Of a stretch of DNA of 64,000 nucleotides, positions 1 to 64,000 are shown in pieces. The position numbers and the translations under genes are program-made. This stretch comes from Aliivibrio fischeri (GTDB lineage: Bacteria > Pseudomonadota > Gammaproteobacteria > Enterobacterales > Vibrionaceae): the NCBI GenBank assembly GCA_038993745.2, contig CP160629.1:2666001-2730000 (forward strand). Reading direction: 5' to 3'. A model generated the notes under the pieces. The model searched no databases. It was not told where the DNA came from and saw only the letters and a program-made list of their open reading frames with translations. The first letter of the stretch is position 1. Each line of letters opens with the position of its first letter.

Positions 1-738
1 TTCCTAGGTTGTGAGCTAAAAGATGATGTTGTTTATCAAGATCGCCTTCAAAAAGGTCTAATTAAGATGAATGGCACAGGTAAGCGTGAAATCTTACCAA
101 CGGCAAAAGCATCTGTTTACATCTTCTGTGCGGCAATCATTGCTGTTGTGGCTTACGCTACAATGATCAGTGGTAGTGTGGGCCTAATTGAGCACCCAAC
201 AATCGGTCGTAACGAAGCTATCATGGCTCTAATGCTAACAGCTGCTGCAGCAATTGTTACTTTCACTAAAATTGATGCGTCTAAAATTGCTAACGCAGCA
301 ACATTTAAATCAGGTATGAGTGCTTGTGTATGTGTGCTTGGTGTTGCTTGGTTAGGTGATACATTTGTATCTTCTCACATTGGTGAAATCAAAGAATTCT
401 CTGCACACATTCTTGAACAATACCCTTGGATGCTAGCTGTTGTTTTATTCTTTGCTTCAATGCTTCTGTACTCTCAAGGTGCAACAACAACAGCTCTAAT
501 GCCTGCAGCTCTTGCTATCGGTGTTGCACCAATCACAGCTGTTGCTTCTTTTGCTGCGGTAAGTGCACTGTTCGTTCTTCCAACTTACCCAACACTACTT
601 GCAGCGGTTGAGATGGATGACACTGGTTCAACTCGTATCGGTAACCTAGTATTTAACCACCCATTCTTTATCCCTGGTGTGGCAACTATCGCAACATCTG
701 TTGCTCTAGGTTTTGCATTCGGTGGTATTATTCTTTAA
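1..738 (+). CDS. dcuA: Anaerobic C4-dicarboxylate transporter DcuA, C-terminal part
   Basis: The frame is open from base 1, so the gene begins upstream of the window and only about 245 C-terminal residues are seen. Hydrophobic membrane segments alternate with the strongly conserved family stretches AWLGDTFVS, LLYSQGATT, FVLPTYPTLLAAV and the C-terminal VFNHPFFIPG, which I recognise from DcuA/DcuB of enterobacteria. The family exchanges or takes up fumarate, malate, aspartate and succinate across the inner membrane during anaerobic growth. In E. coli dcuA lies next to dsbD (aspA-dcuA-cutA-dsbD); here uspA on the other strand sits between dcuA and dsbD. DcuA rather than DcuB is chosen from this context and the sequence; the distinction is not certain. 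Confidence 0.88.
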   Translation, partial: FLGCELKDDVVYQDRLQKGLIKMNGTGKREILPTAKASVYIFCAAIIAVVAYATMISGSVGLIEHPTIGRNEAIMALMLTAAAAIVTFTKIDASKIANAATFKSGMSACVCVLGVAWLGDTFVSSHIGEIKEFSAHILEQYPWMLAVVLFFASMLLYSQGATTTALMPAALAIGVAPITAVASFAAVSALFVLPTYPTLLAAVEMDDTGSTRIGNLVFNHPFFIPGVATIATSVALGFAFGGIIL

Positions 739-763
739 TAGGTGAATTGCAATAATATCTCTC

Positions 764-796
764 AAAATGGCAGCTGATTAAGCTGCCATTTTTTTA
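764..796 (+). terminator. Rho-independent terminator of dcuA
   Basis: Stem AAATGGCAGCT / AGCTGCCATTT around a 5-base GATTA-type loop, followed by a run of seven T on the plus strand. It sits between the converging dcuA and uspA genes and may serve both. Confidence 0.85.
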
Positions 797-801
797 TGTC
801 T

Positions 802-1227
802 TTATGAAGGGATTGGAACCACCAAAATATCGACAGGTGAATGGTTTATCAATGGTCGAGAATAAGAAATAATCTTACTCAGGAAGTCATGGTGATGACC
901 ACAAATAATAAGGTCGACGTCTGTATCTGTAACAGCAAGACTCACCTTATTACTCAAATCGCCAGTACCTACCCAAAAATGTTCAACTGGAAATATCGTA
1001 TATTGTTGAAATTCAGTAAGCCACTTATTTGAAGGTTCATTTAATGGCTTTAATTCAGGTTCAGCCTGAATATCAATTAACTCTGGATAAATTTCTCCAT
1101 GAGTCCCATCAATATGAATAAACGATACTTTTGCCCCCACAAGTTCGGCTAATGAACCTGCTCTATCAATCAATAAATGGCTTTCTTTTGAAAGATCCAG
1201 AGCAACTAGAATATGTTTGTATTTCAT
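802..1227 (-). CDS. uspA: Universal stress protein UspA
   Basis: A 141-residue UspA-domain protein, close to the family's 144. It begins MKYKHILVALDLS, carries the expected acidic residue after the first strand, and ends with the family motif (LIICGHHHDF, then a short helix and the strand VDILVVPIP). UspA is a cytoplasmic dimer induced by growth arrest and many stresses. Two GTG codons precede the ATG in frame (up to 1233), but the ATG at 1227 has a GAGGG Shine-Dalgarno about 7 bases upstream, so it is taken as the start. It converges with dcuA and diverges from dsbD with a 214-base gap. Confidence 0.92.
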   Translation of the reverse strand: MKYKHILVALDLSKESHLLIDRAGSLAELVGAKVSFIHIDGTHGEIYPELIDIQAEPELKPLNEPSNKWLTEFQQYTIFPVEHFWVGTGDLSNKVSLAVTDTDVDLIICGHHHDFLSKIISYSRPLINHSPVDILVVPIPS

Positions 1228-1441
1228 CACCACACCCTCTTTGAATTGTCATCCAAACAAGCATAGTTTTAGTATGAGAAAAATAGTGTCGTAGGGATCC
1301 CGAAACCGCAACAAATGACAATTTATTCTCATAATAAGCAAGAAGAGATAGATATAAAATCGTGCGAATTGATACTATACTTGTCGAACTCTTGACCGTT
1401 TCTATAGTCATATCCGTACCTATATTTATAAAGATTTTCAC

Positions 1442-3289
1442 ATGACGCATTTATATCGCTTTCGAACAGCCCTTTTATCTCTCTTTCTTTTGTTCACAAC
1501 CTTGGTTCCTAACGCCAATGCTGCGTTTGATTTAACCAAACTTCAAGGAAGCCAAGATTCATCTTTTGTGACAGTAAATGAGGCTTTTCCTTTCAATTTT
1601 ATGCAACAAGGCGATCGTGTTTATTTAGATTGGCAAGTAAAACCTGACTATTACCTATACCAACAACGCATCTCTGTAAAAGCCAATGGCGCTGAAATTG
1701 CTGATCTCGTAATGGAAGATGGAACCCCTCATAATGATGAGTTTTTTGGTGATGTGAATATTTACACTGAGCCATTAACTATTACTGTTCCACTGGTTTC
1801 AGTCAGTGATAACGCAGAATTAATTGTTCGATACCAAGGTTGTGCAAAAGCTGGATTTTGCTATCCACCTGAAATTCGTAAAATTCCACTATCTGCACTA
1901 AGCGCTCCAAGTAGCTATCAAAATGAAGTAGCAAAAACAGATGTGGTTGCCAAAAGTGAAAATGCACCGGTTGGAATAAAAACATCAGTTCAGCCAGCAC
2001 CTGAAACACCAAAAACGCAAACTCAACAACAAGAGTTAGCGACCAATTTAGGTGATGCTTGGTGGACACCTTTCTTATTTCTAGCATTAGGTATCGGTCT
2101 TGCGTTTACACCTTGCGTACTGCCTATGTACCCTATCTTAACGGGGATTGTTTTAGGTGGCGGTAAATTATCTCATGGTAAGGCATTTAAACTCTCTTTT
2201 GTTTACGTTCAAGGCATGGCATTAACCTATACCCTACTTGGATTAGTGGTTGCTTCAGCTGGTCTTCAGTTCCAAGCGGCATTACAACACCCTTATGTAC
2301 TTATTGGATTAAGCATTCTATTTGTATTACTTGCTCTTTCTATGTTTGGTGCTTACACCATTCAACTACCAAGTAGCATACAAACTAAATTAAATGACAT
2401 CAGTAATCAGCAGCAAGGTGGTAACTTAGGTGGTGTATTTGCCATGGGAGCTATCTCAGGCTTAGTTTGTTCACCATGTACAACGGCACCACTCTCTGGC
2501 GCCCTACTTTATGTGGCAAAAAGTGGAGACTTACTAACAGGGGCTATTGCTCTTTATGCTCTGGCTATTGGTATGGGTATTCCACTGATCTTGGCGGCGG
2601 TATTTGGCAATAAATTACTACCAAAAGCCGGTGTTTGGATGACGCATGTAAAAACACTATTTGGTTTTATTTTACTTGCCGTTCCTGTGTTTTTATTAGA
2701 GCGAATTCTTCCACATGACATCACCCCATTTGTTTGGTCTGCGTTAGGTATTGCTGCATTTGGTTGGTTATATCATGTTAAAGCAACCATGCCTCAGTCA
2801 TGGAAGACCAGTATTGTTGGCATTGTGGCCATTTTAGGTATTGTTGGTTCAGCTATTCCGGTAATTGATGCGATTTCTGGAAAAAGCAATACAGAGATAA
2901 CAACAAAAACTCAAACTGTGACCTTTAAAAAAATCACTAATATTAATGAGTTAAACCAAGAACTAGAAATAGCCAAAGCACAAGGAAAACCAGTCATGCT
3001 CGACTTTTATGCTGATTGGTGTGTTGCGTGTAAAGAATTTGAAAAGTACACCTTCCATAATGAGAAAGTTGAGCCTGTATTATCTGAGTTTGTTTTATTA
3101 CAAGCAGACGTAACAAAGAACAGTCCAACGGATATTGAGCTATTACAGCAGCTAAAAGTTCTTGGGCTACCAACTATCGATTTTTGGAATGCCAACGGAG
3201 AATATTTATCTGATTCCCGTTTAACTGGTTTTATGAAAGCCGATCCATTTATGGATCATTTAAGTACAAACGTGATCAATGTTAAATAA
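1442..3289 (+). CDS. dsbD: Thiol:disulfide interchange protein DsbD
   Basis: Inner-membrane protein that passes electrons from cytoplasmic thioredoxin to periplasmic DsbC/DsbG and the cytochrome c maturation path. All three functional modules are visible in 615 residues. A signal peptide (about 1-27, ending NANA) precedes the periplasmic alpha domain with Cys134 and Cys140 ([11 protein letters not shown]). An eight-helix membrane domain carries Cys225 ([10 protein letters not shown]) and Cys346 ([10 protein letters not shown]). The C-terminal thioredoxin-like gamma domain has the active site WCVAC (Cys527/Cys530). Every catalytic cysteine is present. The gene stands alone, without the cutA partner found in enterobacteria. 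Confidence 0.97.
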
Positions 3290-3397
3290 TAATGTTTCTT
3301 TATTGAGCAAAATCATTGGTGATACGTGATAACTTATTTTATAATGCGAATTAATGATTTTTGATTCTACGACTTACGTTTTTTTTGAGGTATACAA

Positions 3398-4198
3398 ATG
3401 AGATTAATCCCGCTAAACCGCGCTGAACAAGTTGGTGCATGGTCTGCACAACACATTGTTAACCGTATCAATGCATTCAACCCAACCGCTGATCGTCCAT
3501 TTGTTCTAGGTCTACCTACTGGCGGTACACCTCTTAATACTTACAAAAAGCTAATCGAACTACATAAAGCTGGCGAAGTAAGCTTCAAAAACGTAGTAAC
3601 GTTCAACATGGATGAGTATGTTGGTCTTCCAGCGGATCACCCTGAGTCTTACCGCACATTCATGCACGAAAACTTCTTCAACCACATTGATATTCAACCT
3701 GAAAATATCAACCTACTAAATGGTAATGCAGAAGATCACGAAGCGGAATGTCAACGTTACGAAGACAAAATCAAGTCTTACGGCCGCATTAACCTATTCA
3801 TGGGTGGCGTGGGTAACGACGGTCACATCGCTTTCAATGAACCAGCATCATCTCTATCTTCTCGCACACGTATTAAAACGTTAACTGAAGATACTCGTAT
3901 TGCTAACTCTCGCTTCTTCGGTGGCGACATGAACCTTGTTCCTGAGTACTCACTAACAATCGGTGTTGGTACTCTACTTGATTCAGAAGAGATCATGATC
4001 CTAATCACAGGCCACAACAAAGGTCTTGCTCTGCAAGCTGCTGTTGAAGGTTCTGTAAACCACCTATGGACTGTATCTGCACTTCAACTTCACCCTAAAT
4101 CAGTAATCGTGTGTGATGAGCCATCAACACAAGAACTGAAAGTGAAAACAGTTAAATACTTCCAACAGCTTGAAGCTAAAAACATGGAAGGTTTTTAA
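3398..4198 (+). CDS. nagB: Glucosamine-6-phosphate deaminase NagB
   Basis: Converts glucosamine 6-phosphate to fructose 6-phosphate and ammonia, the last step in amino-sugar catabolism and the opposite of GlmS, also in this window. The 266-residue length matches the E. coli enzyme. Recognisable are the N-terminal MRLIPL, the phosphate-binding LPTGGTP, the active-site segment [16 protein letters not shown], and [18 protein letters not shown], which contains the catalytic Asp and His. The gene is monocistronic here, with its own terminator. The upstream region has an AT-rich stretch around 3335-3362 containing a possible NagC half-site. Confidence 0.97.
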
Positions 4199-4234
4199 TT
4201 TACTGCATTAATTTCGCAATAAATTAAACAAAAA

Positions 4235-4260
4235 ACCACCGTTTATCGGTGGTTTTTTTT
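4235..4260 (+). terminator. Rho-independent terminator of nagB
   Basis: Perfect stem ACCACCG / CGGTGGT with a TTTAT loop and eight T on the plus strand; A-rich on the other side, so it may also act on arsJ transcripts coming the other way. Confidence 0.92.
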
Positions 4261-4308
4261 GTAATAAAAAAAAGCTAAATATACACAGGTATCGGCATCC
4301 TATTCATA

Positions 4309-5514
4309 TTAGTTTGATTTTGGTAGCTTAATAGATATCAATGCTGCGAGTAATAGGAACCCAAACGACACCCATAAACACGCAGCAAAACCTGCCACTT
4401 GAAAAACCCAACCAGATAGAATAGTACCCACTAAACGTCCCATGGCATTAGCCATATAATAGAAGCCTACATCCATAGACACGCCATCACCCTTGGCATA
4501 GCTCACAATCAGATAAGAGTGAAGTGAAGAGTTTACGGCAAAGATACCACCGAAAATCAACAAACCAATTACGATAACATATTCAGGTTGCCACTCAATT
4601 TGAACACTATAAGCAATAATTCCTGTCACTAAGGCTAATAAACTCACCCACCACATTGCAGCTCGGCCGTCAGGAACTTTCCCTTCCGCTTTACCTGTGA
4701 TTTTAGGAGCAAAGCCTTGTACAAAACCATACGCAATTACCCATAACGCTAAAAAACCACCAACCAATGAATGATCCCAGTTAAACACGCTACCAAGGTA
4801 AATAGGTAAAGCGACAACGAACCATACATCTCTAGCACCAAATAAGAATAGACGAGCAGCCGAAAGCGTATTGATTTGTTCTGACTTTGAAAACAATTGA
4901 GTAAATTTAGGCTTTGATTTTGCTTTTCCCATATCACCATCAAGCAAAAGTACACTACCAACAAAGACCACAAATAGCACACTCGCCATTGCGATAACCG
5001 CAAATTGGAACCCAATCGTCGTTAACAATAATCCACCGAGGAAGAAGCCCGCACCTTTAAGTGCATTTTTTGACCCCGTAAGTATAGCTACCCACTTATA
5101 CAAAGCTCCTTCTTGCTCGCTCGGTACCAAGGTTTTTATTGCGCTTTTGGCACTCATTTTATTCAGATCTTTAGCGATACCCGAGAATGCTTGAGCGGCC
5201 ATCACCCAAGGAATGGTGAGCCAACTACTTGGCAGGGCAAGCATCAATAACGCACCAACCTGCATTAATAAACCAATATTCATGGTTTTATTTAATCCAA
5301 GCCTTGCGCCAAGCCACCCACCAATTAAGTTCGTCACCACACCAAAAAATTCATAGAAAAGAAACAGTGATGCGATGGCTAATGTGGTGTAACCCAAATC
5401 ATGAAAATAGAGCACCACCAACATACGCAATGCGCCATCAGTGATGGTGAAATTCCAATAATTAAATGTCACAAGCATGTATTGACGTACGCTGTGACTT
5501 AATTGAGAAAACAT
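4309..5514 (-). CDS. arsJ: Organoarsenical efflux MFS permease ArsJ
   Basis: A 401-residue, roughly 12-helix major-facilitator protein. Recognised as ArsJ by its N-terminal stretch (RQYMLVTFNYWNFTITDGALR) and by its operon: arsR, a dedicated GAPDH and a phosphatase. From published work on this family, GAPDH makes 1-arseno-3-phosphoglycerate from arsenate and ArsJ exports it, giving arsenate resistance without ArsC reduction. The longest frame starts at a GTG (5523), but the ATG at 5514 follows an AGGTGA Shine-Dalgarno at good spacing. It is the last gene of the operon, 68 bases after the phosphatase. Confidence 0.88.
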   Translation of the reverse strand: MFSQLSHSVRQYMLVTFNYWNFTITDGALRMLVVLYFHDLGYTTLAIASLFLFYEFFGVVTNLIGGWLGARLGLNKTMNIGLLMQVGALLMLALPSSWLTIPWVMAAQAFSGIAKDLNKMSAKSAIKTLVPSEQEGALYKWVAILTGSKNALKGAGFFLGGLLLTTIGFQFAVIAMASVLFVVFVGSVLLLDGDMGKAKSKPKFTQLFSKSEQINTLSAARLFLFGARDVWFVVALPIYLGSVFNWDHSLVGGFLALWVIAYGFVQGFAPKITGKAEGKVPDGRAAMWWVSLLALVTGIIAYSVQIEWQPEYVIVIGLLIFGGIFAVNSSLHSYLIVSYAKGDGVSMDVGFYYMANAMGRLVGTILSGWVFQVAGFAACLWVSFGFLLLAALISIKLPKSN

Positions 5515-5582
5515 AAAAATCACCTGTTTAAATAAAAAGATCTCAGAAGCACATCGCTTTCTGAGACCTTATCTAAAACACA

Positions 5583-6080
5583 TTACTTACCAGCAACAGC
5601 ATCAATGTATTCAATTTGTACTGGCTTAGTAAAAGCACCTGGACGCAATGCTTGAACTTGCTGTTTAATCACATCGAGATCCCAACCTAAATCCAATAAT
5701 AAATGCGCTGCAAGCAAGCCTGTTCGACCTGAGCCTCCCATGCAGTGCATAGCAATTTTATCGCCTTGATTCACCTCAGAAGTCAATGAAGCAGAGACTT
5801 GTTTCCACTGTTCTAAAAAATCGGCATCTGGCGCACAATCATCTTCAATAACTAATTGAATCCATCTCATGCCTAAGTGTTCAGTTTGTTCACCTAGTGT
5901 TTCGACTCCTTTCTCTTTGAGTTCGTCAAAACTCAAAGCCGTTACAATCGTCGTCACTCCTTGTGCTTTTAGTTGCTCTAATGAGGTCACTAAATCAACC
6001 CCTTTAGTTCCTGGGCATGGAGTTAAAACCAATGCACTACCATTGTCAGATACAGGTAATTCCCAAGTAGGATGTGTCAT
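5583..6080 (-). CDS. PTP/dual-specificity-like phosphatase of the arsenate operon
   Basis: A 165-residue cysteine-based phosphatase. The P-loop is intact: HCMGGSGRTG (residues about 113-122) fits HCx5R with the following T/G. An acidic segment before it (VIEDDCAPD) could supply the general acid. Low-molecular-weight ArsC-type arsenate reductases have their CX5R near the N-terminus, so this is not one of those; it resembles the atypical dual-specificity family. It lies between the GAPDH and arsJ genes, 28 bases after the former, so a role in processing or hydrolysing the arseno- or phospho-glycerate is likely, but its substrate is inferred from context only. A GGA Shine-Dalgarno precedes the ATG. 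Confidence 0.8.
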   Translation of the reverse strand: MTHPTWELPVSDNGSALVLTPCPGTKGVDLVTSLEQLKAQGVTTIVTALSFDELKEKGVETLGEQTEHLGMRWIQLVIEDDCAPDADFLEQWKQVSASLTSEVNQGDKIAMHCMGGSGRTGLLAAHLLLDLGWDLDVIKQQVQALRPGAFTKPVQIEYIDAVAGK

Positions 6081-6108
6081 TTAAAATTCCTTAAACCAAT
6101 GATTACTA

Positions 6109-7109
6109 TTAAGCTAAACCAACATTACGAACTAACTCAGCAGTACGCGTTGCATACCCCATTTCATTGTCATACCAAGCGTAAATTTTCACCATACGTT
6201 TACCTACAAGCATAGTAGATGGCGCATCAACAATCGTTGAACGTTGGTCACCCTTATAATCAATAGACACTAATGGACGCTCTTCGTAACCTAAAATACC
6301 TTTTAGATCACCCTGTGCCGCATCCTTTAATAACTGATTTACTTCTTCTACTGTGGTATCTCTTTTTACTTCAAAGATAATGTCGGTGAGTGATGCATTC
6401 GCTAAAGGAACTCGAACAGCATGGCCATCAATTTTATCTTTTAGCTCAGGGAAAATTTCTACAATCGCTTTAGCTGAACCCGTTGTGGTTGGGATTAAGC
6501 TCATGCCACACGCACGTGCACGGCGAAGATCTTTATGAGGTGCATCAAGAATGGTTTGTGTATTGGTCAAATCATGGATGGTTGTAAATGCTGCGTTTTC
6601 GATACCTAACTCCTTATTGATAGCTTTAACAATTGGAGCGAGGCAGTTTGTTGTACAAGATGCCGCAGTGACAATTTGGTGAACAGCAGGATCAAAAATA
6701 TCATCATTCACACCAACGACAATGTTTGCTACCCTTCTTCTTTTACTGGAGCTGAAACAACTACACGCTTAACACCTTGAGCTAAATATTTATCTAAAAA
6801 TACACGCTTGCGGTGTACCCCCGTCGCTTCAATCACAACATCACAGCCAGACCAATCAACCGCATCGATGTCTTTTTCTTGCGTTGTTTTAAGAGTTTGA
6901 CCTGCAATGATCATGTCGCTTCCATTGCTTGTCACTTCATGGTGCCAACGACCCTGAACAGAATCAAACTCCAATAAGTGCGCTAAAGTATGTGCATCAC
7001 CCGCAGCATCATTGATTTGTACAAATTCAAGTTCAGGCCAATCAAATGCGGCTCTTAGCGCCAAACGTCCAATACGACCAAATCCGTTAATACCTACTTT
7101 AATTTTCAT
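6109..7109 (-). pseudogene. Arsenate-operon glyceraldehyde-3-phosphate dehydrogenase, frameshifted
   Basis: Two adjacent open frames join into one roughly 333-residue GAPDH. The N-terminal part (7109 to stop TAG at 6729-6731) has the NAD-binding GFGRIGR and ends [11 protein letters not shown]. The C-terminal part continues [11 protein letters not shown] and holds the active site AASCTTNC with its catalytic Cys, plus DNEMGYATR near the end. Adding one G to the GGG run at 6732-6734 (minus-strand reading) restores the normal sequence PVKEEGVANIV, so a single base is missing. Everything else is intact. In ars operons this enzyme makes 1-arseno-3-phosphoglycerate for ArsJ. It starts 12 bases after arsR with an AAGGA site. 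It may be a real recent mutation or a homopolymer read error. Confidence 0.9.
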
Positions 7110-7121
7110 CTTAATTATCCT

Positions 7122-7451
7122 TTAACAGCACGCTTTCATTGCGTTTAATTTATCAGTGTCTTTTTGATATTGAGCCTGCAAACAATTCGATTGCTTCAAA
7201 CCCTCTATAATTTTATTTAGCCAACCCGGTAAATTTGAACTAACTTGGTAATACACCCACTGACCTTCACGGGTATCAACCAACACACCAGATTGACGCA
7301 ACTGAGCTAAATGACGTGAAATCTTAGGCTGACTTTCATCTAGCGCTTCCGTTAATTGGTTTACGCACAAGCGACCTTCACGAGCAATAAGCAATAAACA
7401 ACGCATTCGCGTTTCATCTGATAACATTTTGAAAAATTGATGAGGTAACAT
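7122..7451 (-). CDS. arsR: ArsR/SmtB-family arsenic-responsive repressor
   Basis: A 109-residue winged-helix protein: the recognition region is SQPKISRHLAQLRQSGVL, followed by the wing REGQWVYYQ. Family members bind operator DNA until As(III) binds to cysteines. The classical ELCVCDL pair is not complete here (RLCVNQL has only Cys29). Instead there are Cys90 and a C-terminal Cys108-Cys109, an arrangement reminiscent of ArsR proteins that use C-terminal cysteines. It is the first gene of the arsR-GAPDH-phosphatase-arsJ operon and sits directly downstream of a dyad that is probably its operator. Confidence 0.9.
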   Translation of the reverse strand: MLPHQFFKMLSDETRMRCLLLIAREGRLCVNQLTEALDESQPKISRHLAQLRQSGVLVDTREGQWVYYQVSSNLPGWLNKIIEGLKQSNCLQAQYQKDTDKLNAMKACC

Positions 7452-7464
7452 ACTCGGCCTTTAA

Positions 7465-7488
7465 ATATGGATATATGCATTTCCATAT
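7465..7488 (-). promoter_or_regulatory. Probable ArsR operator
   Basis: Perfect inverted repeat ATATGGA / TCCATAT separated by 10 bases, ending 14 bases before the arsR start codon. Position and dyad fit an autoregulatory ArsR site that would control the whole operon. Confidence 0.6.
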
Positions 7489-7681
7489 ATATTAGCAATA
7501 AGAAAATGCAAATCAAGGAAAAAATCAATTTAATACACAAGCTGTTGAATAAAAAGCAACGTAAATATGACATATGAGCGCTTATTTTCTAAACTACTCA
7601 ATAAACCAAACCATTTTAAGTACAGTGATTTACATCATTGCAATTCATAAATGATAGCTTTATAAATAAGATGCCGTACTA

Positions 7682-8677
7682 ATGATCTACATGGATGTTT
7701 ATATGAATAGCTACTTTCCTCATAATTTAGATACAGAAAACAGCATCATTGACTTATCAAAGTGGCAGGAACTTGCTGATTTGATCGTCGATATATTTGG
7801 TGCTGATTGCGGAGCGATCATTAAATTTACCGGGCATTCATTTACCACCATGCTTAGTAGTCGCAACGAAGCGAGCTTTCTACACCAAGGAACAGAATGG
7901 TCTAGTGATAGTAAAAGTTTTTGTCGTACGATAATAAAAACAGGCAAGCCTTTATATATTGCAAATGCAGTTGAAGATGAATATTGGTTTGATGCACCTC
8001 CCGTCGTTAATGGACCAGTTCGTTCATATTGTGGTGTTCCAATATTTTCTCCTGATGGCAGTATTTACGGAACCATTTGTGCAATCGACACGAAAAGCAC
8101 TCGTTATGAAGACGCCTTAACCAAACTGCTTCTGCATTTATCAAAACTCATCACTTCCGATTTAAAAATAGCAGAAAAAGCGGAACAACACAGATTGATG
8201 GCTCTCACAGACCAAACGACGGGTTTGTTAAATCGAAGAGGGCTTAATGTCCTTAGTGAACAAAAATTTAAAGACGCTAAAAGAAATCAAGATCATATTG
8301 GCGTGTTATATCTTGATATAGATAACTTAAAAATTATCAATGACAATTTTGGTCATCTAGCTGGAGATAAGTGCATTAAATTACTTGCTACTATCCTAAA
8401 AAAAATGGTCAGACAATCAGACTTAATAGCACGTATCGGTGGTGATGAATTTACCGTACTTGCTTTAATTAACAGTGAAAATACAAATGAATTAGACCAC
8501 TTATCCATGCGTATACGTGAAGTTTATCAAAACGAAATTAAAGATAATGCTGAATTAAATATGAGCAATATTAGTATAGGTCAGCATCTTGTCTCTTATG
8601 ATTCAAATGCCTCTCTAAAAGAAATGTTAGCTAAAGCAGATTCGCTCATGTACCAAGAGAAAATTGATAAATCATAA
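7682..8677 (+). CDS. GAF-GGDEF diguanylate cyclase
   Basis: A 331-residue cytoplasmic signalling protein. Residues about 15-160 form a GAF-type sensor domain (SFCRTIIKTGKPLYIANA, then GVPIFSPDGSIYGTICAID). Residues about 175-328 form a GGDEF domain. The active-site motif GGDEF (253-257) is intact, and an inhibitory I-site RQSD (244-247) lies exactly five residues before it, so a catalytically active, product-inhibited c-di-GMP synthase is expected. No membrane segment is seen. The start is uncertain: three Met codons lie within the first eight residues and none has a clear Shine-Dalgarno. Its partner process is unknown; it converges with the outer-membrane gene that follows. Confidence 0.88.
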   Translation: MIYMDVYMNSYFPHNLDTENSIIDLSKWQELADLIVDIFGADCGAIIKFTGHSFTTMLSSRNEASFLHQGTEWSSDSKSFCRTIIKTGKPLYIANAVEDEYWFDAPPVVNGPVRSYCGVPIFSPDGSIYGTICAIDTKSTRYEDALTKLLLHLSKLITSDLKIAEKAEQHRLMALTDQTTGLLNRRGLNVLSEQKFKDAKRNQDHIGVLYLDIDNLKIINDNFGHLAGDKCIKLLATILKKMVRQSDLIARIGGDEFTVLALINSENTNELDHLSMRIREVYQNEIKDNAELNMSNISIGQHLVSYDSNASLKEMLAKADSLMYQEKIDKS

Positions 8678-8685
8678 AGTAATAT

Positions 8686-9873
8686 TTAAATGCCCATCCC
8701 AACTTGGAAATAAAGAGCTGTATCTTCTTCGCTAAACGCTAAATCGATCCCTGTTTTCATACCATAGCGACGAGCAATTAAATAACGGAAACCTACGCCA
8801 TAAGCGTATTGTTCATCGCCTTTAAATAATGATTGATGTTGTGATGATGCATAACCTAAACCGGCAAAAACATTACTCGACCAACGAATGTTCCATTGGT
8901 AATTAACTTGCCCTTCAAGCGATAAGGTTTGCTCTCCTTGATATCGGTTTCTTGCTATACCACGCAGCTCAATATCAGGGTAAGCAGGAGGTGGCAGAAA
9001 GTTTTCGTCGGTATAGAGTGATTTATAATAACCTCTAGCCGCAACAGACCACTCAGGTGTCAGCGTCCAATAATGACGGCCTTTAATATTTAACGTATCA
9101 AAATCATAGTCACTTCCAATACCATCTCTAAACCAAATATACTCAACGGTATAATTCACTCCTTCGATTGGGTTTAAGAAGTTATTTTTGGTGTCGTACT
9201 CCATTAATAAACCAAGGCCCGATGCTGTTGGTGTCGTATTCCCCAATCGATTTAAAATTTCATCAGCTTTAGGGTGACTATTAATGCTCAATTCTGGTTG
9301 GAAATATTTCTGCACCGCTCCCAAAAACAAAGGGGTATCATCAACACGAAACTGAAGCTGCTGCATACCACCACCGCCACGCATACCAAATTCCACACCA
9401 CTATTTCCAACAATGGGTTCTAGCGCCCCTGCATTATTCTTTTGGCGATAGAAAGTCATATTCATATCACCATAAGCCAAGCCACCCATGTAACGGATGC
9501 TATCTTTATTCCAAGTTCTTCTATGTCCAATGAAGCCCATCCATGTGCCATTTTCTGTTGCTAAACCACCAGCCACCGTTATTGCAGGAGTTAATAACTG
9601 AGCACCTCCATCCAAAGAGGTTGCCGCTAATTGTTTACGCTTTTCTCTCTGCTGATCAGACTCATGCAAAAACACACCAGCAAAACCGAAGCCATAACCT
9701 AAAGCAGGTTCGGTGATTAAAATCGGTACTGGCAGAAAGCCATAAGCATTTTCTGCGAGGTACTCCCCCATATCCAGTTTCCCGTCAATGGGATCATTAA
9801 AATCAACAGCTGAAGAAGCAAAAGAAACACTTAAGCTCATTAATACTAATAACCGAGAAGTATAAAACGACAT
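8686..9873 (-). CDS. Outer-membrane beta-barrel protein, BamA/TamA (surface antigen) superfamily, without POTRA domains
   Basis: A 395-residue protein with a signal peptide (about 1-22, ending ASSA). It continues with amphipathic beta strands, aromatic belts and glycines throughout, and ends in a typical outer-membrane C-terminal strand (LYFQVGMGI). The early stretch PVPILITEPALGYGFGFAG and the late AYGVGFRYLIARRYGMKTGIDLAFS resemble the D15/Bac_surface_Ag barrel found in stand-alone Omp85-like proteins of Vibrionaceae. No POTRA repeats are present, so it is not BamA or TamA itself. Function unknown. It is transcribed alone from the large 9874-10271 intergenic region. Confidence 0.75.
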   Translation of the reverse strand: MSFYTSRLLVLMSLSVSFASSAVDFNDPIDGKLDMGEYLAENAYGFLPVPILITEPALGYGFGFAGVFLHESDQQREKRKQLAATSLDGGAQLLTPAITVAGGLATENGTWMGFIGHRRTWNKDSIRYMGGLAYGDMNMTFYRQKNNAGALEPIVGNSGVEFGMRGGGGMQQLQFRVDDTPLFLGAVQKYFQPELSINSHPKADEILNRLGNTTPTASGLGLLMEYDTKNNFLNPIEGVNYTVEYIWFRDGIGSDYDFDTLNIKGRHYWTLTPEWSVAARGYYKSLYTDENFLPPPAYPDIELRGIARNRYQGEQTLSLEGQVNYQWNIRWSSNVFAGLGYASSQHQSLFKGDEQYAYGVGFRYLIARRYGMKTGIDLAFSEEDTALYFQVGMGI

Positions 9874-10271
9874 CTAAAACATCCATATTTAAGAAGCAAA
9901 CACATTGGTTGAAACTGGTAATTTATCGTCTAATCAACTTCATGACGGAGATAAATCAACTGAATAAAGTATGGCAATAAACATAATAAAAACAAGCCTA
10001 CAATCCAGATACGACCTATATCATCCAGAACTATAACCTAGTTCTAATTTATTTTCTTTCCAACAAAATCGATACTTAAACAACATATATTTATTACTCA
10101 TACGTAAAAGTGATTTTCATTTATTAGCTATTATCACGAATTAAGAAATAAATATAATAGCCGCATTGAAACTCAGCACACACTGTTGCGCTCTGTAATA
10201 AAGATTATTCTTTGGTTTATTTTCGAGTGATTTAGCTCCTCTTTAAGCCAAAATATTGTGAGAAAAATGCT
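9874..10271. other. 398-base intergenic region between two divergent genes
   Basis: No convincing open frame or RNA gene seen. It is strongly AT-rich and must hold the promoters of the outer-membrane protein gene (minus) and the NADH dehydrogenase gene (plus). The only distinct structure I find is a 19-base dyad at 10027-10045, listed separately. Confidence 0.6.
10027..10045. promoter_or_regulatory. Operator-like dyad AGAACTA-5-TAGTTCT
   Basis: Perfect 7-base inverted repeat with a 5-base spacer in the divergent promoter region. Size and symmetry suit a dimeric repressor; the protein is unknown. Confidence 0.35.
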
Positions 10272-11498
10272 ATGTCCCGAATCATTGTTGTAGGCGGTGG
10301 CGCTGCTGGTCTAGAGCTATCAACCTTATTAACTAAATCAACCCGTAAAGAAGATGAAATCATTCTAGTTGAGCCTGAAACACATCACTACTGGAAACCT
10401 CGTCTGCACGAAATCGCAGCAGGCACATTTGATAGTGATTTAGATTCGGTTTGTTATTTCACTCACGGAGCTCATCACGGTTACCAACATTATCAAGGTG
10501 CGATGACGGGAATCGATCGTGAAAATCAAACACTATTAGTTCGTCGTCCAGATGGCACAGAATCAGGCTTAAGTTATGATTATCTTGTGGTTGCTATTGG
10601 CGCAATCAGTAATGATTTTAATACCTTAGGCGCTCAAGACCACTGCCTATTTTTAGATTCAGCAGGTCAAGCACGCCAAGCGTGGAATCAAATTAGTCAA
10701 ATCTTACGTGAAGGCAAAAACAGCACAATAAACATTGTAGGAGCTGGTGCTACTGGTGTTGAGTTAGCAGCTGAATTAGCTCGAGTAAGTAAAAAATTAA
10801 AACGCTATAACGCGTCATCTCTTAATATTAATTTAATTGAGGCGGCGCATCGTGTATTACCTAACAGCCCACAAAAAATGTCTGATAAGGTATTAAAAGA
10901 ATTAGAAAAAAATGGCGTAAATGTATTACTAGAAACTCGCATTAGTGAAGTAACTGAAAACGGTATGCGAACGGATGTTGATAAGTTTCTTGGTGCTGAT
11001 ATCCAATTTTGGGCTGCGGGTGTAAAAGCGCCGGATTGGCTAAATGGTATTGGGAACTTAAGCTACAACCGTATGAACCAAATTAACGTGAACCAAAACT
11101 TAAGTTCAACCGAAGATCCTCGTATCTTTGCTATTGGTGATTGCGCAGCTATTCCACAGCCTGATGGTTCTTTTGTTCCACCAAAAGCTCAAGCGGCTAA
11201 CCGTGCAGCAGTTCACTTAGCGAAGAGCTTAGGTCGTTATTTACGTGGAAAAGAGCTAACGGATTTTATCTTCCAAGACAGTGGAATGGTGGTTGCTGTT
11301 GGTCATCATTTTGCCGTTGGTACTTTTGCTCCAGGGACACGTTTAGAAGGAAAATTAGTGTTACAAGGTCGATTAATTCGCCGTTTATACGACACGATTT
11401 TCCGTCTACACCAACGCACTGTGACAGGAATGTTTACGGTCTCTCGTTTAATGATCACTAAACGCTTAAAGGCCTTCTTTAAACCGGCAGGAATTTAA
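10272..11498 (+). CDS. ndh: Type II NADH:quinone oxidoreductase (NDH-2 family)
   Basis: A 408-residue flavoprotein with two dinucleotide-binding folds. The N-terminal FAD site is IIVVGGGAAGLE. The NADH site is INIVGAGATGVELAAEL (about 155-171). The second FAD-contact motif is DPRIFAIGDCA. The order, plus KPRLHEIAAG near residue 50 and VPPKAQAANRAA, matches E. coli Ndh closely. The amphipathic C-terminus (TVSRLMITKRLKAFFKP) fits monotopic membrane binding. It would oxidise cytoplasmic NADH and reduce quinone without pumping ions. It is monocistronic and ends at a strong bidirectional terminator shared with glmS. An NDH-2 paralogue with another role cannot be excluded. Confidence 0.85.
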   Translation: MSRIIVVGGGAAGLELSTLLTKSTRKEDEIILVEPETHHYWKPRLHEIAAGTFDSDLDSVCYFTHGAHHGYQHYQGAMTGIDRENQTLLVRRPDGTESGLSYDYLVVAIGAISNDFNTLGAQDHCLFLDSAGQARQAWNQISQILREGKNSTINIVGAGATGVELAAELARVSKKLKRYNASSLNINLIEAAHRVLPNSPQKMSDKVLKELEKNGVNVLLETRISEVTENGMRTDVDKFLGADIQFWAAGVKAPDWLNGIGNLSYNRMNQINVNQNLSSTEDPRIFAIGDCAAIPQPDGSFVPPKAQAANRAAVHLAKSLGRYLRGKELTDFIFQDSGMVVAVGHHFAVGTFAPGTRLEGKLVLQGRLIRRLYDTIFRLHQRTVTGMFTVSRLMITKRLKAFFKPAGI

Positions 11499-11522
11499 TT
11501 TCATGGTTCTAAAGAGATAAGT

Positions 11523-11558
11523 AAAAAACGGCAACCTTATTTTAGGTTGCCGTTTTTT
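11523..11558. terminator. Bidirectional terminator between ndh and glmS
   Basis: A 15-base perfect stem, AAAAAACGGCAACCT / AGGTTGCCGTTTTTT, with a TATTTT loop. It has a T-run on the plus strand and an A-run (T on the minus strand) on the other side, so it can stop both converging genes. Confidence 0.93.
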
Positions 11559-11582
11559 ATTCCATTATAAGGCTATTAAAGC

Positions 11583-13415
11583 TTACTCCACCGTCACCGC
11601 TTTAGCTAAGTTACGAGGCTGATCGACATCCGTTCCTTTGATTAGTGCAACATGGTACGAAAGCAACTGCATCGGAATCGTGTAGTAAATTGGAGCAGTA
11701 ATATCACTCACATGAGGCATGGTAATGATCTTCATGCTTTCATCCGCTTCAAAGCCCGCTTGCTCATCAGCAAATACATACAATAAACCACCACGAGCAC
11801 GCACTTCTTCTACGTTTGATTTTAGCTTTTCTAGTAAATCATTCGTAGGCGCTACCACCACCACTGGCATTTCTGCATCAATAAGCGCTAGTGGGCCATG
11901 CTTTAACTCACCTGCTGCATATGCTTCAGCATGAATATAAGAAATTTCTTTTAACTTCAGAGACGCTTCAACAGCGATTGGATAAAACTCCCCACGACCT
12001 AAAAATAAGGTGTGATGTTTATCTGCAAAATCTGGGGCTAACGCTTCAATCTCTTTATCAAATGATAATGCTTGCTCAATTTGAGCAGGTAACGCATGCA
12101 GCGCTTCAACAATCTCTTTTTCTTTCTCTTTTGAAATACGATTTTGTTGTTTACCTAATGCCGTTACCAACATAAGTAATGCAGCAAGCTGAGTCGTAAA
12201 TGCTTTGGTTGACGCTACACCAATTTCAGTTCCTGCTCGTGTCATAAAGGCAAAATCTGACTCACGAACCAGAGAAGAACCCGCTACGTTACATACCGTC
12301 ATAGCTCCCATGTAGCCACGCTCTTTAGCTAAGCGAAGTGCTGCTAACGTATCCGCCGTTTCACCTGATTGCGATAACGTAATTAATAAACTATTTGGAC
12401 GGGTTACAAATTTGCGGTAACGGAACTCAGAAGCAATTTCCACATCACAACTAACACCAGCTAATGACTCAAACCAGTAGCGTGCTGTCATCCCTGCATT
12501 GTAAGAGGTACCACAAGCAATAATTTGTACGTGTTCAACCTTGTTTAAAATCTCAACCGCATTTACACCAATACTTTCTGTTACAACAGAATCATTAGTA
12601 ATGCGCCCTTCCATGGTATTAATTAACGCTTTTGGTTGCTCAAAAACTTCTTTTTGCATGAAGTGACGATATTGCCCTTTATCACCCGCATCATGCTCTG
12701 CATTTGATTCCGTAATGGCACGTTCAACCTGCTCACCACGAGCGTCAAATACACGGATTTCACGACGAGTAATCTCTGCAACATCCCCTTCTTCAAGATA
12801 CATAAAGCGACGAGTTACATTTAATAGCGCCAGTTGATCGGATGCTAGAAAGTTTTCACCAACACCACAACCAATAACAATTGGACTACCCGATCGAGCA
12901 ACAACCAAACGTTCTGGCTCACGACGGTCCATCACTACTGTACCGTAAGCACCTTCTAGCTGAGTTGCTGTTTTCTGAACCGCTTCAAGCAATGAACCAG
13001 ACGAACGCAATTCCCATTCAACCAAATGAGCAATAACTTCGGTATCGGTTTGAGATTCAAAAATATAGCCACGCTCTTGTAATAAAGTACGTAATGACTC
13101 GTGATTCTCAATAATACCGTTGTGAACCAGAGTAATATCCCCTGATACGTGTGGGTGTGCGTTCACTTCTGATGGTTCACCATGTGTAGCCCAACGTGTA
13201 TGAGCGATACCTGTACCACCAACAACATGCGCAGTTTCAACCGCATCAGCAAGTTCTTTTACCTTACCTAAACGGCGAATACGCGTGTAATTATGCTCAG
13301 CATCAACAACGGCAACTCCAGCAGAGTCATAACCGCGATACTCTAAACGACGTAGGCCTTCAACTAAGATCTCAGCAACATCTCTTTGTGCTACCGCACC
13401 AACAATCCCACACAT
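11583..13415 (-). CDS. glmS: Glutamine-fructose-6-phosphate aminotransferase GlmS
   Basis: Makes glucosamine 6-phosphate from fructose 6-phosphate and glutamine, the entry step to peptidoglycan and lipopolysaccharide amino sugars. The 610-residue length is standard. The N-terminal glutaminase domain starts MCGIVGAV with catalytic Cys2 after Met removal and contains HTRWATHG. Two SIS isomerase domains follow ([19 protein letters not shown], and [19 protein letters not shown]). The C-terminus, LAKAVTVE, is the family signature. A GGAG site precedes the start. It follows a DeoR-family gene on the same strand with a 92-base leader containing an inverted repeat. Confidence 0.98.
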
Positions 13416-13453
13416 GGCGACACTCCATTATTCTAAATATATAATTTTTTTAC

Positions 13454-13494
13454 TTTTAACCGTAACTCGACAGCAATAAAAACAACGGTTAAAA
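13454..13494 (-). promoter_or_regulatory. Inverted repeat in the glmS leader
   Basis: Perfect 10-base arms TTTTAACCGT and ACGGTTAAAA separated by 21 bases, between the DeoR-family stop codon and the glmS start, about 40 bases before the ATG. It could be a regulator site or an RNA hairpin; known glmS genes are controlled through their leader by small RNAs in enterobacteria. Confidence 0.45.
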
Positions 13495-13507
13495 CGAAAC
13501 GTAATAG

Positions 13508-14269
13508 TTAAGCTCTAATCACTTTTACGTTGTGTGATTCAATTTTTTGCTGCTGCTCTGGGCTTAAATCATTATTGGTGATCAGCACATCAATGCTTTC
13601 CCATGGCAACTCTACATTCGGGATTTTTCGACCTATTTTTTCTGATTCAACCATCAAAATGACCTCACGAGCGACTTCTGACATCACTCGACTTAAACCA
13701 ACAAGCTCATTGAACGTTGTGGTCCCTCGCTCTAAATCAATCCCATCCGCCCCAATGAACAACTGATCAAAATCATAGGATCGTAATACCGATTCAGCCA
13801 CTTTTCCCTGAAACGAATCAGAGTGACTATCCCATGTTCCCCCCGTCATTAATAAGGTTGGTTCGTTTTCAATCTCTTGTAATGCATTCGCAACAGGCAA
13901 TGAGTTTGTCATCACAACTAACCCATTTCGTTTCGACAACTGATTAATTAATGCAGCGGTTGTACTACCACTATCAATAATGATCCGATTATGATCTTTA
14001 ATCAGTTCCACTGCTGCCACGGCTATAGATAACTTTCGATTCGAAACTTCTTCACAATTATCTTCTTGAATGATATTTGACGGCATTAAAACAGCACCAC
14101 CATACTTACGCATTAGTAGCCCATTTTTCTCTAACTCAGTTAAGTCTTTCCTAATGGTAACTTCAGATATATCAAATAAGTCTGATAAATGTTCTACGCT
14201 CACTTCACCTTGTTCTGTTAATAAAGAAAGGATCATATGACGGCGTTGTTTTGTATTTCTTTTTGACAT
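13508..14269 (-). CDS. DeoR-family transcriptional regulator upstream of glmS
   Basis: A 253-residue GlpR/DeoR-type protein. The N-terminal winged helix (about 1-60: SVEHLSDLFDISEVTIRKDL, then NGLLMRKYGGA) is the DeoR signature. The C-terminal sugar-phosphate sensor domain contains IIIDSGSTTAALI and LFIGADGIDLERG, including the conserved Asp/Gly residues that bind phosphosugars. Family members are usually repressors relieved by a phosphorylated sugar. Its position just upstream of glmS on the same strand suggests it may sense or control amino-sugar phosphates, but this is inference. It diverges from crbR across a 226-base gap. Confidence 0.85.
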   Translation of the reverse strand: MSKRNTKQRRHMILSLLTEQGEVSVEHLSDLFDISEVTIRKDLTELEKNGLLMRKYGGAVLMPSNIIQEDNCEEVSNRKLSIAVAAVELIKDHNRIIIDSGSTTAALINQLSKRNGLVVMTNSLPVANALQEIENEPTLLMTGGTWDSHSDSFQGKVAESVLRSYDFDQLFIGADGIDLERGTTTFNELVGLSRVMSEVAREVILMVESEKIGRKIPNVELPWESIDVLITNNDLSPEQQQKIESHNVKVIRA

Positions 14270-14495
14270 AAAAAACTCAATAAGTTTCGATTTGAAAGAA
14301 GTTTAGTTTCGTTTTATTTAATTGTCTAGCCCTTCAAATTAATTCGTTTTAAATATTAAGATCCTTATAAAAATGCGATTCAATGCTTTAGAGATAATGA
14401 GTTAGAGAGGCAGCTCAGATTTTAGCGACTAAAAATTGCTCAAAACACAAGAGGATGTTAATTTTATTTTATAACTTATAAGGAATCTTGTAGCC

Positions 14496-15125
14496 ATGGA
14501 CGACAACTACACTATTATCATTGCAGACGATCACCCCTTATTTCGCAATGCACTTTTTCAATCTATCCACATGGCAATCAGTGGTGCAAACCTACTAGAA
14601 GCTGATTCATTAGAGGCGTTATTAAAAGTATTAGAGAAAGAACCTGAACCTGATTTACTGCTCTTAGACTTAAAAATGCCAGGTAGTAATGGCATGTCAG
14701 GATTAATCCAATTACGCTCTCAATATCCTGATTTACCCATTGTGGTTGTCTCTGCGAGTGAAGAAGCAAGTATTGTCTCTCAAGTTAAAACCCATGGTGC
14801 ATTCGGTTTTATTCCTAAATCCAGTGACATGAAGTCGCTTATCGGGGCACTTAATCAAATTTTAGCGGGGGATTCCTATTTTCCTGCAGGAGCAATTAAG
14901 AACTCAGCAGCTTGCGATGATTTAGCGACAAAAATAGCCGCGCTAACGCCTCAGCAATATAAAGTACTCGGAATGTTGTCAGATGGGTTGCTCAATAAAC
15001 AAATTGCGTATGATTTAGAAGTATCAGAAGCCACAATAAAAGCACACATGACAGCAATCTTTAGAAAGTTAGGAGTGAAGAATCGCACTCAAGCCGTCAT
15101 TCTTTTACAACAAACGGAAAGTTAA
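14496..15125 (+). CDS. crbR: NarL/LuxR-family response regulator CrbR (acetate switch)
   Basis: A 209-residue two-domain regulator. The receiver domain (1-125) has the acidic pocket ADDHP (Asp11/Asp12), phospho-acceptor Asp58 in LLLLDLKMPG, and the conserved Ser/Lys switch residues (VVSAS, FIPKSS). The C-terminal LuxR-type helix-turn-helix (about 145-207) reads LTPQQYKVLGMLSDGLLNKQ. In vibrios CrbR with the kinase CrbS activates acs and related genes when cells switch to using acetate. Identification rests on the domain layout and on being in the same cluster as a symporter-type kinase, an acetate-type symporter and acs. Confidence 0.82.
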   Translation: MDDNYTIIIADDHPLFRNALFQSIHMAISGANLLEADSLEALLKVLEKEPEPDLLLLDLKMPGSNGMSGLIQLRSQYPDLPIVVVSASEEASIVSQVKTHGAFGFIPKSSDMKSLIGALNQILAGDSYFPAGAIKNSAACDDLATKIAALTPQQYKVLGMLSDGLLNKQIAYDLEVSEATIKAHMTAIFRKLGVKNRTQAVILLQQTES

Positions 15126-15176
15126 CCAAGGTATAACACTCTAGACGCTAAAATAAATTAAACTCTCTTCTACGCT

Positions 15177-15213
15177 ATACCAATCAATATGACTTCACAT
15201 CATTGATTGGTAT
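15177..15213. repeat. Small intergenic palindrome (ATACCAATC...GATTGGTAT family), copy 1
   Basis: Perfect 12-base arms ATACCAATCAAT / ATTGATTGGTAT with a 13-base spacer, between crbR and marC. The same outer arms recur at 32947-32990, so this looks like a dispersed intergenic repeat. Confidence 0.6.
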
Positions 15214-15249
15214 TCCATCCCTCTGTGTAACCTAACCTCTGGGAGAATC

Positions 15250-15872
15250 ATGATAAGTATCCTCGTAACTCAATTTGTTGTTCTTTGGGCCGTAATTGAC
15301 CCTATTGGCTCAGTTCCTGTCTACCTTTCACAAACTCAACACCTTTCAGCTAAGCAACGTAAACTGGTTGCCCTAAAAGCCGTTGCTATCGCTACTTTAG
15401 TTTTGCTCTTTTTCCTCATCGTTGGTCAATTATTATTAGAAGCAATGCAAATCCCATTACCGGCTTTTCAGGTTGCGGGTGGTTTAGTGCTATTAATTTT
15501 TGCTCTCACGATGATCTTTGGCGAAAGTAAACCAGAGCAAGAACAAAAAATGAGTGAGGAAATGAGTCATTCTGATCTTGCTGATCTTGCCGTATACCCT
15601 CTAGCTATCCCATCTATCGCTTCACCGGGGCTATGATGGCTATCGTCATGCTGACCGATAATTCTCGTTACTCCATACTTGATCAATCAATCACAGCGGG
15701 TGTCATGCTCGTTGTTCTATTGATAACGTTAGGTTTATTGCTTGGAGCTACATTTATTCAAAAAGTCATTGGTAATGTTGGGGCCGCTATTATTAGTCGA
15801 GTCATGGGGTTAATTTTGGCTGCTGTTGCTGTAAATAACTTACTCATGGGAATTAAAGATTTCTATTTTTAA
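15250..15872 (+). pseudogene. MarC-family (NAAT) inner-membrane protein, frameshifted
   Basis: Two frames together give a roughly 207-residue, six-helix MarC/YhgN-type membrane protein. It starts MISILVTQFVVLWAVIDPIG and contains a charged loop after the third helix. The first frame ends SIASPGL at a stop at 15634-15636; the second continues MMAIVMLTDNS. Adding one G to the GGGG run at 15627-15630 gives the family motif IPSIASPGAMMAIVML, so one base is missing. No other lesion is seen. Function of the family is unclear; the old link to multiple antibiotic resistance was withdrawn. A GGGAG site precedes the ATG. The gene may be intact in the living strain. Confidence 0.82.
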
Positions 15873-15935
15873 TCGTTAGACCTTGGTATTAATTAACACA
15901 GTATTAACATTGAAAATTCAATAACCACTTCACAT

Positions 15936-15965
15936 AAAACGCTCATATTTTGGGCGTTTTTCTTT
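15936..15965 (+). terminator. Rho-independent terminator of marC
   Basis: Stem AAAACGCTC / GGGCGTTTT (one G-T pair), 7-base loop, followed by TTTTTCTTT-type tail on the plus strand. Confidence 0.8.
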
Positions 15966-15973
15966 ATCCGCTC

Positions 15974-15983
15974 GACTAAAGTT
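15974..15983 (+). promoter_or_regulatory. Candidate CrbR box upstream of the symporter operon
   Basis: GACTAAAGTT, the dyad GACT-2-AGTC with one mismatch, 73 bases before the first ATG of the operon. The same nine bases GACTAAAGT occur before the DUF294 gene and before acs. Confidence 0.5.
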
Positions 15984-16055
15984 GCACTGTTTTCCTTTTA
16001 TTCCGCTGCTAACCTCTTTTATGTTACAAACTTTTAACATAAAAAGGAGCTGGCT

Positions 16056-16322
16056 ATGGCGTTTGAAACACAAGAACAAGCACAAGCCTACTGGAAAGAA
16101 AATTTGGGGATCATGGGCAGCTTGCTTGCGATTTGGTTCTTAGTCTCGTACGGCGCAGGGATATTATTTGTTGATGCACTTAATACCGTTCAATTTGGTG
16201 GATTCAAATTGGGGTTCTGGTTTGCTCAACAAGGTTCAATTTATACCTTTGTGGCACTGATCTTTATCTACGTTGCACGCATGAATGCACTAGATAAAAA
16301 ATACAACGTACAGGAAGACTAA
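16056..16322 (+). CDS. DUF4212 small subunit of a sodium:solute symporter
   Basis: An 88-residue membrane protein with two helices (about 19-44 and 60-80). The family signature is clear: AYWKENLGIMGSLLAIWFLVS, then FKLGFWFAQQGSI, and the end YVARMNALDKKY. DUF4212 proteins are always encoded just before a large sodium:solute symporter and are thought to be its small subunit. Here the large subunit follows 11 bases later with its own AGAGG site. An AAGGAG site precedes this gene. E. coli yjcH-actP is an analogous pair with a different small protein (DUF485). Confidence 0.85.
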   Translation: MAFETQEQAQAYWKENLGIMGSLLAIWFLVSYGAGILFVDALNTVQFGGFKLGFWFAQQGSIYTFVALIFIYVARMNALDKKYNVQED

Positions 16323-16333
16323 GAGGAATTATC

Positions 16334-18037
16334 ATGGGTATCCAAACTTGGACGTTTATACTAGTCGGTATTACCTTTGCGCTCTATATAGGGATTGCGA
16401 TTTGGGCTCGCGCCGGCTCAACAAGTGAGTTTTATGTTGCTGGTGGCGGGGTTCACCCTGTAGCTAATGGCATGGCTACGGCAGCCGATTGGATGTCTGC
16501 AGCTTCATTTATTTCAATGGCAGGTATCATTTCCTTTGTTGGTTATGATGGTGCTGTATATCTTATGGGTTGGACTGGCGGTTATGTACTGCTCGCTCTC
16601 TGTCTTGCTCCTTATCTACGAAAGTTTGGTAAATTTACCGTGCCAGATTTTATCGGTGAACGTTACTACTCCAAAACCGCTCGTATGGTTGCGGTATTCT
16701 GTGCCATCTTTGTTTCTTTCACTTACGTGGCAGGGCAAATGCGTGGTGTAGGTGTGGTGTTCTCTCGATTCCTAGAAGTAGATATAAACATCGGTATCAT
16801 TATTGGTATGGGTATCGTATTTTTCTATGCGGTACTGGGTGGTATGAAAGGCATCACTTATACGCAGGTAGCTCAATTCTGTGTCCTCATTTTCGCCTTC
16901 CTTGTACCTGCAGTATTCACTTCAATCATGATGACAGGTAACGTATTCCCACAAATTGGTATGGGATCTACGGTTACTGGCTCTGAAGTCTACTTATTAG
17001 ATAAGTTGGATGGATTAACCACTGAACTCGGTTTTACCCCATACACTGACGGATCTAAGAGCATGGTTGATGTCTTCTTTATCTGTGCAGCACTAATGGT
17101 GGGTACGGCTGGACTTCCTCATGTAATTATTCGCTTCTTCACAGTACCTCGTGTTAAAGATGCACGTATCTCTGCCGGTTGGGCATTACTGTTTATCTCA
17201 TTCTTATACACCACTGCGCCTGCGGTTGCTGCGTTTGCTCGTGTAAATATGATTGAAACCATTAATGGTCCAGATAGCCAAGGGGTTGCAGCAGCAGATG
17301 CACCCAGCTGGTATAAAAACTGGGAAGACACAGGTCTCGTTGGTTGGGATGATAAAAATGGCGATGGCAAAATGTTCTACTCTGGTGATGAACGTAATGA
17401 AATGGACATCAACCGAGATATCATCGTACTGGCATCACCTGAACTGGCAAACTTACCAAACTGGGTTGTAGCACTATTAGCTGCCGGTGGCTTAGCTGCC
17501 GCGTTATCAACAGCTGCGGGTCTACTACTGGTAATCTCAACATCTATCTCCCATGATTTATTGAAGAAAGGCTTTAAGCCTAACATGACCGACAAACAAG
17601 AGCTACTCGCCGCCAGATTAGCTGCCATCGTTGCTATTGTTGGAGCTGGTTATTTAGGGATTAATCCTCCAGGCTTTGTTGCACAGGTGGTTGCCTTCTC
17701 CTTCGGTTTAGCCGCAGCGTCCTTCTTCCCTGCGATTATTTTAGGTATTTTCTATAAGAAGATGAATAAAGAAGGGGCGATTGCCGGTATGATTTCTGGT
17801 GTTACCTTTACCACGGCTTATATTGTTTACTTTAAGTTCATTAACCCAGCAGCAAGCACACCTGATAACTGGTGGTTTGGTATCAGCCCAGAAGGAATTG
17901 GTACGCTAGGTATGTGTGTGAACTTCATTGTTTCAATTGCAGTAAACAAAGTAACCGCAGAAGTACCTAAAGACGTTCAAGATTTGGTTGAATCTATTCG
18001 TTTCCCGAAAGGTGCAGGCGAAGCGCACGATCACTAA
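16334..18037 (+). CDS. Sodium:solute symporter large subunit, probable acetate/monocarboxylate transporter
   Basis: A 567-residue SSS (SLC5) family permease with about 13 helices. Family hallmarks: FYVAGGGVHPVANGMATAADWMSAASF near the N-terminus, GRYY-type ERYYSKTARMVA, VGTAGLPHVIIRFFTVP around residue 255, and GGLAAALSTAAGLLLVIS around residue 385. It contains a hydrophilic insert (about 305-360) rich in Asp and Gly (DDKNGDGKM), reminiscent of a calcium-loop. Pairing with DUF4212 and its place between CrbR, CrbS and acs suggest acetate or a similar short carboxylate as substrate; the substrate is inferred. It ends at a clear terminator and converges with crbS. Confidence 0.85.
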   Translation: MGIQTWTFILVGITFALYIGIAIWARAGSTSEFYVAGGGVHPVANGMATAADWMSAASFISMAGIISFVGYDGAVYLMGWTGGYVLLALCLAPYLRKFGKFTVPDFIGERYYSKTARMVAVFCAIFVSFTYVAGQMRGVGVVFSRFLEVDINIGIIIGMGIVFFYAVLGGMKGITYTQVAQFCVLIFAFLVPAVFTSIMMTGNVFPQIGMGSTVTGSEVYLLDKLDGLTTELGFTPYTDGSKSMVDVFFICAALMVGTAGLPHVIIRFFTVPRVKDARISAGWALLFISFLYTTAPAVAAFARVNMIETINGPDSQGVAAADAPSWYKNWEDTGLVGWDDKNGDGKMFYSGDERNEMDINRDIIVLASPELANLPNWVVALLAAGGLAAALSTAAGLLLVISTSISHDLLKKGFKPNMTDKQELLAARLAAIVAIVGAGYLGINPPGFVAQVVAFSFGLAAASFFPAIILGIFYKKMNKEGAIAGMISGVTFTTAYIVYFKFINPAASTPDNWWFGISPEGIGTLGMCVNFIVSIAVNKVTAEVPKDVQDLVESIRFPKGAGEAHDH

Positions 18038-18067
18038 TAACAAGTTAATAATGACTTAAATGAATAA

Positions 18068-18097
18068 GGGAGTAAGCAAATGCTAACTCCCTTTTTT
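18068..18097 (+). terminator. Rho-independent terminator of the symporter operon
   Basis: Stem GGGAGT-A-AGC / GCT-A-ACTCCC with a 4-base loop and six T on the plus strand. Confidence 0.85.
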
Positions 18098-18113
18098 ATC
18101 ACGTAAAAATAAA

Positions 18114-21100
18114 CTAAGAGCTAGCATGACGGTTCAACACTGCTCTTAATTTCAATGGTTTTACTGGCTTTGAAATAAACCCAAACCCATTACTTTTGAT
18201 GCTATCTAGCAATTCTTCAGTCTTATCTGCACTGATCATCACCCCTTCGAACTGGTTACCTAAACGCAAACGGCATTGCTGCAATACCTCTAATCCTGTT
18301 CTGTCGTTATCTAATCGATAATCAGAAAAAATCACATCTGGGATCCAGTCACCTTCCAAACAATGCAAGCTACCAAATAGATCCGTTGCGGTTTTCACTT
18401 CACAACCCCAACGAGAAATCAGAGACTCCATACCAACAAGAATATCAGGCTCATTATCAACACATAGTACTCGTACTCCACTTAATGGTAATTCAAGCTT
18501 TGGAGTTACCGTAGGCATTTTACTCTCAACCAGAACTCCTCTCTCAAGTGTCACCGAAAATACCGATCCTTTATCAAGCCATGAACGCAGTGAAATCGTA
18601 TGCCCTAATACATGAGAAATACCACGAGCAATCGCCAATCCCAAACCTAACCCTTGATCTGCTCGACTTTGATCGACCCGAGTAAACTCATCAAAAATCG
18701 CCTGCTGTTTCTCTTCTGGAATACCGATACCATTATCCCAAACATCAATTCGGATTTGGTCTCCTACTCGCCTTGCTCCGAGCACCACTTTTCCTTGAGG
18801 GTTATATCGAAACGCATTAGTTAAAAAGTTTTGTACCACTCGACGTAATAATTTTGAATCTGACTCCACCACTACATCAGAATGAATCACTGAAAAATCA
18901 ATATTCTGCTGCTTGGCTAAAGCCCCAAATTCCGCTTCTAAATTAGAAAATAATGTCCCTAATGAAAAACCTTGAATGTGTGTTTCTAACTTACCCGCTT
19001 CCAAGCGAGAGATATCAAGTAAATCACCAATTAACTCTTCTGCGGCTCCTAAAGCACTTTCTATATGCCCTGATATTTTTTGCGTTTCTTGATCTTTTGC
19101 AACTTCATTTAATGAAGAAGCAAACAGTCGAGCCGCATTCAATGGCTGCATTAAATCGTGACTTACCGCAGCAAGTAGACGTGTTTTTGATTGAGAAGCC
19201 AACTCTGCACTTTGGGTTGCACCAACCAATCGCTGATTTAATTTTTCTAATTCTTTGGTTCGTTCATGGACTCGTGATTCAAGAGTCTCATTGGTTTCTT
19301 TTAACGCTTTTTCTGCCTGTCTAAAGACGGTGATATCGGTAAAACTCATTACAAATCCACCATTGGGCATCGGGTTTCCCTGAACCTCGATAACTTGCCC
19401 ATCAGCTCGAACACGAGAAGATACATGGCGAGTTCGCCTCTCCAAATGCTCTACTCGACGCTTTACGTGCATTTCAGGATCACCCGGCCCACATAACCCT
19501 TGCTCAGCATTGTGGCGGATCACATCGGCTATTGGTCTACCCACTTGAATTAACCCCGGAGGGAAAGTAAATAACTCTAAGTAACGTTGATTCCATGCCA
19601 CTAATTTCATCTGCTTATCAACCACAGCAATACCTTGGCTAATATGCTCAATCGCCCCTTGCAACAATCCTCGACTAAAATCATACAACTCAGAAGCTTC
19701 ATCAACGATGGTTGCCACCTCCTCCAACTGCATATTGCGACCCTGAAGTGCCGAAGTTAATACTAAACGAGAAGAAGAAGCCCCAAATACACCCGCCAAA
19801 ACACGCTCGGTATGACGAATTAACGCAGAGCTAGCTTGCTGTTGTGGTTGTAATGTTTCACCTTGTTGATTCGAGAATTGACGAAAGGCTTTTTGTGCAC
19901 GTCTACGCCCAACAAACCGTGAAGCTAACATTTCTAATTCACCCACCGTCACGCGAGTTTGATACACACTCACATCTTCATTTTCAGGCAATGGAGCACC
20001 AACAAAAGAAGCCGCTTGTAAACGTTCACTCAATGAGGCTCGAGTCACTAAAGAAACCAAGATAAAGAGAATAGAATTCAAACTAAGACTGAGCATCATT
20101 CCCCAATCCGATGTCATCACATTAAGAGATTGCAACCACTCAGGAGGGGTGATGACCCACAGCAAAAAGTTATTTTCAGCGCTGCCAGCAAGCATTTGAG
20201 TTTGGCTCATTAACGTGATTAGCCACACAAGGAAACCAATAATTAAACCTGCATATACGCCTTTTCTATTTCCTTGTCGCCAGTACAAACCACCGATTAA
20301 TGCTGGGGCAAATTGCGCTATAGCAGCAAACGCCAATAACCCAATAACGGATAACGAATCAATAGAATCGAGGGCTTGATAAAACCCCCATGCTCCCAAT
20401 AACAGAAGTAAAATGAGTGCTCGACGAATAGAAACAAGCAAATGAGAAAAATGACTAAAAGTACGTGATGTCGTTTTTACTTTGCGTAACAACAAAGGCA
20501 ACACCAGATCATTAGAGACCATAATAGCCAATGCGATGGTTGATACGATCACCATTCCACTGGCGGCGGAAGTCCCTCCAACAAAGGCGAGCAACGCCAT
20601 ATTCTCAGCACCAACAGAGAGCGGAACACTAATAACAAAACTATCACTAACACCACCTGAGAGCAGCGCTTGTCCTGCCAAGAAATAGGTAAAACAAACA
20701 AACCAATTAAAACTAAATAGCTTGGAAACACCCAGCGAGCAGTTCTTAAATCCTGCGCTTGTTCATTCTCTACGACTGTCGTGTGAAACTGACGCGGCAA
20801 ACAAACTATCGCCGCCATAGTTAAAATCGTATGAAATAAAAGCGTGATTACATTTGGAGATTGATACGTTTCTTTGGCTATAGAGAACAAATCCACCTTA
20901 GGTTCTGAGTAAGCCAAATAAAAAATAAACACGCCAACCATTAAAAAAGCAACGAGCTTAACGATCGATTCAAAAGCCACCGCCATCATCAAACCACGGT
21001 GATGCTCTGTAGTATCAATGTGTCGAGTTCCAAATAGGATTGTAAAAATCGCGAGCGCTGCACCAACAAACCAAGAGATATGCCCATCTTGATACCCAAA

Positions 21101-21553
21101 GTCTTGCGCTAAATTAGGCGCAACCAGATCGAGTCCCATGGTGATCCCTCGCAATTGCAAAGCGATATAAGGAAGAATCCCGATGACGGCAATGATGGTT
21201 ATAACCCCAGCAAGACCTTGCGATTTCCCATAACGTGCTGCAATAAAATCAGCTATTGAAGTGATGTGCTCACGCTTGGCAATCAAAATAATACGAGCCA
21301 AAAAACGCCATGCAAAAACAAAAACAAAAATAGGAGCAAGATAAATAGGAAGAAAAGACCACGGGTTATTAGTGGCTTGGCCTACGGTGCCATAAAAGGT
21401 CCATGAGGTGCAGTAAACAGCAATTGAAAGGCTATAAATCCATGGGCGGTATTGAGCTAACCACCCTTTTTGACGATCACCATACCAGGCAATTAAAAAT
21501 AATAATCCCAAATACGCCAGCGAAACTGGCACCACAATCCATCCTTGTGTCAT
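18114..21553 (-). pseudogene. crbS: Hybrid sensor histidine kinase CrbS with N-terminal symporter domain, frameshifted
   Basis: Two overlapping frames combine to about 1145 residues. Order: SLC5/SSS-type membrane domain of about 13 helices (N-terminal 500 residues), linker, PAS-like domain (SQGIAVVDKQMKLVAWNQRY), a coiled coil, HisKA (phospho-His in AAVSHDLMQPLNAARL), HATPase (VQNFLTNAFRYNP, GLGLGLAIARGISHVLG), and a C-terminal receiver with Asp in VIFSDYRLDNDRTG. The N-terminal frame is lost after FVLPIS near 20683. One extra base in the AAA run at 20683-20685 (TTT on the minus strand) restores PIFLAGQALL. The ATG at 21553 has AAGGATGAG before it. CrbS is the partner of CrbR. Mutation or sequence error remains open. 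Confidence 0.88.
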
Positions 21554-21583
21554 CACTCATCCTTGGTGAGACCATTCTAGCGA

Positions 21584-21633
21584 TATAAAAAACGCCAGAA
21601 GGTGCATTTATTCTGTAGCACCATTCTAGCGTT
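21584..21633 (-). terminator. Rho-independent terminator after the HcaT-like gene
   Basis: On the minus strand AAACGCTAGAATGGTGC pairs with GCACC-TTCTGGCGTTT (one bulge) around a 12-base loop, followed by a T-run. It separates the MFS gene from crbS on the same strand. Confidence 0.8.
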
Positions 21634-21672
21634 TAATTATTGCTTCGTTTTTATACAAGCTGACAAATGTGA

Positions 21673-22814
21673 TTAAGACTTCACTTTATCGAGTTTAATC
21701 AACAAAGCGAATACCCCCATCGCTGCCATCAACCAGAATATATTCGCTCCCCACGCTTCGTACCCCAACCACTTAAGGTTGTCATTAATGCGATGAATGC
21801 GCCAAGCGGAATCGCATTATATAGCGCTTGTAATGCCACCATTTTATTTTGTGGGAATTTTTGAATGTATTGAATTGCTGCAAGGTGAGCCATTGCGAAT
21901 GTCACGCCATGTAAGGCTTGCACTAATACCAAAGCAAATAATTCTGTGGTTGCGGCAGTTAATCCCCAGCGAATCACAACACCAATAGCAGCAACTTTAA
22001 ATAAGGTTGATGTTTTCCAACCTGCAAATAATTGCTTACTAAACGCAAATACCATCACTTCAGCAACAACACCTAAGCTCCATAAATAACCAATGGTACT
22101 TTCTTGGTAACCAGATTCTTTCCAATAAATTGAACTAAAACTGTAATACGCTGCATGACTACCTTGAATTAATGCCACCAACACAATGAATTTCACAATT
22201 GGAGCTTCAGTTAATAGAGCTAATAATTTTGGTCGTTCATTATCTTCATCTGATACCGACACTGGCATTGGATTAGGATTTCGCATCACTAACACTAACG
22301 CCGCTAATATACCGGCAATCGCCGTGTAGACGATCATATCGGTACCAAAACCCGATACCAAATAACCAACAACAGTGGAACCAGCAATAAAACTAACTGA
22401 ACCCCACAAACGCGTACGCCCATAATCTAATAAGTTATTTTTCGCGTAGTAGTTAGTCATCGCATCGGATAACGGAACCGCTGGACCACAGGATAAATTG
22501 AATAAAACGGTAACGATAGCAAGCCACCAAAAGCTCGCCCCATTAACTAAAAAGAGAGCAAGGGCTATCAAAGAGGCTAAGGATAATAATCGCAACGCAG
22601 GTACTATGTGTTCAACGCGATGCAACCTTGGTGTAATCACCAAATTAGCAACACAACGAGTTGCAAAACCTAACCCAATAAGAACACCAATATCTCCGGC
22701 AGAAACACCTTGTTCTTCAAACCATAACGCCCAAAAAGGTAAATAAACCCCATAAGCAAAAAAGAATCCGCCAAAATATTGAGAGATCCAAGCAAAAGGT
22801 GAAACCCGTAACAT
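21673..22814 (-). pseudogene. HcaT-like MFS transporter (3-phenylpropionate permease family), frameshifted near the C-terminus
   Basis: About 380 residues with 12 predicted helices. Similar to E. coli HcaT over its length: FFFAYGVYLPFWALWF, LDYGRTRLWGSVSFIAGS, ALIQGSHAAYYSFSSIYW, VGYLWSLGVVAEV-type YLWSLGVVAEVMVFAF. The frame breaks after LSGWG: the present stop is at 21729, but one more C in the CCCC run at 21763-21766 gives WGYEAWGANIFWLMAAMGV and a stop at 21673, completing the last helix. Thus only the last helix is affected. The start is placed at the ATG at 22814, because the 30 upstream residues do not match the family. Substrate unknown. Confidence 0.8.
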
Positions 22815-22948
22815 GATGATGTCCAAAAGGAAGTAAAAAGAGGCGGTTATTATGGCATCGTATTGATTTATAAAAAGGGAAAATAGAACAGAAGAAAAAT
22901 GCACCTTTTAAAATGTGACTTTGGTTTCATATTCATACCAATCTCCTA

Positions 22949-22958
22949 GACTAAAGTC
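22949..22958 (+). promoter_or_regulatory. Candidate CrbR box upstream of the DUF294 operon
   Basis: Perfect dyad GACTAAAGTC (GACT-2-AGTC), 61 bases before the ATG at 23020; same core as upstream of the symporter operon and acs. Confidence 0.5.
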
Positions 22959-23019
22959 GTCTTCATTATTGCTCACTTTTTCATGAAAATAAGGGAAATT
23001 GCTGACTAAGGATGGGGCC

Positions 23020-24852
23020 ATGCCAAATGACATTAACTTTTCACTTGCTCCGTTTAACCGACTAACTTCAGAGCAACAAGAAATAATCACGAAAAATACG
23101 GATATTGCTTACTTTCGAGTAGGCGATACGATTATTCATGAAGGTCAAACGTCAGACAATCTATTCATTATCATGAAAGGATCCGTTGAAGAGCGCTCAG
23201 ATACCAGTGGGGAAATTTATGCCCACTATACCCATGACGATATTTTTGATGTGCGCTCTCAATTTGAACATCAAGTAAAACACAGTTATATCGCTCTAGA
23301 AGATACCCTTTGCCACCTGCTTCCTACTCAACTTTTTCTTAAGTTATATAATGAAAATCAAGCCTTTTCTGACTACTTCAATAGCAGTCTAGCCAAACGA
23401 AAAGCCTTACTTACTCAAGCTCATCAGCAACAGAACTTAGCCGAATTTATTCTCACAAAAGTCGATGATGAAACAACTCAACAATGCCTTATCGTCGATA
23501 GGAATACTCCCTTACAACAAGTTACTCAACTTCTGAAAGACAATAACATGGATGCGTTATTTGTTGAGTTAAACCAATATGATACTCGTCATCAAGAAGC
23601 TCAGAACAATTTACCTTTTGGTATTGTCACTCGCACAGACTTACTGCACGCCATTATGATTGATGGGTATGCGGCAAACCATCCTGTAGGAGCGATTGCA
23701 ACTTATCCTATTGTGCATATTCAACAACAAGATTATTTGTTTAATGCCATGATGCTAATGACACGCCACCACGTAAAAAGAGTTGCAGTACTAAATAAAA
23801 ACAAACTGATTGGCATGCTTGATATGACGCAAGTGCTAAGCCTATTTTCAACTCACTCACATGTTCTTACCTTAAGAATTGCTCGCGCCGAACATATTGA
23901 TGAGCTTGTCTTAGCAGCAAATACTCAAACTCAACTCGTAGAGACCTTAATCAGTAACGGCATTCGAACGCGTTTTATTATGGAGCTTATTTCAACGGTA
24001 AATGAACAGATAATCGAAAAAGCATTTAGCCTAGTGGTACCCAAAAGCTTACATGATCATTGCTGCCTGATTGTGATGGGGTCAGAAGGTCGAGGTGAGC
24101 AAATTTTAAAAACCGATCAAGATAATGCACTGATCATAAAAAATGGTCCTGAATGGCATAACTTGCCCCAATTAATGAGCCAATTTACGCATACCTTACA
24201 GCAACTCGGTTATCCATTGTGCAAGGGAAATGTAATGGTCAGTAACCCTCTTTGGGTAAAAACAGAACATCAATGGGAGAAACATATTCAGAAACTGTGT
24301 GCCGAACCAAATACTGATAATATGATGAATCTCGCTATTTTCTCAGATGCTCAAGCTGTTGCAGGAAATCAAGCACTACTGTCTCCATTAAAGCAAATAT
24401 TGATATCCAAACTCAAAGAGAATGAGATTGCTCTCAGTACTTTTTCTCGACCAGCCCTTCAATTTAATCTGCCATTAACATTTTTTGGAAATATCAAAAC
24501 AAAAAAAGAAGGGATTGATATTAAGCAAGGAGGCATATTCCCCATCGTTCATGGAGTTCGAGCGCTATCTTTAGAGCAAGGTATTGAAGAAACAAACACT
24601 TTTAAACGTATCAATGCACTACGTAAACACAACGTATTAGAGCACTCTACAGCAGATAATTTAAATGAAGCACTAAAGTTGTTTTTTAAGTGGCGTTTGC
24701 GCCATCAACTACAAGAAAAAACAGGTATTCCAAGTAACCATATTCATATTGACCGCCTCGACCGTACTGAGCGAGACCTCTTACGCCACAGTTTACACAT
24801 AGTAAAAAAATTCAAAGAATGGCTTGGTTATCATTACCAAATAAGGGATTAA
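23020..24852 (+). CDS. cNMP-binding / CBS / DUF294 nucleotidyltransferase-like protein
   Basis: A 610-residue cytoplasmic protein. Order: cyclic-nucleotide-binding fold (about 8-120: FRVGDTIIHEGQTSDNLFIIMKG), two CBS motifs (about 150-280), DUF294 nucleotidyltransferase-like domain (about 330-450: VMGSEGRGEQILKTDQDNAL, the G-S-x-G-R x10 D-x-D active-site pattern), and a C-terminal helical DUF294_C domain. The start is the ATG at 23020 with AAGGATGGGG before it; a TTG seven codons upstream is less likely. It is followed 3 bases later by a DEDDh exonuclease gene, and then acs. This pair is often near acetate genes. The substrate is unknown; the family is related to GlnD uridylyltransferases. 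Confidence 0.85.
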   Translation: MPNDINFSLAPFNRLTSEQQEIITKNTDIAYFRVGDTIIHEGQTSDNLFIIMKGSVEERSDTSGEIYAHYTHDDIFDVRSQFEHQVKHSYIALEDTLCHLLPTQLFLKLYNENQAFSDYFNSSLAKRKALLTQAHQQQNLAEFILTKVDDETTQQCLIVDRNTPLQQVTQLLKDNNMDALFVELNQYDTRHQEAQNNLPFGIVTRTDLLHAIMIDGYAANHPVGAIATYPIVHIQQQDYLFNAMMLMTRHHVKRVAVLNKNKLIGMLDMTQVLSLFSTHSHVLTLRIARAEHIDELVLAANTQTQLVETLISNGIRTRFIMELISTVNEQIIEKAFSLVVPKSLHDHCCLIVMGSEGRGEQILKTDQDNALIIKNGPEWHNLPQLMSQFTHTLQQLGYPLCKGNVMVSNPLWVKTEHQWEKHIQKLCAEPNTDNMMNLAIFSDAQAVAGNQALLSPLKQILISKLKENEIALSTFSRPALQFNLPLTFFGNIKTKKEGIDIKQGGIFPIVHGVRALSLEQGIEETNTFKRINALRKHNVLEHSTADNLNEALKLFFKWRLRHQLQEKTGIPSNHIHIDRLDRTERDLLRHSLHIVKKFKEWLGYHYQIRD

Positions 24853-24855
24853 AGT

Positions 24856-25497
24856 ATGAATTATTTACAACGACTATGGTGGCAATATAAATTACGAACT
24901 CATGAAAATTTATCCCTTTTTCATCATTATTCTGGCGATGAGTTGGTGTCTATTGATTGTGAAACAACGAGTCTAAACCCCAACCATGCCGAATTGGTTT
25001 CTATTGCTGCTATCAAGATTAAAAATAACCGAGTGTTAACCAGTCAAACTATTCATTTAAAGCTGACGCCACCACAAAGCCTAAACTCCGATTCAATCAA
25101 AATACACCAACTAAGGCATCAAGACTTGTGTCATGGATTATCTGAACAACAAGCAATGACTCAATTGCTTGAATTTATCGGTAGTCGCCCTATTGTTGGA
25201 TACCATATTCGCTATGACAAAAAAATTTTAGATCGAGCCTGCTTGCGTCATTTTTCTCACCCTTTGCCCAATTCACTGATTGAAGTTAGCCATATCTACC
25301 ATAATAAATTGGAACGACTGCTACCCAATGCGTATTACGATTTAAGTATTGAAGCTATCTCCAAACATTTAGAGCTCCCACAAACTGAGAGGCATGATGC
25401 ACTTGAAGATGCGATAGCGGCTGCGCTTATTTATGTTCGTTTAACCCATGGAGACTTCCCTGACATTCCCTCGAGTAAAAATGCCCATAGTTACTGA
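24856..25497 (+). CDS. DEDDh 3'-5' exonuclease domain protein (DnaQ-like)
   Basis: A 213-residue protein with the three exonuclease motifs: ExoI SIDCETTSL (Asp34, Glu36), ExoII IVGYHIRYDKKIL with Asp, and ExoIII RHDALEDAIAA with the His-x4-Asp pair. It therefore should be an active nuclease of the DNA polymerase III epsilon type, but lacks the polymerase-binding C-terminus and carries a short N-terminal basic helix (about 1-22). It is translationally tied to the DUF294 gene (3-base gap) and lies directly upstream of acs. No DNA-replication role is implied by the context. Confidence 0.85.
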   Translation: MNYLQRLWWQYKLRTHENLSLFHHYSGDELVSIDCETTSLNPNHAELVSIAAIKIKNNRVLTSQTIHLKLTPPQSLNSDSIKIHQLRHQDLCHGLSEQQAMTQLLEFIGSRPIVGYHIRYDKKILDRACLRHFSHPLPNSLIEVSHIYHNKLERLLPNAYYDLSIEAISKHLELPQTERHDALEDAIAAALIYVRLTHGDFPDIPSSKNAHSY

Positions 25498-25556
25498 TCT
25501 GTGTCTCAAAAAACGACTGATTTCCCCATCAATATTCAGTAAACCCTTCTTTCTCT

Positions 25557-25566
25557 GACTAAAGTC
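25557..25566 (+). promoter_or_regulatory. Candidate CrbR box upstream of acs
   Basis: Perfect dyad GACTAAAGTC, 135 bases before the acs start codon. A plausible -10 (TAATAT, 25598-25603) follows 31 bases later. Confidence 0.5.
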
Positions 25567-25701
25567 TAATTGTTGAAAAACCATTTCTAGCTGAAAGTAA
25601 TATCAACCCTACAAATAAAAAAGCAGTGCCAATGACGGTGCTGACTGAAATCCAATAATAAAATGAATCTGGATATTTGCTGTATTCACAAGGAGAACAA
25701 C

Positions 25702-27651
25702 ATGAGTGAGATTCACGTGTACCCGGTCAATCAAGATATCGCTAATAATGCACACGCTGATGATGATAAATATCGTGAAATGTACCAGCAATCCGTTATC
25801 AACCCTGAAGGCTTTTGGCGTGAGCATGGACAAATTGTTGATTGGATGACTCCTTACACCAAAGTTAAAAATACCTCTTTTGATACGGGTCATGTTGATA
25901 TTAAGTGGTTTGAAGATGGTGAGCTTAATGTATCGGCAAACTGTATTGATCGTCACTTAGCCACCCGCGGTAATGAAATTGCCATTATTTGGGAAGGCGA
26001 TGATCCACAAGACGATGCATCTATTACCTTTAATGAGCTGCACGAACAAGTTTGTAAATTCTCTAATGCATTAAAAAGCCAAGGCGTTCGTAAAGGCGAT
26101 GTGGTTTGTATTTATATGCCAATGGTAGCAGAAGCGGCTGTTGCAATGCTGGCTTGTACTCGCATCGGTGCCGTTCATACCGTGGTATTTGGTGGATTCT
26201 CTCCAGAAGCTCTCGCAGGTCGAATTATTGATTCAGATGCGAAAGTGGTAATCACTGCCGATGAAGGCGTTCGTGGCGGGCGTACCGTTCCACTGAAAAA
26301 GAATGTCGATGATGCACTGAATAACCCTGAAGTCACTACCATTGAAAAAGTCGTTGTATTCCAACGTACAGGCAATGACATTGAATGGGTTGAAGGACGT
26401 GATGTTTGGTGGCATGAAGCAACCGCGGTTGCTTCCCCTCATTGTGAGCCTGAAGCAATGAATGCCGAAGATCCACTATTCATACTCTATACCTCGGGTT
26501 CAACAGGAAAACCTAAAGGTGTACTTCATACCACTGGCGGCTACCTTGTTTATGCTGCAATGACCTTTAAATATATTTTTGATTATCAAGAAGGTGAAGT
26601 GTTCTGGTGTACCGCAGATGTAGGCTGGATCACAGGCCATACTTACTTAATTTATGGTCCTCTTGCTAATGGTGCAAAAACGATATTGTTTGAAGGTGTG
26701 CCTAATTACCCAAGCACGAGCCGCATGAGTGAAGTAGTAGACAAGCATAACGTTAATATTCTATACACTGCACCAACAGCCATCAGAGCACTAATGGCTC
26801 AAGGTACTGAAGCAGTTCAAGGTACATCGCGCAGCTCATTACGAGTAATGGGTTCAGTAGGCGAACCAATCAACCCTGAGGCGTGGGAATGGTATTACAA
26901 TACCATTGGTGATGCTCGCTGCCCGATTGTTGATACATGGTGGCAAACAGAAACTGGCGGCATTTTAATTTCCCCTCTTCCTGGTGCAACGGCCTTAAAA
27001 CCAGGTTCAGCAACTCGTCCATTCTTTGGTGTTCAACCCGCTTTGGTGGATAACATGGGCAATATCATTGAAGGTGCTACTGACGGTAACCTTGTTATTA
27101 CCGACTCTTGGCCGGGACAAATGCGTACCATTTATGGTGATCATGACCGTTTTGAACAAACCTACTTTTCTACTTTTAAAGGCATGTATTTCACCAGTGA
27201 TGGCGCTCGACGCGACGAAGATGGTTATTACTGGATCACAGGACGTGTTGATGATGTATTAAACGTATCTGGCCACCGCATGGGAACAGCCGAAGTTGAA
27301 TCTGCATTAGTGGCGTTTGATAAAATTGCTGAAGCTGCAATTGTTGGCGTACCACATGATATTAAAGGGCAAGCGATTTATGCCTATATCACCCTAAATT
27401 CGGGCGAAATTCCAAGCGCAGAGCTACATAAAGAAGTCAAAGACTGGGTTAGAAAAGAAATTGGACCGATTGCTACTCCTGACTTTTTACATTGGACTGA
27501 TTCATTACCTAAAACCCGTTCAGGCAAAATTATGCGTCGAATCCTTCGTAAAATAGCGACAGGTGATACCTCTAATCTAGGAGATACCTCGACACTAGCT
27601 GATCCAAGTGTGGTTGATAAGCTGATCGAAGAGCAAAGAAAGATAGCTTAA
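25702..27651 (+). CDS. acs: Acetyl-CoA synthetase Acs
   Basis: Activates acetate to acetyl-CoA through an acetyl-adenylate. The 649-residue protein has the ANL-superfamily motifs: P-loop [11 protein letters not shown] (about 250), [10 protein letters not shown] (about 400), the hinge-region [14 protein letters not shown], and the C-terminal [10 protein letters not shown], whose Lys is the acetylation-regulated catalytic residue. A longer frame begins 39 bases upstream, but the ATG at 25702 has AAGGAG at ideal spacing and matches the E. coli start. It is the expected target of the CrbS/CrbR system encoded upstream and lies 204 bases after the exonuclease gene. Confidence 0.97.
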
Positions 27652-27699
27652 CTAAATATAAGCGTTCTAAAACATAACATTAACGCGTAAATTTTAATT

Positions 27700-27734
27700 A
27701 AAAGTCATCATAGATTTTCTGTGATGACTTTTTT
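27700..27734 (+). terminator. Rho-independent terminator of acs
   Basis: Perfect stem AAAAGTCATCA / TGATGACTTTT, 11-base loop, six T. Confidence 0.92.
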
Positions 27735-28106
27735 GATGTGACGTTTAGCTCAAATTTACAGATCTCTTATTTCTTTCCTTATTCCTTGCTAATAAACAAA
27801 ATCAAAAACAGTATAATTACTCAACAAGTTAGAAAGTATTTGTTAACTAACAGATAATACTGCAGAACTTTGTTACTTTCTTTGGCTCTAATTATCACTT
27901 TTGAGTCAAAATGTGTTCTATTCTCTATACTCGATATGAAACTTAGAGCTGATAAGACCAGTATTTTGCTGCGATTTGCTGTGAATTGTCTATAATTGCT
28001 TTTTATGTGGTATTGCAAAGTGAAAAATTGCAATAAACCAACAAATCGAATATAAAAGATGTGCTTTTTTTACTTTAACCGTAAAAACAAGGAATTTAGC
28101 ATCACA
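27735..28106 (+). promoter_or_regulatory. Intergenic region and promoter of aroQ-accB-accC
   Basis: No gene seen in these roughly 370 bases. A near-consensus sigma70 promoter lies at 28028-28056: TTGCAA, 17 bases, TATAAA. A second, weaker candidate is TTGCTG (27966-27971), 19 bases, TATAAT (27991-27996). Transcription from the first would begin near 28063, which supports translation from the ATG at 28107 rather than the in-frame ATG at 28059. Confidence 0.55.
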
Positions 28107-28556
28107 ATGTCTACTCAATCGCGAATTTTAGTTCTTAATGGACCAAACCTTAATCTATTAGGTTTGCGTGAACCTGCTCATTATGGCAGTCAAAACTTAG
28201 AGCAAATTGTTAATGCTTTGACTATTCAAGCCGATGCTTTGGATATAAAACTCGAACATTTACAATCTAATCGTGAGTATGAGTTGATTGAAGCTATCCA
28301 TAATGCTTATCAACGTATTGATTTCATTATCATAAACCCTGCAGCTTTTACGCATACGAGTGTTGCCTTACGCGATGCTCTACTTGGGGTTAATATTCCT
28401 TTTATTGAAGTACATTTATCGAATGTCCACGCTCGTGAACCCTTTCGCCACCACTCTTATCTTTCCGATAAAGCCGTTGGTGTCATTTGTGGTTTAGGGG
28501 CCGATGGTTACGAATTTGCTTTGAATGCAGCAGCAAAACGTCTGCGTTCAAATTGA
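28107..28556 (+). CDS. aroQ: Type II 3-dehydroquinate dehydratase AroQ
   Basis: Third step of the shikimate pathway, a dodecameric cytoplasmic enzyme. The 149 residues show the family signature: [21 protein letters not shown] with the catalytic Tyr and Arg, [31 protein letters not shown] with the key Asn and His, and [18 protein letters not shown] 16-residue upstream extension in the same frame is dropped because the likely promoter overlaps it. First gene of an aroQ-accB-accC operon, the usual order in many gammaproteobacteria; the accB gene follows 30 bases later. Confidence 0.95.
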
Positions 28557-28586
28557 TCACTGAATATAAACAGAAGAGATTACAAA

Positions 28587-29042
28587 ATGGATATCCGCAA
28601 AATTAAAAAACTGATTGAACTAGTTGAAGAGTCTGGCATTGCAGAACTTGAAATCGCGGAAGGTGAAGAATCAGTACGCATCAGCCGTGCGACTGCACCT
28701 ATTGCTCAAGTAGCTCCTGTTCAAACGGTTGCGGCTCCTGCTGCACCAGTAGCTGCACCTGCTCCTGTAGCATCAGCTCCTGCAGTTGAAGCTCCTGCAG
28801 AAGTAGCTGGCCACACAGTACGCTCTCCAATGGTTGGTACTTTCTACGGTGCACCAAGCCCAGATGCAAAACCATTTGTTAAAGTTGGCCAACAAGTAAC
28901 TGCTGGCGATACACTATGTATCGTTGAAGCAATGAAAATGATGAACCAAATCGAAGCAGATAAATCAGGTGTTGTTACTGCTATTCTTCTTGAAGATGGT
29001 CAACCTGTTGAGTTCGACCAACCTCTTGTTATCATCGAATAA
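28587..29042 (+). CDS. accB: Biotin carboxyl carrier protein of acetyl-CoA carboxylase, AccB
   Basis: Carries the biotin that is carboxylated by AccC in the first step of fatty-acid synthesis. The 151 residues show a dimerising N-terminus ([17 protein letters not shown]), a flexible Ala/Pro/Val-rich linker (about 38-75), and a C-terminal biotinyl domain with the biotin-acceptor Lys in EAMKMMN and the 'thumb' region after GTFY. The biotin ligase BirA that modifies it is at the other end of this window. Confidence 0.97.
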
Positions 29043-29053
29043 TAGAGGCTGTT

Positions 29054-30397
29054 ATGTTAGATAAATTAGTTATCGCAAACCGTGGTGAAATCGCACTACG
29101 TATTTTGCGAGCATGTAAAGAGCTTGGCATCAAAACAGTTGCTGTGCACTCTACTGCTGACCGAGATTTAAAACACGTACTGCTTGCTGATGAAACGATT
29201 TGTATCGGTCCTGCACGCGGTATCGACAGCTACCTAAACATCCCTCGTATCATCAGTGCAGCTGAAGTTACAGGTGCGGTTGCTGTTCACCCAGGTTACG
29301 GTTTCTTATCTGAAAATGCTGACTTCGCAGAGCAAGTTGAGCGTTCTGGTTTTATCTTTGTTGGTCCAAAAGCAGAAACTATCCGCATGATGGGCGACAA
29401 AGTATCAGCAATCACTGCAATGAAAAAAGCAGGCGTACCTTGTGTACCTGGTTCTGATGGTCCACTAGATAACGATGAAGCGAAAAACAAAGCACACGCA
29501 AAACGCATTGGTTACCCAGTAATCATTAAAGCGTCTGGCGGCGGCGGTGGTCGTGGTATGCGTGTTGTTCGCGCAGAAAAAGACCTTGTTGAAGCAATTG
29601 CAATGACTCGTGCTGAAGCAAAAGCATGTTTCAATAACGAAATGGTTTACATGGAAAAATTCCTTGAAAACCCTCGTCACATTGAAGTTCAAGTTCTTGC
29701 TGATGGCCAAGGTAACGCAATTCACTTAGGTGAACGTGACTGTTCTATGCAACGTCGCCACCAAAAAGTAGTTGAAGAAGCGCCAGCTCCAGGTATTACT
29801 GAAGAGATGCGTAAATACATCGGTGAACGTTGTACTCGTGCATGTCTTGAAATTGGTTACCGTGGTGCAGGTACATTTGAATTCCTATATGAAAACGGCG
29901 AATTCTACTTCATCGAAATGAATACACGTATTCAGGTTGAGCACACTATTACCGAAATGGTAACAGGTATCGACCTAGTGAAAGAGCAACTACGTATTGC
30001 TGCGGGTCAACCGCTATCTTACACACAAGATGATATCAAACTGCGTGGTCACTCAATTGAGTGTCGTATCAATGCTGAAGATCCAGTTCGTTTCCTACCT
30101 TCACCAGGTAAGATTGAACGCTTCCATGCTCCAGGTGGTATGGGTGTACGTTGGGAATCTCACATCTACACAGGCTACACAGTTCCACCTCATTACGATT
30201 CAATGATCGGTAAGCTAATTACTTACGGTGAAAACCGTGACGTTGCTATCGCTCGTATGAAAAACGCATTAGGTGAAATGATTGTTGAAGGTATTCACGT
30301 GAATACACCACTTCAATTAGCAATCATGAATGATGAAAACTTCCAACATGGTGGTGCAAATATTCACTATCTTGAGAAGAAACTAGGCCTACAATAA
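29054..30397 (+). CDS. accC: Biotin carboxylase AccC
   Basis: ATP- and bicarbonate-dependent carboxylation of the biotin on AccB. The 447-residue length and sequence are typical: N-terminal [20 protein letters not shown], glycine-rich ATP loop [14 protein letters not shown] (about 159-172), [21 protein letters not shown], and the catalytic [17 protein letters not shown] with Glu and Arg. It is 11 bases downstream of accB and is the last gene of the operon, followed by a strong terminator. Confidence 0.98.
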
Positions 30398-30432
30398 GCC
30401 TTTTCTAATCATTCAATAAATAAGAACGAATT

Positions 30433-30468
30433 AAAGACGGTGAGTATGATTACTCACCGTCTTTTTTT
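30433..30468 (+). terminator. Rho-independent terminator of accBC
   Basis: Long perfect stem AAAGACGGTGAGTA / TACTCACCGTCTTT with a TGAT loop and seven T. Confidence 0.95.
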
Positions 30469-30513
30469 GTGTTAAAATCGCCCACATTTTCGACTAAAAC
30501 AAAAGTGATCCCC

Positions 30514-31398
30514 ATGCCTTGGATTCAAGTAAAACTAAATGCAACCTCTGAAAACGCTGAACAGATCGGTGATATGTTAATGGAAGAGACTGGTGCTCTA
30601 TCTATTACTTTTTTAGACGCTAAAGATACGCCTGTATTTGAACCTCTTCCGGGTGAAACTCGCCTGTGGGGTGAAACGGACATTCTTGCTCTTTATGATG
30701 CAGAAGCGGACATGGATTTTGTTATTACTCAATTAAAAGCAAGCCGTCTTCTTGAAGAAGGTTTTGCACATAAAATTGAACAACTTGAAGATAAAGATTG
30801 GGAACGTGAGTGGATGGATAACTTCCACCCGATGCAGTTTGGTAAACGTCTATGGATTTGCCCAAGCTGGCGTGAAATTCCAGAGCCCGATGCTGTAAAT
30901 GTAATGCTAGACCCAGGCCTTGCTTTTGGTACTGGTACACACCCAACAACGTCTCTTTGTCTTGAATGGCTAGAAGGATTAGATCTTGAAGGCAAAACCG
31001 TTGTCGATTTTGGTTGTGGTTCTGGCATTTTAGCGATCGCTGCGATCAAATTAGGTGCAGCTAAGGTTATCGGGATCGACATTGATCCTCAAGCAATCTT
31101 AGCATCAAAAGACAACGCAACTCGTAACGGCGTTGCAGATCAAATTGAACTATACCTTCCTCAAGACCAACCAGAAGGTCTCATCGCTGACGTAGTTGTT
31201 GCAAACATTCTTGCAGGTCCACTACGCGAGCTTTCAGGCATCATTACCTCTCTAGTTAAGCCACAAGGTCAGCTAGCTATGTCAGGTGTATTAGACACGC
31301 AGGCAGAAGATGTAGCGTCATACTATGCTGAACAATTCGACTTAGATGTGATTGTTGAGCAACAAGAATGGTGCCGAATCTCAGGTAAAAAGAAATAA
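30514..31398 (+). CDS. prmA: Ribosomal protein L11 methyltransferase PrmA
   Basis: Trimethylates lysines and the N-terminus of L11 (RplK, also in this window). The 294 residues match E. coli in length. The small N-terminal L11-recognition domain runs to about residue 100, followed by a class I methyltransferase: [18 protein letters not shown], the SAM motif [19 protein letters not shown], and the NI-L pocket [15 protein letters not shown]-initiated extension to 30469 overlaps the accC terminator and is rejected; the ATG at 30514 (MPWIQVKL) is conserved. Confidence 0.95.
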
Positions 31399-31519
31399 AC
31401 ACTGCGCTTTTTTGATAAAACTTCAATGCCTCAATACTAAATTTGAGGCATGAAACCGCCTAATTGACTGAATTATAGACAATTTACAAAAAGAAAATGT
31501 AAATGCTCAAAATTTGCTC

Positions 31520-31548
31520 TTTTCAGGCGGGGAAAAAATGCGTAAAAT
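31520..31548 (+). promoter_or_regulatory. Probable dusB-fis promoter
   Basis: TTTTCA (31520-31525), 17 bases, TAAAAT (31543-31548), followed by a GC-rich discriminator GCGCGCCC. A poor -35 with a GC discriminator is typical of stringently controlled promoters such as fis. It lies downstream of the first ATG of the dusB frame, which argues for a later dusB start. Confidence 0.45.
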
Positions 31549-31583
31549 GCGCGCCCTTGCTGACACAAACGTGTGTGGATGTT

Positions 31584-32552
31584 TTGCAGATAGGTCAATA
31601 TACATTAAAAAATAATCTTATCGTTGCACCAATGGCTGGTGTTACTGATAGGCCCTTTCGTGAGTTGTGTATGCGTTATGGCGCAGGCATGGCTGTGAGC
31701 GAAATGATGTCTTCTAATCCGAAACTGTGGAAAACATCTAAGTCCCAAAACCGCATGGTACATGAAGGTGAATCTGGTATTCGCTCGGTACAAATTGCAG
31801 GGGCTGATCCAAAGTTAATGGCGGAAGCAGCGCAACACTGTGTTGAAACCGGTGCGCAAATCATCGATATCAACATGGGATGCCCTGCAAAAAAAGTGAA
31901 TAAGAAGCTAGCAGGCTCAGCACTATTACAACGCCCAGATCTTATTGAAGAGATCTTACTGGCTGTAGTTAATGCTGTTGATGTTCCTGTCACTCTGAAA
32001 ACTCGCACAGGCTGGGATCCAGACAATAGAAATTGTGTTCAGGTTGCAAAAATGGCTGAACAATGTGGCATCCAAGCTTTAGCGCTTCATGGGCGTACCA
32101 GAGCTTGTATGTACAAAGGTGAAGCTGAGTACGACAACATCAAAGCGGTAAAAGAAGCGATTTCTATTCCGGTTATAGCGAACGGTGATATCGACTCGCC
32201 GGAGAAGGCTCGTTTTGTGCTTGATTACACAGGCGCAGACGCTTTGATGATCGGCCGTCCTGCACAAGGTAGGCCATGGATTTTTAAAGAAATCCAACAT
32301 TACTTAGAAACGGGCGAACTCATGCCACCTCTTCCAATTGAAGAAGTGAAGGCCACTTTACTTGGCCATGTTCATGCGCTTCACCAATTTTATGGTGAGT
32401 TTTTAGGTCCTCGCATTGCACGTAAGCATGTGGGTTGGTACCTAAAAGAGCATGAGCAAGCAAATGATTTCCGCCGCAGCTTTAACGCGATAGAGGATGC
32501 TTCATTGCAACTCTCTCAACTTGAAAGCTATTTCGACCACGTTGCATCATAA
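31584..32552 (+). CDS. dusB: tRNA-dihydrouridine synthase B
   Basis: FMN-dependent reduction of uridines in the tRNA D-loop. Conserved motifs: [28 protein letters not shown] [11 protein letters not shown] with catalytic Cys, [19 protein letters not shown] and [14 protein letters not shown]. The frame is open from an ATG at 31503, but the 27 extra residues are not family-like and would precede the likely promoter. The protein probably begins at TTG 31584 ([10 protein letters not shown], corresponding to MRIGQYQL in E. coli) or GTG 31575; the exact codon is uncertain. First gene of dusB-fis. Confidence 0.9.
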
Positions 32553-32574
32553 TAAAAGAAGAGCTAAACAGAAT

Positions 32575-32871
32575 ATGTTCGATCAATCTATGACTTCAGA
32601 AGCATTAACAGTTACAACAGTTACAGCACAAGACCAAATTACTCAGAAACCACTACGTGACTCTGTTAAGGCTTCGCTGAAAAACTACTTAGGCCAACTA
32701 AACGGTCAAGAAGTTAACGACTTATATGAATTAGTATTAGCTGAAGTAGAGCAACCTCTACTAGACATGATCATGCAGCATACTCGCGGCAACCAAACAA
32801 AAGCAGCAAACATGATGGGTATCAACCGTGGTACTCTTCGTAAGAAACTTAAAAAATACGGCATGAACTAA
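32575..32871 (+). CDS. fis: DNA-binding protein Fis
   Basis: Nucleoid-associated factor that bends DNA and activates rRNA and tRNA promoters in fast growth. The 98 residues equal E. coli Fis in length. The C-terminal helix-turn-helix is [26 protein letters not shown], nearly identical to E. coli, and the dimer region [12 protein letters not shown] is intact. It follows dusB by 22 bases, the conserved operon, and has its own terminator. Confidence 0.98.
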
Positions 32872-32894
32872 TCCACGCCTTATTTGAAAAATTT

Positions 32895-32928
32895 AAAGCA
32901 GTGTTAAGCAATTAACGCTGCTTTTTTT
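32895..32928 (+). terminator. Rho-independent terminator of fis
   Basis: Stem AAAGCAGTGTTAA / TTAACGCTGCTTT (one G-U pair), GCAA tetraloop, then T-run. Confidence 0.9.
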
Positions 32929-32946
32929 ATATCTGCCAAATAAATA

Positions 32947-32990
32947 ATACCAATCGTAGTAAATAACTGATCACTTACAGTGATTGGTAT
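32947..32990. repeat. Small intergenic palindrome (ATACCAATC...GATTGGTAT family), copy 2
   Basis: Perfect 9-base arms ATACCAATC / GATTGGTAT around 26 bases, between two converging genes. Shares the outer arms with the copy at 15177-15213. Confidence 0.55.
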
Positions 32991-33000
32991 AACAGATATA

Positions 33001-33036
33001 AAAAAACCGATACACATTGCTGCTGTATCGGTTTTT
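33001..33036 (-). terminator. Rho-independent terminator of the 33050-33358 gene
   Basis: Stem AAAAACCGATACA / TGTATCGGTTTTT with a 9-base loop; T-run on the minus strand. Confidence 0.85.
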
Positions 33037-33049
33037 CTTGTTTACTCTA

Positions 33050-33358
33050 CTATGGCGGCCATGCTCGTTTCTTGCCACCACCAGCGCCTGCGCCCGAGCG
33101 AATAAGCTCTACTGCTTTTGCTGTTTTTTCTTCAATACCTTTTAAACGCTCATCAAGTTCACTTAAATCAGCTGCGGCTCCCGCTGTACTCGTACCTCGA
33201 GTACCACCACCATCAACCATTTTCGCGATCTTGGCGTTCTGAGCTTCAATACGCTTAATGCGAGCATCAAGCTCCATTACCGCTCTACCTTGCTCACTGA
33301 TTTTTTTATCGATAACTTTCAGAGCGGAAAGCAATTTCATTACGTATTGTTTTTCCAT
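33050..33358 (-). CDS. Small coiled-coil protein of unknown function
   Basis: 102 residues, hydrophilic, no signal peptide or membrane segment. Heptad-like segments at about 8-46 (KVIDKKISEQGRAVMELDAR) and 62-90 (LSELDERLKGIEEKTAKAVE) suggest a two-part coiled coil joined by a Gly/Thr/Ala-rich linker. The tail is Gly-rich and basic (GAGAGGGKKRAW). I do not recognise a family. It is a single gene with its own terminator, between the fis operon and zntR, and an ATG with reasonable coding character; no function can be assigned. Confidence 0.6.
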   Translation of the reverse strand: MEKQYVMKLLSALKVIDKKISEQGRAVMELDARIKRIEAQNAKIAKMVDGGGTRGTSTAGAAADLSELDERLKGIEEKTAKAVELIRSGAGAGGGKKRAWPP

Positions 33359-33447
33359 TAATCGGCTCTCACCTAACTTTCGCTCATATTGGTCTATTGT
33401 AGTTATCGACTATTTTATCAACTTCTTTAATAAACACGCACAACTAT

Positions 33448-33867
33448 TTAGTCTTTTTTCTCTTCTAATTCAGCTAACGCAGAAAGAATAGAACAGTGAG
33501 AAGCATCTTCATCGACATGACCACAGCAAGCATCATTTATACTCTTTAATGCAAGGCGAATGTCTGTTAGTTGAGCGATCTTTTCGTCAATAATATTTAA
33601 CTTAGATTGAGTAATGGCTTTTACTTCTGCACAACTGTGTTTTGTTGCTTCTAATCTAATCGCTAATAATTCTTGAATTTCATCCAATGCGAGACCAAGT
33701 TGCTTCGCCTTTAGAATAAAACGAATTTGAGCCAGATTGTCATCATTATACAAACGGTAACCACTGCTACTTCTTCCTGATGGTACAAGAAGACCGTTTT
33801 TTTCGTAAAAACGTAATGTGTCGCTCGTAACATTACATTGTTTAGCTAACTCACCAATTAAATACAT
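33448..33867 (-). CDS. zntR: MerR-family Zn(II)-responsive activator ZntR
   Basis: A 139-residue MerR-type regulator. The N-terminal winged helix is MYLIGELAKQCNVTSDTLRFYEKNGLL and the long dimerisation helix follows. The metal-binding cysteines match ZntR of E. coli: Cys in HSCAEV (about 79), the Cys-Cys of NDACCGH (about 114-115), and Cys in HCSIL (about 124). In E. coli it activates the zinc exporter ZntA by unwinding an over-long promoter spacer. No zntA is in this window. It diverges from purH. Confidence 0.88.
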   Translation of the reverse strand: MYLIGELAKQCNVTSDTLRFYEKNGLLVPSGRSSSGYRLYNDDNLAQIRFILKAKQLGLALDEIQELLAIRLEATKHSCAEVKAITQSKLNIIDEKIAQLTDIRLALKSINDACCGHVDEDASHCSILSALAELEEKKD

Positions 33868-33939
33868 TTTTGCTTCTTATTCCTCTTTACTTCACTCTAT
33901 TTTGATTCTTTTTAAAGAAAAAGGGCATCTTTTTTGCGA

Positions 33940-33955
33940 ATGCAATCGATTGCGC
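33940..33955 (+). promoter_or_regulatory. purH: PurR box upstream of purH
   Basis: ATGCAATCGATTGCGC fits the PurR consensus ACGCAAACGTTTGCGT at 12 of 16 positions and is a near-perfect palindrome. It lies 190 bases before the purH ATG in the zntR-purH gap. Confidence 0.6.
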
Positions 33956-34145
33956 GAGCTTTTTTGTTTAACTTTAGTTAGAATATTCGCCAATAGGTTG
34001 ATCTGATGTTTCGCACTTTACTCTTTTTAGGGTGTTTTCCAAAACTGGCCAATTGCTGTTTATTGATTCATATGAAATGAAAAATAACAGAACAAGTTCA
34101 TTTTTGGCAAAAATCCTAACTTAATTCTAAAGGAAGAAAGTAGCA

Positions 34146-35738
34146 ATGAATAACGCACGTCCGATCCGTCGCGCGCTGATTAGCGTATCTGATAAAACTG
34201 GTATTGTAGAATTTGCTCAAGCATTGGCTGAACGTGGTGTAGATATTTTATCTACTGGCGGTACAGCACGTCTGCTTGCTGAAAAAGGCATCTCAGTAAC
34301 TGAAGTATCTGATTACACTGGCTTCCCTGAAATGATGGATGGCCGCGTTAAAACTCTTCATCCTAAAGTTCATGGTGGTGTACTTGGTCGTCGTGGTCAA
34401 GATGATGACATCATGGAACAACACGGTATCAATCCTATTGATATGGTTGTTGTTAACCTCTACCCATTTGCAGAAACCGTAGCAAAAGAAGGCTGTACCC
34501 TTGCTGATGCTGTTGAGAACATCGATATCGGTGGCCCTACCATGGTTCGCTCTGCAGCGAAAAACCACAAAGACGTAACTATCGTAGTAAATGCTCACGA
34601 TTACGACCGTGTTATCACTGAAATGGACGCTAACGATAAATCTCTAACACTAGAGACTCGTTTTGACCTAGCTATCGCAGCATTCGAACACACGGCGTCT
34701 TACGACGGCATGATCGCAAACTACTTCGGCACTATGGTTCCATCTTACGGTGAGAACAAAGAAGGTGATGAAGAGAGCAAATTCCCTCGTACGTTCAACC
34801 AACAGTTCGAGAAAAAACAAGACATGCGCTACGGTGAAAACAGCCACCAAGCTGCGGCATTCTACGTTGAAGCGAATCCTGAAGAAGCATCAGTATCTAC
34901 TGCTCGCCAAATCCAAGGTAAAGCACTTTCTTACAACAACATCGCTGACACTGACGCTGCACTTGAGTGTGTGAAAGAGTTCGACGAGCCAGCATGTGTA
35001 ATCGTTAAGCATGCTAACCCATGTGGTGTAGCACTGGGCGAAAACATCCTAGAAGCTTACGACCGTGCATTCAAAACAGACCCAACGTCTGCATTTGGCG
35101 GCATCATCGCATTCAACCGCGAACTAGACGCAGCAACAGCAACGGCTATCACTGAGCGTCAATTCGTTGAAGTTATCATTGCACCTTCTGTTTCTGCTGA
35201 AGCTGTAGAAATCGTAGCGGCTAAGAAAAACCTTCGCCTTCTTGAGTGTGGCGAGTGGACAACTAAGACAACTGGTTTTGACGTGAAACGCGTTAATGGC
35301 GGCTTATTAGTTCAAGACCGTGACCAAGGCATGGTGTCTGAAGATGACCTACAAGTTGTTTCTAAGCGTCAACCTACAGCTGAAGAACTAAAAGACGCGC
35401 TATTCTGCTGGAAAGTAGCGAAGTACGTTAAATCTAACGCTATCGTTTACTCGAAAGGCGACATGACTATCGGTGTGGGCGCTGGCCAAATGAGCCGCGT
35501 TTACTCTGCGAAGATCGCTGGCATCAAAGCTGCAGACGAAGGTCTACAGGTTGAAGGTTGTGTGATGGCATCAGATGCATTCTTCCCGTTCCGTGACGGT
35601 ATCGATGCGGCAGCAGAAGCTGGCATCAAATGTGTTATCCAACCGGGCGGCTCAATGCGTGACAATGAAGTAATCGAAGCTGCTGATGAACACGGCATGG
35701 CGATGATCTTTACTGGCATGCGTCACTTCCGTCACTAG
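34146..35738 (+). CDS. purH: Bifunctional AICAR transformylase / IMP cyclohydrolase PurH
   Basis: Last two steps to IMP. The 530-residue protein has the N-terminal MGS-like cyclohydrolase domain ([45 protein letters not shown]) and the C-terminal transformylase domain with the catalytic KHANPCG (Lys-His) motif at about 286 and [12 protein letters not shown] near the end. Start chosen at the ATG with AAGGAAG upstream. First gene of a purH-purD unit, separated from purD by 177 bases containing structured repeats. Confidence 0.98.
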
Positions 35739-35753
35739 GAAAGACAGTAACGA

Positions 35754-35838
35754 GAGCGCTTCGCTTCTAGAAACTAGAACGCTGCGCTCCTATAAGAGCA
35801 AAAGAGTACACTCAGTGAGCTTAATATTGCTCTTATAG
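35754..35838. repeat. Nested inverted repeats in the purH-purD gap
   Basis: Two adjacent hairpins. The first (35754-35789) pairs GAGCGC with GCGCTC around TTCTAG-AAA-CTAGAA. The second has perfect 12-base arms CTATAAGAGCAA (35790-35801) and TTGCTCTTATAG (35827-35838). No T-run follows, so it is not a standard terminator. The purine codons around it give no coding role; it resembles dispersed palindromic elements. Confidence 0.6.
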
Positions 35839-35915
35839 TTTCTCGCACACTGAACTTTGTATTCACCGATTTAAATAATTTATCCCCATTACAAAATGGT
35901 ATTAAGGATTAAAAC

Positions 35916-37208
35916 ATGAACGTATTGATCATTGGCGCAGGCGGCAGAGAGCATGCTTTAGGTTGGAAAGCAGCACAAAACCCAAATGTTGAAACAGTAT
36001 TCATCGCTCCAGGTAATGCAGGTACAGCGCTTGAAGCAAAACTAGAAAACGTCGCTATTGATGTTGAAGATATCGCTGCTCTTGTTGCTTTTGCAAAAGA
36101 AAAAGCCATCGAGCTGACCATCGTCGGTCCTGAAGCACCATTAGTTATTGGCGTTGTTGATGCATTTCGTGAAGCTGGCCTTCCTATCTTTGGACCAACT
36201 AAAGCAGCGGCTCAACTTGAAGGTTCTAAAGCCTTCACCAAAGATTTCTTAGCTCGCCATGACATCCCTACAGGTTCTTATGCAAACTTCACTGAGATTG
36301 AACCGGCATTAGCTTACGTTCGTGAACAAGGTGCTCCAATCGTAGTTAAAGCTGACGGCCTTGCGGCTGGTAAAGGTGTTATCGTTGCGATGACTCTTGA
36401 AGAAGCAGAAGACGCAATCAAAGATATGCTGGCAGGCAATGCGTTTGGTGAAGCAGGTAGCCGTGTTGTTATCGAAGAATTCCTTGAAGGTGAAGAAGCC
36501 AGTTTCATTGTAATGGTGGATGGTGCAAGCGTACTTCCTATGGCAACAAGCCAAGATCACAAACGCGTTGGAGATAAAGATACAGGTCCAAATACAGGTG
36601 GTATGGGAGCATACTCTCCAGCTCCTGTGGTGACTCCTGAAATTCATAATCGTATCCTTGAAGAAGTTATCTACCCTACAGTACGTGGCATGGATGCAGA
36701 AGGTGCACCTTATACCGGTTTCCTTTATGCAGGCCTAATGATCGATGCTGAAGGTACACCAAAGGTAATCGAATACAACTGTCGCTTTGGTGATCCAGAA
36801 ACGCAACCTATCATGATGCGTATGGAATCAGACCTTGTTGAACTTTGTCTAATGGCTATCGACGAGAAACTGGACGAAGCAGAATCTAAGTGGGACCCAC
36901 GCGCTTCTATTGGTGTTGTTCTTGCTGCTGGTGGCTATCCAGCAGATTATGCAAAAGGAGATGTTATTTCGCTGCCTTCAGAAGAAACTGAAGGTCAAAA
37001 GATCTTCCATGCAGGCACCACAAATAACGATGCTGGTGATGTTGTGACAAACGGTGGTCGCGTACTTTGTGCTACCGCATTAGGTAATACCGTATCAGAA
37101 GCTCAAGAGCGTGCTTATGAGCTTGCTAAACAAGTAAGTTGGAATGGAATGTTCCATCGTAATGATATTGGTTACCGTGCTATTGCTCGTGAATTAGAAA
37201 CCAAATAA
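35916..37208 (+). CDS. purD: Phosphoribosylamine-glycine ligase PurD (GAR synthetase)
   Basis: ATP-grasp enzyme of purine synthesis. The 430 residues begin MNVLIIGAGGREHALGWK and contain VGPEAPLVIG, the ATP-binding PIVVKADGLAAGKGV (about 140-155), HKRVGDKDTGPNTGGMGAYSPAP, and VIEYNCRFGDPETQP with metal ligands Glu and Asn. An AAGGA site precedes the start. It is followed by a terminator. Confidence 0.98.
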   Translation: MNVLIIGAGGREHALGWKAAQNPNVETVFIAPGNAGTALEAKLENVAIDVEDIAALVAFAKEKAIELTIVGPEAPLVIGVVDAFREAGLPIFGPTKAAAQLEGSKAFTKDFLARHDIPTGSYANFTEIEPALAYVREQGAPIVVKADGLAAGKGVIVAMTLEEAEDAIKDMLAGNAFGEAGSRVVIEEFLEGEEASFIVMVDGASVLPMATSQDHKRVGDKDTGPNTGGMGAYSPAPVVTPEIHNRILEEVIYPTVRGMDAEGAPYTGFLYAGLMIDAEGTPKVIEYNCRFGDPETQPIMMRMESDLVELCLMAIDEKLDEAESKWDPRASIGVVLAAGGYPADYAKGDVISLPSEETEGQKIFHAGTTNNDAGDVVTNGGRVLCATALGNTVSEAQERAYELAKQVSWNGMFHRNDIGYRAIARELETK

Positions 37209-37228
37209 CTTTACGGAAAATAAATAAT

Positions 37229-37254
37229 AAAGGCGCTGTAATAGCGCCTTTTTT
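37229..37254 (+). terminator. Rho-independent terminator of purD
   Basis: Perfect stem AAAGGCGCT / AGCGCCTTT, GTAAT loop, six T. Confidence 0.92.
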
Positions 37255-37272
37255 CGTTCGACTTGATTAATC

Positions 37273-37977
37273 TTAATCTTCAATCAATTCCGGGCGCTCT
37301 ACACATGAATAACTATCATCTGTTAATAGTAATAGCTCAGACATCTTTAACTCATTTTTATCTCTACGAGTTTCTTGGCCTAAAAATGAAATAAAACTAT
37401 CTAAGCCAGATAATCTTGCCACCACGAAATTAGGTAGTATTTGGTTAAACTCTAATTGATCGTATTGTTTACCATCACAGGAGTAAAAAGTCTCACCATC
37501 CCATTCGCCTTGGAATAATTTAATATCGTCTTTATTTAGAGCCTCAACCTTAGTGACCAAATATTTAGATTGATCTTGAAATTGTGTTAATTGAGCAGGC
37601 ATTAATGGCAAAATACGCCCATCTTTATCATAACGTTGATAAACAGCCTCACCATTACCGTTATAGCGAATATGCATAGAATAAGGGATTAACTCACTCT
37701 CAGAATCAAGCATTTCTCCTTCACGGACAGCTTCAACAAGAGTTTCTTTTTCCCAACGATAAGTAGTTTTATACCAACCATAATCACCCATAGTGACATA
37801 ATCAGATGCTACAATAGGTTGCTGTAAACGACGGGTATACCAATAATAACTTGTTGCATCACCTTGGATTTGACCACCGGTTAATGTAACAGATTTGATG
37901 CGTTGTTCATCAGATGGATTAGACGAACAGCCAAACAGAAAAGTAGATAGAAGTAAGGTAGATAGAATGCGCTTCAT
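37273..37977 (-). CDS. yjaH: DUF1481 lipoprotein, YjaH family
   Basis: A 234-residue putative lipoprotein: a signal sequence with lipobox TFLFGC (Cys17) followed by SSNPSDEQ. No catalytic motif is seen. Its position right after hupA matches E. coli yjaH (hupA-yjaH), as does its length. Function unknown. There is no room for a Shine-Dalgarno: the ATG at 37977 directly follows the U-tract of the hupA terminator, so expression may be low or need a special mechanism. Confidence 0.75.
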   Translation of the reverse strand: MKRILSTLLLSTFLFGCSSNPSDEQRIKSVTLTGGQIQGDATSYYWYTRRLQQPIVASDYVTMGDYGWYKTTYRWEKETLVEAVREGEMLDSESELIPYSMHIRYNGNGEAVYQRYDKDGRILPLMPAQLTQFQDQSKYLVTKVEALNKDDIKLFQGEWDGETFYSCDGKQYDQLEFNQILPNFVVARLSGLDSFISFLGQETRRDKNELKMSELLLLTDDSYSCVERPELIED

Positions 37978-38007
37978 AAAAATGCCGAGTTAAGGATTAA
38001 CTCGGCA
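37978..38007 (-). terminator. hupA terminator abutting the yjaH start codon
   Basis: Perfect stem TGCCGAGTTAA / TTAACTCGGCA with a 3-base loop, then five T; the next bases on the minus strand are the ATG of yjaH. Confidence 0.88.
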
Positions 38008-38016
38008 AAGTATAGC

Positions 38017-38289
38017 TTAGTTTACTGATTCTTTCAGTGCTTTACCTGCAACAAATGCAGGAACTTTAGCCGCTTTGATTTGAATCTCTTCACCAGTCTT
38101 AGGGTTGCGACCAGTGCGCGCAGCGCGATTGTTAACTTTAAAAGTACCAAAGCCAATAAGTTGAACTTGCTCGCCATCTTTAAGAGCGCCAGTTACGCCT
38201 TCTAGAGTCGCTTCAAGAGCTGCTTTTGCTTGTGCTTTTGATAGGTCTGCTTTTTCAGCAATAGCATCAATTAACTGGGTTTTATTCAT
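38017..38289 (-). CDS. hupA: DNA-binding protein HU-alpha
   Basis: 90-residue histone-like protein that bends and compacts DNA as a dimer. Starts [20 protein letters not shown] as in E. coli HupA. The DNA-binding arm contains the signature [25 protein letters not shown], with the Pro that intercalates. HupA rather than HupB is supported by yjaG-hupA-yjaH synteny. Confidence 0.96.
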
Positions 38290-38510
38290 TAGGGTTTCCC
38301 TTCTATTTTTTTAAAATCCTAGTAACTCTAATGCATAAAGACCCCATCTGGCAAAGGTTTGTGCCCTTTCTTGCTGTAGAATGCGCGTTCTTTAGACATA
38401 AACTGAGTAACGTCTCACAATTTGTTACTATTTTTCATTAATGAGTCATTGTATTTTGGTTATTCCGTACCCATTTTATAGTGGCTTGCTTATTTTTTTT
38501 GAGATTAATA

Positions 38511-39581
38511 ATGTTAATTTTATCCATCTATATAGCCATTTCTATTGGTGTTTCTTTCATTTGTTCGGTATTAGAAGCGATTCTTCTTAGTATCAGCCCA
38601 AGCTACCTTGCAAAATTACGACAAGAAAACCACCCCGCTGCACCTCGATTAACAGCATTGAAAGATAATGTTGATCGTCCTTTATCATCAATTTTAACGC
38701 TAAACACGATAGCTCACACTGCAGGTGCTGCTGCATCTGGTGCTCAAGCATCAATTGTTTTTGGTAGTGAATGGTTAGGTGTTTTTTCAGCTTTCCTAAC
38801 TTTTGCCATTTTATTGTTCTCTGAAATTGTTCCAAAGACAATCGGAGCAACTTACTGGCGTCAACTTGCTCCTATGGCAGCGACAATGCTTCATTGGATG
38901 GTGTTATTGCTAAGTCCAGTGGTTTGGATGTCAGAACAAATTACAAAACGACTTTCTCGTGGCCATCAAGCACCAAAATTGCGTGATGAAATTACAGCCA
39001 TGGCGACATTGGCAAAAGAAAATGGTGAATTTGCAGAAGGTGAGTCAAAAATATTAAACAACATTCTTAATATTCAAGATGTGCCTGTTACCCAAGTAAT
39101 GACACCAAGAACTGTATTATTTCGTGTTAACGCCGAAATGACGGTTGAACAATTCTTAGAAAACCATTCAGATACACCGTTTTCACGTCCATTAGTTTAC
39201 AGTGAAGATAGTGATAACATCATTGGCTTTACTCACCGATTAGAACTTTTCTCAGCAATGCGTAAAGGGCAAAGTGAGCGACCTCTTGGTGCGATGATGC
39301 GTCCAATTCAGGTTGTGATAAGTACTTCAACACTACCAAAAGCGTTTGAGCAACTAATGAAACACAGAGCACAACTGGCATTAGTTATTGACGAGTACGG
39401 TACCGTTCAAGGCTTATTAACACTAGAAGATATCTTTGAATACATGGTCGGCGAAGAAATTATCGATGAAGCAGACAAAACAACCGATATGCAGCAACTT
39501 GCTCAACAACGTTGGACAAATTGGAAAAACAAGCATGGTGTAATCGATAATACCGATACTGAAGAAGAAGAGAAAGAATAA
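38511..39581 (+). CDS. CNNM/HlyC-CorC-family transporter with CBS pair
   Basis: 356 residues. The N-terminal CNNM (DUF21) membrane domain has about four helices (10-145), including FSEIVPKTIGATYWRQ. A pair of CBS domains (about 190-310) follows: VMTPRTVLFRVNAEMTVEQF and LALVIDEYGTVQGLLTLEDIFEYMVGEEI, the classic HlyC/CorC pattern. There is no CorC_HlyC C-terminal domain; the tail is short and acidic. The family exports Mg2+ or Co2+ or regulates it. The start at ATG 38511 is preferred to the GTG at 38481. It lies between hupA and yjaG and interrupts the enterobacterial order. Confidence 0.85.
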   Translation: MLILSIYIAISIGVSFICSVLEAILLSISPSYLAKLRQENHPAAPRLTALKDNVDRPLSSILTLNTIAHTAGAAASGAQASIVFGSEWLGVFSAFLTFAILLFSEIVPKTIGATYWRQLAPMAATMLHWMVLLLSPVVWMSEQITKRLSRGHQAPKLRDEITAMATLAKENGEFAEGESKILNNILNIQDVPVTQVMTPRTVLFRVNAEMTVEQFLENHSDTPFSRPLVYSEDSDNIIGFTHRLELFSAMRKGQSERPLGAMMRPIQVVISTSTLPKAFEQLMKHRAQLALVIDEYGTVQGLLTLEDIFEYMVGEEIIDEADKTTDMQQLAQQRWTNWKNKHGVIDNTDTEEEEKE

Positions 39582-39613
39582 TAAAAGGTGTTAGCAAGCC
39601 CCTTTTAACAAAC

Positions 39614-39649
39614 AAAAAAAAACCGATGAGCAATCATCGGTTTTTTTAT
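39614..39649. terminator. Bidirectional terminator between the CNNM gene and yjaG
   Basis: Stem AAACCGATGA / TCATCGGTTT with a GCAA loop, A-run on the left and T-run on the right. Confidence 0.9.
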
Positions 39650-39661
39650 TAAATTAGAAAA

Positions 39662-40255
39662 TCAGTACGTTAACTCTAAGCCAATATTACTGATATTCTC
39701 ATCTCGTAATTCTTGTCGTAAATCTTTAATTAAATCGATATCACGCTCTTCAGCTTCGCGTAATGGGCGGAAAATAGCCCACTGAACATCCCACTCTTCA
39801 CAAATCACATCGATCTCTTTTTGATTTTCATCTGTCACTTCTTCACCGGTTTGAGCTTCAACAAGTTGAGCAACCGTCATTACAGAAAGTTGACTGATCT
39901 TAAACATCGCCTCTTCTAACTCATCACGATCTAAAATACCATGTAAGAAAGTAGATAGTGCAACACAAGCATCAATTGCTGGGTAAGTAAGATAAATTGA
40001 ATCATCATTAACTTCTGGGATCATCTCTTCCAGTTTTTCTAATTGACGTTCAAAATTAATCTTGGCATTTTTTACGGTTAATAGCTCCCAAATACTATCA
40101 AGAATTACTCGATAGGTTTGTGGTTCAGCAAAACCTGTAGCCTCACAGTAATGTGCGTAGTTTGGATACATACGTTCACACAAAGAAGCCATAAAAGTAA
40201 TTTGTTGCCATGGTTCAAACTTTTCTAAACGAACTTGGATCGGGTTGCGTAACAT
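39662..40255 (-). CDS. yjaG: DUF416 protein YjaG
   Basis: 197 residues, all-helical, cytoplasmic, similar to E. coli YjaG throughout (MLRNPIQVRLEKFEPWQQIT, ASLCERMYPNYAHYCE, YPAIDACVALSTFLHGI, CEEWDVQWAIFRPLREAEERD). Function unknown. The frame extends seven residues upstream to a TTG at 40276; the ATG at 40255 matches the E. coli start. It belongs to the conserved hemE-yjaG-hupA-yjaH segment. Confidence 0.88.
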   Translation of the reverse strand: MLRNPIQVRLEKFEPWQQITFMASLCERMYPNYAHYCEATGFAEPQTYRVILDSIWELLTVKNAKINFERQLEKLEEMIPEVNDDSIYLTYPAIDACVALSTFLHGILDRDELEEAMFKISQLSVMTVAQLVEAQTGEEVTDENQKEIDVICEEWDVQWAIFRPLREAEERDIDLIKDLRQELRDENISNIGLELTY

Positions 40256-40326
40256 AGACGATTCTGCACTATTCAAAAAGGACGCTTTAAGTGTACTTGA
40301 TAACCGCGAATGACAAAAGGAAGGTT

Positions 40327-41241
40327 ATGAATAAATTACTTATCATTTCAAAAGAAAAAGAGAAATACCTCTCACTTTTAGAGCAAGCGGATCTCCCGGA
40401 TCTTGAAATTTGTCACGATATTAGAAAAGCAGAGATCCTTCTTGCCGATCCACCACTGGTGATAGATCTCCTAGACCAATTCAAAAATCTAAAATGGTTA
40501 CAGTCTACTTTTGCGGGTGTTGACTCTCTAATCCAACCTAATTTAAGAACCGATTACCATTTAACCAATGTTCGTGGCATTTTCGGACAACAAATATCAG
40601 AATATGTTTTGGGTTACTCCATTCAATACTTTCGTCATTTCAAACAATATGCTGAACAGCAGAAAAAGAAACAATGGCAGCCCCATACATACTCTTCATT
40701 AGTCAATAAGTGCATGGTTATTTTAGGAACAGGTTCAATAGGAAGTGAGTTAGCCGCAACCGTTAAGCAACTTGGCTTTATCGTTTATGGTATTAACCGC
40801 TCAGGGATCCCTCCTAAAGATTCTCCCTTTGACTGTATATTCCATATTTCAGAAATTGAAAATGCTTTTCAATATGCAGATGTGATTGTAAGTACATTAC
40901 CAAAAACTGAATTAACTATGGACTTACTAAATAGTCAAACCTTAAAAAAATGCAATGGTGCATTGCTATTTAATGTTGGACGAGGAGAAGTTCTGGAAAA
41001 TTACGGTTTACTAAACGCTCTTGAGTCTGGCTCTATTTCTCATGCATTTTTAGATGTGTTTGCTCATGAACCACTGTCTCAAGAATGTCCTTACTGGAAT
41101 CACCCAAATATAACGATTACACCACACATTGCAGCACTCAGCTTTCCTGAGCAAGTGTTTGAGCAGTTCTATGACAACTACTTACGTTGGCGAGATGGGT
41201 TCTCTTTAATTAACTCTATAGATTTTACTAAGGGCTATTAG
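40327..41241 (+). CDS. D-isomer-specific 2-hydroxyacid dehydrogenase
   Basis: 304 residues of the GhrA-like branch. The NAD(P)-binding motif GTGSIGSELA is at about 138. The catalytic triad is present: Arg in FNVGRGEVL, Glu in DVFAHEPL, and His in TPHIAAL. The substrate is not predictable; glyoxylate or hydroxypyruvate reduction is common in this branch. The start is the ATG at 40327 with AAGGAAGG before it, not the ATG at 40291. It diverges from yjaG and is not part of the conserved enterobacterial order. Confidence 0.88.
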   Translation: MNKLLIISKEKEKYLSLLEQADLPDLEICHDIRKAEILLADPPLVIDLLDQFKNLKWLQSTFAGVDSLIQPNLRTDYHLTNVRGIFGQQISEYVLGYSIQYFRHFKQYAEQQKKKQWQPHTYSSLVNKCMVILGTGSIGSELAATVKQLGFIVYGINRSGIPPKDSPFDCIFHISEIENAFQYADVIVSTLPKTELTMDLLNSQTLKKCNGALLFNVGRGEVLENYGLLNALESGSISHAFLDVFAHEPLSQECPYWNHPNITITPHIAALSFPEQVFEQFYDNYLRWRDGFSLINSIDFTKGY

Positions 41242-41246
41242 AATAG

Positions 41247-41281
41247 TTAGCCTGTTGTTTCTCGTTTAATTAACAGGCTAA
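41247..41281. terminator. Hairpin between converging genes, probable weak terminator
   Basis: Perfect 10-base arms TTAGCCTGTT / AACAGGCTAA with a 15-base loop; no T-run on either side. Confidence 0.5.
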
Positions 41282-41286
41282 GTATA

Positions 41287-41739
41287 TTAATCCTTAGGTG
41301 CAGCCGCTAATTTAGCTCGAATAAACTCTAAGTGATCAAGATAAATTAACTCTGATACTTGACGAATCACCGCCTCTTCCATTGGCTCTATCACGCCATC
41401 AGCGTAAGCCACTTGCCACATTGCTTCTATTAAGTGATAACGCTCTTCGGGCATCAGTGATCTTAATTTAGTTGTAAACTCATACAAGGATGTGGAGGCT
41501 TTACTTTTTTGCATCGCTTCTAATAACAATAATTTTGCTGACTCTTCGTTAAGGTCAAGAAGCTTCATTAGTAACTGTAATTTTGCGGTATCTTCTCTCT
41601 CATCACTCTGATGATCCGCGTTTGATACTTCACACAAAAGTGAGGCCATTGCTAAGTGCATCGATGCGGTTTCACTTGCCCCACTTTCTGTCGCCTCATG
41701 AATCACTTTCTTCAATAATGTACGTAATTGTTTAAACAT
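41287..41739 (-). CDS. TerB-family (tellurite resistance-like) protein
   Basis: 150 residues, helical. Contains two acidic metal-binding-like segments typical of TerB/DUF533 proteins: MASLLCEVSNADHQSDERE and MWQVAYADGVIEPMEEAVI, the latter with the A-D-G-x-I-x-x-x-E signature. No ter operon is nearby, so tellurite resistance is not implied; such single copies are of unknown function. The ATG at 41739 has a GAG before it and replaces a longer frame. It follows hemE with a terminator between them. Confidence 0.75.
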   Translation of the reverse strand: MFKQLRTLLKKVIHEATESGASETASMHLAMASLLCEVSNADHQSDEREDTAKLQLLMKLLDLNEESAKLLLLEAMQKSKASTSLYEFTTKLRSLMPEERYHLIEAMWQVAYADGVIEPMEEAVIRQVSELIYLDHLEFIRAKLAAAPKD

Positions 41740-41800
41740 AACCGACTCTTGATTGCTCTTATCTTTAATTATGACAATAAAATTATAGTTCTGTTCCAAT

Positions 41801-41832
41801 AAAAAAGGAGACCTCATTGAGTCTCCTTTTTA
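41801..41832 (-). terminator. Rho-independent terminator of hemE
   Basis: Stem AAAAAGGAGAC / GTCTCCTTTTT with an 8-base loop; T-run on both strands. It separates hemE from the TerB-like gene. Confidence 0.88.
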
Positions 41833-41854
41833 TTTAGAATCTTAATTTAAGATT

Positions 41855-42922
41855 TTATTTATGATACGGCTTAGATAAGTCATGAACAGCATCAACAAAC
41901 ACACCCGCATTTTCAGGTGGAACGTCTAGATGAATACCATGACCTAGATTGAATACATGTCCTGTGCCAGCATCACCAAAACCTTCAAGGATGGTTCCAA
42001 CTTCTTGGCGAATACGTTCAGGTTGTGCATACAATATTGATGGATCCATGTTTCCTTGTAGAGCGACTTTATCTCCAATACGAGCTTTCGCATCGGCAAT
42101 ATTAATAGTCCAATCAAGACCAACTGCATCACAACCAGTTGCTGCAATTGATTCTAACCACATGCCACCATTTTTGGTAAATAGAGTCACTGGTACACGA
42201 CGACCTTCGTTTTCACGGATCAAACCATCAACAATTTTGTGCATGTAACGTAATGAGAACTCGTTATAGTCACGAGGGGTTAATACACCACCCCATGTAT
42301 CAAATACCATAACTGATTGAGCACCAGCTTTAATCTGCGCATTTAAGTACTCAATAACACTGTCAGCTAATTTATCTAATAGTAAATGAAGCGTTGCAGG
42401 TTCTGCATACATCATTTTTTTGATTTTAGTGAATGCTTTTGAACTTCCACCTTCAACCATATAAGTTGCTAATGTCCACGGACTACCAGAAAAACCAATT
42501 AGTGGAACTTCGCCTTTTAGATCTTTACGGATCTGACGTACTGCATTCATCACATACTGCAGTTCACCTTCAGGATCAGGAAGACCGATCTTATCAACAT
42601 CCGCTTTACAAGTAATTGGACGTTCAAACTTAGGACCTTCACCTGTTTCAAAGTACAGACCAAGACCCATAGCATCTGGGATAGTTAAAATGTCAGAGAA
42701 TAAAATAGCAGCATCTAGAGGAAAACGGCGTAAAGGCTGAAGAGTCACTTCTGATGCTAACTCTGCATTTTTACACAAAGACATAAAGTCACCGGCTTCT
42801 GCACGCGTAGCTTTGTATTCTGGAAGGTAACGACCTGCTTGGCGCATCATCCAAACTGGTGTGTAATCTACTGGTTGTTTTAATAATGCACGTAAATAAC
42901 GGTCATTTTTTAGTTCTGTCAT
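41855..42922 (-). CDS. hemE: Uroporphyrinogen decarboxylase HemE
   Basis: Decarboxylates uroporphyrinogen III to coproporphyrinogen III in heme synthesis; no cofactor. The 355 residues show the signatures [21 protein letters not shown] [17 protein letters not shown] and [16 protein letters not shown], with catalytic Asp in [16 protein letters not shown], and [14 protein letters not shown] near the end. Conserved neighbour of nudC and rsd. Confidence 0.98.
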
Positions 42923-43128
42923 GATCTTCCCTCATATTTGATCCCGCTATTGTAGCACTCAATTCACTGAACAAAAGCCTACCTTTGCTATCGAGATCAT
43001 ATTTAACCAATCTTGTGATTAATGATAATTGCGCAATAGATAACCACGTGTTAATAATTATCTTGCTAGTGAAAATAACAACATCCAATTAACAATTGTT
43101 AAAATTGGAAATCATAACAACACCTTAC

Positions 43129-43923
43129 TTACACCCATTCATCTGTTTGGGTGTTTTTTTCTTGTTGAATTTCATTCAATGTTGCTTCAATTAACGCTCT
43201 TGCTATTGTCCCTTTTGGCGCTAATTCTGGTAGTACATTTTTATCATACCAACCCGCTTTAATGAGCTCATTTTTATCTACTTTTATCTCACCAGACTCA
43301 TAGTCCGCCATATATCCCATCATTAAGCTTGATGGAAAGGCCCAAGGCTGACTGCCAACATAACGAATATTTTTTATTTTTATGCCCGTTTCCTCAAACA
43401 CCTCACGAGAAACAGCCATCTCCAAAGTTTCACCAACCTCAACAAATCCAGCTAAGACAGTAAACAAACCACCTTTATGCCTTTGATGTTGAGCAAGTAG
43501 CACCTTATCATCACGACGAACGGCAACAATAATTGAAGGGAATATTCTAGGATAATGGAGTTTGCGACAATCATTACATTGCATCGCAATTTGATTATGG
43601 TTGAGCTGAGTTCGGCCACCACATTGCGGGCAAAACCGAAACTCTCTTGCCATAAATCCATACTGAATGGCTTTACTAAATAATAAAAAATCAGTTTGTG
43701 GATATTCTAATAATTCTCGGAGATTTGTATAAATAAGTTCCTGATTTACCAACTCATCATTTAACCACATAACTGGTTTTTCATTATGATAACCAATACA
43801 TATAGCCTGCTCGAAAGGTAAGTTAAACTCTATTGCACTACCATTTGGAAGCGCTTTGTCTTTTAACCAAATATTTGAATCATTTACTACGCACCAATAT
43901 GCTTTTGTATGTTGGTTTAACAT
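43129..43923 (-). CDS. nudC: NAD-capped RNA hydrolase / NADH pyrophosphatase NudC
   Basis: 264-residue Nudix enzyme that cleaves NAD(H) and removes NAD caps from RNA. It has the zinc ribbon CPQCGG...CNDC (about 98-119), the Nudix box GFVEVGETLEMAVSREVFEE (about 162-184), and directly after it the NudC-specific SQPWAFPSSLMMGY. The start at the ATG at 43923 (MLNQHTKAYWCV) is chosen over a longer frame to 44028, which has no family match and would overlap the rsd promoter region. Conserved hemE-nudC-rsd order. Confidence 0.95.
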   Translation of the reverse strand: MLNQHTKAYWCVVNDSNIWLKDKALPNGSAIEFNLPFEQAICIGYHNEKPVMWLNDELVNQELIYTNLRELLEYPQTDFLLFSKAIQYGFMAREFRFCPQCGGRTQLNHNQIAMQCNDCRKLHYPRIFPSIIVAVRRDDKVLLAQHQRHKGGLFTVLAGFVEVGETLEMAVSREVFEETGIKIKNIRYVGSQPWAFPSSLMMGYMADYESGEIKVDKNELIKAGWYDKNVLPELAPKGTIARALIEATLNEIQQEKNTQTDEWV

Positions 43924-44082
43924 CTTTATCACAACCCTCTTGCAGCCATCAATGTTTACTGGCAATCTTAAAGAATAGTAATGAGTATATACCCAAACAA
44001 TTTTCACTGAAACCACACTCAGATTCACTCGGGTATAGATATAGAACTTTGGAATATTGCTTGCAACTACAAGGATATCGTT

Positions 44083-44565
44083 ATGCTTACTAGACTAAAT
44101 CAATTCCAAGAACAATGGGGTGGCAATAGCGACGTTATTGATCACTGGCTATCAACTCGACAAGATTTATTAGTTGAGTATTGCAAGTTAGCTGGCTTGC
44201 CTCCATTTGACTCATCAGTTTCCACTCTTCCTGATTTTTCATCAATTCAATCATTTACACAGCATTTAATTGATTATATTTCAGAAGGCCATTTCAAAAT
44301 TTACAACATGGTAATGGAGAAATGGGATGCGACAGGTTTTTCTCCGACTGAAGAAATGAGCCAATTGTATGCCCATATAACAAAAACAACTGACCCGATC
44401 CTTAACTTCACAGATAAGTACTCAAAAGATGATGAGGAATTATTATTAAGTGATTTCGACAATGATTTTTCAACACTAGGAGAGATTATTGAAGCGAGAT
44501 TTGAGTTAGAGGATGGATTAATTGAACAAATATCCAGCAGTTTAGCACACCCTCCTGGAGCTTAA
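44083..44565 (+). CDS. rsd: Regulator of sigma D, Rsd
   Basis: 160-residue anti-sigma70 protein made in stationary phase. It starts MLTRLNQFQEQWGGNSDVID with the conserved W and the DxWL motif (IDHWLSTRQDLLVEYCKLAG), characteristic of Rsd/AlgQ. The fold is a helical bundle. An AAGGA site precedes the ATG. It diverges from nudC, as in E. coli, and ends at a bidirectional hairpin. Confidence 0.93.
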   Translation: MLTRLNQFQEQWGGNSDVIDHWLSTRQDLLVEYCKLAGLPPFDSSVSTLPDFSSIQSFTQHLIDYISEGHFKIYNMVMEKWDATGFSPTEEMSQLYAHITKTTDPILNFTDKYSKDDEELLLSDFDNDFSTLGEIIEARFELEDGLIEQISSSLAHPPGA

Positions 44566-44570
44566 TGATT

Positions 44571-44601
44571 AAATAGAGTGTTTGACCCAAACACTCTATT
44601 T
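44571..44601. terminator. Bidirectional terminator between rsd and csgG
   Basis: Perfect 13-base stem AAATAGAGTGTTT / AAACACTCTATTT with a GACCC loop; short T-rich tail. Confidence 0.8.
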
Positions 44602-44605
44602 AATT

Positions 44606-45442
44606 TTATAAAATTTGATTGGTTTCAGAGGCGTATTTTTTAAATATCGGATTATTTCTAGTATCTAAATTTGCAGGTCGCCATAGCCCTTGTTGTACAC
44701 CTTTCACAATAAGGTGTATGACAGCGGAATCAATCGCTGACATCAAAGCAATATTTACAGGCTCATTATTGGTATACCCTAGTTCAACCTCTAATAACTC
44801 TTTGTAATCAACAAAACGAAATGCACCAGCAGAGACTTCATAGGATAAGATCGTTTTACTTGTAGTCACACTTGTCAGTATTTTCCCACTTCTTACATCT
44901 ACCGCTCGTATGTTCACAGTAACTTGATCTGCTCTATATTGACCCGAACCACCGATACCTAAATAACGAGCACCTGCACCACCGGTTTTTATATTTGAAT
45001 CATAAGCAACAATACCCCCTTCTATCATTACGTTAGCAGACAATAATGAAGGTAATGTTGAACCATGATTGCTAATCGATTCCTGCTTTTTTTGAGCCGC
45101 TCTAATAATTTTTCGTTCAGTCAAAAGATTTTGTAATCCTTGACGCTCTAAAGGATAAAACCATTCTGAATCTAATAAAGCCATCGTTAAAAGGGCCGTT
45201 CCACCTTGAGGTACAGCGGTCGAAAAATTACTGTTAGGCTGTGGTTTATATTGTCCCGTTTGATCTCTAAAATCATATACAGAAACAAATATTTTCCCTT
45301 GTGGCTTAGGTAGCGATATCAAATCAATATAATTCGCTCCTCGCTGCATTAACGTTGGAGACTCAGAAGTTTCAGGAATATCGATTGAATTTGAACAACC
45401 CGCTAACAGTAGTATGAATAAATAATAAATTGAATATTTCAT
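44606..45442 (-). CDS. csgG: Curli secretion channel CsgG
   Basis: Outer-membrane lipoprotein that forms the nonameric pore through which curlin subunits leave the cell. 278 residues. The lipobox is LLLAGC (Cys16). Family segments are intact: GKIFVSVYDFRDQTGQ, NFSTAVPQGGTALL (near the pore constriction), LERQGLQNLLTERKIIRAA, GGAGARYLGIG, TSKTILSYEV. It is the last gene of csgDEFG, 21 bases after csgF. Confidence 0.96.
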   Translation of the reverse strand: MKYSIYYLFILLLAGCSNSIDIPETSESPTLMQRGANYIDLISLPKPQGKIFVSVYDFRDQTGQYKPQPNSNFSTAVPQGGTALLTMALLDSEWFYPLERQGLQNLLTERKIIRAAQKKQESISNHGSTLPSLLSANVMIEGGIVAYDSNIKTGGAGARYLGIGGSGQYRADQVTVNIRAVDVRSGKILTSVTTSKTILSYEVSAGAFRFVDYKELLEVELGYTNNEPVNIALMSAIDSAVIHLIVKGVQQGLWRPANLDTRNNPIFKKYASETNQIL

Positions 45443-45463
45443 TGCTCAGTCCTTAGCGTTAGA

Positions 45464-45865
45464 TCAATCTGGAGTTAAGCCACTCACCTGAATCTCTGAT
45501 GTTTCCCCTGTTGCTTTATCAACAATTTGAATCAATAAAGCCCCTGAGTCATCAACAATATTAAGTATGAAATCATCTGTAATTAATTGCCCAGTATTAC
45601 CATTACCTACATCAGCAAGTAATTGACTGATCAAGCGAGATTGCAAACTAGATGTTAAACGATCTAGCGCTGACTCTTGTTCAAATAATGAATCTTCTTG
45701 AGGTCCTTTATAATCATTAATTGCATTTGCACCACCAAACAGGTGTGAAGTATTTAAAGGGTTTCCTCCGAAATTAGGATTCACTGGTGTGTATACCAAT
45801 TCACTCGCATGAACAAAAACAGGTATACAGATAGATAGCATTAGCAATACATTCCTTATTGCCAT
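45464..45865 (-). CDS. csgF: Curli assembly protein CsgF
   Basis: 133 residues with a signal peptide (about 1-20, ending VHA). The mature protein begins SELVYTPVNPNFGGNPLN, the conserved segment that inserts into the CsgG pore. The C-terminal domain (TDDFILNIVDDSG) is conserved. It helps nucleate curli at the cell surface. It lies between csgE (9-base gap) and csgG. Confidence 0.95.
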   Translation of the reverse strand: MAIRNVLLMLSICIPVFVHASELVYTPVNPNFGGNPLNTSHLFGGANAINDYKGPQEDSLFEQESALDRLTSSLQSRLISQLLADVGNGNTGQLITDDFILNIVDDSGALLIQIVDKATGETSEIQVSGLTPD

Positions 45866-45874
45866 AATTAGTCC

Positions 45875-46327
45875 TTAGATCTCAGGGTAATCGAGATCAA
45901 ATGTATCTTTAAATAACTTTTCTGTTTGCCATTTAACTATGTATTTATTTACGGCTTCTAGAGCCTGTTCTGCTTTCTCATCAGCCTGTCTTTGACCTGG
46001 GGAAAGAGCACTTCTATAAATAACCTTATCAAAATGATAAACCCCTATAATGCTTCCAGATAATGCCGTCGGTCTTTCTTTTATTGTTAGGTTTACATCT
46101 ATATCTTCATATCTAGCGTTCATTTTCATAGAAAAAGAAAAATAAAAATCTCGTCCCAAACGAGTCAATGTACGATCAATAATCAACCCATCAAGTTCAA
46201 TTAAATCATCCACCTCATTTACGCTGTTGTTTTCCAAAGGAGCTTTAGACTCTAACGATGCTTTATTATCAGAAGCAAAAGAAATAAAAGATGTAAAAAA
46301 AACAATACTAATATATTTAATATTCAT
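45875..46327 (-). CDS. csgE: Curli assembly protein CsgE
   Basis: 150-residue periplasmic adaptor that caps CsgG and brings in CsgA. Signal peptide about 1-18. Conserved segments: LIIDRTLTRLGRDFYFSFS, LTIKERPTALSGS, VIYRSALSPGQRQ. A non-conserved N-terminal stretch rich in Ser/Glu/Asn follows the signal. The ATG overlaps the csgD stop by four bases (ATGA), so the two are translationally coupled. Confidence 0.93.
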   Translation of the reverse strand: MNIKYISIVFFTSFISFASDNKASLESKAPLENNSVNEVDDLIELDGLIIDRTLTRLGRDFYFSFSMKMNARYEDIDVNLTIKERPTALSGSIIGVYHFDKVIYRSALSPGQRQADEKAEQALEAVNKYIVKWQTEKLFKDTFDLDYPEI

Positions 46328-46968
46328 CGATTATTTCCTTCAAAGTCATATCCTTTCGCCCACATCATTGCTTGTAGCCTATTTTTTACATTTAATTTTT
46401 TAAAGACATTATATAAGTGCGTCTTAACTGTATTTTCACTTACAAACAATGAATTAGCTATGTCTACATTTGAAGCGCCGGATGCTAATAATCTTAATAT
46501 TTCACTTTCTCTAGTCGTTAATGAAATAGATGTTGATAATATTGCATTCTGTTTTTCTCTATATGCAAATATTAATTCATTAATTATTTTACGACTCAGC
46601 CACATCTCTCCTTCTATTATTTTCTTTACTCCATAAGATATAACATCCATATTATCTTTCTCATAAAACACCCCTACAACATTCGGATATTTCATTATGT
46701 TTTTTTTTATATTCTCATCAGTTATATTAAAAAGTATTTCTCTTACCTTTAATTTATTTCGATTAATTGTATCTATGTAATTTTTATACTTTTTATCTGT
46801 TTGTTTTTTTATATCCAAGATAACTAGAATGTCATCATCTACCTTCCCTTTATTTACTAATTCATCACAATTAAGAGAAACGATCGTCTGACCTGAAGAT
46901 TTCTCCAATAAATCAATAAGTAAAGATGAATACAGTGTTGGATCTGACGATAAATAATAGATACTCAT
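46324..46968 (-). CDS. csgD: Curli/biofilm regulator CsgD-like (LuxR-type)
   Basis: 214 residues. The C-terminal LuxR-type helix-turn-helix (about 148-205) reads LTTRESEILRLLASGASNVD... TVKTHLYNVFKKLNVKNR. The N-terminal domain is receiver-like but has no recognisable phospho-acceptor Asp pocket, as in CsgD. It is the first gene of csgDEFG and diverges from csgBA, the usual layout, so it should activate csgBA. It is markedly AT-rich in its first half, and Ile/Lys-rich, more so than the neighbours. Confidence 0.88.
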   Translation of the reverse strand: MSIYYLSSDPTLYSSLLIDLLEKSSGQTIVSLNCDELVNKGKVDDDILVILDIKKQTDKKYKNYIDTINRNKLKVREILFNITDENIKKNIMKYPNVVGVFYEKDNMDVISYGVKKIIEGEMWLSRKIINELIFAYREKQNAILSTSISLTTRESEILRLLASGASNVDIANSLFVSENTVKTHLYNVFKKLNVKNRLQAMMWAKGYDFEGNNR

Positions 46969-47223
46969 CTCACTCCTCCATGATGACTGTTATTTAAAAT
47001 TAGCTTAAAACCTCTACATATCCACTGAATAACTAAATAATTATTAATAACCTTTAGGTTGTATCACTTATGAGAATTAAATAAGCATTTAAAAATCAAA
47101 ACGCATAGTACTTTAGTTTATTTTTTACCAATTAAAATATCATTAATAAGTTTATGGTTGTTCTCTGAGCAAATCCCATACTTTTGATGTGGCAAAAAGC
47201 TATCACGAAAGAGGGATACTGAT
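46969..47223. promoter_or_regulatory. csgD-csgB divergent promoter region
   Basis: 255 bases, very AT-rich, no gene seen. It must hold the promoters of csgDEFG and csgBA and the binding sites of CsgD. I could not pick out a clear sigma70 or CsgD site by eye. An AGAGGG site before the csgB ATG at 47224 is clear. Confidence 0.6.
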
Positions 47224-47793
47224 ATGAAAATATTATCAGTAAGTTATATCTATTTATTAATGGGGATAAGTGGTTACAGTTATGCGAATTTTGATCTAGG
47301 TATTAATGAATTTAATGCTCCAAATGAATTAACGGAATTATCCGAATTAAATACGAGCAATGATAATAATGCAATTATTGAATTAACTAATGCAACAAAC
47401 TCGCAAGTAACTATTATTCAACATAATGTAAATAAAACAGGAAGTAATAAAGCAAAAGTAAAACAAACTGGTTATGACAATACAGCGGCCGTCATGCAAC
47501 TAGGTAGCAATAATGTAGGGTTAATTGCTCAAAATGGCACAAATAATTCAGCGACATTGAAACAGCTAGGATTAAATCATGAAGGTGCCATTTTACAAGA
47601 AGGTAATGACAACATAGCCCATTTAGTACAAACAGGTAACGGTAAACAAAACGTAGTAAACCAAACAGGTGATTCAAATATTGCAGCTGCAGTGAATAAA
47701 AATAATGGTGCAGGTTTTTCCATTAATCAAACTGGCAATCAAGGAATTATCTTAGTAAACGGAATGGATAGATTCATATCCATCGTAAATTAA
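47224..47793 (+). CDS. csgB: Curlin minor subunit / nucleator CsgB
   Basis: 189 residues: a signal peptide (about 1-21, ending YA) then an N-terminal leader (NFDLGINEFN) like that of E. coli CsgB. About five to six curlin repeats follow, each with the Q-x-G-x-x-N core (KQTGYDN, MQLGSNN, AQNGTNN, KQLGLNH, LQEGNDN, VQTGNGK, NQTGDSN). CsgB anchors and nucleates curli fibres on the surface. The order csgB-csgA, a 24-base gap, and the divergent csgDEFG support the assignment. Confidence 0.88.
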   Translation: MKILSVSYIYLLMGISGYSYANFDLGINEFNAPNELTELSELNTSNDNNAIIELTNATNSQVTIIQHNVNKTGSNKAKVKQTGYDNTAAVMQLGSNNVGLIAQNGTNNSATLKQLGLNHEGAILQEGNDNIAHLVQTGNGKQNVVNQTGDSNIAAAVNKNNGAGFSINQTGNQGIILVNGMDRFISIVN

Positions 47794-47817
47794 AAATCAT
47801 TTCAAGGAAGTTTTATT

Positions 47818-48762
47818 ATGAAAAAGCTAGCAATCGCAATCTCAACTATCTTACTTTCTGGTGCTGCATATGCTGGGAATACAGCTGATGTAGAGCTATT
47901 TAATGCAGATGAGAATGACGTTAATATTTTCCAAATGTCACCAGCAGTAGGGAATGATGCAGATGTGTTAATCCGAAACTCTGATGATAACGAAGTCGAT
48001 ATCTATCAAATGGGTCGTCATAACGAAGCTGTAGTAAGAGTACGTAACGGAAGTGATGATAACGACCTAATGATTGATCAAGATGGTCGCCACAACCGTG
48101 CTGTTCTAAAAGCTCGTTTAGGTAGTGATGATAATGACTTTGCAATTGAACAAGATGGACGCCTTAATTTAGGTAAAGTTATTGCCGACGACAGTGATAA
48201 CAACAATGGTTTAATTGACCAACGTGGGCGCAAAAATGAAGCCTACATTAATTTTGATGGTGCATCAGATAACTCGAACAATAAAATTGTTCAAAGAGGT
48301 CGTCGTAATGAAGGTGAAATCAGTGTAATGGGCGGATCAAACAATGGTACATTAAAAATCCGTCAAAAAGGACATGATAATGACTCTAAAATTCATGTTT
48401 ATGGTGGTTCAGGTAATGAAGCATTAACTAAAATCAACGGTGATGATAATACAACTTACACTGCATTTTATGCTGGAGCATCAGATAACGACACGACAAT
48501 CTTGATGAAAAATGATTCATTAGACAATACCGTTTACGCTGTCGTTGTTGGTGGTAGCTTCAACGAAGCTGATGTAACAATTGATTCAAGTAACGATAAC
48601 TTTGTTTCTGTGGCTCAATGGGGTGATTCATCAATGGCTGAGGTTACATTGGAAAATGGTTCAAATGATAACTGGATAATGGTTAATCAAACTAATAATG
48701 ACATGGCTACCGTAACCGCTGATAACAGTAGTTACAATGCTGTTGTAATTACTCAACTATAA
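47818..48762 (+). CDS. csgA: Major curlin-like subunit CsgA, long Asp-rich form
   Basis: 314 residues, about twice E. coli CsgA (151). Signal peptide about 1-19 (AYA). The mature protein is a run of roughly a dozen 22-24-residue units, each with the I-x-Q-x-G-x-x-N core or a worn version. The early units carry Arg after the Gly (QMGRHN, QDGRHN, QDGRLN, QRGRKN, QRGRRN) and end in acidic turns (GSDDNDL, GSDDNDF, ASDNSNN). The later units lose the Gln-Gly and become Ser/Asn/Asp-rich. A beta-solenoid amyloid is the expected fold. It should be secreted by CsgG; fibre formation is inferred. Confidence 0.82.
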   Translation: MKKLAIAISTILLSGAAYAGNTADVELFNADENDVNIFQMSPAVGNDADVLIRNSDDNEVDIYQMGRHNEAVVRVRNGSDDNDLMIDQDGRHNRAVLKARLGSDDNDFAIEQDGRLNLGKVIADDSDNNNGLIDQRGRKNEAYINFDGASDNSNNKIVQRGRRNEGEISVMGGSNNGTLKIRQKGHDNDSKIHVYGGSGNEALTKINGDDNTTYTAFYAGASDNDTTILMKNDSLDNTVYAVVVGGSFNEADVTIDSSNDNFVSVAQWGDSSMAEVTLENGSNDNWIMVNQTNNDMATVTADNSSYNAVVITQL

Positions 48763-48779
48763 ATTTATCACTTAAATAA

Positions 48780-48810
48780 AAAAGCCCTGCATCTCTGCAG
48801 GGCTTTTATT
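48780..48810. terminator. Bidirectional terminator between csgA and rpoC
   Basis: Perfect stem AAAAGCCCTGC / GCAGGGCTTTT, six-base loop, short T tail on the plus strand and A/T-rich on the other. Confidence 0.9.
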
Positions 48811-48827
48811 TGCGTTTATTAAATCAA

Positions 48828-51800
48828 TTACTCTTCAGAAGAGAAACCTGCATTTAATAGTGCCGCTAAGTTATCAGTCGCTTGCTCAGCTGATGGACCT
48901 TCTTGTTCCACAGCTTTTTGCTTTTGACGTTCTTGGTGGTATGCGAAACCTGTACCCGCTGGAATTAGACGACCAACGATTACGTTTTCTTTCAGACCAC
49001 GTAGTTCATCACGCTTACCAGAAACAGCTGCTTCAGTAAGTACGCGCGTCGTTTCTTGGAACGATGCAGCAGAGATGAACGACTCAGTAGCAAGAGACGC
49101 TTTAGTAATACCTAGTAGATCACGCTCGAAACGTGCAGGTTGCTTGCCTTCAGCTTCAAGCTGACGGTTTGCAATCGTTACGTTTGCATACTCAAGTTGC
49201 TCACCTTCAAGGAAAGTAGAGTCGCCAGAGTGTGTAATCGTACACTTACGTAGCATTTGACGAACGATAGTTTCAATGTGCTTATCGTTAATCTTAACGC
49301 CTTGTAAACGGTAAACTTCTTGAACTTCGTTAGTGATGTATTCAGTAACTGCATGAATACCACGTAAACGTAGGATATCATGTGGCGTTTCTGGACCATC
49401 AGAGATAACGTCACCACGTTCAACTTTATCACCTTCAAAGATGTTAAGTTGACGGTGTTTATGAATCATCTCTTCATAAACTTCGCCGTTATCGTCACGA
49501 GTGATCAATAAGCGAACCTTACCTTTAGTCTCTTTACCAAACGCAACAATACCTGCGTGCTCAGCAAGAATTGCTGGCTCTTTAGGCTTACGAGCTTCAA
49601 ATAAGTCCGCAACGCGTGGTAGACCACCGGTGATATCTTTAGTACCGCTTGAAGCTTGAGGAATACGAGCTAACGTTTCACCAATACCTACGTTACCACC
49701 ATCAGCAAGGTTAACAATCGCCTTACCAGGTAGGAAGTATTGAGCTGGCATTTCAGTACCAGGGATCATGATGTCATTACCATTCGCATCAACAAGTTTC
49801 ACTGTTGGACGCATGTCTTTACCAGCAGAAGCACGCTCAGCCGCATCAAGAACAACAATTGAAGATAGACCAGTTAACTCATCAGTTTGAGTTGTGATCG
49901 TAACACCATCAATCATGTCAACGAATTGAACTTGACCTTGTACTTCAGTGATGATTGGCATTGTATGCGGATCCCAAGATGCGATCTTGTCGCCCTGGTT
50001 AACTGCATCACCATCTTTCTTCGTTAAGATAGTACCGTAAGATAGCTTGTAGCTTTCTTTCGTACGGCCATGCTCATCAATAACTGTCATTTCAGACGCA
50101 CGAGACGTAATAACTAAGTTACCTTCGCCATTTGTTACGTGCTTAGCATTATGAAGTTTGATCGAACCAGTCGTCTTAACTTGGATGCTGTTGTCTGCTG
50201 CCGCTGTAGATGCCGCACCACCGATGTGGAACGTACGCATCGTTAGCTGTGTACCAGGTTCACCGATTGATTGAGCAGCGATAACACCAACTGACTCACC
50301 TTGGTTAACCATATGACCACGAGCTAGGTCACGACCGTAACAGTTAGCACAACAACCGAAGTCAGCTTCACAGCTTACTACTGAACGTACTTTAATTTGG
50401 TCAACTGAGTTTTCTTCAACGATTTGACACTGCTTCTCATCAAGAAGTGTGTTACGTGGAAGAAGAATTTCATCTGTACCTGGTTTCAATACATCTTCAG
50501 CAACCACACGACCTAGAACACGTTCGTGTAGAGGTTCTTTAACATCACCACCTTCAATTAGAGGAGTCATGGTCACACCTTCGTATGTACCACAGTCATC
50601 TAAGTGAACAACTACATCTTGTGCAACGTCTACTAAACGACGAGTCAGGTAACCTGAGTTCGCAGTTTTAAGTGCTGTATCGGCAAGACCTTTACGCGCA
50701 CCGTGCGTTGAGATGAAGTATTGGTTTACGTTTAGACCTTCACGGAAGTTCGCCGTGATCGGTGTTTCGATGATTGAACCATCTGGTTTAGCCATCAGAC
50801 CACGCATACCAGCTAGCTGACGAATCTGAGCTGCAGAACCACGAGCACCGGAGTCGGCCATCATGTAAACGCTGTTAAACGATTCTTGTTGCTCTTCTTC
50901 ACCATCGCGGTTAAGCACTGTTTCTGAAGACAGGTTATCCATCATCTCTTTAGCAACTTGTTCGTTTGTTGCCGCCCAGATATCGATAACTTTGTTGTAA
51001 CGTTCGCCCGCAGTTACAAGACCAGATTGGTACTGTTCTTGAATTTGCTTAACTTCTTCTTCTGCATCAGCAACTTTCGTGTACTTAGCATCAGGGATAA
51101 CCATGTCATCGATACCAACAGACGCACCAGACAATGCTGCGTATGCGAAACCTGTGTACATGATTTGGTCAGCAAACACTACTGTGTCTTTAAGACCAAG
51201 AGTACGGTACGCTTCGTTTAGTAGGTTAGAGATTTGCTTCTTACCTAACTTCTGGTTAATGATGCTGTAAGGAAGACCTTCTGGCACGATTTGCCATAGC
51301 ATTGCACGACCAACAGTCGTATCAACCAGTTTAGTTTCACGAGTTTCAATACCATTCTCATCACGAAGAACTTCAGTGATACGAACTTTAACGCGAGCAT
51401 GTAGCTCTGCAACACCTGTACGGTATGCTTTTTCAGCTTCAGCAAAACCTTCAAGGTACATGCCTTCGCCTTTCGCGTTAATTTTTTCACGTGTCATGTA
51501 GTACAGACCTAATACAACGTCCTGAGAAGGTACGATGATTGGGTCACCTGATGCTGGCGACAGAATGTTGTTTGTCGACATCATTAGGGTACGTGCTTCT
51601 AATTGGGCTTCCAGAGTTAGTGGTACGTGTACCGCCATCTGGTCACCATCGAAGTCGGCGTTATATGCCGCACACACTAGTGGGTGAAGCTGAATCGCTT
51701 TACCTTCGATTAGTACTGGTTCAAACGCTTGGATACCTAGACGGTGAAGTGTCGGTGCACGGTTTAGTAGTACTGGGTGTTCACGGATTACGTCATCTAG

Positions 51801-53033
51801 GATATCCCAAACGATCGCTTCTTCGCGCTCTACCATTTTCTTAGCAGCTTTGATTGTCGTAGCAAGACCACGACCTTCTAACTTGCTGTAGATAAATGGT
51901 TTAAATAGTTCAAGTGCCATCTTCTTAGGAAGACCACACTGATGTAGACGAAGGTATGGACCTACTGTGATTACAGAACGACCAGAGTAGTCTACACGTT
52001 TACCAAGCAAGTTCTGACGGAAACGACCTTGTTTACCCTTGATCATATCAGCAAGAGATTTAAGAGGACGTTTGTTAGAACCTGTGATCGCACGACCACG
52101 ACGACCGTTATCAAGCAGCGCATCAACAGACTCTTGAAGCATACGTTTTTCGTTACGTACGATAATGTCTGGTGCAGCTAAGTCTAAAAGACGCTTCAAA
52201 CGGTTGTTACGGTTAATCACACGACGGTATAAGTCATTTAGATCAGACGTAGCAAAACGACCGCCATCTAGTGGTACTAGAGGACGAAGATCTGGCGGAA
52301 GAACTGGTAGAACAGTAAGAATCATCCACTCTGGGTTGTTACCAGATTGAACGAAAGCTTCTACTAGTTTCAGACGCTTAGTTACTTTTTTACGTTTTGT
52401 TTCAGAGTTAGTAGTTTCTAACTCTTCACGCATGTCTTCGATCTCTGCTTGCATGTCCATAGACGCTAGCAGATCTTTGATCGCTTCCGCACCCATCTTA
52501 GCTGTGAATTCGTCACCGAACTCTTCTAGCTTATCAAGATATTCTTCTTCAGAAAGAAGTTGGCTGCGTTCTAGATCAGTCATACCTGGCTCAGTAACCA
52601 CATATGATTCAAAGTAAAGTACACGCTCGATATCACGTAGTGGGATGTCCATTAACAAACCAATACGAGACGGCAGTGACTTCAGGAACCAGATGTGCGC
52701 AACTGGAGACGCTAATTCGATGTGGCCCATACGGTCACGACGAACTTTAGTTTGCGTTACTTCTACGCCACATTTTTCACAGATAACACCACGGTGCTTA
52801 AGGCGTTTGTATTTACCACATAAGCATTCGTAGTCTTTAACTGGGCCAAAGATACGTGCACAGAAAAGACCGTCACGTTCTGGCTTAAAGGTACGATAGT
52901 TGATTGTTTCTGGCTTTTTAACTTCACCAAAAGACCATGAACGAATTTGGTCAGGTGAAGCAAGACCGATTTTGATTGCATCAAATTCTTCAGTCTTGTG
53001 TTGTGCTTTCAGAAACTTTAATAAGTCTTTCAC
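48828..53033 (-). CDS. rpoC: RNA polymerase beta' subunit RpoC
   Basis: 1401 residues (E. coli 1407). N-terminal zinc finger [22 protein letters not shown] (about 70-91), the catalytic Mg-binding [12 protein letters not shown] (about 458-469), the second zinc site CxnCGCC-type [13 protein letters not shown], and trigger-loop and bridge-helix segments (MTRGLAKPDG-type [36 protein letters not shown]). The start codon is GTG with CAGGAG before it. It follows rpoB by 71 bases, a gap that contains a terminator-like hairpin. Confidence 0.99.
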
Positions 53034-53050
53034 ATTCGGCTCCTGTAAGG

Positions 53051-53077
53051 AGAAAAAAGGCGCTCGGCGAGCGCCTT
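53051..53077 (-). terminator. Terminator-like hairpin between rpoB and rpoC
   Basis: On the minus strand: perfect 9-base stem AAGGCGCTC / GAGCGCCTT, loop GCC, immediately followed by T (six in all). Right after, CTCCT-TAC-AGGAG could pair and hide the rpoC Shine-Dalgarno. Confidence 0.7.
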
Positions 53078-53104
53078 ATATTCTACCGGACAATCTCAAT
53101 GAGA

Positions 53105-56100
53105 TTATTCTTCGTCTTCTAACTCGATGTTGATACCAAGTGAGCGGATCTCTTTCAACAATACGTTGAATGATTCTGGCATACCTGGTTCCATACGATG
53201 ATCGCCATCTACGATGTTCTTATACATCTTAGTACGACCGTTCACGTCATCCGACTTAACGGTTAGCATTTCTTGTAGAGTATATGCAGCACCATATGCT
53301 TCAAGTGCCCATACTTCCATCTCACCGAAACGCTGACCACCGAACTGAGCTTTACCACCTAGTGGTTGCTGAGTTACAAGGCTGTAAGAGCCGGTAGAAC
53401 GTGCGTGCATCTTGTCATCAACTAAGTGGTTCAGTTTTAGCATGTACATGTAACCAACAGTTACAGGACGCTCAAACGCATCACCAGTACGACCATCAAA
53501 CAGTTTCAGCTGACCAGATTCTGGTAGATCAACAAGTTTTAATAGCTCTTTAATTGACGCTTCAGGAGCACCATCAAAGATTGGTGTAGCGATTGGTAAA
53601 CCACCACGTAAGTTCTTAATTAAAGTACGAACTTCGTCATCAGACAGAGCAGCAATATCTACTTCTTGGCGAGTTTCACCAAGATCGTATACTTTTTGTA
53701 AGAAGTTACGGAACTTATGCAGTTCTTGTTGCTCTTTAAGCATTTGGTTGATCTTATCACCAACACCTTTAGCAGCAAGACCCATATGAACTTCAAGGAT
53801 TTGACCGATGTTCATACGAGAAGGTACACCCAGTGGGTTCAATACGATATCTACTGGTTGACCTTTCTCATCATAAGGCATGTCTTCAACAGGGTTGATC
53901 TTAGAGATTACACCCTTGTTACCGTGACGACCCGCCATCTTATCACCAGGCTGAATACGACGTTTAACCGCTAGGTAAACTTTAACGATCTTCAGTACGC
54001 CCGGTGCAAGATCATCACCTTGAGTGATCTTACGACGTTTAGTTTCAAACTTCTTATCGAACTCAGCTTTAAGTTCATCGTACTGTTCAGCAAGTTGCTC
54101 AAGTTGGTTTTGCTGCGCTTCGTCGTCAAGAGTGATTTCTAACCACTGCTTACGATCCATTGCATCAAGTTTAACTTCAGAAACACCCGCTGCTACAAGA
54201 AGTGTACGAACACGGGCTAATAGACCACCTTCAAGAATTTGGAACTCTTCAGTGATGTCTTTCTTAGCTTCTTTAAGCTGCATTTGTTCGATTTCTAGAG
54301 CACGTTTGTCTTTTTCAACACCATCACGCGTAAATACTTGTACGTCAATGATAGTACCTGAAACAGAGTTTGGTACACGTAGAGATGAATCTTTAACATC
54401 AGATGCTTTTTCACCGAAGATAGCACGTAGTAGCTTCTCTTCAGGCGTCAGTTGAGTTTCACCTTTAGGTGTTACTTTACCAACTAGGATGTCACCACCC
54501 TTAACTTCAGCACCAATGTAAACAATACCTGATTCGTCTAGTTTAGACAGAGCAGCTTCACCTACGTTAGGGATATCTGCAGTGATCTCTTCAGAACCAA
54601 GTTTAGTATCACGAGCCACACAAGATAGTTCTTGAATGTGAATCGTCGTGAAACGGTCTTCTTGAACTACACGTTCAGAAACAAGGATTGAATCCTCGAA
54701 GTTATAACCATTCCAAGGCATGAATGCGATACGCATGTTCTGACCAAGTGCTAGCTCACCAAGGTCTGTTGAAGGACCATCAGCAAGAACATCACCACGA
54801 GTTACAGGTTCACCAGGAAGTACTGTAGGACGCTGGTTGATACACGTATTTTGGTTAGAACGAGTGTATTTAGTTAAGTTGTAGATATCGATACCAGCTT
54901 CACCAGGTACCAACTCGTCTTCGTTAACTTTAATTACGATACGAGAAGCATCTACAGACTGAACCACACCACCACGTTTAGCAACAGCTGTTACACCTGA
55001 GTCAACTGCTACGTTACGTTCAATACCAGTACCAACTAAAGGCTTATCAGCTTTTAATGTAGGTACAGCTTGACGTTGCATGTTCGCACCCATTAGGGCA
55101 CGGTTCGCATCATCGTGTTCTAGGAACGGGATAAGCGAAGCAGCTACAGATACAACTTGGTTTGTCGCGACATCCATATATTGGATGTGTTCACGAGGGT
55201 GTAGACCAGATTCACCTTTCTGACGAGCGATGATTAGTTCATCAGCAAAAGTACCTTCTTCAGTTAACACGGCGTTAGCCTGTGCAATAACAAAAGTACC
55301 TTCTTCGATAGCAGATAGGTAATCAACTTGATCAGTTACTTGACCATCAACAACACGGCGGTATGGAGTCTCTAGGAAACCGTACTCGTTACATTGTGCA
55401 AATGCTGATAGTGAGTTAATCAGACCGATGTTTGGACCTTCAGGCGTTTCGATAGGACATAGGCGACCGTAGTGAGTCGCATGTACGTCACGAACTTCGA
55501 AGCCAGCACGCTCACGAGTCAGACCACCAGGACCTAAAGCAGAAATACGACGTTTGTGCGTAACTTCTGACAATGGGTTGTTTTGGTCCATAAACTGAGA
55601 CAGCTGTGAAGAGCCAAAGAATTCTTTAACTGCAGCTGAGATCGGTTTAGCGTTGATAAGATCTTGAGGCATAATTGCATCAAGGTCACCAAGACTTAGA
55701 CGCTCACGAACAGCACGTTCTACACGAACTAAACCAACACGGAATTGGTTTTCTGCCATTTCGCCAACAGAACGAATACGACGGTTACCTAGGTGGTCGA
55801 TATCATCGACTTCACCAATACCGTTACGGATATCGATCAGTTTACGCATCACTTCAATGATGTCAGTCTCATCAAGAACGCCTGCACCTTCATCATTATC
55901 ACGGCCAATAGAGCTATTGAACTTCATACGACCAACAGTCGATAAGTCATAGCGCTCTTCAGAGAAGAATAGGCTTTCGAATAATGCTTCAGCAGCTTCT
56001 TTTGTTGGCGGCTCACCAGGGCGCATCATACGGTAAATTTCAACAAGCGCCGATAAACGGTCAACAGTTGAATCTGCACGTAATGTGTCAGAAATGTATG

Positions 56101-57133
56101 CACCATGATCAAGATCGTTAGTAAATAGTACTTCGATCTTCTTGTAGCCAGCCTGAGATAAATTAGCCAGATCTTCTAAGCTAAACTCTTGGTTAGCTGC
56201 GATAATGATCTCGCCAGTGTCTTCATTCACGTAATCGTGAGAAGCCACTTTACCTACGATGTAGTCAACTGGAACTTCAATATGAGTGATATCGTCTTTC
56301 GTTAACTGGCGAATATGACGCGCAGTAATACGACGGCCAGCTTCTACATAAACTTTGCCGTTAGCTTCAATATCAAAAGTTGCAGTCTCACCACGTAAAC
56401 GCTCAGGAATTAATTCCATCATTAGCGTTTGATCTTTCACTTCAAAAACAACTTTATCGAAGAATAGATCTAGGATCTCTTCAGTTGTTTTGTTCAGTGC
56501 ACGTAGGATGATCGTTGCTGGTAATTTACGACGACGGTCAATACGTACGAATAAGTTATCCTTAGGATCAAATTCGAAATCTAACCATGAACCACGGTAA
56601 GGAATTACACGTGCGTTATAAAGAACTTTACCAGATGAATGGGTCTTACCCTTATCGCTGTCGAAGAAGACACCTGGGCTGCGGTGCAGCTGGGATACGA
56701 TAACCCTTTCAGTACCATTGATTACAAAAGTACCATTGTCTGTCATAAGCGGAATTTCGCCCATGTAGACTTCTTGTTCTTTAATGTCTTTAACCGTGTT
56801 TGCTGGTGCATCTTTATCGTACACAACCAAACGCAGTTTCACACGTAGTGGTGCAGAATATGTAACACCACGGATTTGACATTCTTTAACGTCAAATTCT
56901 GGCTCACGGAGATTGTAGCTAACGTATTCTAGCTTAGAGTTGCCGTTGTAGCTCTGAATTGGAAAAACAGAACGGAAGGCAGCCTCAAGACCGTATTGCC
57001 CTTCTGGATCTTGCTCGATAAATTTTGTAAAAGAATCAAGCTGGATCGATAGCAAGTATGGTATGTCCAACACTTGTGGACGCTTACCAAAATCCTTACG
57101 GATGCGCTTTTTCTCTGTATAAGAGTAAACCAT
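53105..57133 (-). CDS. rpoB: RNA polymerase beta subunit RpoB
   Basis: 1342 residues, identical in length to E. coli. Begins [20 protein letters not shown]. The rifampicin-resistance region is [32 protein letters not shown], wild type in its key residues (Gln513, Asp516, His526 and Ser531 in E. coli numbering, all present). The C-terminus has [44 protein letters not shown]. The frame reaches 57211, but the ATG at 57133 has GAGGAA before it and matches the conserved start. Confidence 0.99.
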
Positions 57134-57305
57134 GGGGTTCCTCAGCTCGCTGATAAGTGACCCGAACCGTCCGCCTTTGTCTTTAAAGGCTGGGACAGTG
57201 ACTAATAACACTGTTTTCTGTAGGACATGTTCACTGATTTGTGATCATGTTTTTTGCTTGAGTGAGGGGTTCTAAACAGTGTGAAATTACCCTACACCCT
57301 ACAGC

Positions 57306-57338
57306 GCAAAAAGGCCGGTGGTTAATAAACCACCAGCC
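57306..57338 (-). terminator. Attenuator-like terminator between rplL and rpoB
   Basis: On the minus strand GGC-T-GGTGGTT / AACCACC-G-GCC with a TATT loop followed by five T. E. coli has a partial terminator in this gap that lowers rpoBC relative to rplJL. A second small hairpin (TAGCC/GGCTA, about 57341-57354) precedes it. Confidence 0.8.
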
Positions 57339-57370
57339 ATTAGCCGTTAGGCTATGAAACTAAGTAATAA

Positions 57371-57739
57371 TTACTTAACTTCAACAGAAGCACCAGCTTC
57401 TTCTAACTGAGCTTTAAGAGCTTCAGCTTCAGCTTTGTCAACGCCTTCTTTTAGAGGTGCTGGAGCTGAGTCTACAAGACCTTTAGCTTCTTTAAGACCT
57501 AGGCCAGTAGCGCCACGTACTGCTTTGATAACAGCAACTTTGTTAGCGCCAGCAGAAGTTAGGATTACGTCAAATTCAGATTGCTCTTCAGCAGCGTCGC
57601 CGCCAGCTGCGCCACCTGCAACTACTGCAGCAGCAGCAGTAACACCGAATTTTTCTTCCATAGCTTCGATAAGCTCAACAACTTGCATTACAGACATTTC
57701 TGCAACTGCGTCTAGGATTTGCTCGTTAGTAATAGACAT
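57371..57739 (-). CDS. rplL: 50S ribosomal protein L7/L12
   Basis: 122 residues: N-terminal dimer and L10-binding helix region ([31 protein letters not shown]), the Ala/Gly hinge ([14 protein letters not shown]), and the C-terminal factor-binding domain ([30 protein letters not shown]). It follows rplJ by 55 bases. Confidence 0.99.
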
Positions 57740-57794
57740 AACAATTCTCTTTTAAGTCAACAATAATTTATTTTGTAACCAGTTAAAGCAAGGC

Positions 57795-58289
57795 TTATGC
57801 CGCAGCTTCTTCTTTTTGGTCACGAACAGCAGCGATAGTACGAACCAGCTTGCCAGCAGAAGCTTCTTTCATGCACATCATTAGGCGTGCAATTGCTTCG
57901 TCGTAAGTTGGTAGTGTCGCTAGTACATCAGCATCAGTAACTGCGCCTTCAAATGCAGCAGCTTTGATCTCGAAATCTTTATTCTCTTTAGCGAAGTCTT
58001 TGAAAAGACGCGCTGCAGCACCTGGGTGCTCGTTAGAGAATGCAAGTAGAGATGGACCAGTGAAAGTGTCAGTTAGACACTCATACTCAGTACCTTCTAC
58101 TGCACGGCGTGCTAATGTGTTACGAACAACTTTCATGTAAACACCCGCTTCACGCGCTTGTTTACGTAGAACAGTCATCGCAGCAACAGGAACGCCACGA
58201 GAGTCAGCTACAACTGCAGAAAGTGCACCACTGGCTGCTTCGTTGACTTCAGCAACAATTGCTTTTTTGTCTTGAAGATTTAAAGCCAT
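57795..58289 (-). CDS. rplJ: 50S ribosomal protein L10
   Basis: 164 residues, E. coli 165. [32 protein letters not shown] is the conserved N-terminus; the C-terminal helix holds the L7/L12-binding sites. It also acts as a translational repressor of its own mRNA through the leader described upstream (58340-58460). Confidence 0.99.
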
Positions 58290-58339
58290 TTGGATTAACC
58301 TCTGGTTGTGATTACACCACTCACTACAAAATGTAGGAG

Positions 58340-58460
58340 AGTAAATACGATGCAGTCACAGAAAACCAATTTTTACAAAATTGATTTCAAGTTCGGGCAC
58401 CGTCTACGCAGGTTTTATTAAGCTCTTTCGAGCGCCTACGGTCTTGGACGGAGACTTTCT
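58340..58460 (-). ncRNA. L10 ribosomal-protein leader (rplJL autoregulation)
   Basis: In the 245-base rplA-rplJ gap the minus strand contains CCTGCGTAGACGGTG (58394-58410 region), the hallmark of the E. coli L10 leader where the L10-L12 complex binds. It is flanked by GAGCTTAATAAAAC and CTCCGTCC-type pairing partners, so an RNA fold with a kink-turn is expected. Boundaries are approximate. Confidence 0.8.
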
Positions 58461-58505
58461 AATTAAAAATCAGAAAGCCCCAACCATAAATTTGATAGGC
58501 GGAAA

Positions 58506-58533
58506 ATTATACATGAATTTCCCACCTTTGCAA
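58506..58533 (-). promoter_or_regulatory. rplJ promoter
   Basis: Minus strand: TTGCAA (58528-58533), 16 bases, TATAAT (58506-58511). It lies just upstream of the L10 leader and just inside the rplA stop codon. Confidence 0.75.
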
Positions 58534-58534
58534 A

Positions 58535-59239
58535 TTAGTTTGTTTGTGTATTTAGAGTCGCTTGATCTAAAGATACACCAGCACCCATTGTAGTAGAGAT
58601 GCTTACCTTCTTCACGAAAGTACCTTTCGCAGAAGTTGGTTTTGCTTTCTTAAGTGCAACTAAAAGAGCTTCTAGGTTCTCTTTAAGTTGAGCAGCATCA
58701 AAGTCCACTTTACCGATAGTAGTGTGGATGATGCCGTTTTTGTCGTTACGGTAACGAACTTGACCAGCTTTAGCATTCTTAACTGCTTCAGCAACGTTAG
58801 GTGTTACAGTACCAACTTTAGGGTTTGGCATAAGACCGCGAGGACCTAGGATTGTACCTAGTTGACCAACAACGCGCATTGCATCTGGAGAAGCAACAAC
58901 AACGTCAAAGTTCATTTCGCCTTTCTTAACTAGTTCAGCAAGATCTTCCATACCAACTAGATCAGCACCAGCTTCTTTAGCAGCTTCTGCGTTTGCACCT
59001 TGAGTGAACACAGCAACACGGATTTCACGACCAGTACCGTGTGGTAGCACAGTTGCGCCACGAACGTTTTGGTCAGATTTACGTGCATCGATGCCAAGGT
59101 TAACAGCAACGTCAACGCTTTCTGTGAACTTAGCAGTAGCAAGTTCTTTTAGAAGAGCAACAGCTTCGTTGATGTCGTATTCTTTAGTAACTTCAACTTT
59201 TTCGCGGATATTGCGCATGCGCTTAGTAAGTTTTGCCAT
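58535..59239 (-). CDS. rplA: 50S ribosomal protein L1
   Basis: 234 residues, as in E. coli. [26 protein letters not shown]; the L1 signature [15 protein letters not shown] is at about 128. L1 is also a translational repressor of rplKA in related species. It follows rplK by 4 bases. Confidence 0.99.
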
Positions 59240-59243
59240 TATA

Positions 59244-59672
59244 TTAACCCTCTACCACTAGGCCCATTGAACGAGCAGTACCAGCAATTGAACGCTTCAT
59301 AGCTTCAATGTCAGCACCAGTCATGTCCGCAGCTTTAGTTTCTGCGATCTCTTGTAGTTGAGCGTCAGTAACAGTACCAACTTTCTCAGTGTTTGGACGA
59401 CCAGAACCAGACTTAACGCCTGCAGCTTTCTTAAGAAGAACTGCTGCTGGTGGAGTCTTAGTTACGAACGTGAAAGAACGGTCGTTGTATACAGAGATAA
59501 CTACTGGGATTGGTAGACCTTTCTCGATAGATTCTGTTTTTGCGTTAAACGCTTTACAGAATTCCATGATGTTCACACCGTGTTGACCTAGTGCAGGACC
59601 AACTGGTGGACTTGGGTTCGCCATACCTGCTGCAACTTGCAGTTTGATATAAGCTTCAACTTTCTTAGCCAT
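59244..59672 (-). CDS. rplK: 50S ribosomal protein L11
   Basis: 142 residues. Begins [30 protein letters not shown], the thiostrepton-binding N-terminal domain. Substrate of PrmA, encoded in this window. Its promoter is probably inside the nusG terminator. Confidence 0.99.
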
Positions 59673-59728
59673 GATATTTCCTAATACTTGGGTTCAAACG
59701 CTATCCAACTGGATTAGCTCCCCGTTAA

Positions 59729-59767
59729 CAAAAAGGCGCGAAATTATAGTAATAATTCGCGCCTTTG
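59729..59767 (-). terminator. Terminator of secE-nusG
   Basis: Minus strand: AAAGGCGCGAATTAT / ATAATTTCGCGCCTTT, 4-base loop, T-run. See also the promoter embedded in it at 59743-59771. Confidence 0.88.
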
Positions 59768-59771
59768 ACAA
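59743..59771 (-). promoter_or_regulatory. rplKA promoter overlapping the nusG terminator
   Basis: Minus strand: TTGTCA (59766-59771), exactly 17 bases, TATAAT (59743-59748), then GC-rich discriminator TTCGCGCC. Near-consensus sigma70. Confidence 0.7.
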
Positions 59772-59792
59772 TACCTTTTGCTGATTTTTCGA

Positions 59793-60338
59793 TCAGTTTT
59801 TTTCTACTTGGCTGAACTCTAGTTCTACTGGAGTTGCACGACCAAAGATAGATACAGATACTTTTAAGCGACTCTTTTCGTAATCCACTTCTTCAACAGT
59901 ACCGTTAAAGTCTGCGAATGGGCCTTCTGTAACACGAACCACTTCACCAGCTTCAAACAATGTCTTAGGACGTGGAGCTTCACTCGCTTGCTCAAGACGG
60001 TTTAAAATGGCATCCGCTTCTTTATCAGTAATTGGTGCAGGGCGATCCGAAGTACCACCAATGAACCCCATTACACGTGGAATACTACGTACTAAGTGCC
60101 ATGATTCATCATTCATGATCATTTGCACTAGAACGTAACCAGGGAAAAATTTACGTTCGCTTTTACGACGTTGGCCAGCACGCATTTCTACCACTTCTTC
60201 AGTTGGTACTAGTACTTCACCAAATAACTCTTCCATGTTATGCATTTTAATATGTTCGCGTAGCGATTGAGATACACGACCTTCAAAGCCTGAAAAAGCT
60301 TGAACTACATACCAACGTTTTTTTGGAGCTTCACTCAT
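59793..60338 (-). CDS. nusG: Transcription termination/antitermination factor NusG
   Basis: 181 residues. [22 protein letters not shown] is the conserved NGN domain; the C-terminal KOW domain has [27 protein letters not shown]. The frame has an earlier GTG (60344), but the ATG at 60338 matches E. coli. Nearly contiguous with secE (12 bases). Confidence 0.98.
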
Positions 60339-60350
60339 GATCACTTATCC

Positions 60351-60728
60351 TCAAACACCTGTGATTAAGCCAATTAGTCTAACCATAATACCATCAATGC
60401 CCCATAAAATCAGAGCCATCACGATACATACAGCTAGAACAATGAAAGTTGTTTGTGTTGTTTCTTGGCGTGTAGGCCAAACAACCTTTCTAACTTCCAT
60501 TCTTGATTCACGAGCAAATGCAATTGCAGTTTGACCTTTTGCTGTGAAAGCAGCAATACCACCAGCAGCAGCAATTAATGCAACCACACCGGCAGCTCGA
60601 ATAACAACAGATAAATCAGCTAGTAAGTAATTACCAACAACAGCAGCAGATAATAGAACTAAAACAAGTAACCATTTTACTGTATCAGCTGCGCCTGAAG
60701 TTTCTGTTGTCTCAGTATTTGTTTTCAT
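60351..60728 (-). CDS. secE: Preprotein translocase subunit SecE
   Basis: 125 residues, three transmembrane helices (about 18-36, 45-62, 95-120), as in E. coli. The conserved segment is AFARESRMEVRKVVWPTRQETTQTT. The ATG at 60728 is chosen over an upstream ATG at 60767, which adds 13 non-conserved residues. Part of the SecYEG channel. Confidence 0.97.
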   Translation of the reverse strand: MKTNTETTETSGAADTVKWLLVLVLLSAAVVGNYLLADLSVVIRAAGVVALIAAAGGIAAFTAKGQTAIAFARESRMEVRKVVWPTRQETTQTTFIVLAVCIVMALILWGIDGIMVRLIGLITGV

Positions 60729-60897
60729 AAACCAACCTGTGACATAACCATAATTTACTTCTATCACTTGATAGAAATTGTTAACCAGACTTAATATAGC
60801 CTAGTATCTTCATTCCATAAACCAACAATTTCGTTGATTCATCTGCGCTGTGCTGTGTATTTTCTAAAAATGCAAAACAACACACAATACAACGCAG

Positions 60898-60925
60898 AAA
60901 AAGGGCATCAAATGATGCCCTTTTT
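60898..60925 (-). terminator. Rho-independent terminator of tuf
   Basis: Stem AAAAAGGGCATCA / TGATGCCCTTTTT with a two-base loop; T-run on the minus strand. Confidence 0.9.
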
Positions 60926-60944
60926 ACTAGTACTTAGTCAAATC

Positions 60945-62129
60945 TTAAGCAAAGATTTTAGCAACAACACCAGCACCAACTGTACGGCCACCTTCACGGA
61001 TCGCGAAGCGTAGACCTTCGTCCATTGCGATTGGAGCGATTAGCTCAACCGTCATTTGAACGTTGTCACCTGGCATTACCATTTCTACGCCTTCTGGTAG
61101 AGTGATGTCGCCTGTTACGTCAGTTGTACGGAAGTAGAACTGTGGACGGTAACCTTTGAAGAAAGGAGTGTGACGGCCGCCTTCATCTTTAGAAAGAACG
61201 TACACTTCTGACTCAAATTTAGTGTGTGGGTTGATTGAACCTTTAGCAGCAAGTACTTGGCCACGTTCAACGTCATCACGCTTAGTACCACGTAGTAGTG
61301 CACCAACGTTCTCACCTGCACGACCTTCGTCAAGCAGTTTACGGAACATTTCAACACCTGTACAAGTAGTCATTGTTGTTTCTTTGATACCAACGATTTC
61401 TACTTCGTCACCTACGCGTAGGATACCACGCTCGATACGACCTGTTACAACTGTACCACGACCTTGGATTGAGAATACATCTTCAATTGGTAGTAGGAAC
61501 GGTTGGTCAACAGCACGCTCTGGTTCTGGGATGTAAGAATCTAGTGCTTCTGCAAGCTCAACGATCTTGTCTTCCCACTCTTTTTCGCCGTTTAGAGCGC
61601 CAAGAGCTGAACCTTGAATTACTGGTAGATCATCACCTGGGAAGTCGTACTCAGAAAGAAGTTCACGAACTTCCATTTCAACTAGTTCTAGAAGCTCTTC
61701 ATCATCAACCATGTCACATTTGTTCATGAATACGATGATGTAAGGGATACCAACTTGACGACCAAGTAGGATGTGCTCACGAGTTTGTGGCATTGGACCA
61801 TCTGTTGCAGCAACAACTAGGATACCACCATCCATTTGAGCAGCACCAGTGATCATGTTTTTAACATAATCGGCGTGTCCAGGACAGTCAACGTGTGCGT
61901 AGTGACGTGCAGGAGTATCGTACTCAACGTGAGAAGTTGAGATTGTGATACCACGCTCGCGCTCTTCAGGAGCGTTATCGATTGATGCGAAATCTTTAGC
62001 TACACCGCCGTAGATTTTTGCAAGTGTAGTACAGATAGCAGCTGTTAGAGTTGTTTTACCGTGGTCAACGTGGCCGATAGTACCAACGTTTACGTGCGGT
62101 TTCGTACGTTCAAATTTTTCTTTAGACAT
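60945..62129 (-). CDS. tuf: Elongation factor Tu
   Basis: 394 residues. GTPase motifs [11 protein letters not shown] (18-28), [12 protein letters not shown] (81-92), MNKCDMVDD (NKCD), and the switch sequences are intact. By position (after four tRNAs, before secE) it corresponds to E. coli tufB. Gammaproteobacteria often have a second copy elsewhere. Confidence 0.99.
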
Positions 62130-62227
62130 GGATAGTCCCTCTAGGTACGGATATTAGTGGCTTTGAATGACCACGTAACCAAATATAGATTGAATATATG
62201 ATTTTTTAAAAGGAGAAATAGGCAATC

Positions 62228-62303
62228 TGGTGCTAATACCCAGATTTGAACTGGGGACCTCACCCTTACCAAGGGTGCGCTCTACCAACTGAGCTATATC
62301 AGC
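62228..62303 (-). tRNA. tRNA-Thr (anticodon GGT)
   Basis: Minus strand, 76 nt with encoded CCA. Acceptor GCTGATA / TATTAGC (one G-U), anticodon loop CTTGGTAA, T-loop GTTCAAATC. Closest to tuf, like E. coli thrT. Confidence 0.97.
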
Positions 62304-62315
62304 GCACAAAAGATA

Positions 62316-62390
<75 letters not shown>

Positions 62391-62425
62391 ACACGTAACT
62401 CGATTGAGCTATTTAACCTGAAATA

Positions 62426-62509
<84 letters not shown>

Positions 62510-62542
62510 AAACTTTACTTTTACTTCCGAAAAAAATAAAAG

Positions 62543-62618
<76 letters not shown>

Positions 62619-62631
62619 ACAATTGGTGCGC

Positions 62632-62660
62632 ATTCTAGTGAATCTAGAAATATCATGCAA
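62632..62660 (-). promoter_or_regulatory. Promoter of the tRNA(4)-tuf operon
   Basis: Minus strand: TTGCAT (62655-62660), 17 bases, TAGAAT (62632-62637), followed by a GC-rich discriminator GCGCACC as expected for a stringently controlled tRNA promoter. Confidence 0.75.
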
Positions 62661-62811
62661 CTGAAAATTCAAATAAAACGTTTTTTTTTGCTTTTTTACC
62701 CAAAAAGTTGTCTATCTCATCAAATCAATAACCAAAAAGTAATAAGACCGCTTTTTTCTTAAAGAGGCTTATTGTATTGTTCAACATTCATTAATCCACT
62801 AGGTAAGTCAT

Positions 62812-63735
62812 GTGAACTCTTATTTAACATTTACTCGTGAGCATTGGGCTGAATTGAGAAAATCAACGCCTATGACACTTACAGAAAAAGAGTTAACGAG
62901 TTTACGAGGCATCAATGAAAATATAAGCATTGATGAAGTGAGTGAAATTTATTTGCCTTTAATTCGCTTGTTGCAATTACATATTGATAGCCATCGCGAA
63001 AAAAATATTATTTTAGAAAAATTTCTTTCACATCAAGATATAAAGTCACCTTTTATTATTGGTATAGCAGGAAGTGTTGCAGTAGGAAAAAGTACAACAG
63101 CAAGAATCATTCAGACTCTGCTCAAACAGTTATTACCACACTTAGATACTCAACTGGTGACAACAGATGGTTTTCTTTATCCTAATGAAGTTCTAAAAGC
63201 TAAGAACATCATGCATAAAAAAGGCTTTCCAGAGTCTTATGACACCCACTCTTTGGTTTCTTTTGTTTCTGATGTAAAGTCGGGGAAAAAATCAGTATCA
63301 GCACCTTTATATTCACACCTGACTTATAACGTAACCGGTGAGCGAAAAGTTGTTGAATCGCCTGACATATTAATTATTGAGGGTTTAAATGTACTTCAAA
63401 ATGGTAACGATTATCCTGATGATCAGCATCACCGTTTTGTTTCAGACTTTCTTAACTTCTCTATATATGTTGACGCATCACCAGAACAACTTAAAGAATG
63501 GTATGTTGAACGTTTTTTAAAATTACGAGAAAGTGCTTTTAAAGAAAATGGTTCTTATTTTTCGCACTACACAGAATTATCTACCGCAGACTCAATTAAA
63601 AAAGCTCAACATATTTGGGATACAATTAATGGTCTCAATCTTGAGGAAAACATCTTACCAACAAAGAATCGAGCTAGTCTTATTCTTTCAAAAGGTGAAA
63701 ACCATTCAATTAATCAAGTAGCAATAAGAAAGTAA
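62812..63735 (+). CDS. coaA: Pantothenate kinase CoaA (type I)
   Basis: First step of coenzyme A synthesis. 307 residues. P-loop GIAGSVAVGKSTTARI (about 87-102), then TTDGFLYPN and KKGFPESYD, and IEGLNVLQNG. The GTG at 62812 is the start: the upstream ATG overlapping it (ATGTGA) is closed by a stop, and an AGGT site lies 8 bases before the GTG. It diverges from the tRNA-tuf operon and converges with birA, as in E. coli. Confidence 0.97.
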   Translation: MNSYLTFTREHWAELRKSTPMTLTEKELTSLRGINENISIDEVSEIYLPLIRLLQLHIDSHREKNIILEKFLSHQDIKSPFIIGIAGSVAVGKSTTARIIQTLLKQLLPHLDTQLVTTDGFLYPNEVLKAKNIMHKKGFPESYDTHSLVSFVSDVKSGKKSVSAPLYSHLTYNVTGERKVVESPDILIIEGLNVLQNGNDYPDDQHHRFVSDFLNFSIYVDASPEQLKEWYVERFLKLRESAFKENGSYFSHYTELSTADSIKKAQHIWDTINGLNLEENILPTKNRASLILSKGENHSINQVAIRK

Positions 63736-64000
63736 CTATTGTTTCTTTATAGATATTTCACCACCATTATAAGCCGTTAGGCCATCAGCATTGATAAGTA
63801 ACAGCGCACCTTGGGCATCAATACCGTTGCAAACTCCTGTAACGGTACCATTTCCTAATTGAAGCGAAATTTCTTGGCCTTTAAAATTGTCATATCTATT
63901 CCATCTTTCAACAAAGTGGGATAAGCCAAAACATTCAAACGCTTTCATCGTTCCTTCAAGCGAAACCAATAATGCATTCGCTAATTTATTTCTAATATGG
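63736..64000 (-). CDS. birA: Biotin ligase / repressor BirA, C-terminal part
   Basis: The frame is open to the end of the window, so only the last roughly 88 residues are present. ...HFVERWNRYDNFKGQEISLQL, TGVCNGIDAQGALLL and the end GGEISIKK match the C-terminal domain of BirA. BirA charges AccB (in this window) with biotin and represses biotin genes. A start near 63969 is spurious. Confidence 0.92.
   Translation of the reverse strand, partial: HIRNKLANALLVSLEGTMKAFECFGLSHFVERWNRYDNFKGQEISLQLGNGTVTGVCNGIDAQGALLLINADGLTAYNGGEISIKKQ

Follow-up and report, generated by a model that had tools for sequence, protein, structure and literature searches.

The window analysed here is the whole 64-kb stretch of Aliivibrio fischeri DNA at positions 2666001-2730000 of contig 1, in a two-contig genome of 4,345,505 bases. 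It carries the following genes, given in window coordinates; the names crbR and crbS are taken from literature usage.

14496..15125, + strand: crbR, response regulator with a receiver and a LuxR-type helix-turn-helix domain (PF00072 and PF00196 matches)
Between crbR and the symporter operon: marC-like gene
16056..18037, + strand: symporter operon, with a DUF4212 small subunit (16056-16322) and a VC_2705-family sodium/solute symporter (16334-18037)
18114..21556, - strand: crbS, hybrid histidine kinase, its frame split into two overlapping ORFs in the record
21729-22904, - strand: MFS transporter
23020..25497, + strand: DUF294-exonuclease operon, with a cNMP-binding/CBS/DUF294 nucleotidyltransferase (to 24852) and a 3'-5' exonuclease (24856-25497)
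25702..27651, + strand: acs, acetyl-CoA synthetase

The best NCBIfam match of the crbR product is NF041830 (ErdR), at 250.7 bits and thus below the family cut-off of 390. The C-terminal ORF of crbS has Pfam matches to PAS_7, HisKA, HATPase_c and the receiver domain; its N-terminal ORF, where an SLC5 domain would be expected for an SLC5-STAC hybrid kinase, gave no Pfam match at 0.001. The symporter belongs to the VC_2705 family TIGR03648 (861 bits against a cut-off of 321) and does not reach the ActP equivalog TIGR02711 (137.8 bits against a cut-off of 1099). The DUF294 gene starts at ATG 23020, the TTG at 22999 of the ORF list not being the start seen in relatives. The CrbR of the window is 100% identical to that of one other family genome (G024), and the DUF294 protein shows 95% identity to that of A. 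fischeri emors.2.1.

The 9-mer GACTAAAGT occurs exactly three times in the window, always on the + strand (15974-15982, 22949-22957 and 25557-25565), and each copy is intergenic, lying 82 nt before the small-subunit ATG (16056) of the symporter operon, 71 nt before ATG 23020 of the DUF294 gene and 145 nt before ATG 25702 of acs. The original prediction had placed the sequence before these three transcription units and had extended two copies to the perfect dyad GACT-AA-AGTC, and both observations hold: the full dyad is found at 22949-22958 and 25557-25566, the copy at 15974 reading GACT-AA-AGTT. All three sites lie less than 12 kb from crbR. The sites, which we assign below to the published ACTU motif, and the promoter elements predicted downstream of them are as follows.

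15971..15987, + strand: putative ACTU site of the symporter operon, 17-mer CTCGACTAAAGTTGCAC, core 15974-15983
16007..16015, + strand: predicted extended -10 of the symporter promoter, TGC-TAACCT, with the hexamer at +36 from the first base of the core
22946..22962, + strand: putative ACTU site of the DUF294-exonuclease operon, 17-mer CTAGACTAAAGTCGTCT, core 22949-22958
22985..22990, + strand: predicted -10 of the DUF294 promoter, GAAAAT
25554..25570, + strand: putative ACTU site of acs, 17-mer TCTGACTAAAGTCTAAT, core 25557-25566
25593..25598, + strand: GAAAGT, the -10 predicted for acs; 17 bases separate it from a partial -35, TTGTTG, at 25570-25575

For the window, dinucleotide shuffles give a mean of 0.59 copies and reach three in 2 of 100. 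There is no genome-wide enrichment of the 9-mer: the 4,345,505 bases hold 21 copies, and scaling the shuffle mean of the window leads one to expect about 40. Nineteen of the copies are on chromosome 1, where random placement brings any three within 9,583 bp with P = 0.029. We consequently rejected the raw count of the 9-mer as evidence; the real support comes from conservation and context rather than from copy number.

Conservation was assessed in 121 Vibrionaceae genomes, among which a match to crbR was found in 115, to DUF4212 in 107, to acs in 118 and to the DUF294-type gene in 118, the last number including paralogues of about 27% identity. The upstream regions examined were 60 for acs, 54 for the symporter, 46 for DUF294 and 50 for crbR. 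In each class they comprised the first 30 best-scoring regions and a next 20 (16 for DUF294) picked for genus spread and as controls, to which 10 acs and 4 symporter regions were later added, mostly from genomes without other regulon members. One genome was taken per species and the species are related, so that the counts below are not independent. The core precedes acs in 56 of 60 regions, the symporter small-subunit gene in 53 of 54 and the DUF294 gene in all 46. Shuffled upstream controls gave mean numbers of matches of 0.35 per 50 for acs, 0.05 per 50 for the symporter and 0.20 per 46 for DUF294.

Each class of promoter has a conserved context of its own. Before acs it is CTAAAGTCTAATTG, with GACT as the left half within the genus and mostly TCCT elsewhere; before the symporter it is GACTAAAGTTG; before DUF294 it is GAC[T/C]AAAGTC, followed by a G-CT tail that is conserved in most cases. 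The site pattern is absent from four upstream regions of DUF294 paralogues. It is also missing before acs and the symporter gene in G004 and before acs in G011, two genomes without a crbR match. Two further genomes, G041 and G067, have no site before acs despite a CrbR match of 71% identity, and these count against a simple rule that CrbR and the site go together.

Within the family, the distance from the site to a -10-like element is fixed. With offsets counted from the first base of the core, and nAnnnT standing for the A and T of the -10 element, this pattern is found at offset 36 in all 56 acs promoters with a site (46/46, and 10/10 among the later additions) and in all 53 symporter promoters with a site (49/49 and 4/4). 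DUF294 promoters have it at offset 36 in 30 of 46 and at offset 35 in the remaining 16. At any other single offset between 12 and 49 it occurs in at most 19 rows of any class. The hexamer is preceded by TGn in 47 of the 48 symporter promoters tested, and TTG at offset 13, corresponding to a partial -35 with 17-base spacing, is present in all 46 acs promoters tested and in none of the symporter or DUF294 promoters tested. What the present analysis shows directly is that the sites exist, that they are conserved and that they keep a constant distance from a -10-like element. By our arithmetic, the 5' RACE geometry of P. fluorescens gives a core position that agrees to about one base. This arrangement suggests that CrbR may sit beside, or replace, the -35 contact.

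Context also distinguishes the three sites from the other intergenic copies in the genome. Of the 21 genomic 9-mers, sixteen fall within ORFs of 130 aa or more and five are intergenic; spacing was looked at for the intergenic copies, and nAnnnT at offset 36 was confined to the three acetate sites among them. A perfect 16-base dyad elsewhere in the genome (L016) lies between convergent genes, directly after a GGDEF gene, and was rejected as a regulon member. The wider pattern KMCYAAAGTC, which excludes T-ending cores (bar exact 9-mers) and centres other than AA, has 42 genomic matches. Two are the window's own, and the other 40 were classed in batches of 30, with 25 in ORFs of at least 130 aa, and of 10, with nine in ORFs. 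The spacing of the 25 in-ORF matches aside, no further regulon member stands out among these 40. Three matches outside such ORFs (L254, L257 and L262) show nAnnnT at offset 36 when read in one direction; they were set aside, since no ORF of 90 aa or more follows on that side for at least 691 bases. The strict search thus returns three transcription units, a number that would fit a small regulon and that rests on strict patterns.

Across the class, we used a sample of 185 gammaproteobacterial genomes, 48 of which have DUF4212, eight a CrbR-like protein (E <= 1e-50) and six both. Among these six, the core with at most one mismatch precedes the DUF4212 gene in four (G000, G259, G145 and G282) and is absent from that position in G158 and G291. 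It was found before DUF4212 in none of the 25 usable regions from crbR-minus genomes; this set used 25 of 26 loci (L291 was left out), included one with only about 105 bases upstream (L295) and had 16 further crbR-minus genomes with DUF4212 outside it. The pattern nAnnnT stands at offset 36 in G000 and G259 and not in G145 and G282. Since these last two break the offset, the fixed spacing is claimed for Vibrionaceae only.

What the conserved boxes are can be read from published work, in which the interpretation of the sequence as a CrbR operator is already known under the name of ACTU motif (Sepulveda & Lupas 2017, PMC5715377); the surmise of the original prediction that a published CrbR site may exist was therefore right. 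This motif is required for activation of P. fluorescens acs by CrbR: a one-point change lowers induction and a four-point change abolishes it, and with CrbR made in E. coli activation still depends on the motif (PMC5715377). Its authors report it upstream of 91 among 112 homologues from 31 species, and in their Table 3 V. fischeri MJ11 has a positive entry for each of acs, actP and the pflu5625 (DUF294) gene (PMC5715377). The predicted operator role for the three units agrees with the published core and gene classes and with conservation in relatives. Compared with the predicted PFLU0447 site (Table 4, PMC5715377), the acs 17-mer is equal at 14 of 17 positions. When the four P. fluorescens sites with experimental tests were turned into a matrix, a poor one given so few sites, scores above the 99th percentile of shuffles were reached by 33 of 46 DUF294 regions, by none of 50 acs regions and by 2 of the 50 symporter regions. 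We consider it very probable that the three sites are ACTU operators and that CrbR, controlled by CrbS, binds them and co-activates the acs, symporter and DUF294-exonuclease units. Counting against this are the matrix scores for acs and the symporter, the acs genes of G041 and G067, the CrbR-like-plus genomes of the class that lack the site or the offset, the ErdR score below the family cut-off and the split frame of crbS.

A different regulator of acetate genes could in principle bind the dyad in place of CrbR, for instance the quorum regulator LitR, reported to induce acs in V. fischeri according to the accessible text of PMC12369385, which cites earlier work, or a LuxR-type response regulator paralogous to CrbR, some family members having such paralogues at 40-44% identity. 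We regard this as very unlikely, given that P. fluorescens needs both the motif and CrbR, also when CrbR is made in E. coli (PMC5715377), that each of the three gene classes in the published CrbR regulon carries the site, and that in G004, where the search cut-off yields no crbR, neither acs nor the symporter gene is preceded by it. Still further from plausible is the notion that the boxes are chance copies of a 9-mer. It can draw on the 21 unenriched genomic copies and on the two window shuffles in 100 that yield three, but three separate promoters have kept the box in position and sequence in different genera, at a common distance from the -10 element, and this conservation refutes it.

Whether crbR is autoregulated through a site before its own gene is a side question, independent of the identity of the regulator at the three units. 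The original prediction had pointed to a weaker GACTAAAAAT at 14427-14436 as such a site. This sequence lies inside a block upstream of crbR that is strongly conserved within the genus, which favours autoregulation, but it fails as a CrbR site, its right half AGTC being present in none of 13 same-genus sequences. Reverse-strand sequence close to it speaks for control of this kind, a half-like CTAAAGTC being found in 10 of 50 crbR regions. At -78, adjoining the 14427 site, 9 of 13 same-genus sequences have a reverse-strand CGCTAAAGTC, and G008 has GCCTAAAGTC at the same position. A further element, GACAAAAGTC, stands at about -103 in three Vibrio-type crbR regions, two of which have nAnnnT at offset 36. 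However, the window has only a degraded form of the reverse element, the forward-strand site pattern occurs in 0 of 50 crbR regions, and allowing up to one mismatch on either strand finds only 4 of 50. Chance alone often yields matches with two mismatches (2 of 4 paralogue controls), and in most vibrios outside the genus the upstream element is CAGACTTTTAG, one base longer. We therefore regard autoregulation of crbR as improbable.

For the three operators themselves, we infer binding, activation and start sites in the present organism as follows. CrbR, governed by CrbS, would bind the GACT-WW-AGTC dyad, whose axis would lie about 43-44 bp before the predicted transcription start; this geometry predicts starts near 16022, 22997 and 25605. 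From there it may contact RNA polymerase at promoters that have a -10 and a weak or partial -35, so that acs, the symporter operon and the DUF294-exonuclease operon would be switched on together when acetate is to be used. A more specific proposal, to which we give slightly better than even chances, is that the Vibrionaceae operator is locked 26 bp (25 in some DUF294 promoters) from the -10 hexamer, with CrbR standing in for or beside the -35 contact and active only there, that the regulon consists of the three units, and that promoter-specific flanks tune each of them. In the CrbR, ACTU, AcsR and ErdR literature, which we searched chiefly among open-access papers and with searches not aimed at spacing, we did not find such a spacing rule stated. 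What is added here to a known motif is modest, namely its constant spacing within the family and the small size of the regulon.

Judged from raw sequence, the acetate-switch operator worked out in Pseudomonas appears to hold in the lineage of a luminous symbiont, for which exact boxes and predicted start sites are now provided. Within Vibrionaceae, the fixed spacing provides a simple rule by which probable CrbR sites can be told from chance occurrences. Conserved control also draws attention once more to the products of the DUF294-exonuclease operon, two unstudied proteins made alongside the genes of acetate use.

The sites of the window resemble the ACTU motif of P. fluorescens in being imperfect inverted repeats with the same core before the same three gene classes. 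They also stand just upstream of predicted promoters, as does the ACTU of P. fluorescens acs, which occupies -52 to -36, just upstream of an RpoD promoter (PMC5715377). Unlike the P. fluorescens sites, which are GC-richer, they are nearer to GACTAAAGT[C/T], and the symporter of the window is a DUF4212/VC_2705-family pair and not the ActP equivalog of the published actP operon. The orthologue of the acyl-CoA hydrolase gene pflu0110 is entered as NF in the published Vibrio rows (Table 3, PMC5715377).

Related systems are known under several names. In V. vulnificus, AcsR and AcsS are, as far as the accessible text of PMC4409781 goes, the same regulator and kinase as CrbR and CrbS. Gel shifts there show binding of AcsR upstream of acsA, and acsR, acsS and acsA are needed for growth on acetate (PMC4409781). 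The same portion of that paper gives no binding sequence and reports no increase in AcsR binding with acetyl phosphate, a result that we count against the reading proposed above, as it bears on the presumed phosphorylation step. Transcription of acs in V. cholerae requires crbS and crbR, according to the available part of PMC5436829. The ErdR of P. aeruginosa and P. putida is, in the sections available of the two reports, an orthologue of CrbR. P. putida ErdR is described as shifting the scpC, PP_0354 and actP-I promoters and not that of acsA-I, where the motif was not found (accessible text of PMC8402216). For P. aeruginosa ErdR, the available portion of PMC9927353 reports 15 promoters, 13 of them shifted and acsA among the targets, compared with the three units that the strict search finds here.

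Two genes close to crbR, the gene of the acetate response regulator, have interrupted reading frames in the window:

18114-21556, minus strand: crbS, the hybrid histidine kinase gene, as two overlapping ORFs, the frame being split.
15250-15636, plus strand: a short marC-like gene, ending at 128 aa.

The overlapping crbS ORFs encode 335 and 855 aa; a single open frame of 1147-1152 codons is present in five of the six named relatives (L022-L026), and crbS is broken too in the sixth, L027. The split could mean that the acetate sensor has truly been lost, or it could stem from a sequence error. At the position corresponding to the marC-like gene, three of these loci (L023-L025) carry a 225-codon open frame. 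That two frames are broken only a few kb apart raises the probability of sequence error.

Upstream of crbR lies a block strongly kept in the genus:

About 14400-14445: conserved block before crbR.

In relatives it holds a reverse half-like CTAAAGTC. In the window, as in genome G061, crbR lies 8.5 kb from the DUF294 gene, whereas in G024 the distance is about 17 kb (contig 12, 231332-248278), and therefore G024 seems to carry an insertion of about 8.5 kb that separates its symporter unit from its DUF294 unit. In the family search, genomes G041 and G067 have CrbR at 71% identity, DUF294 matches at paralogue level only and no detected DUF4212 match; the ACTU site, the published CrbR operator, is absent from the examined regions upstream of acs in both.

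A perfect 16-base dyad occurs elsewhere in the window's own genome:

L228:3979-3988: TTAGACTAAAGTCTAA, in the gap that separates a convergent GntR-type gene from a GGDEF gene.

This dyad is perhaps a terminator or a chance occurrence.

The symporter pair at 16056-18037 scores far under the ActP cut-off and belongs to the DUF4212/VC_2705 family (TIGR03647/TIGR03648), although the literature applies the name actP to the Vibrio gene.
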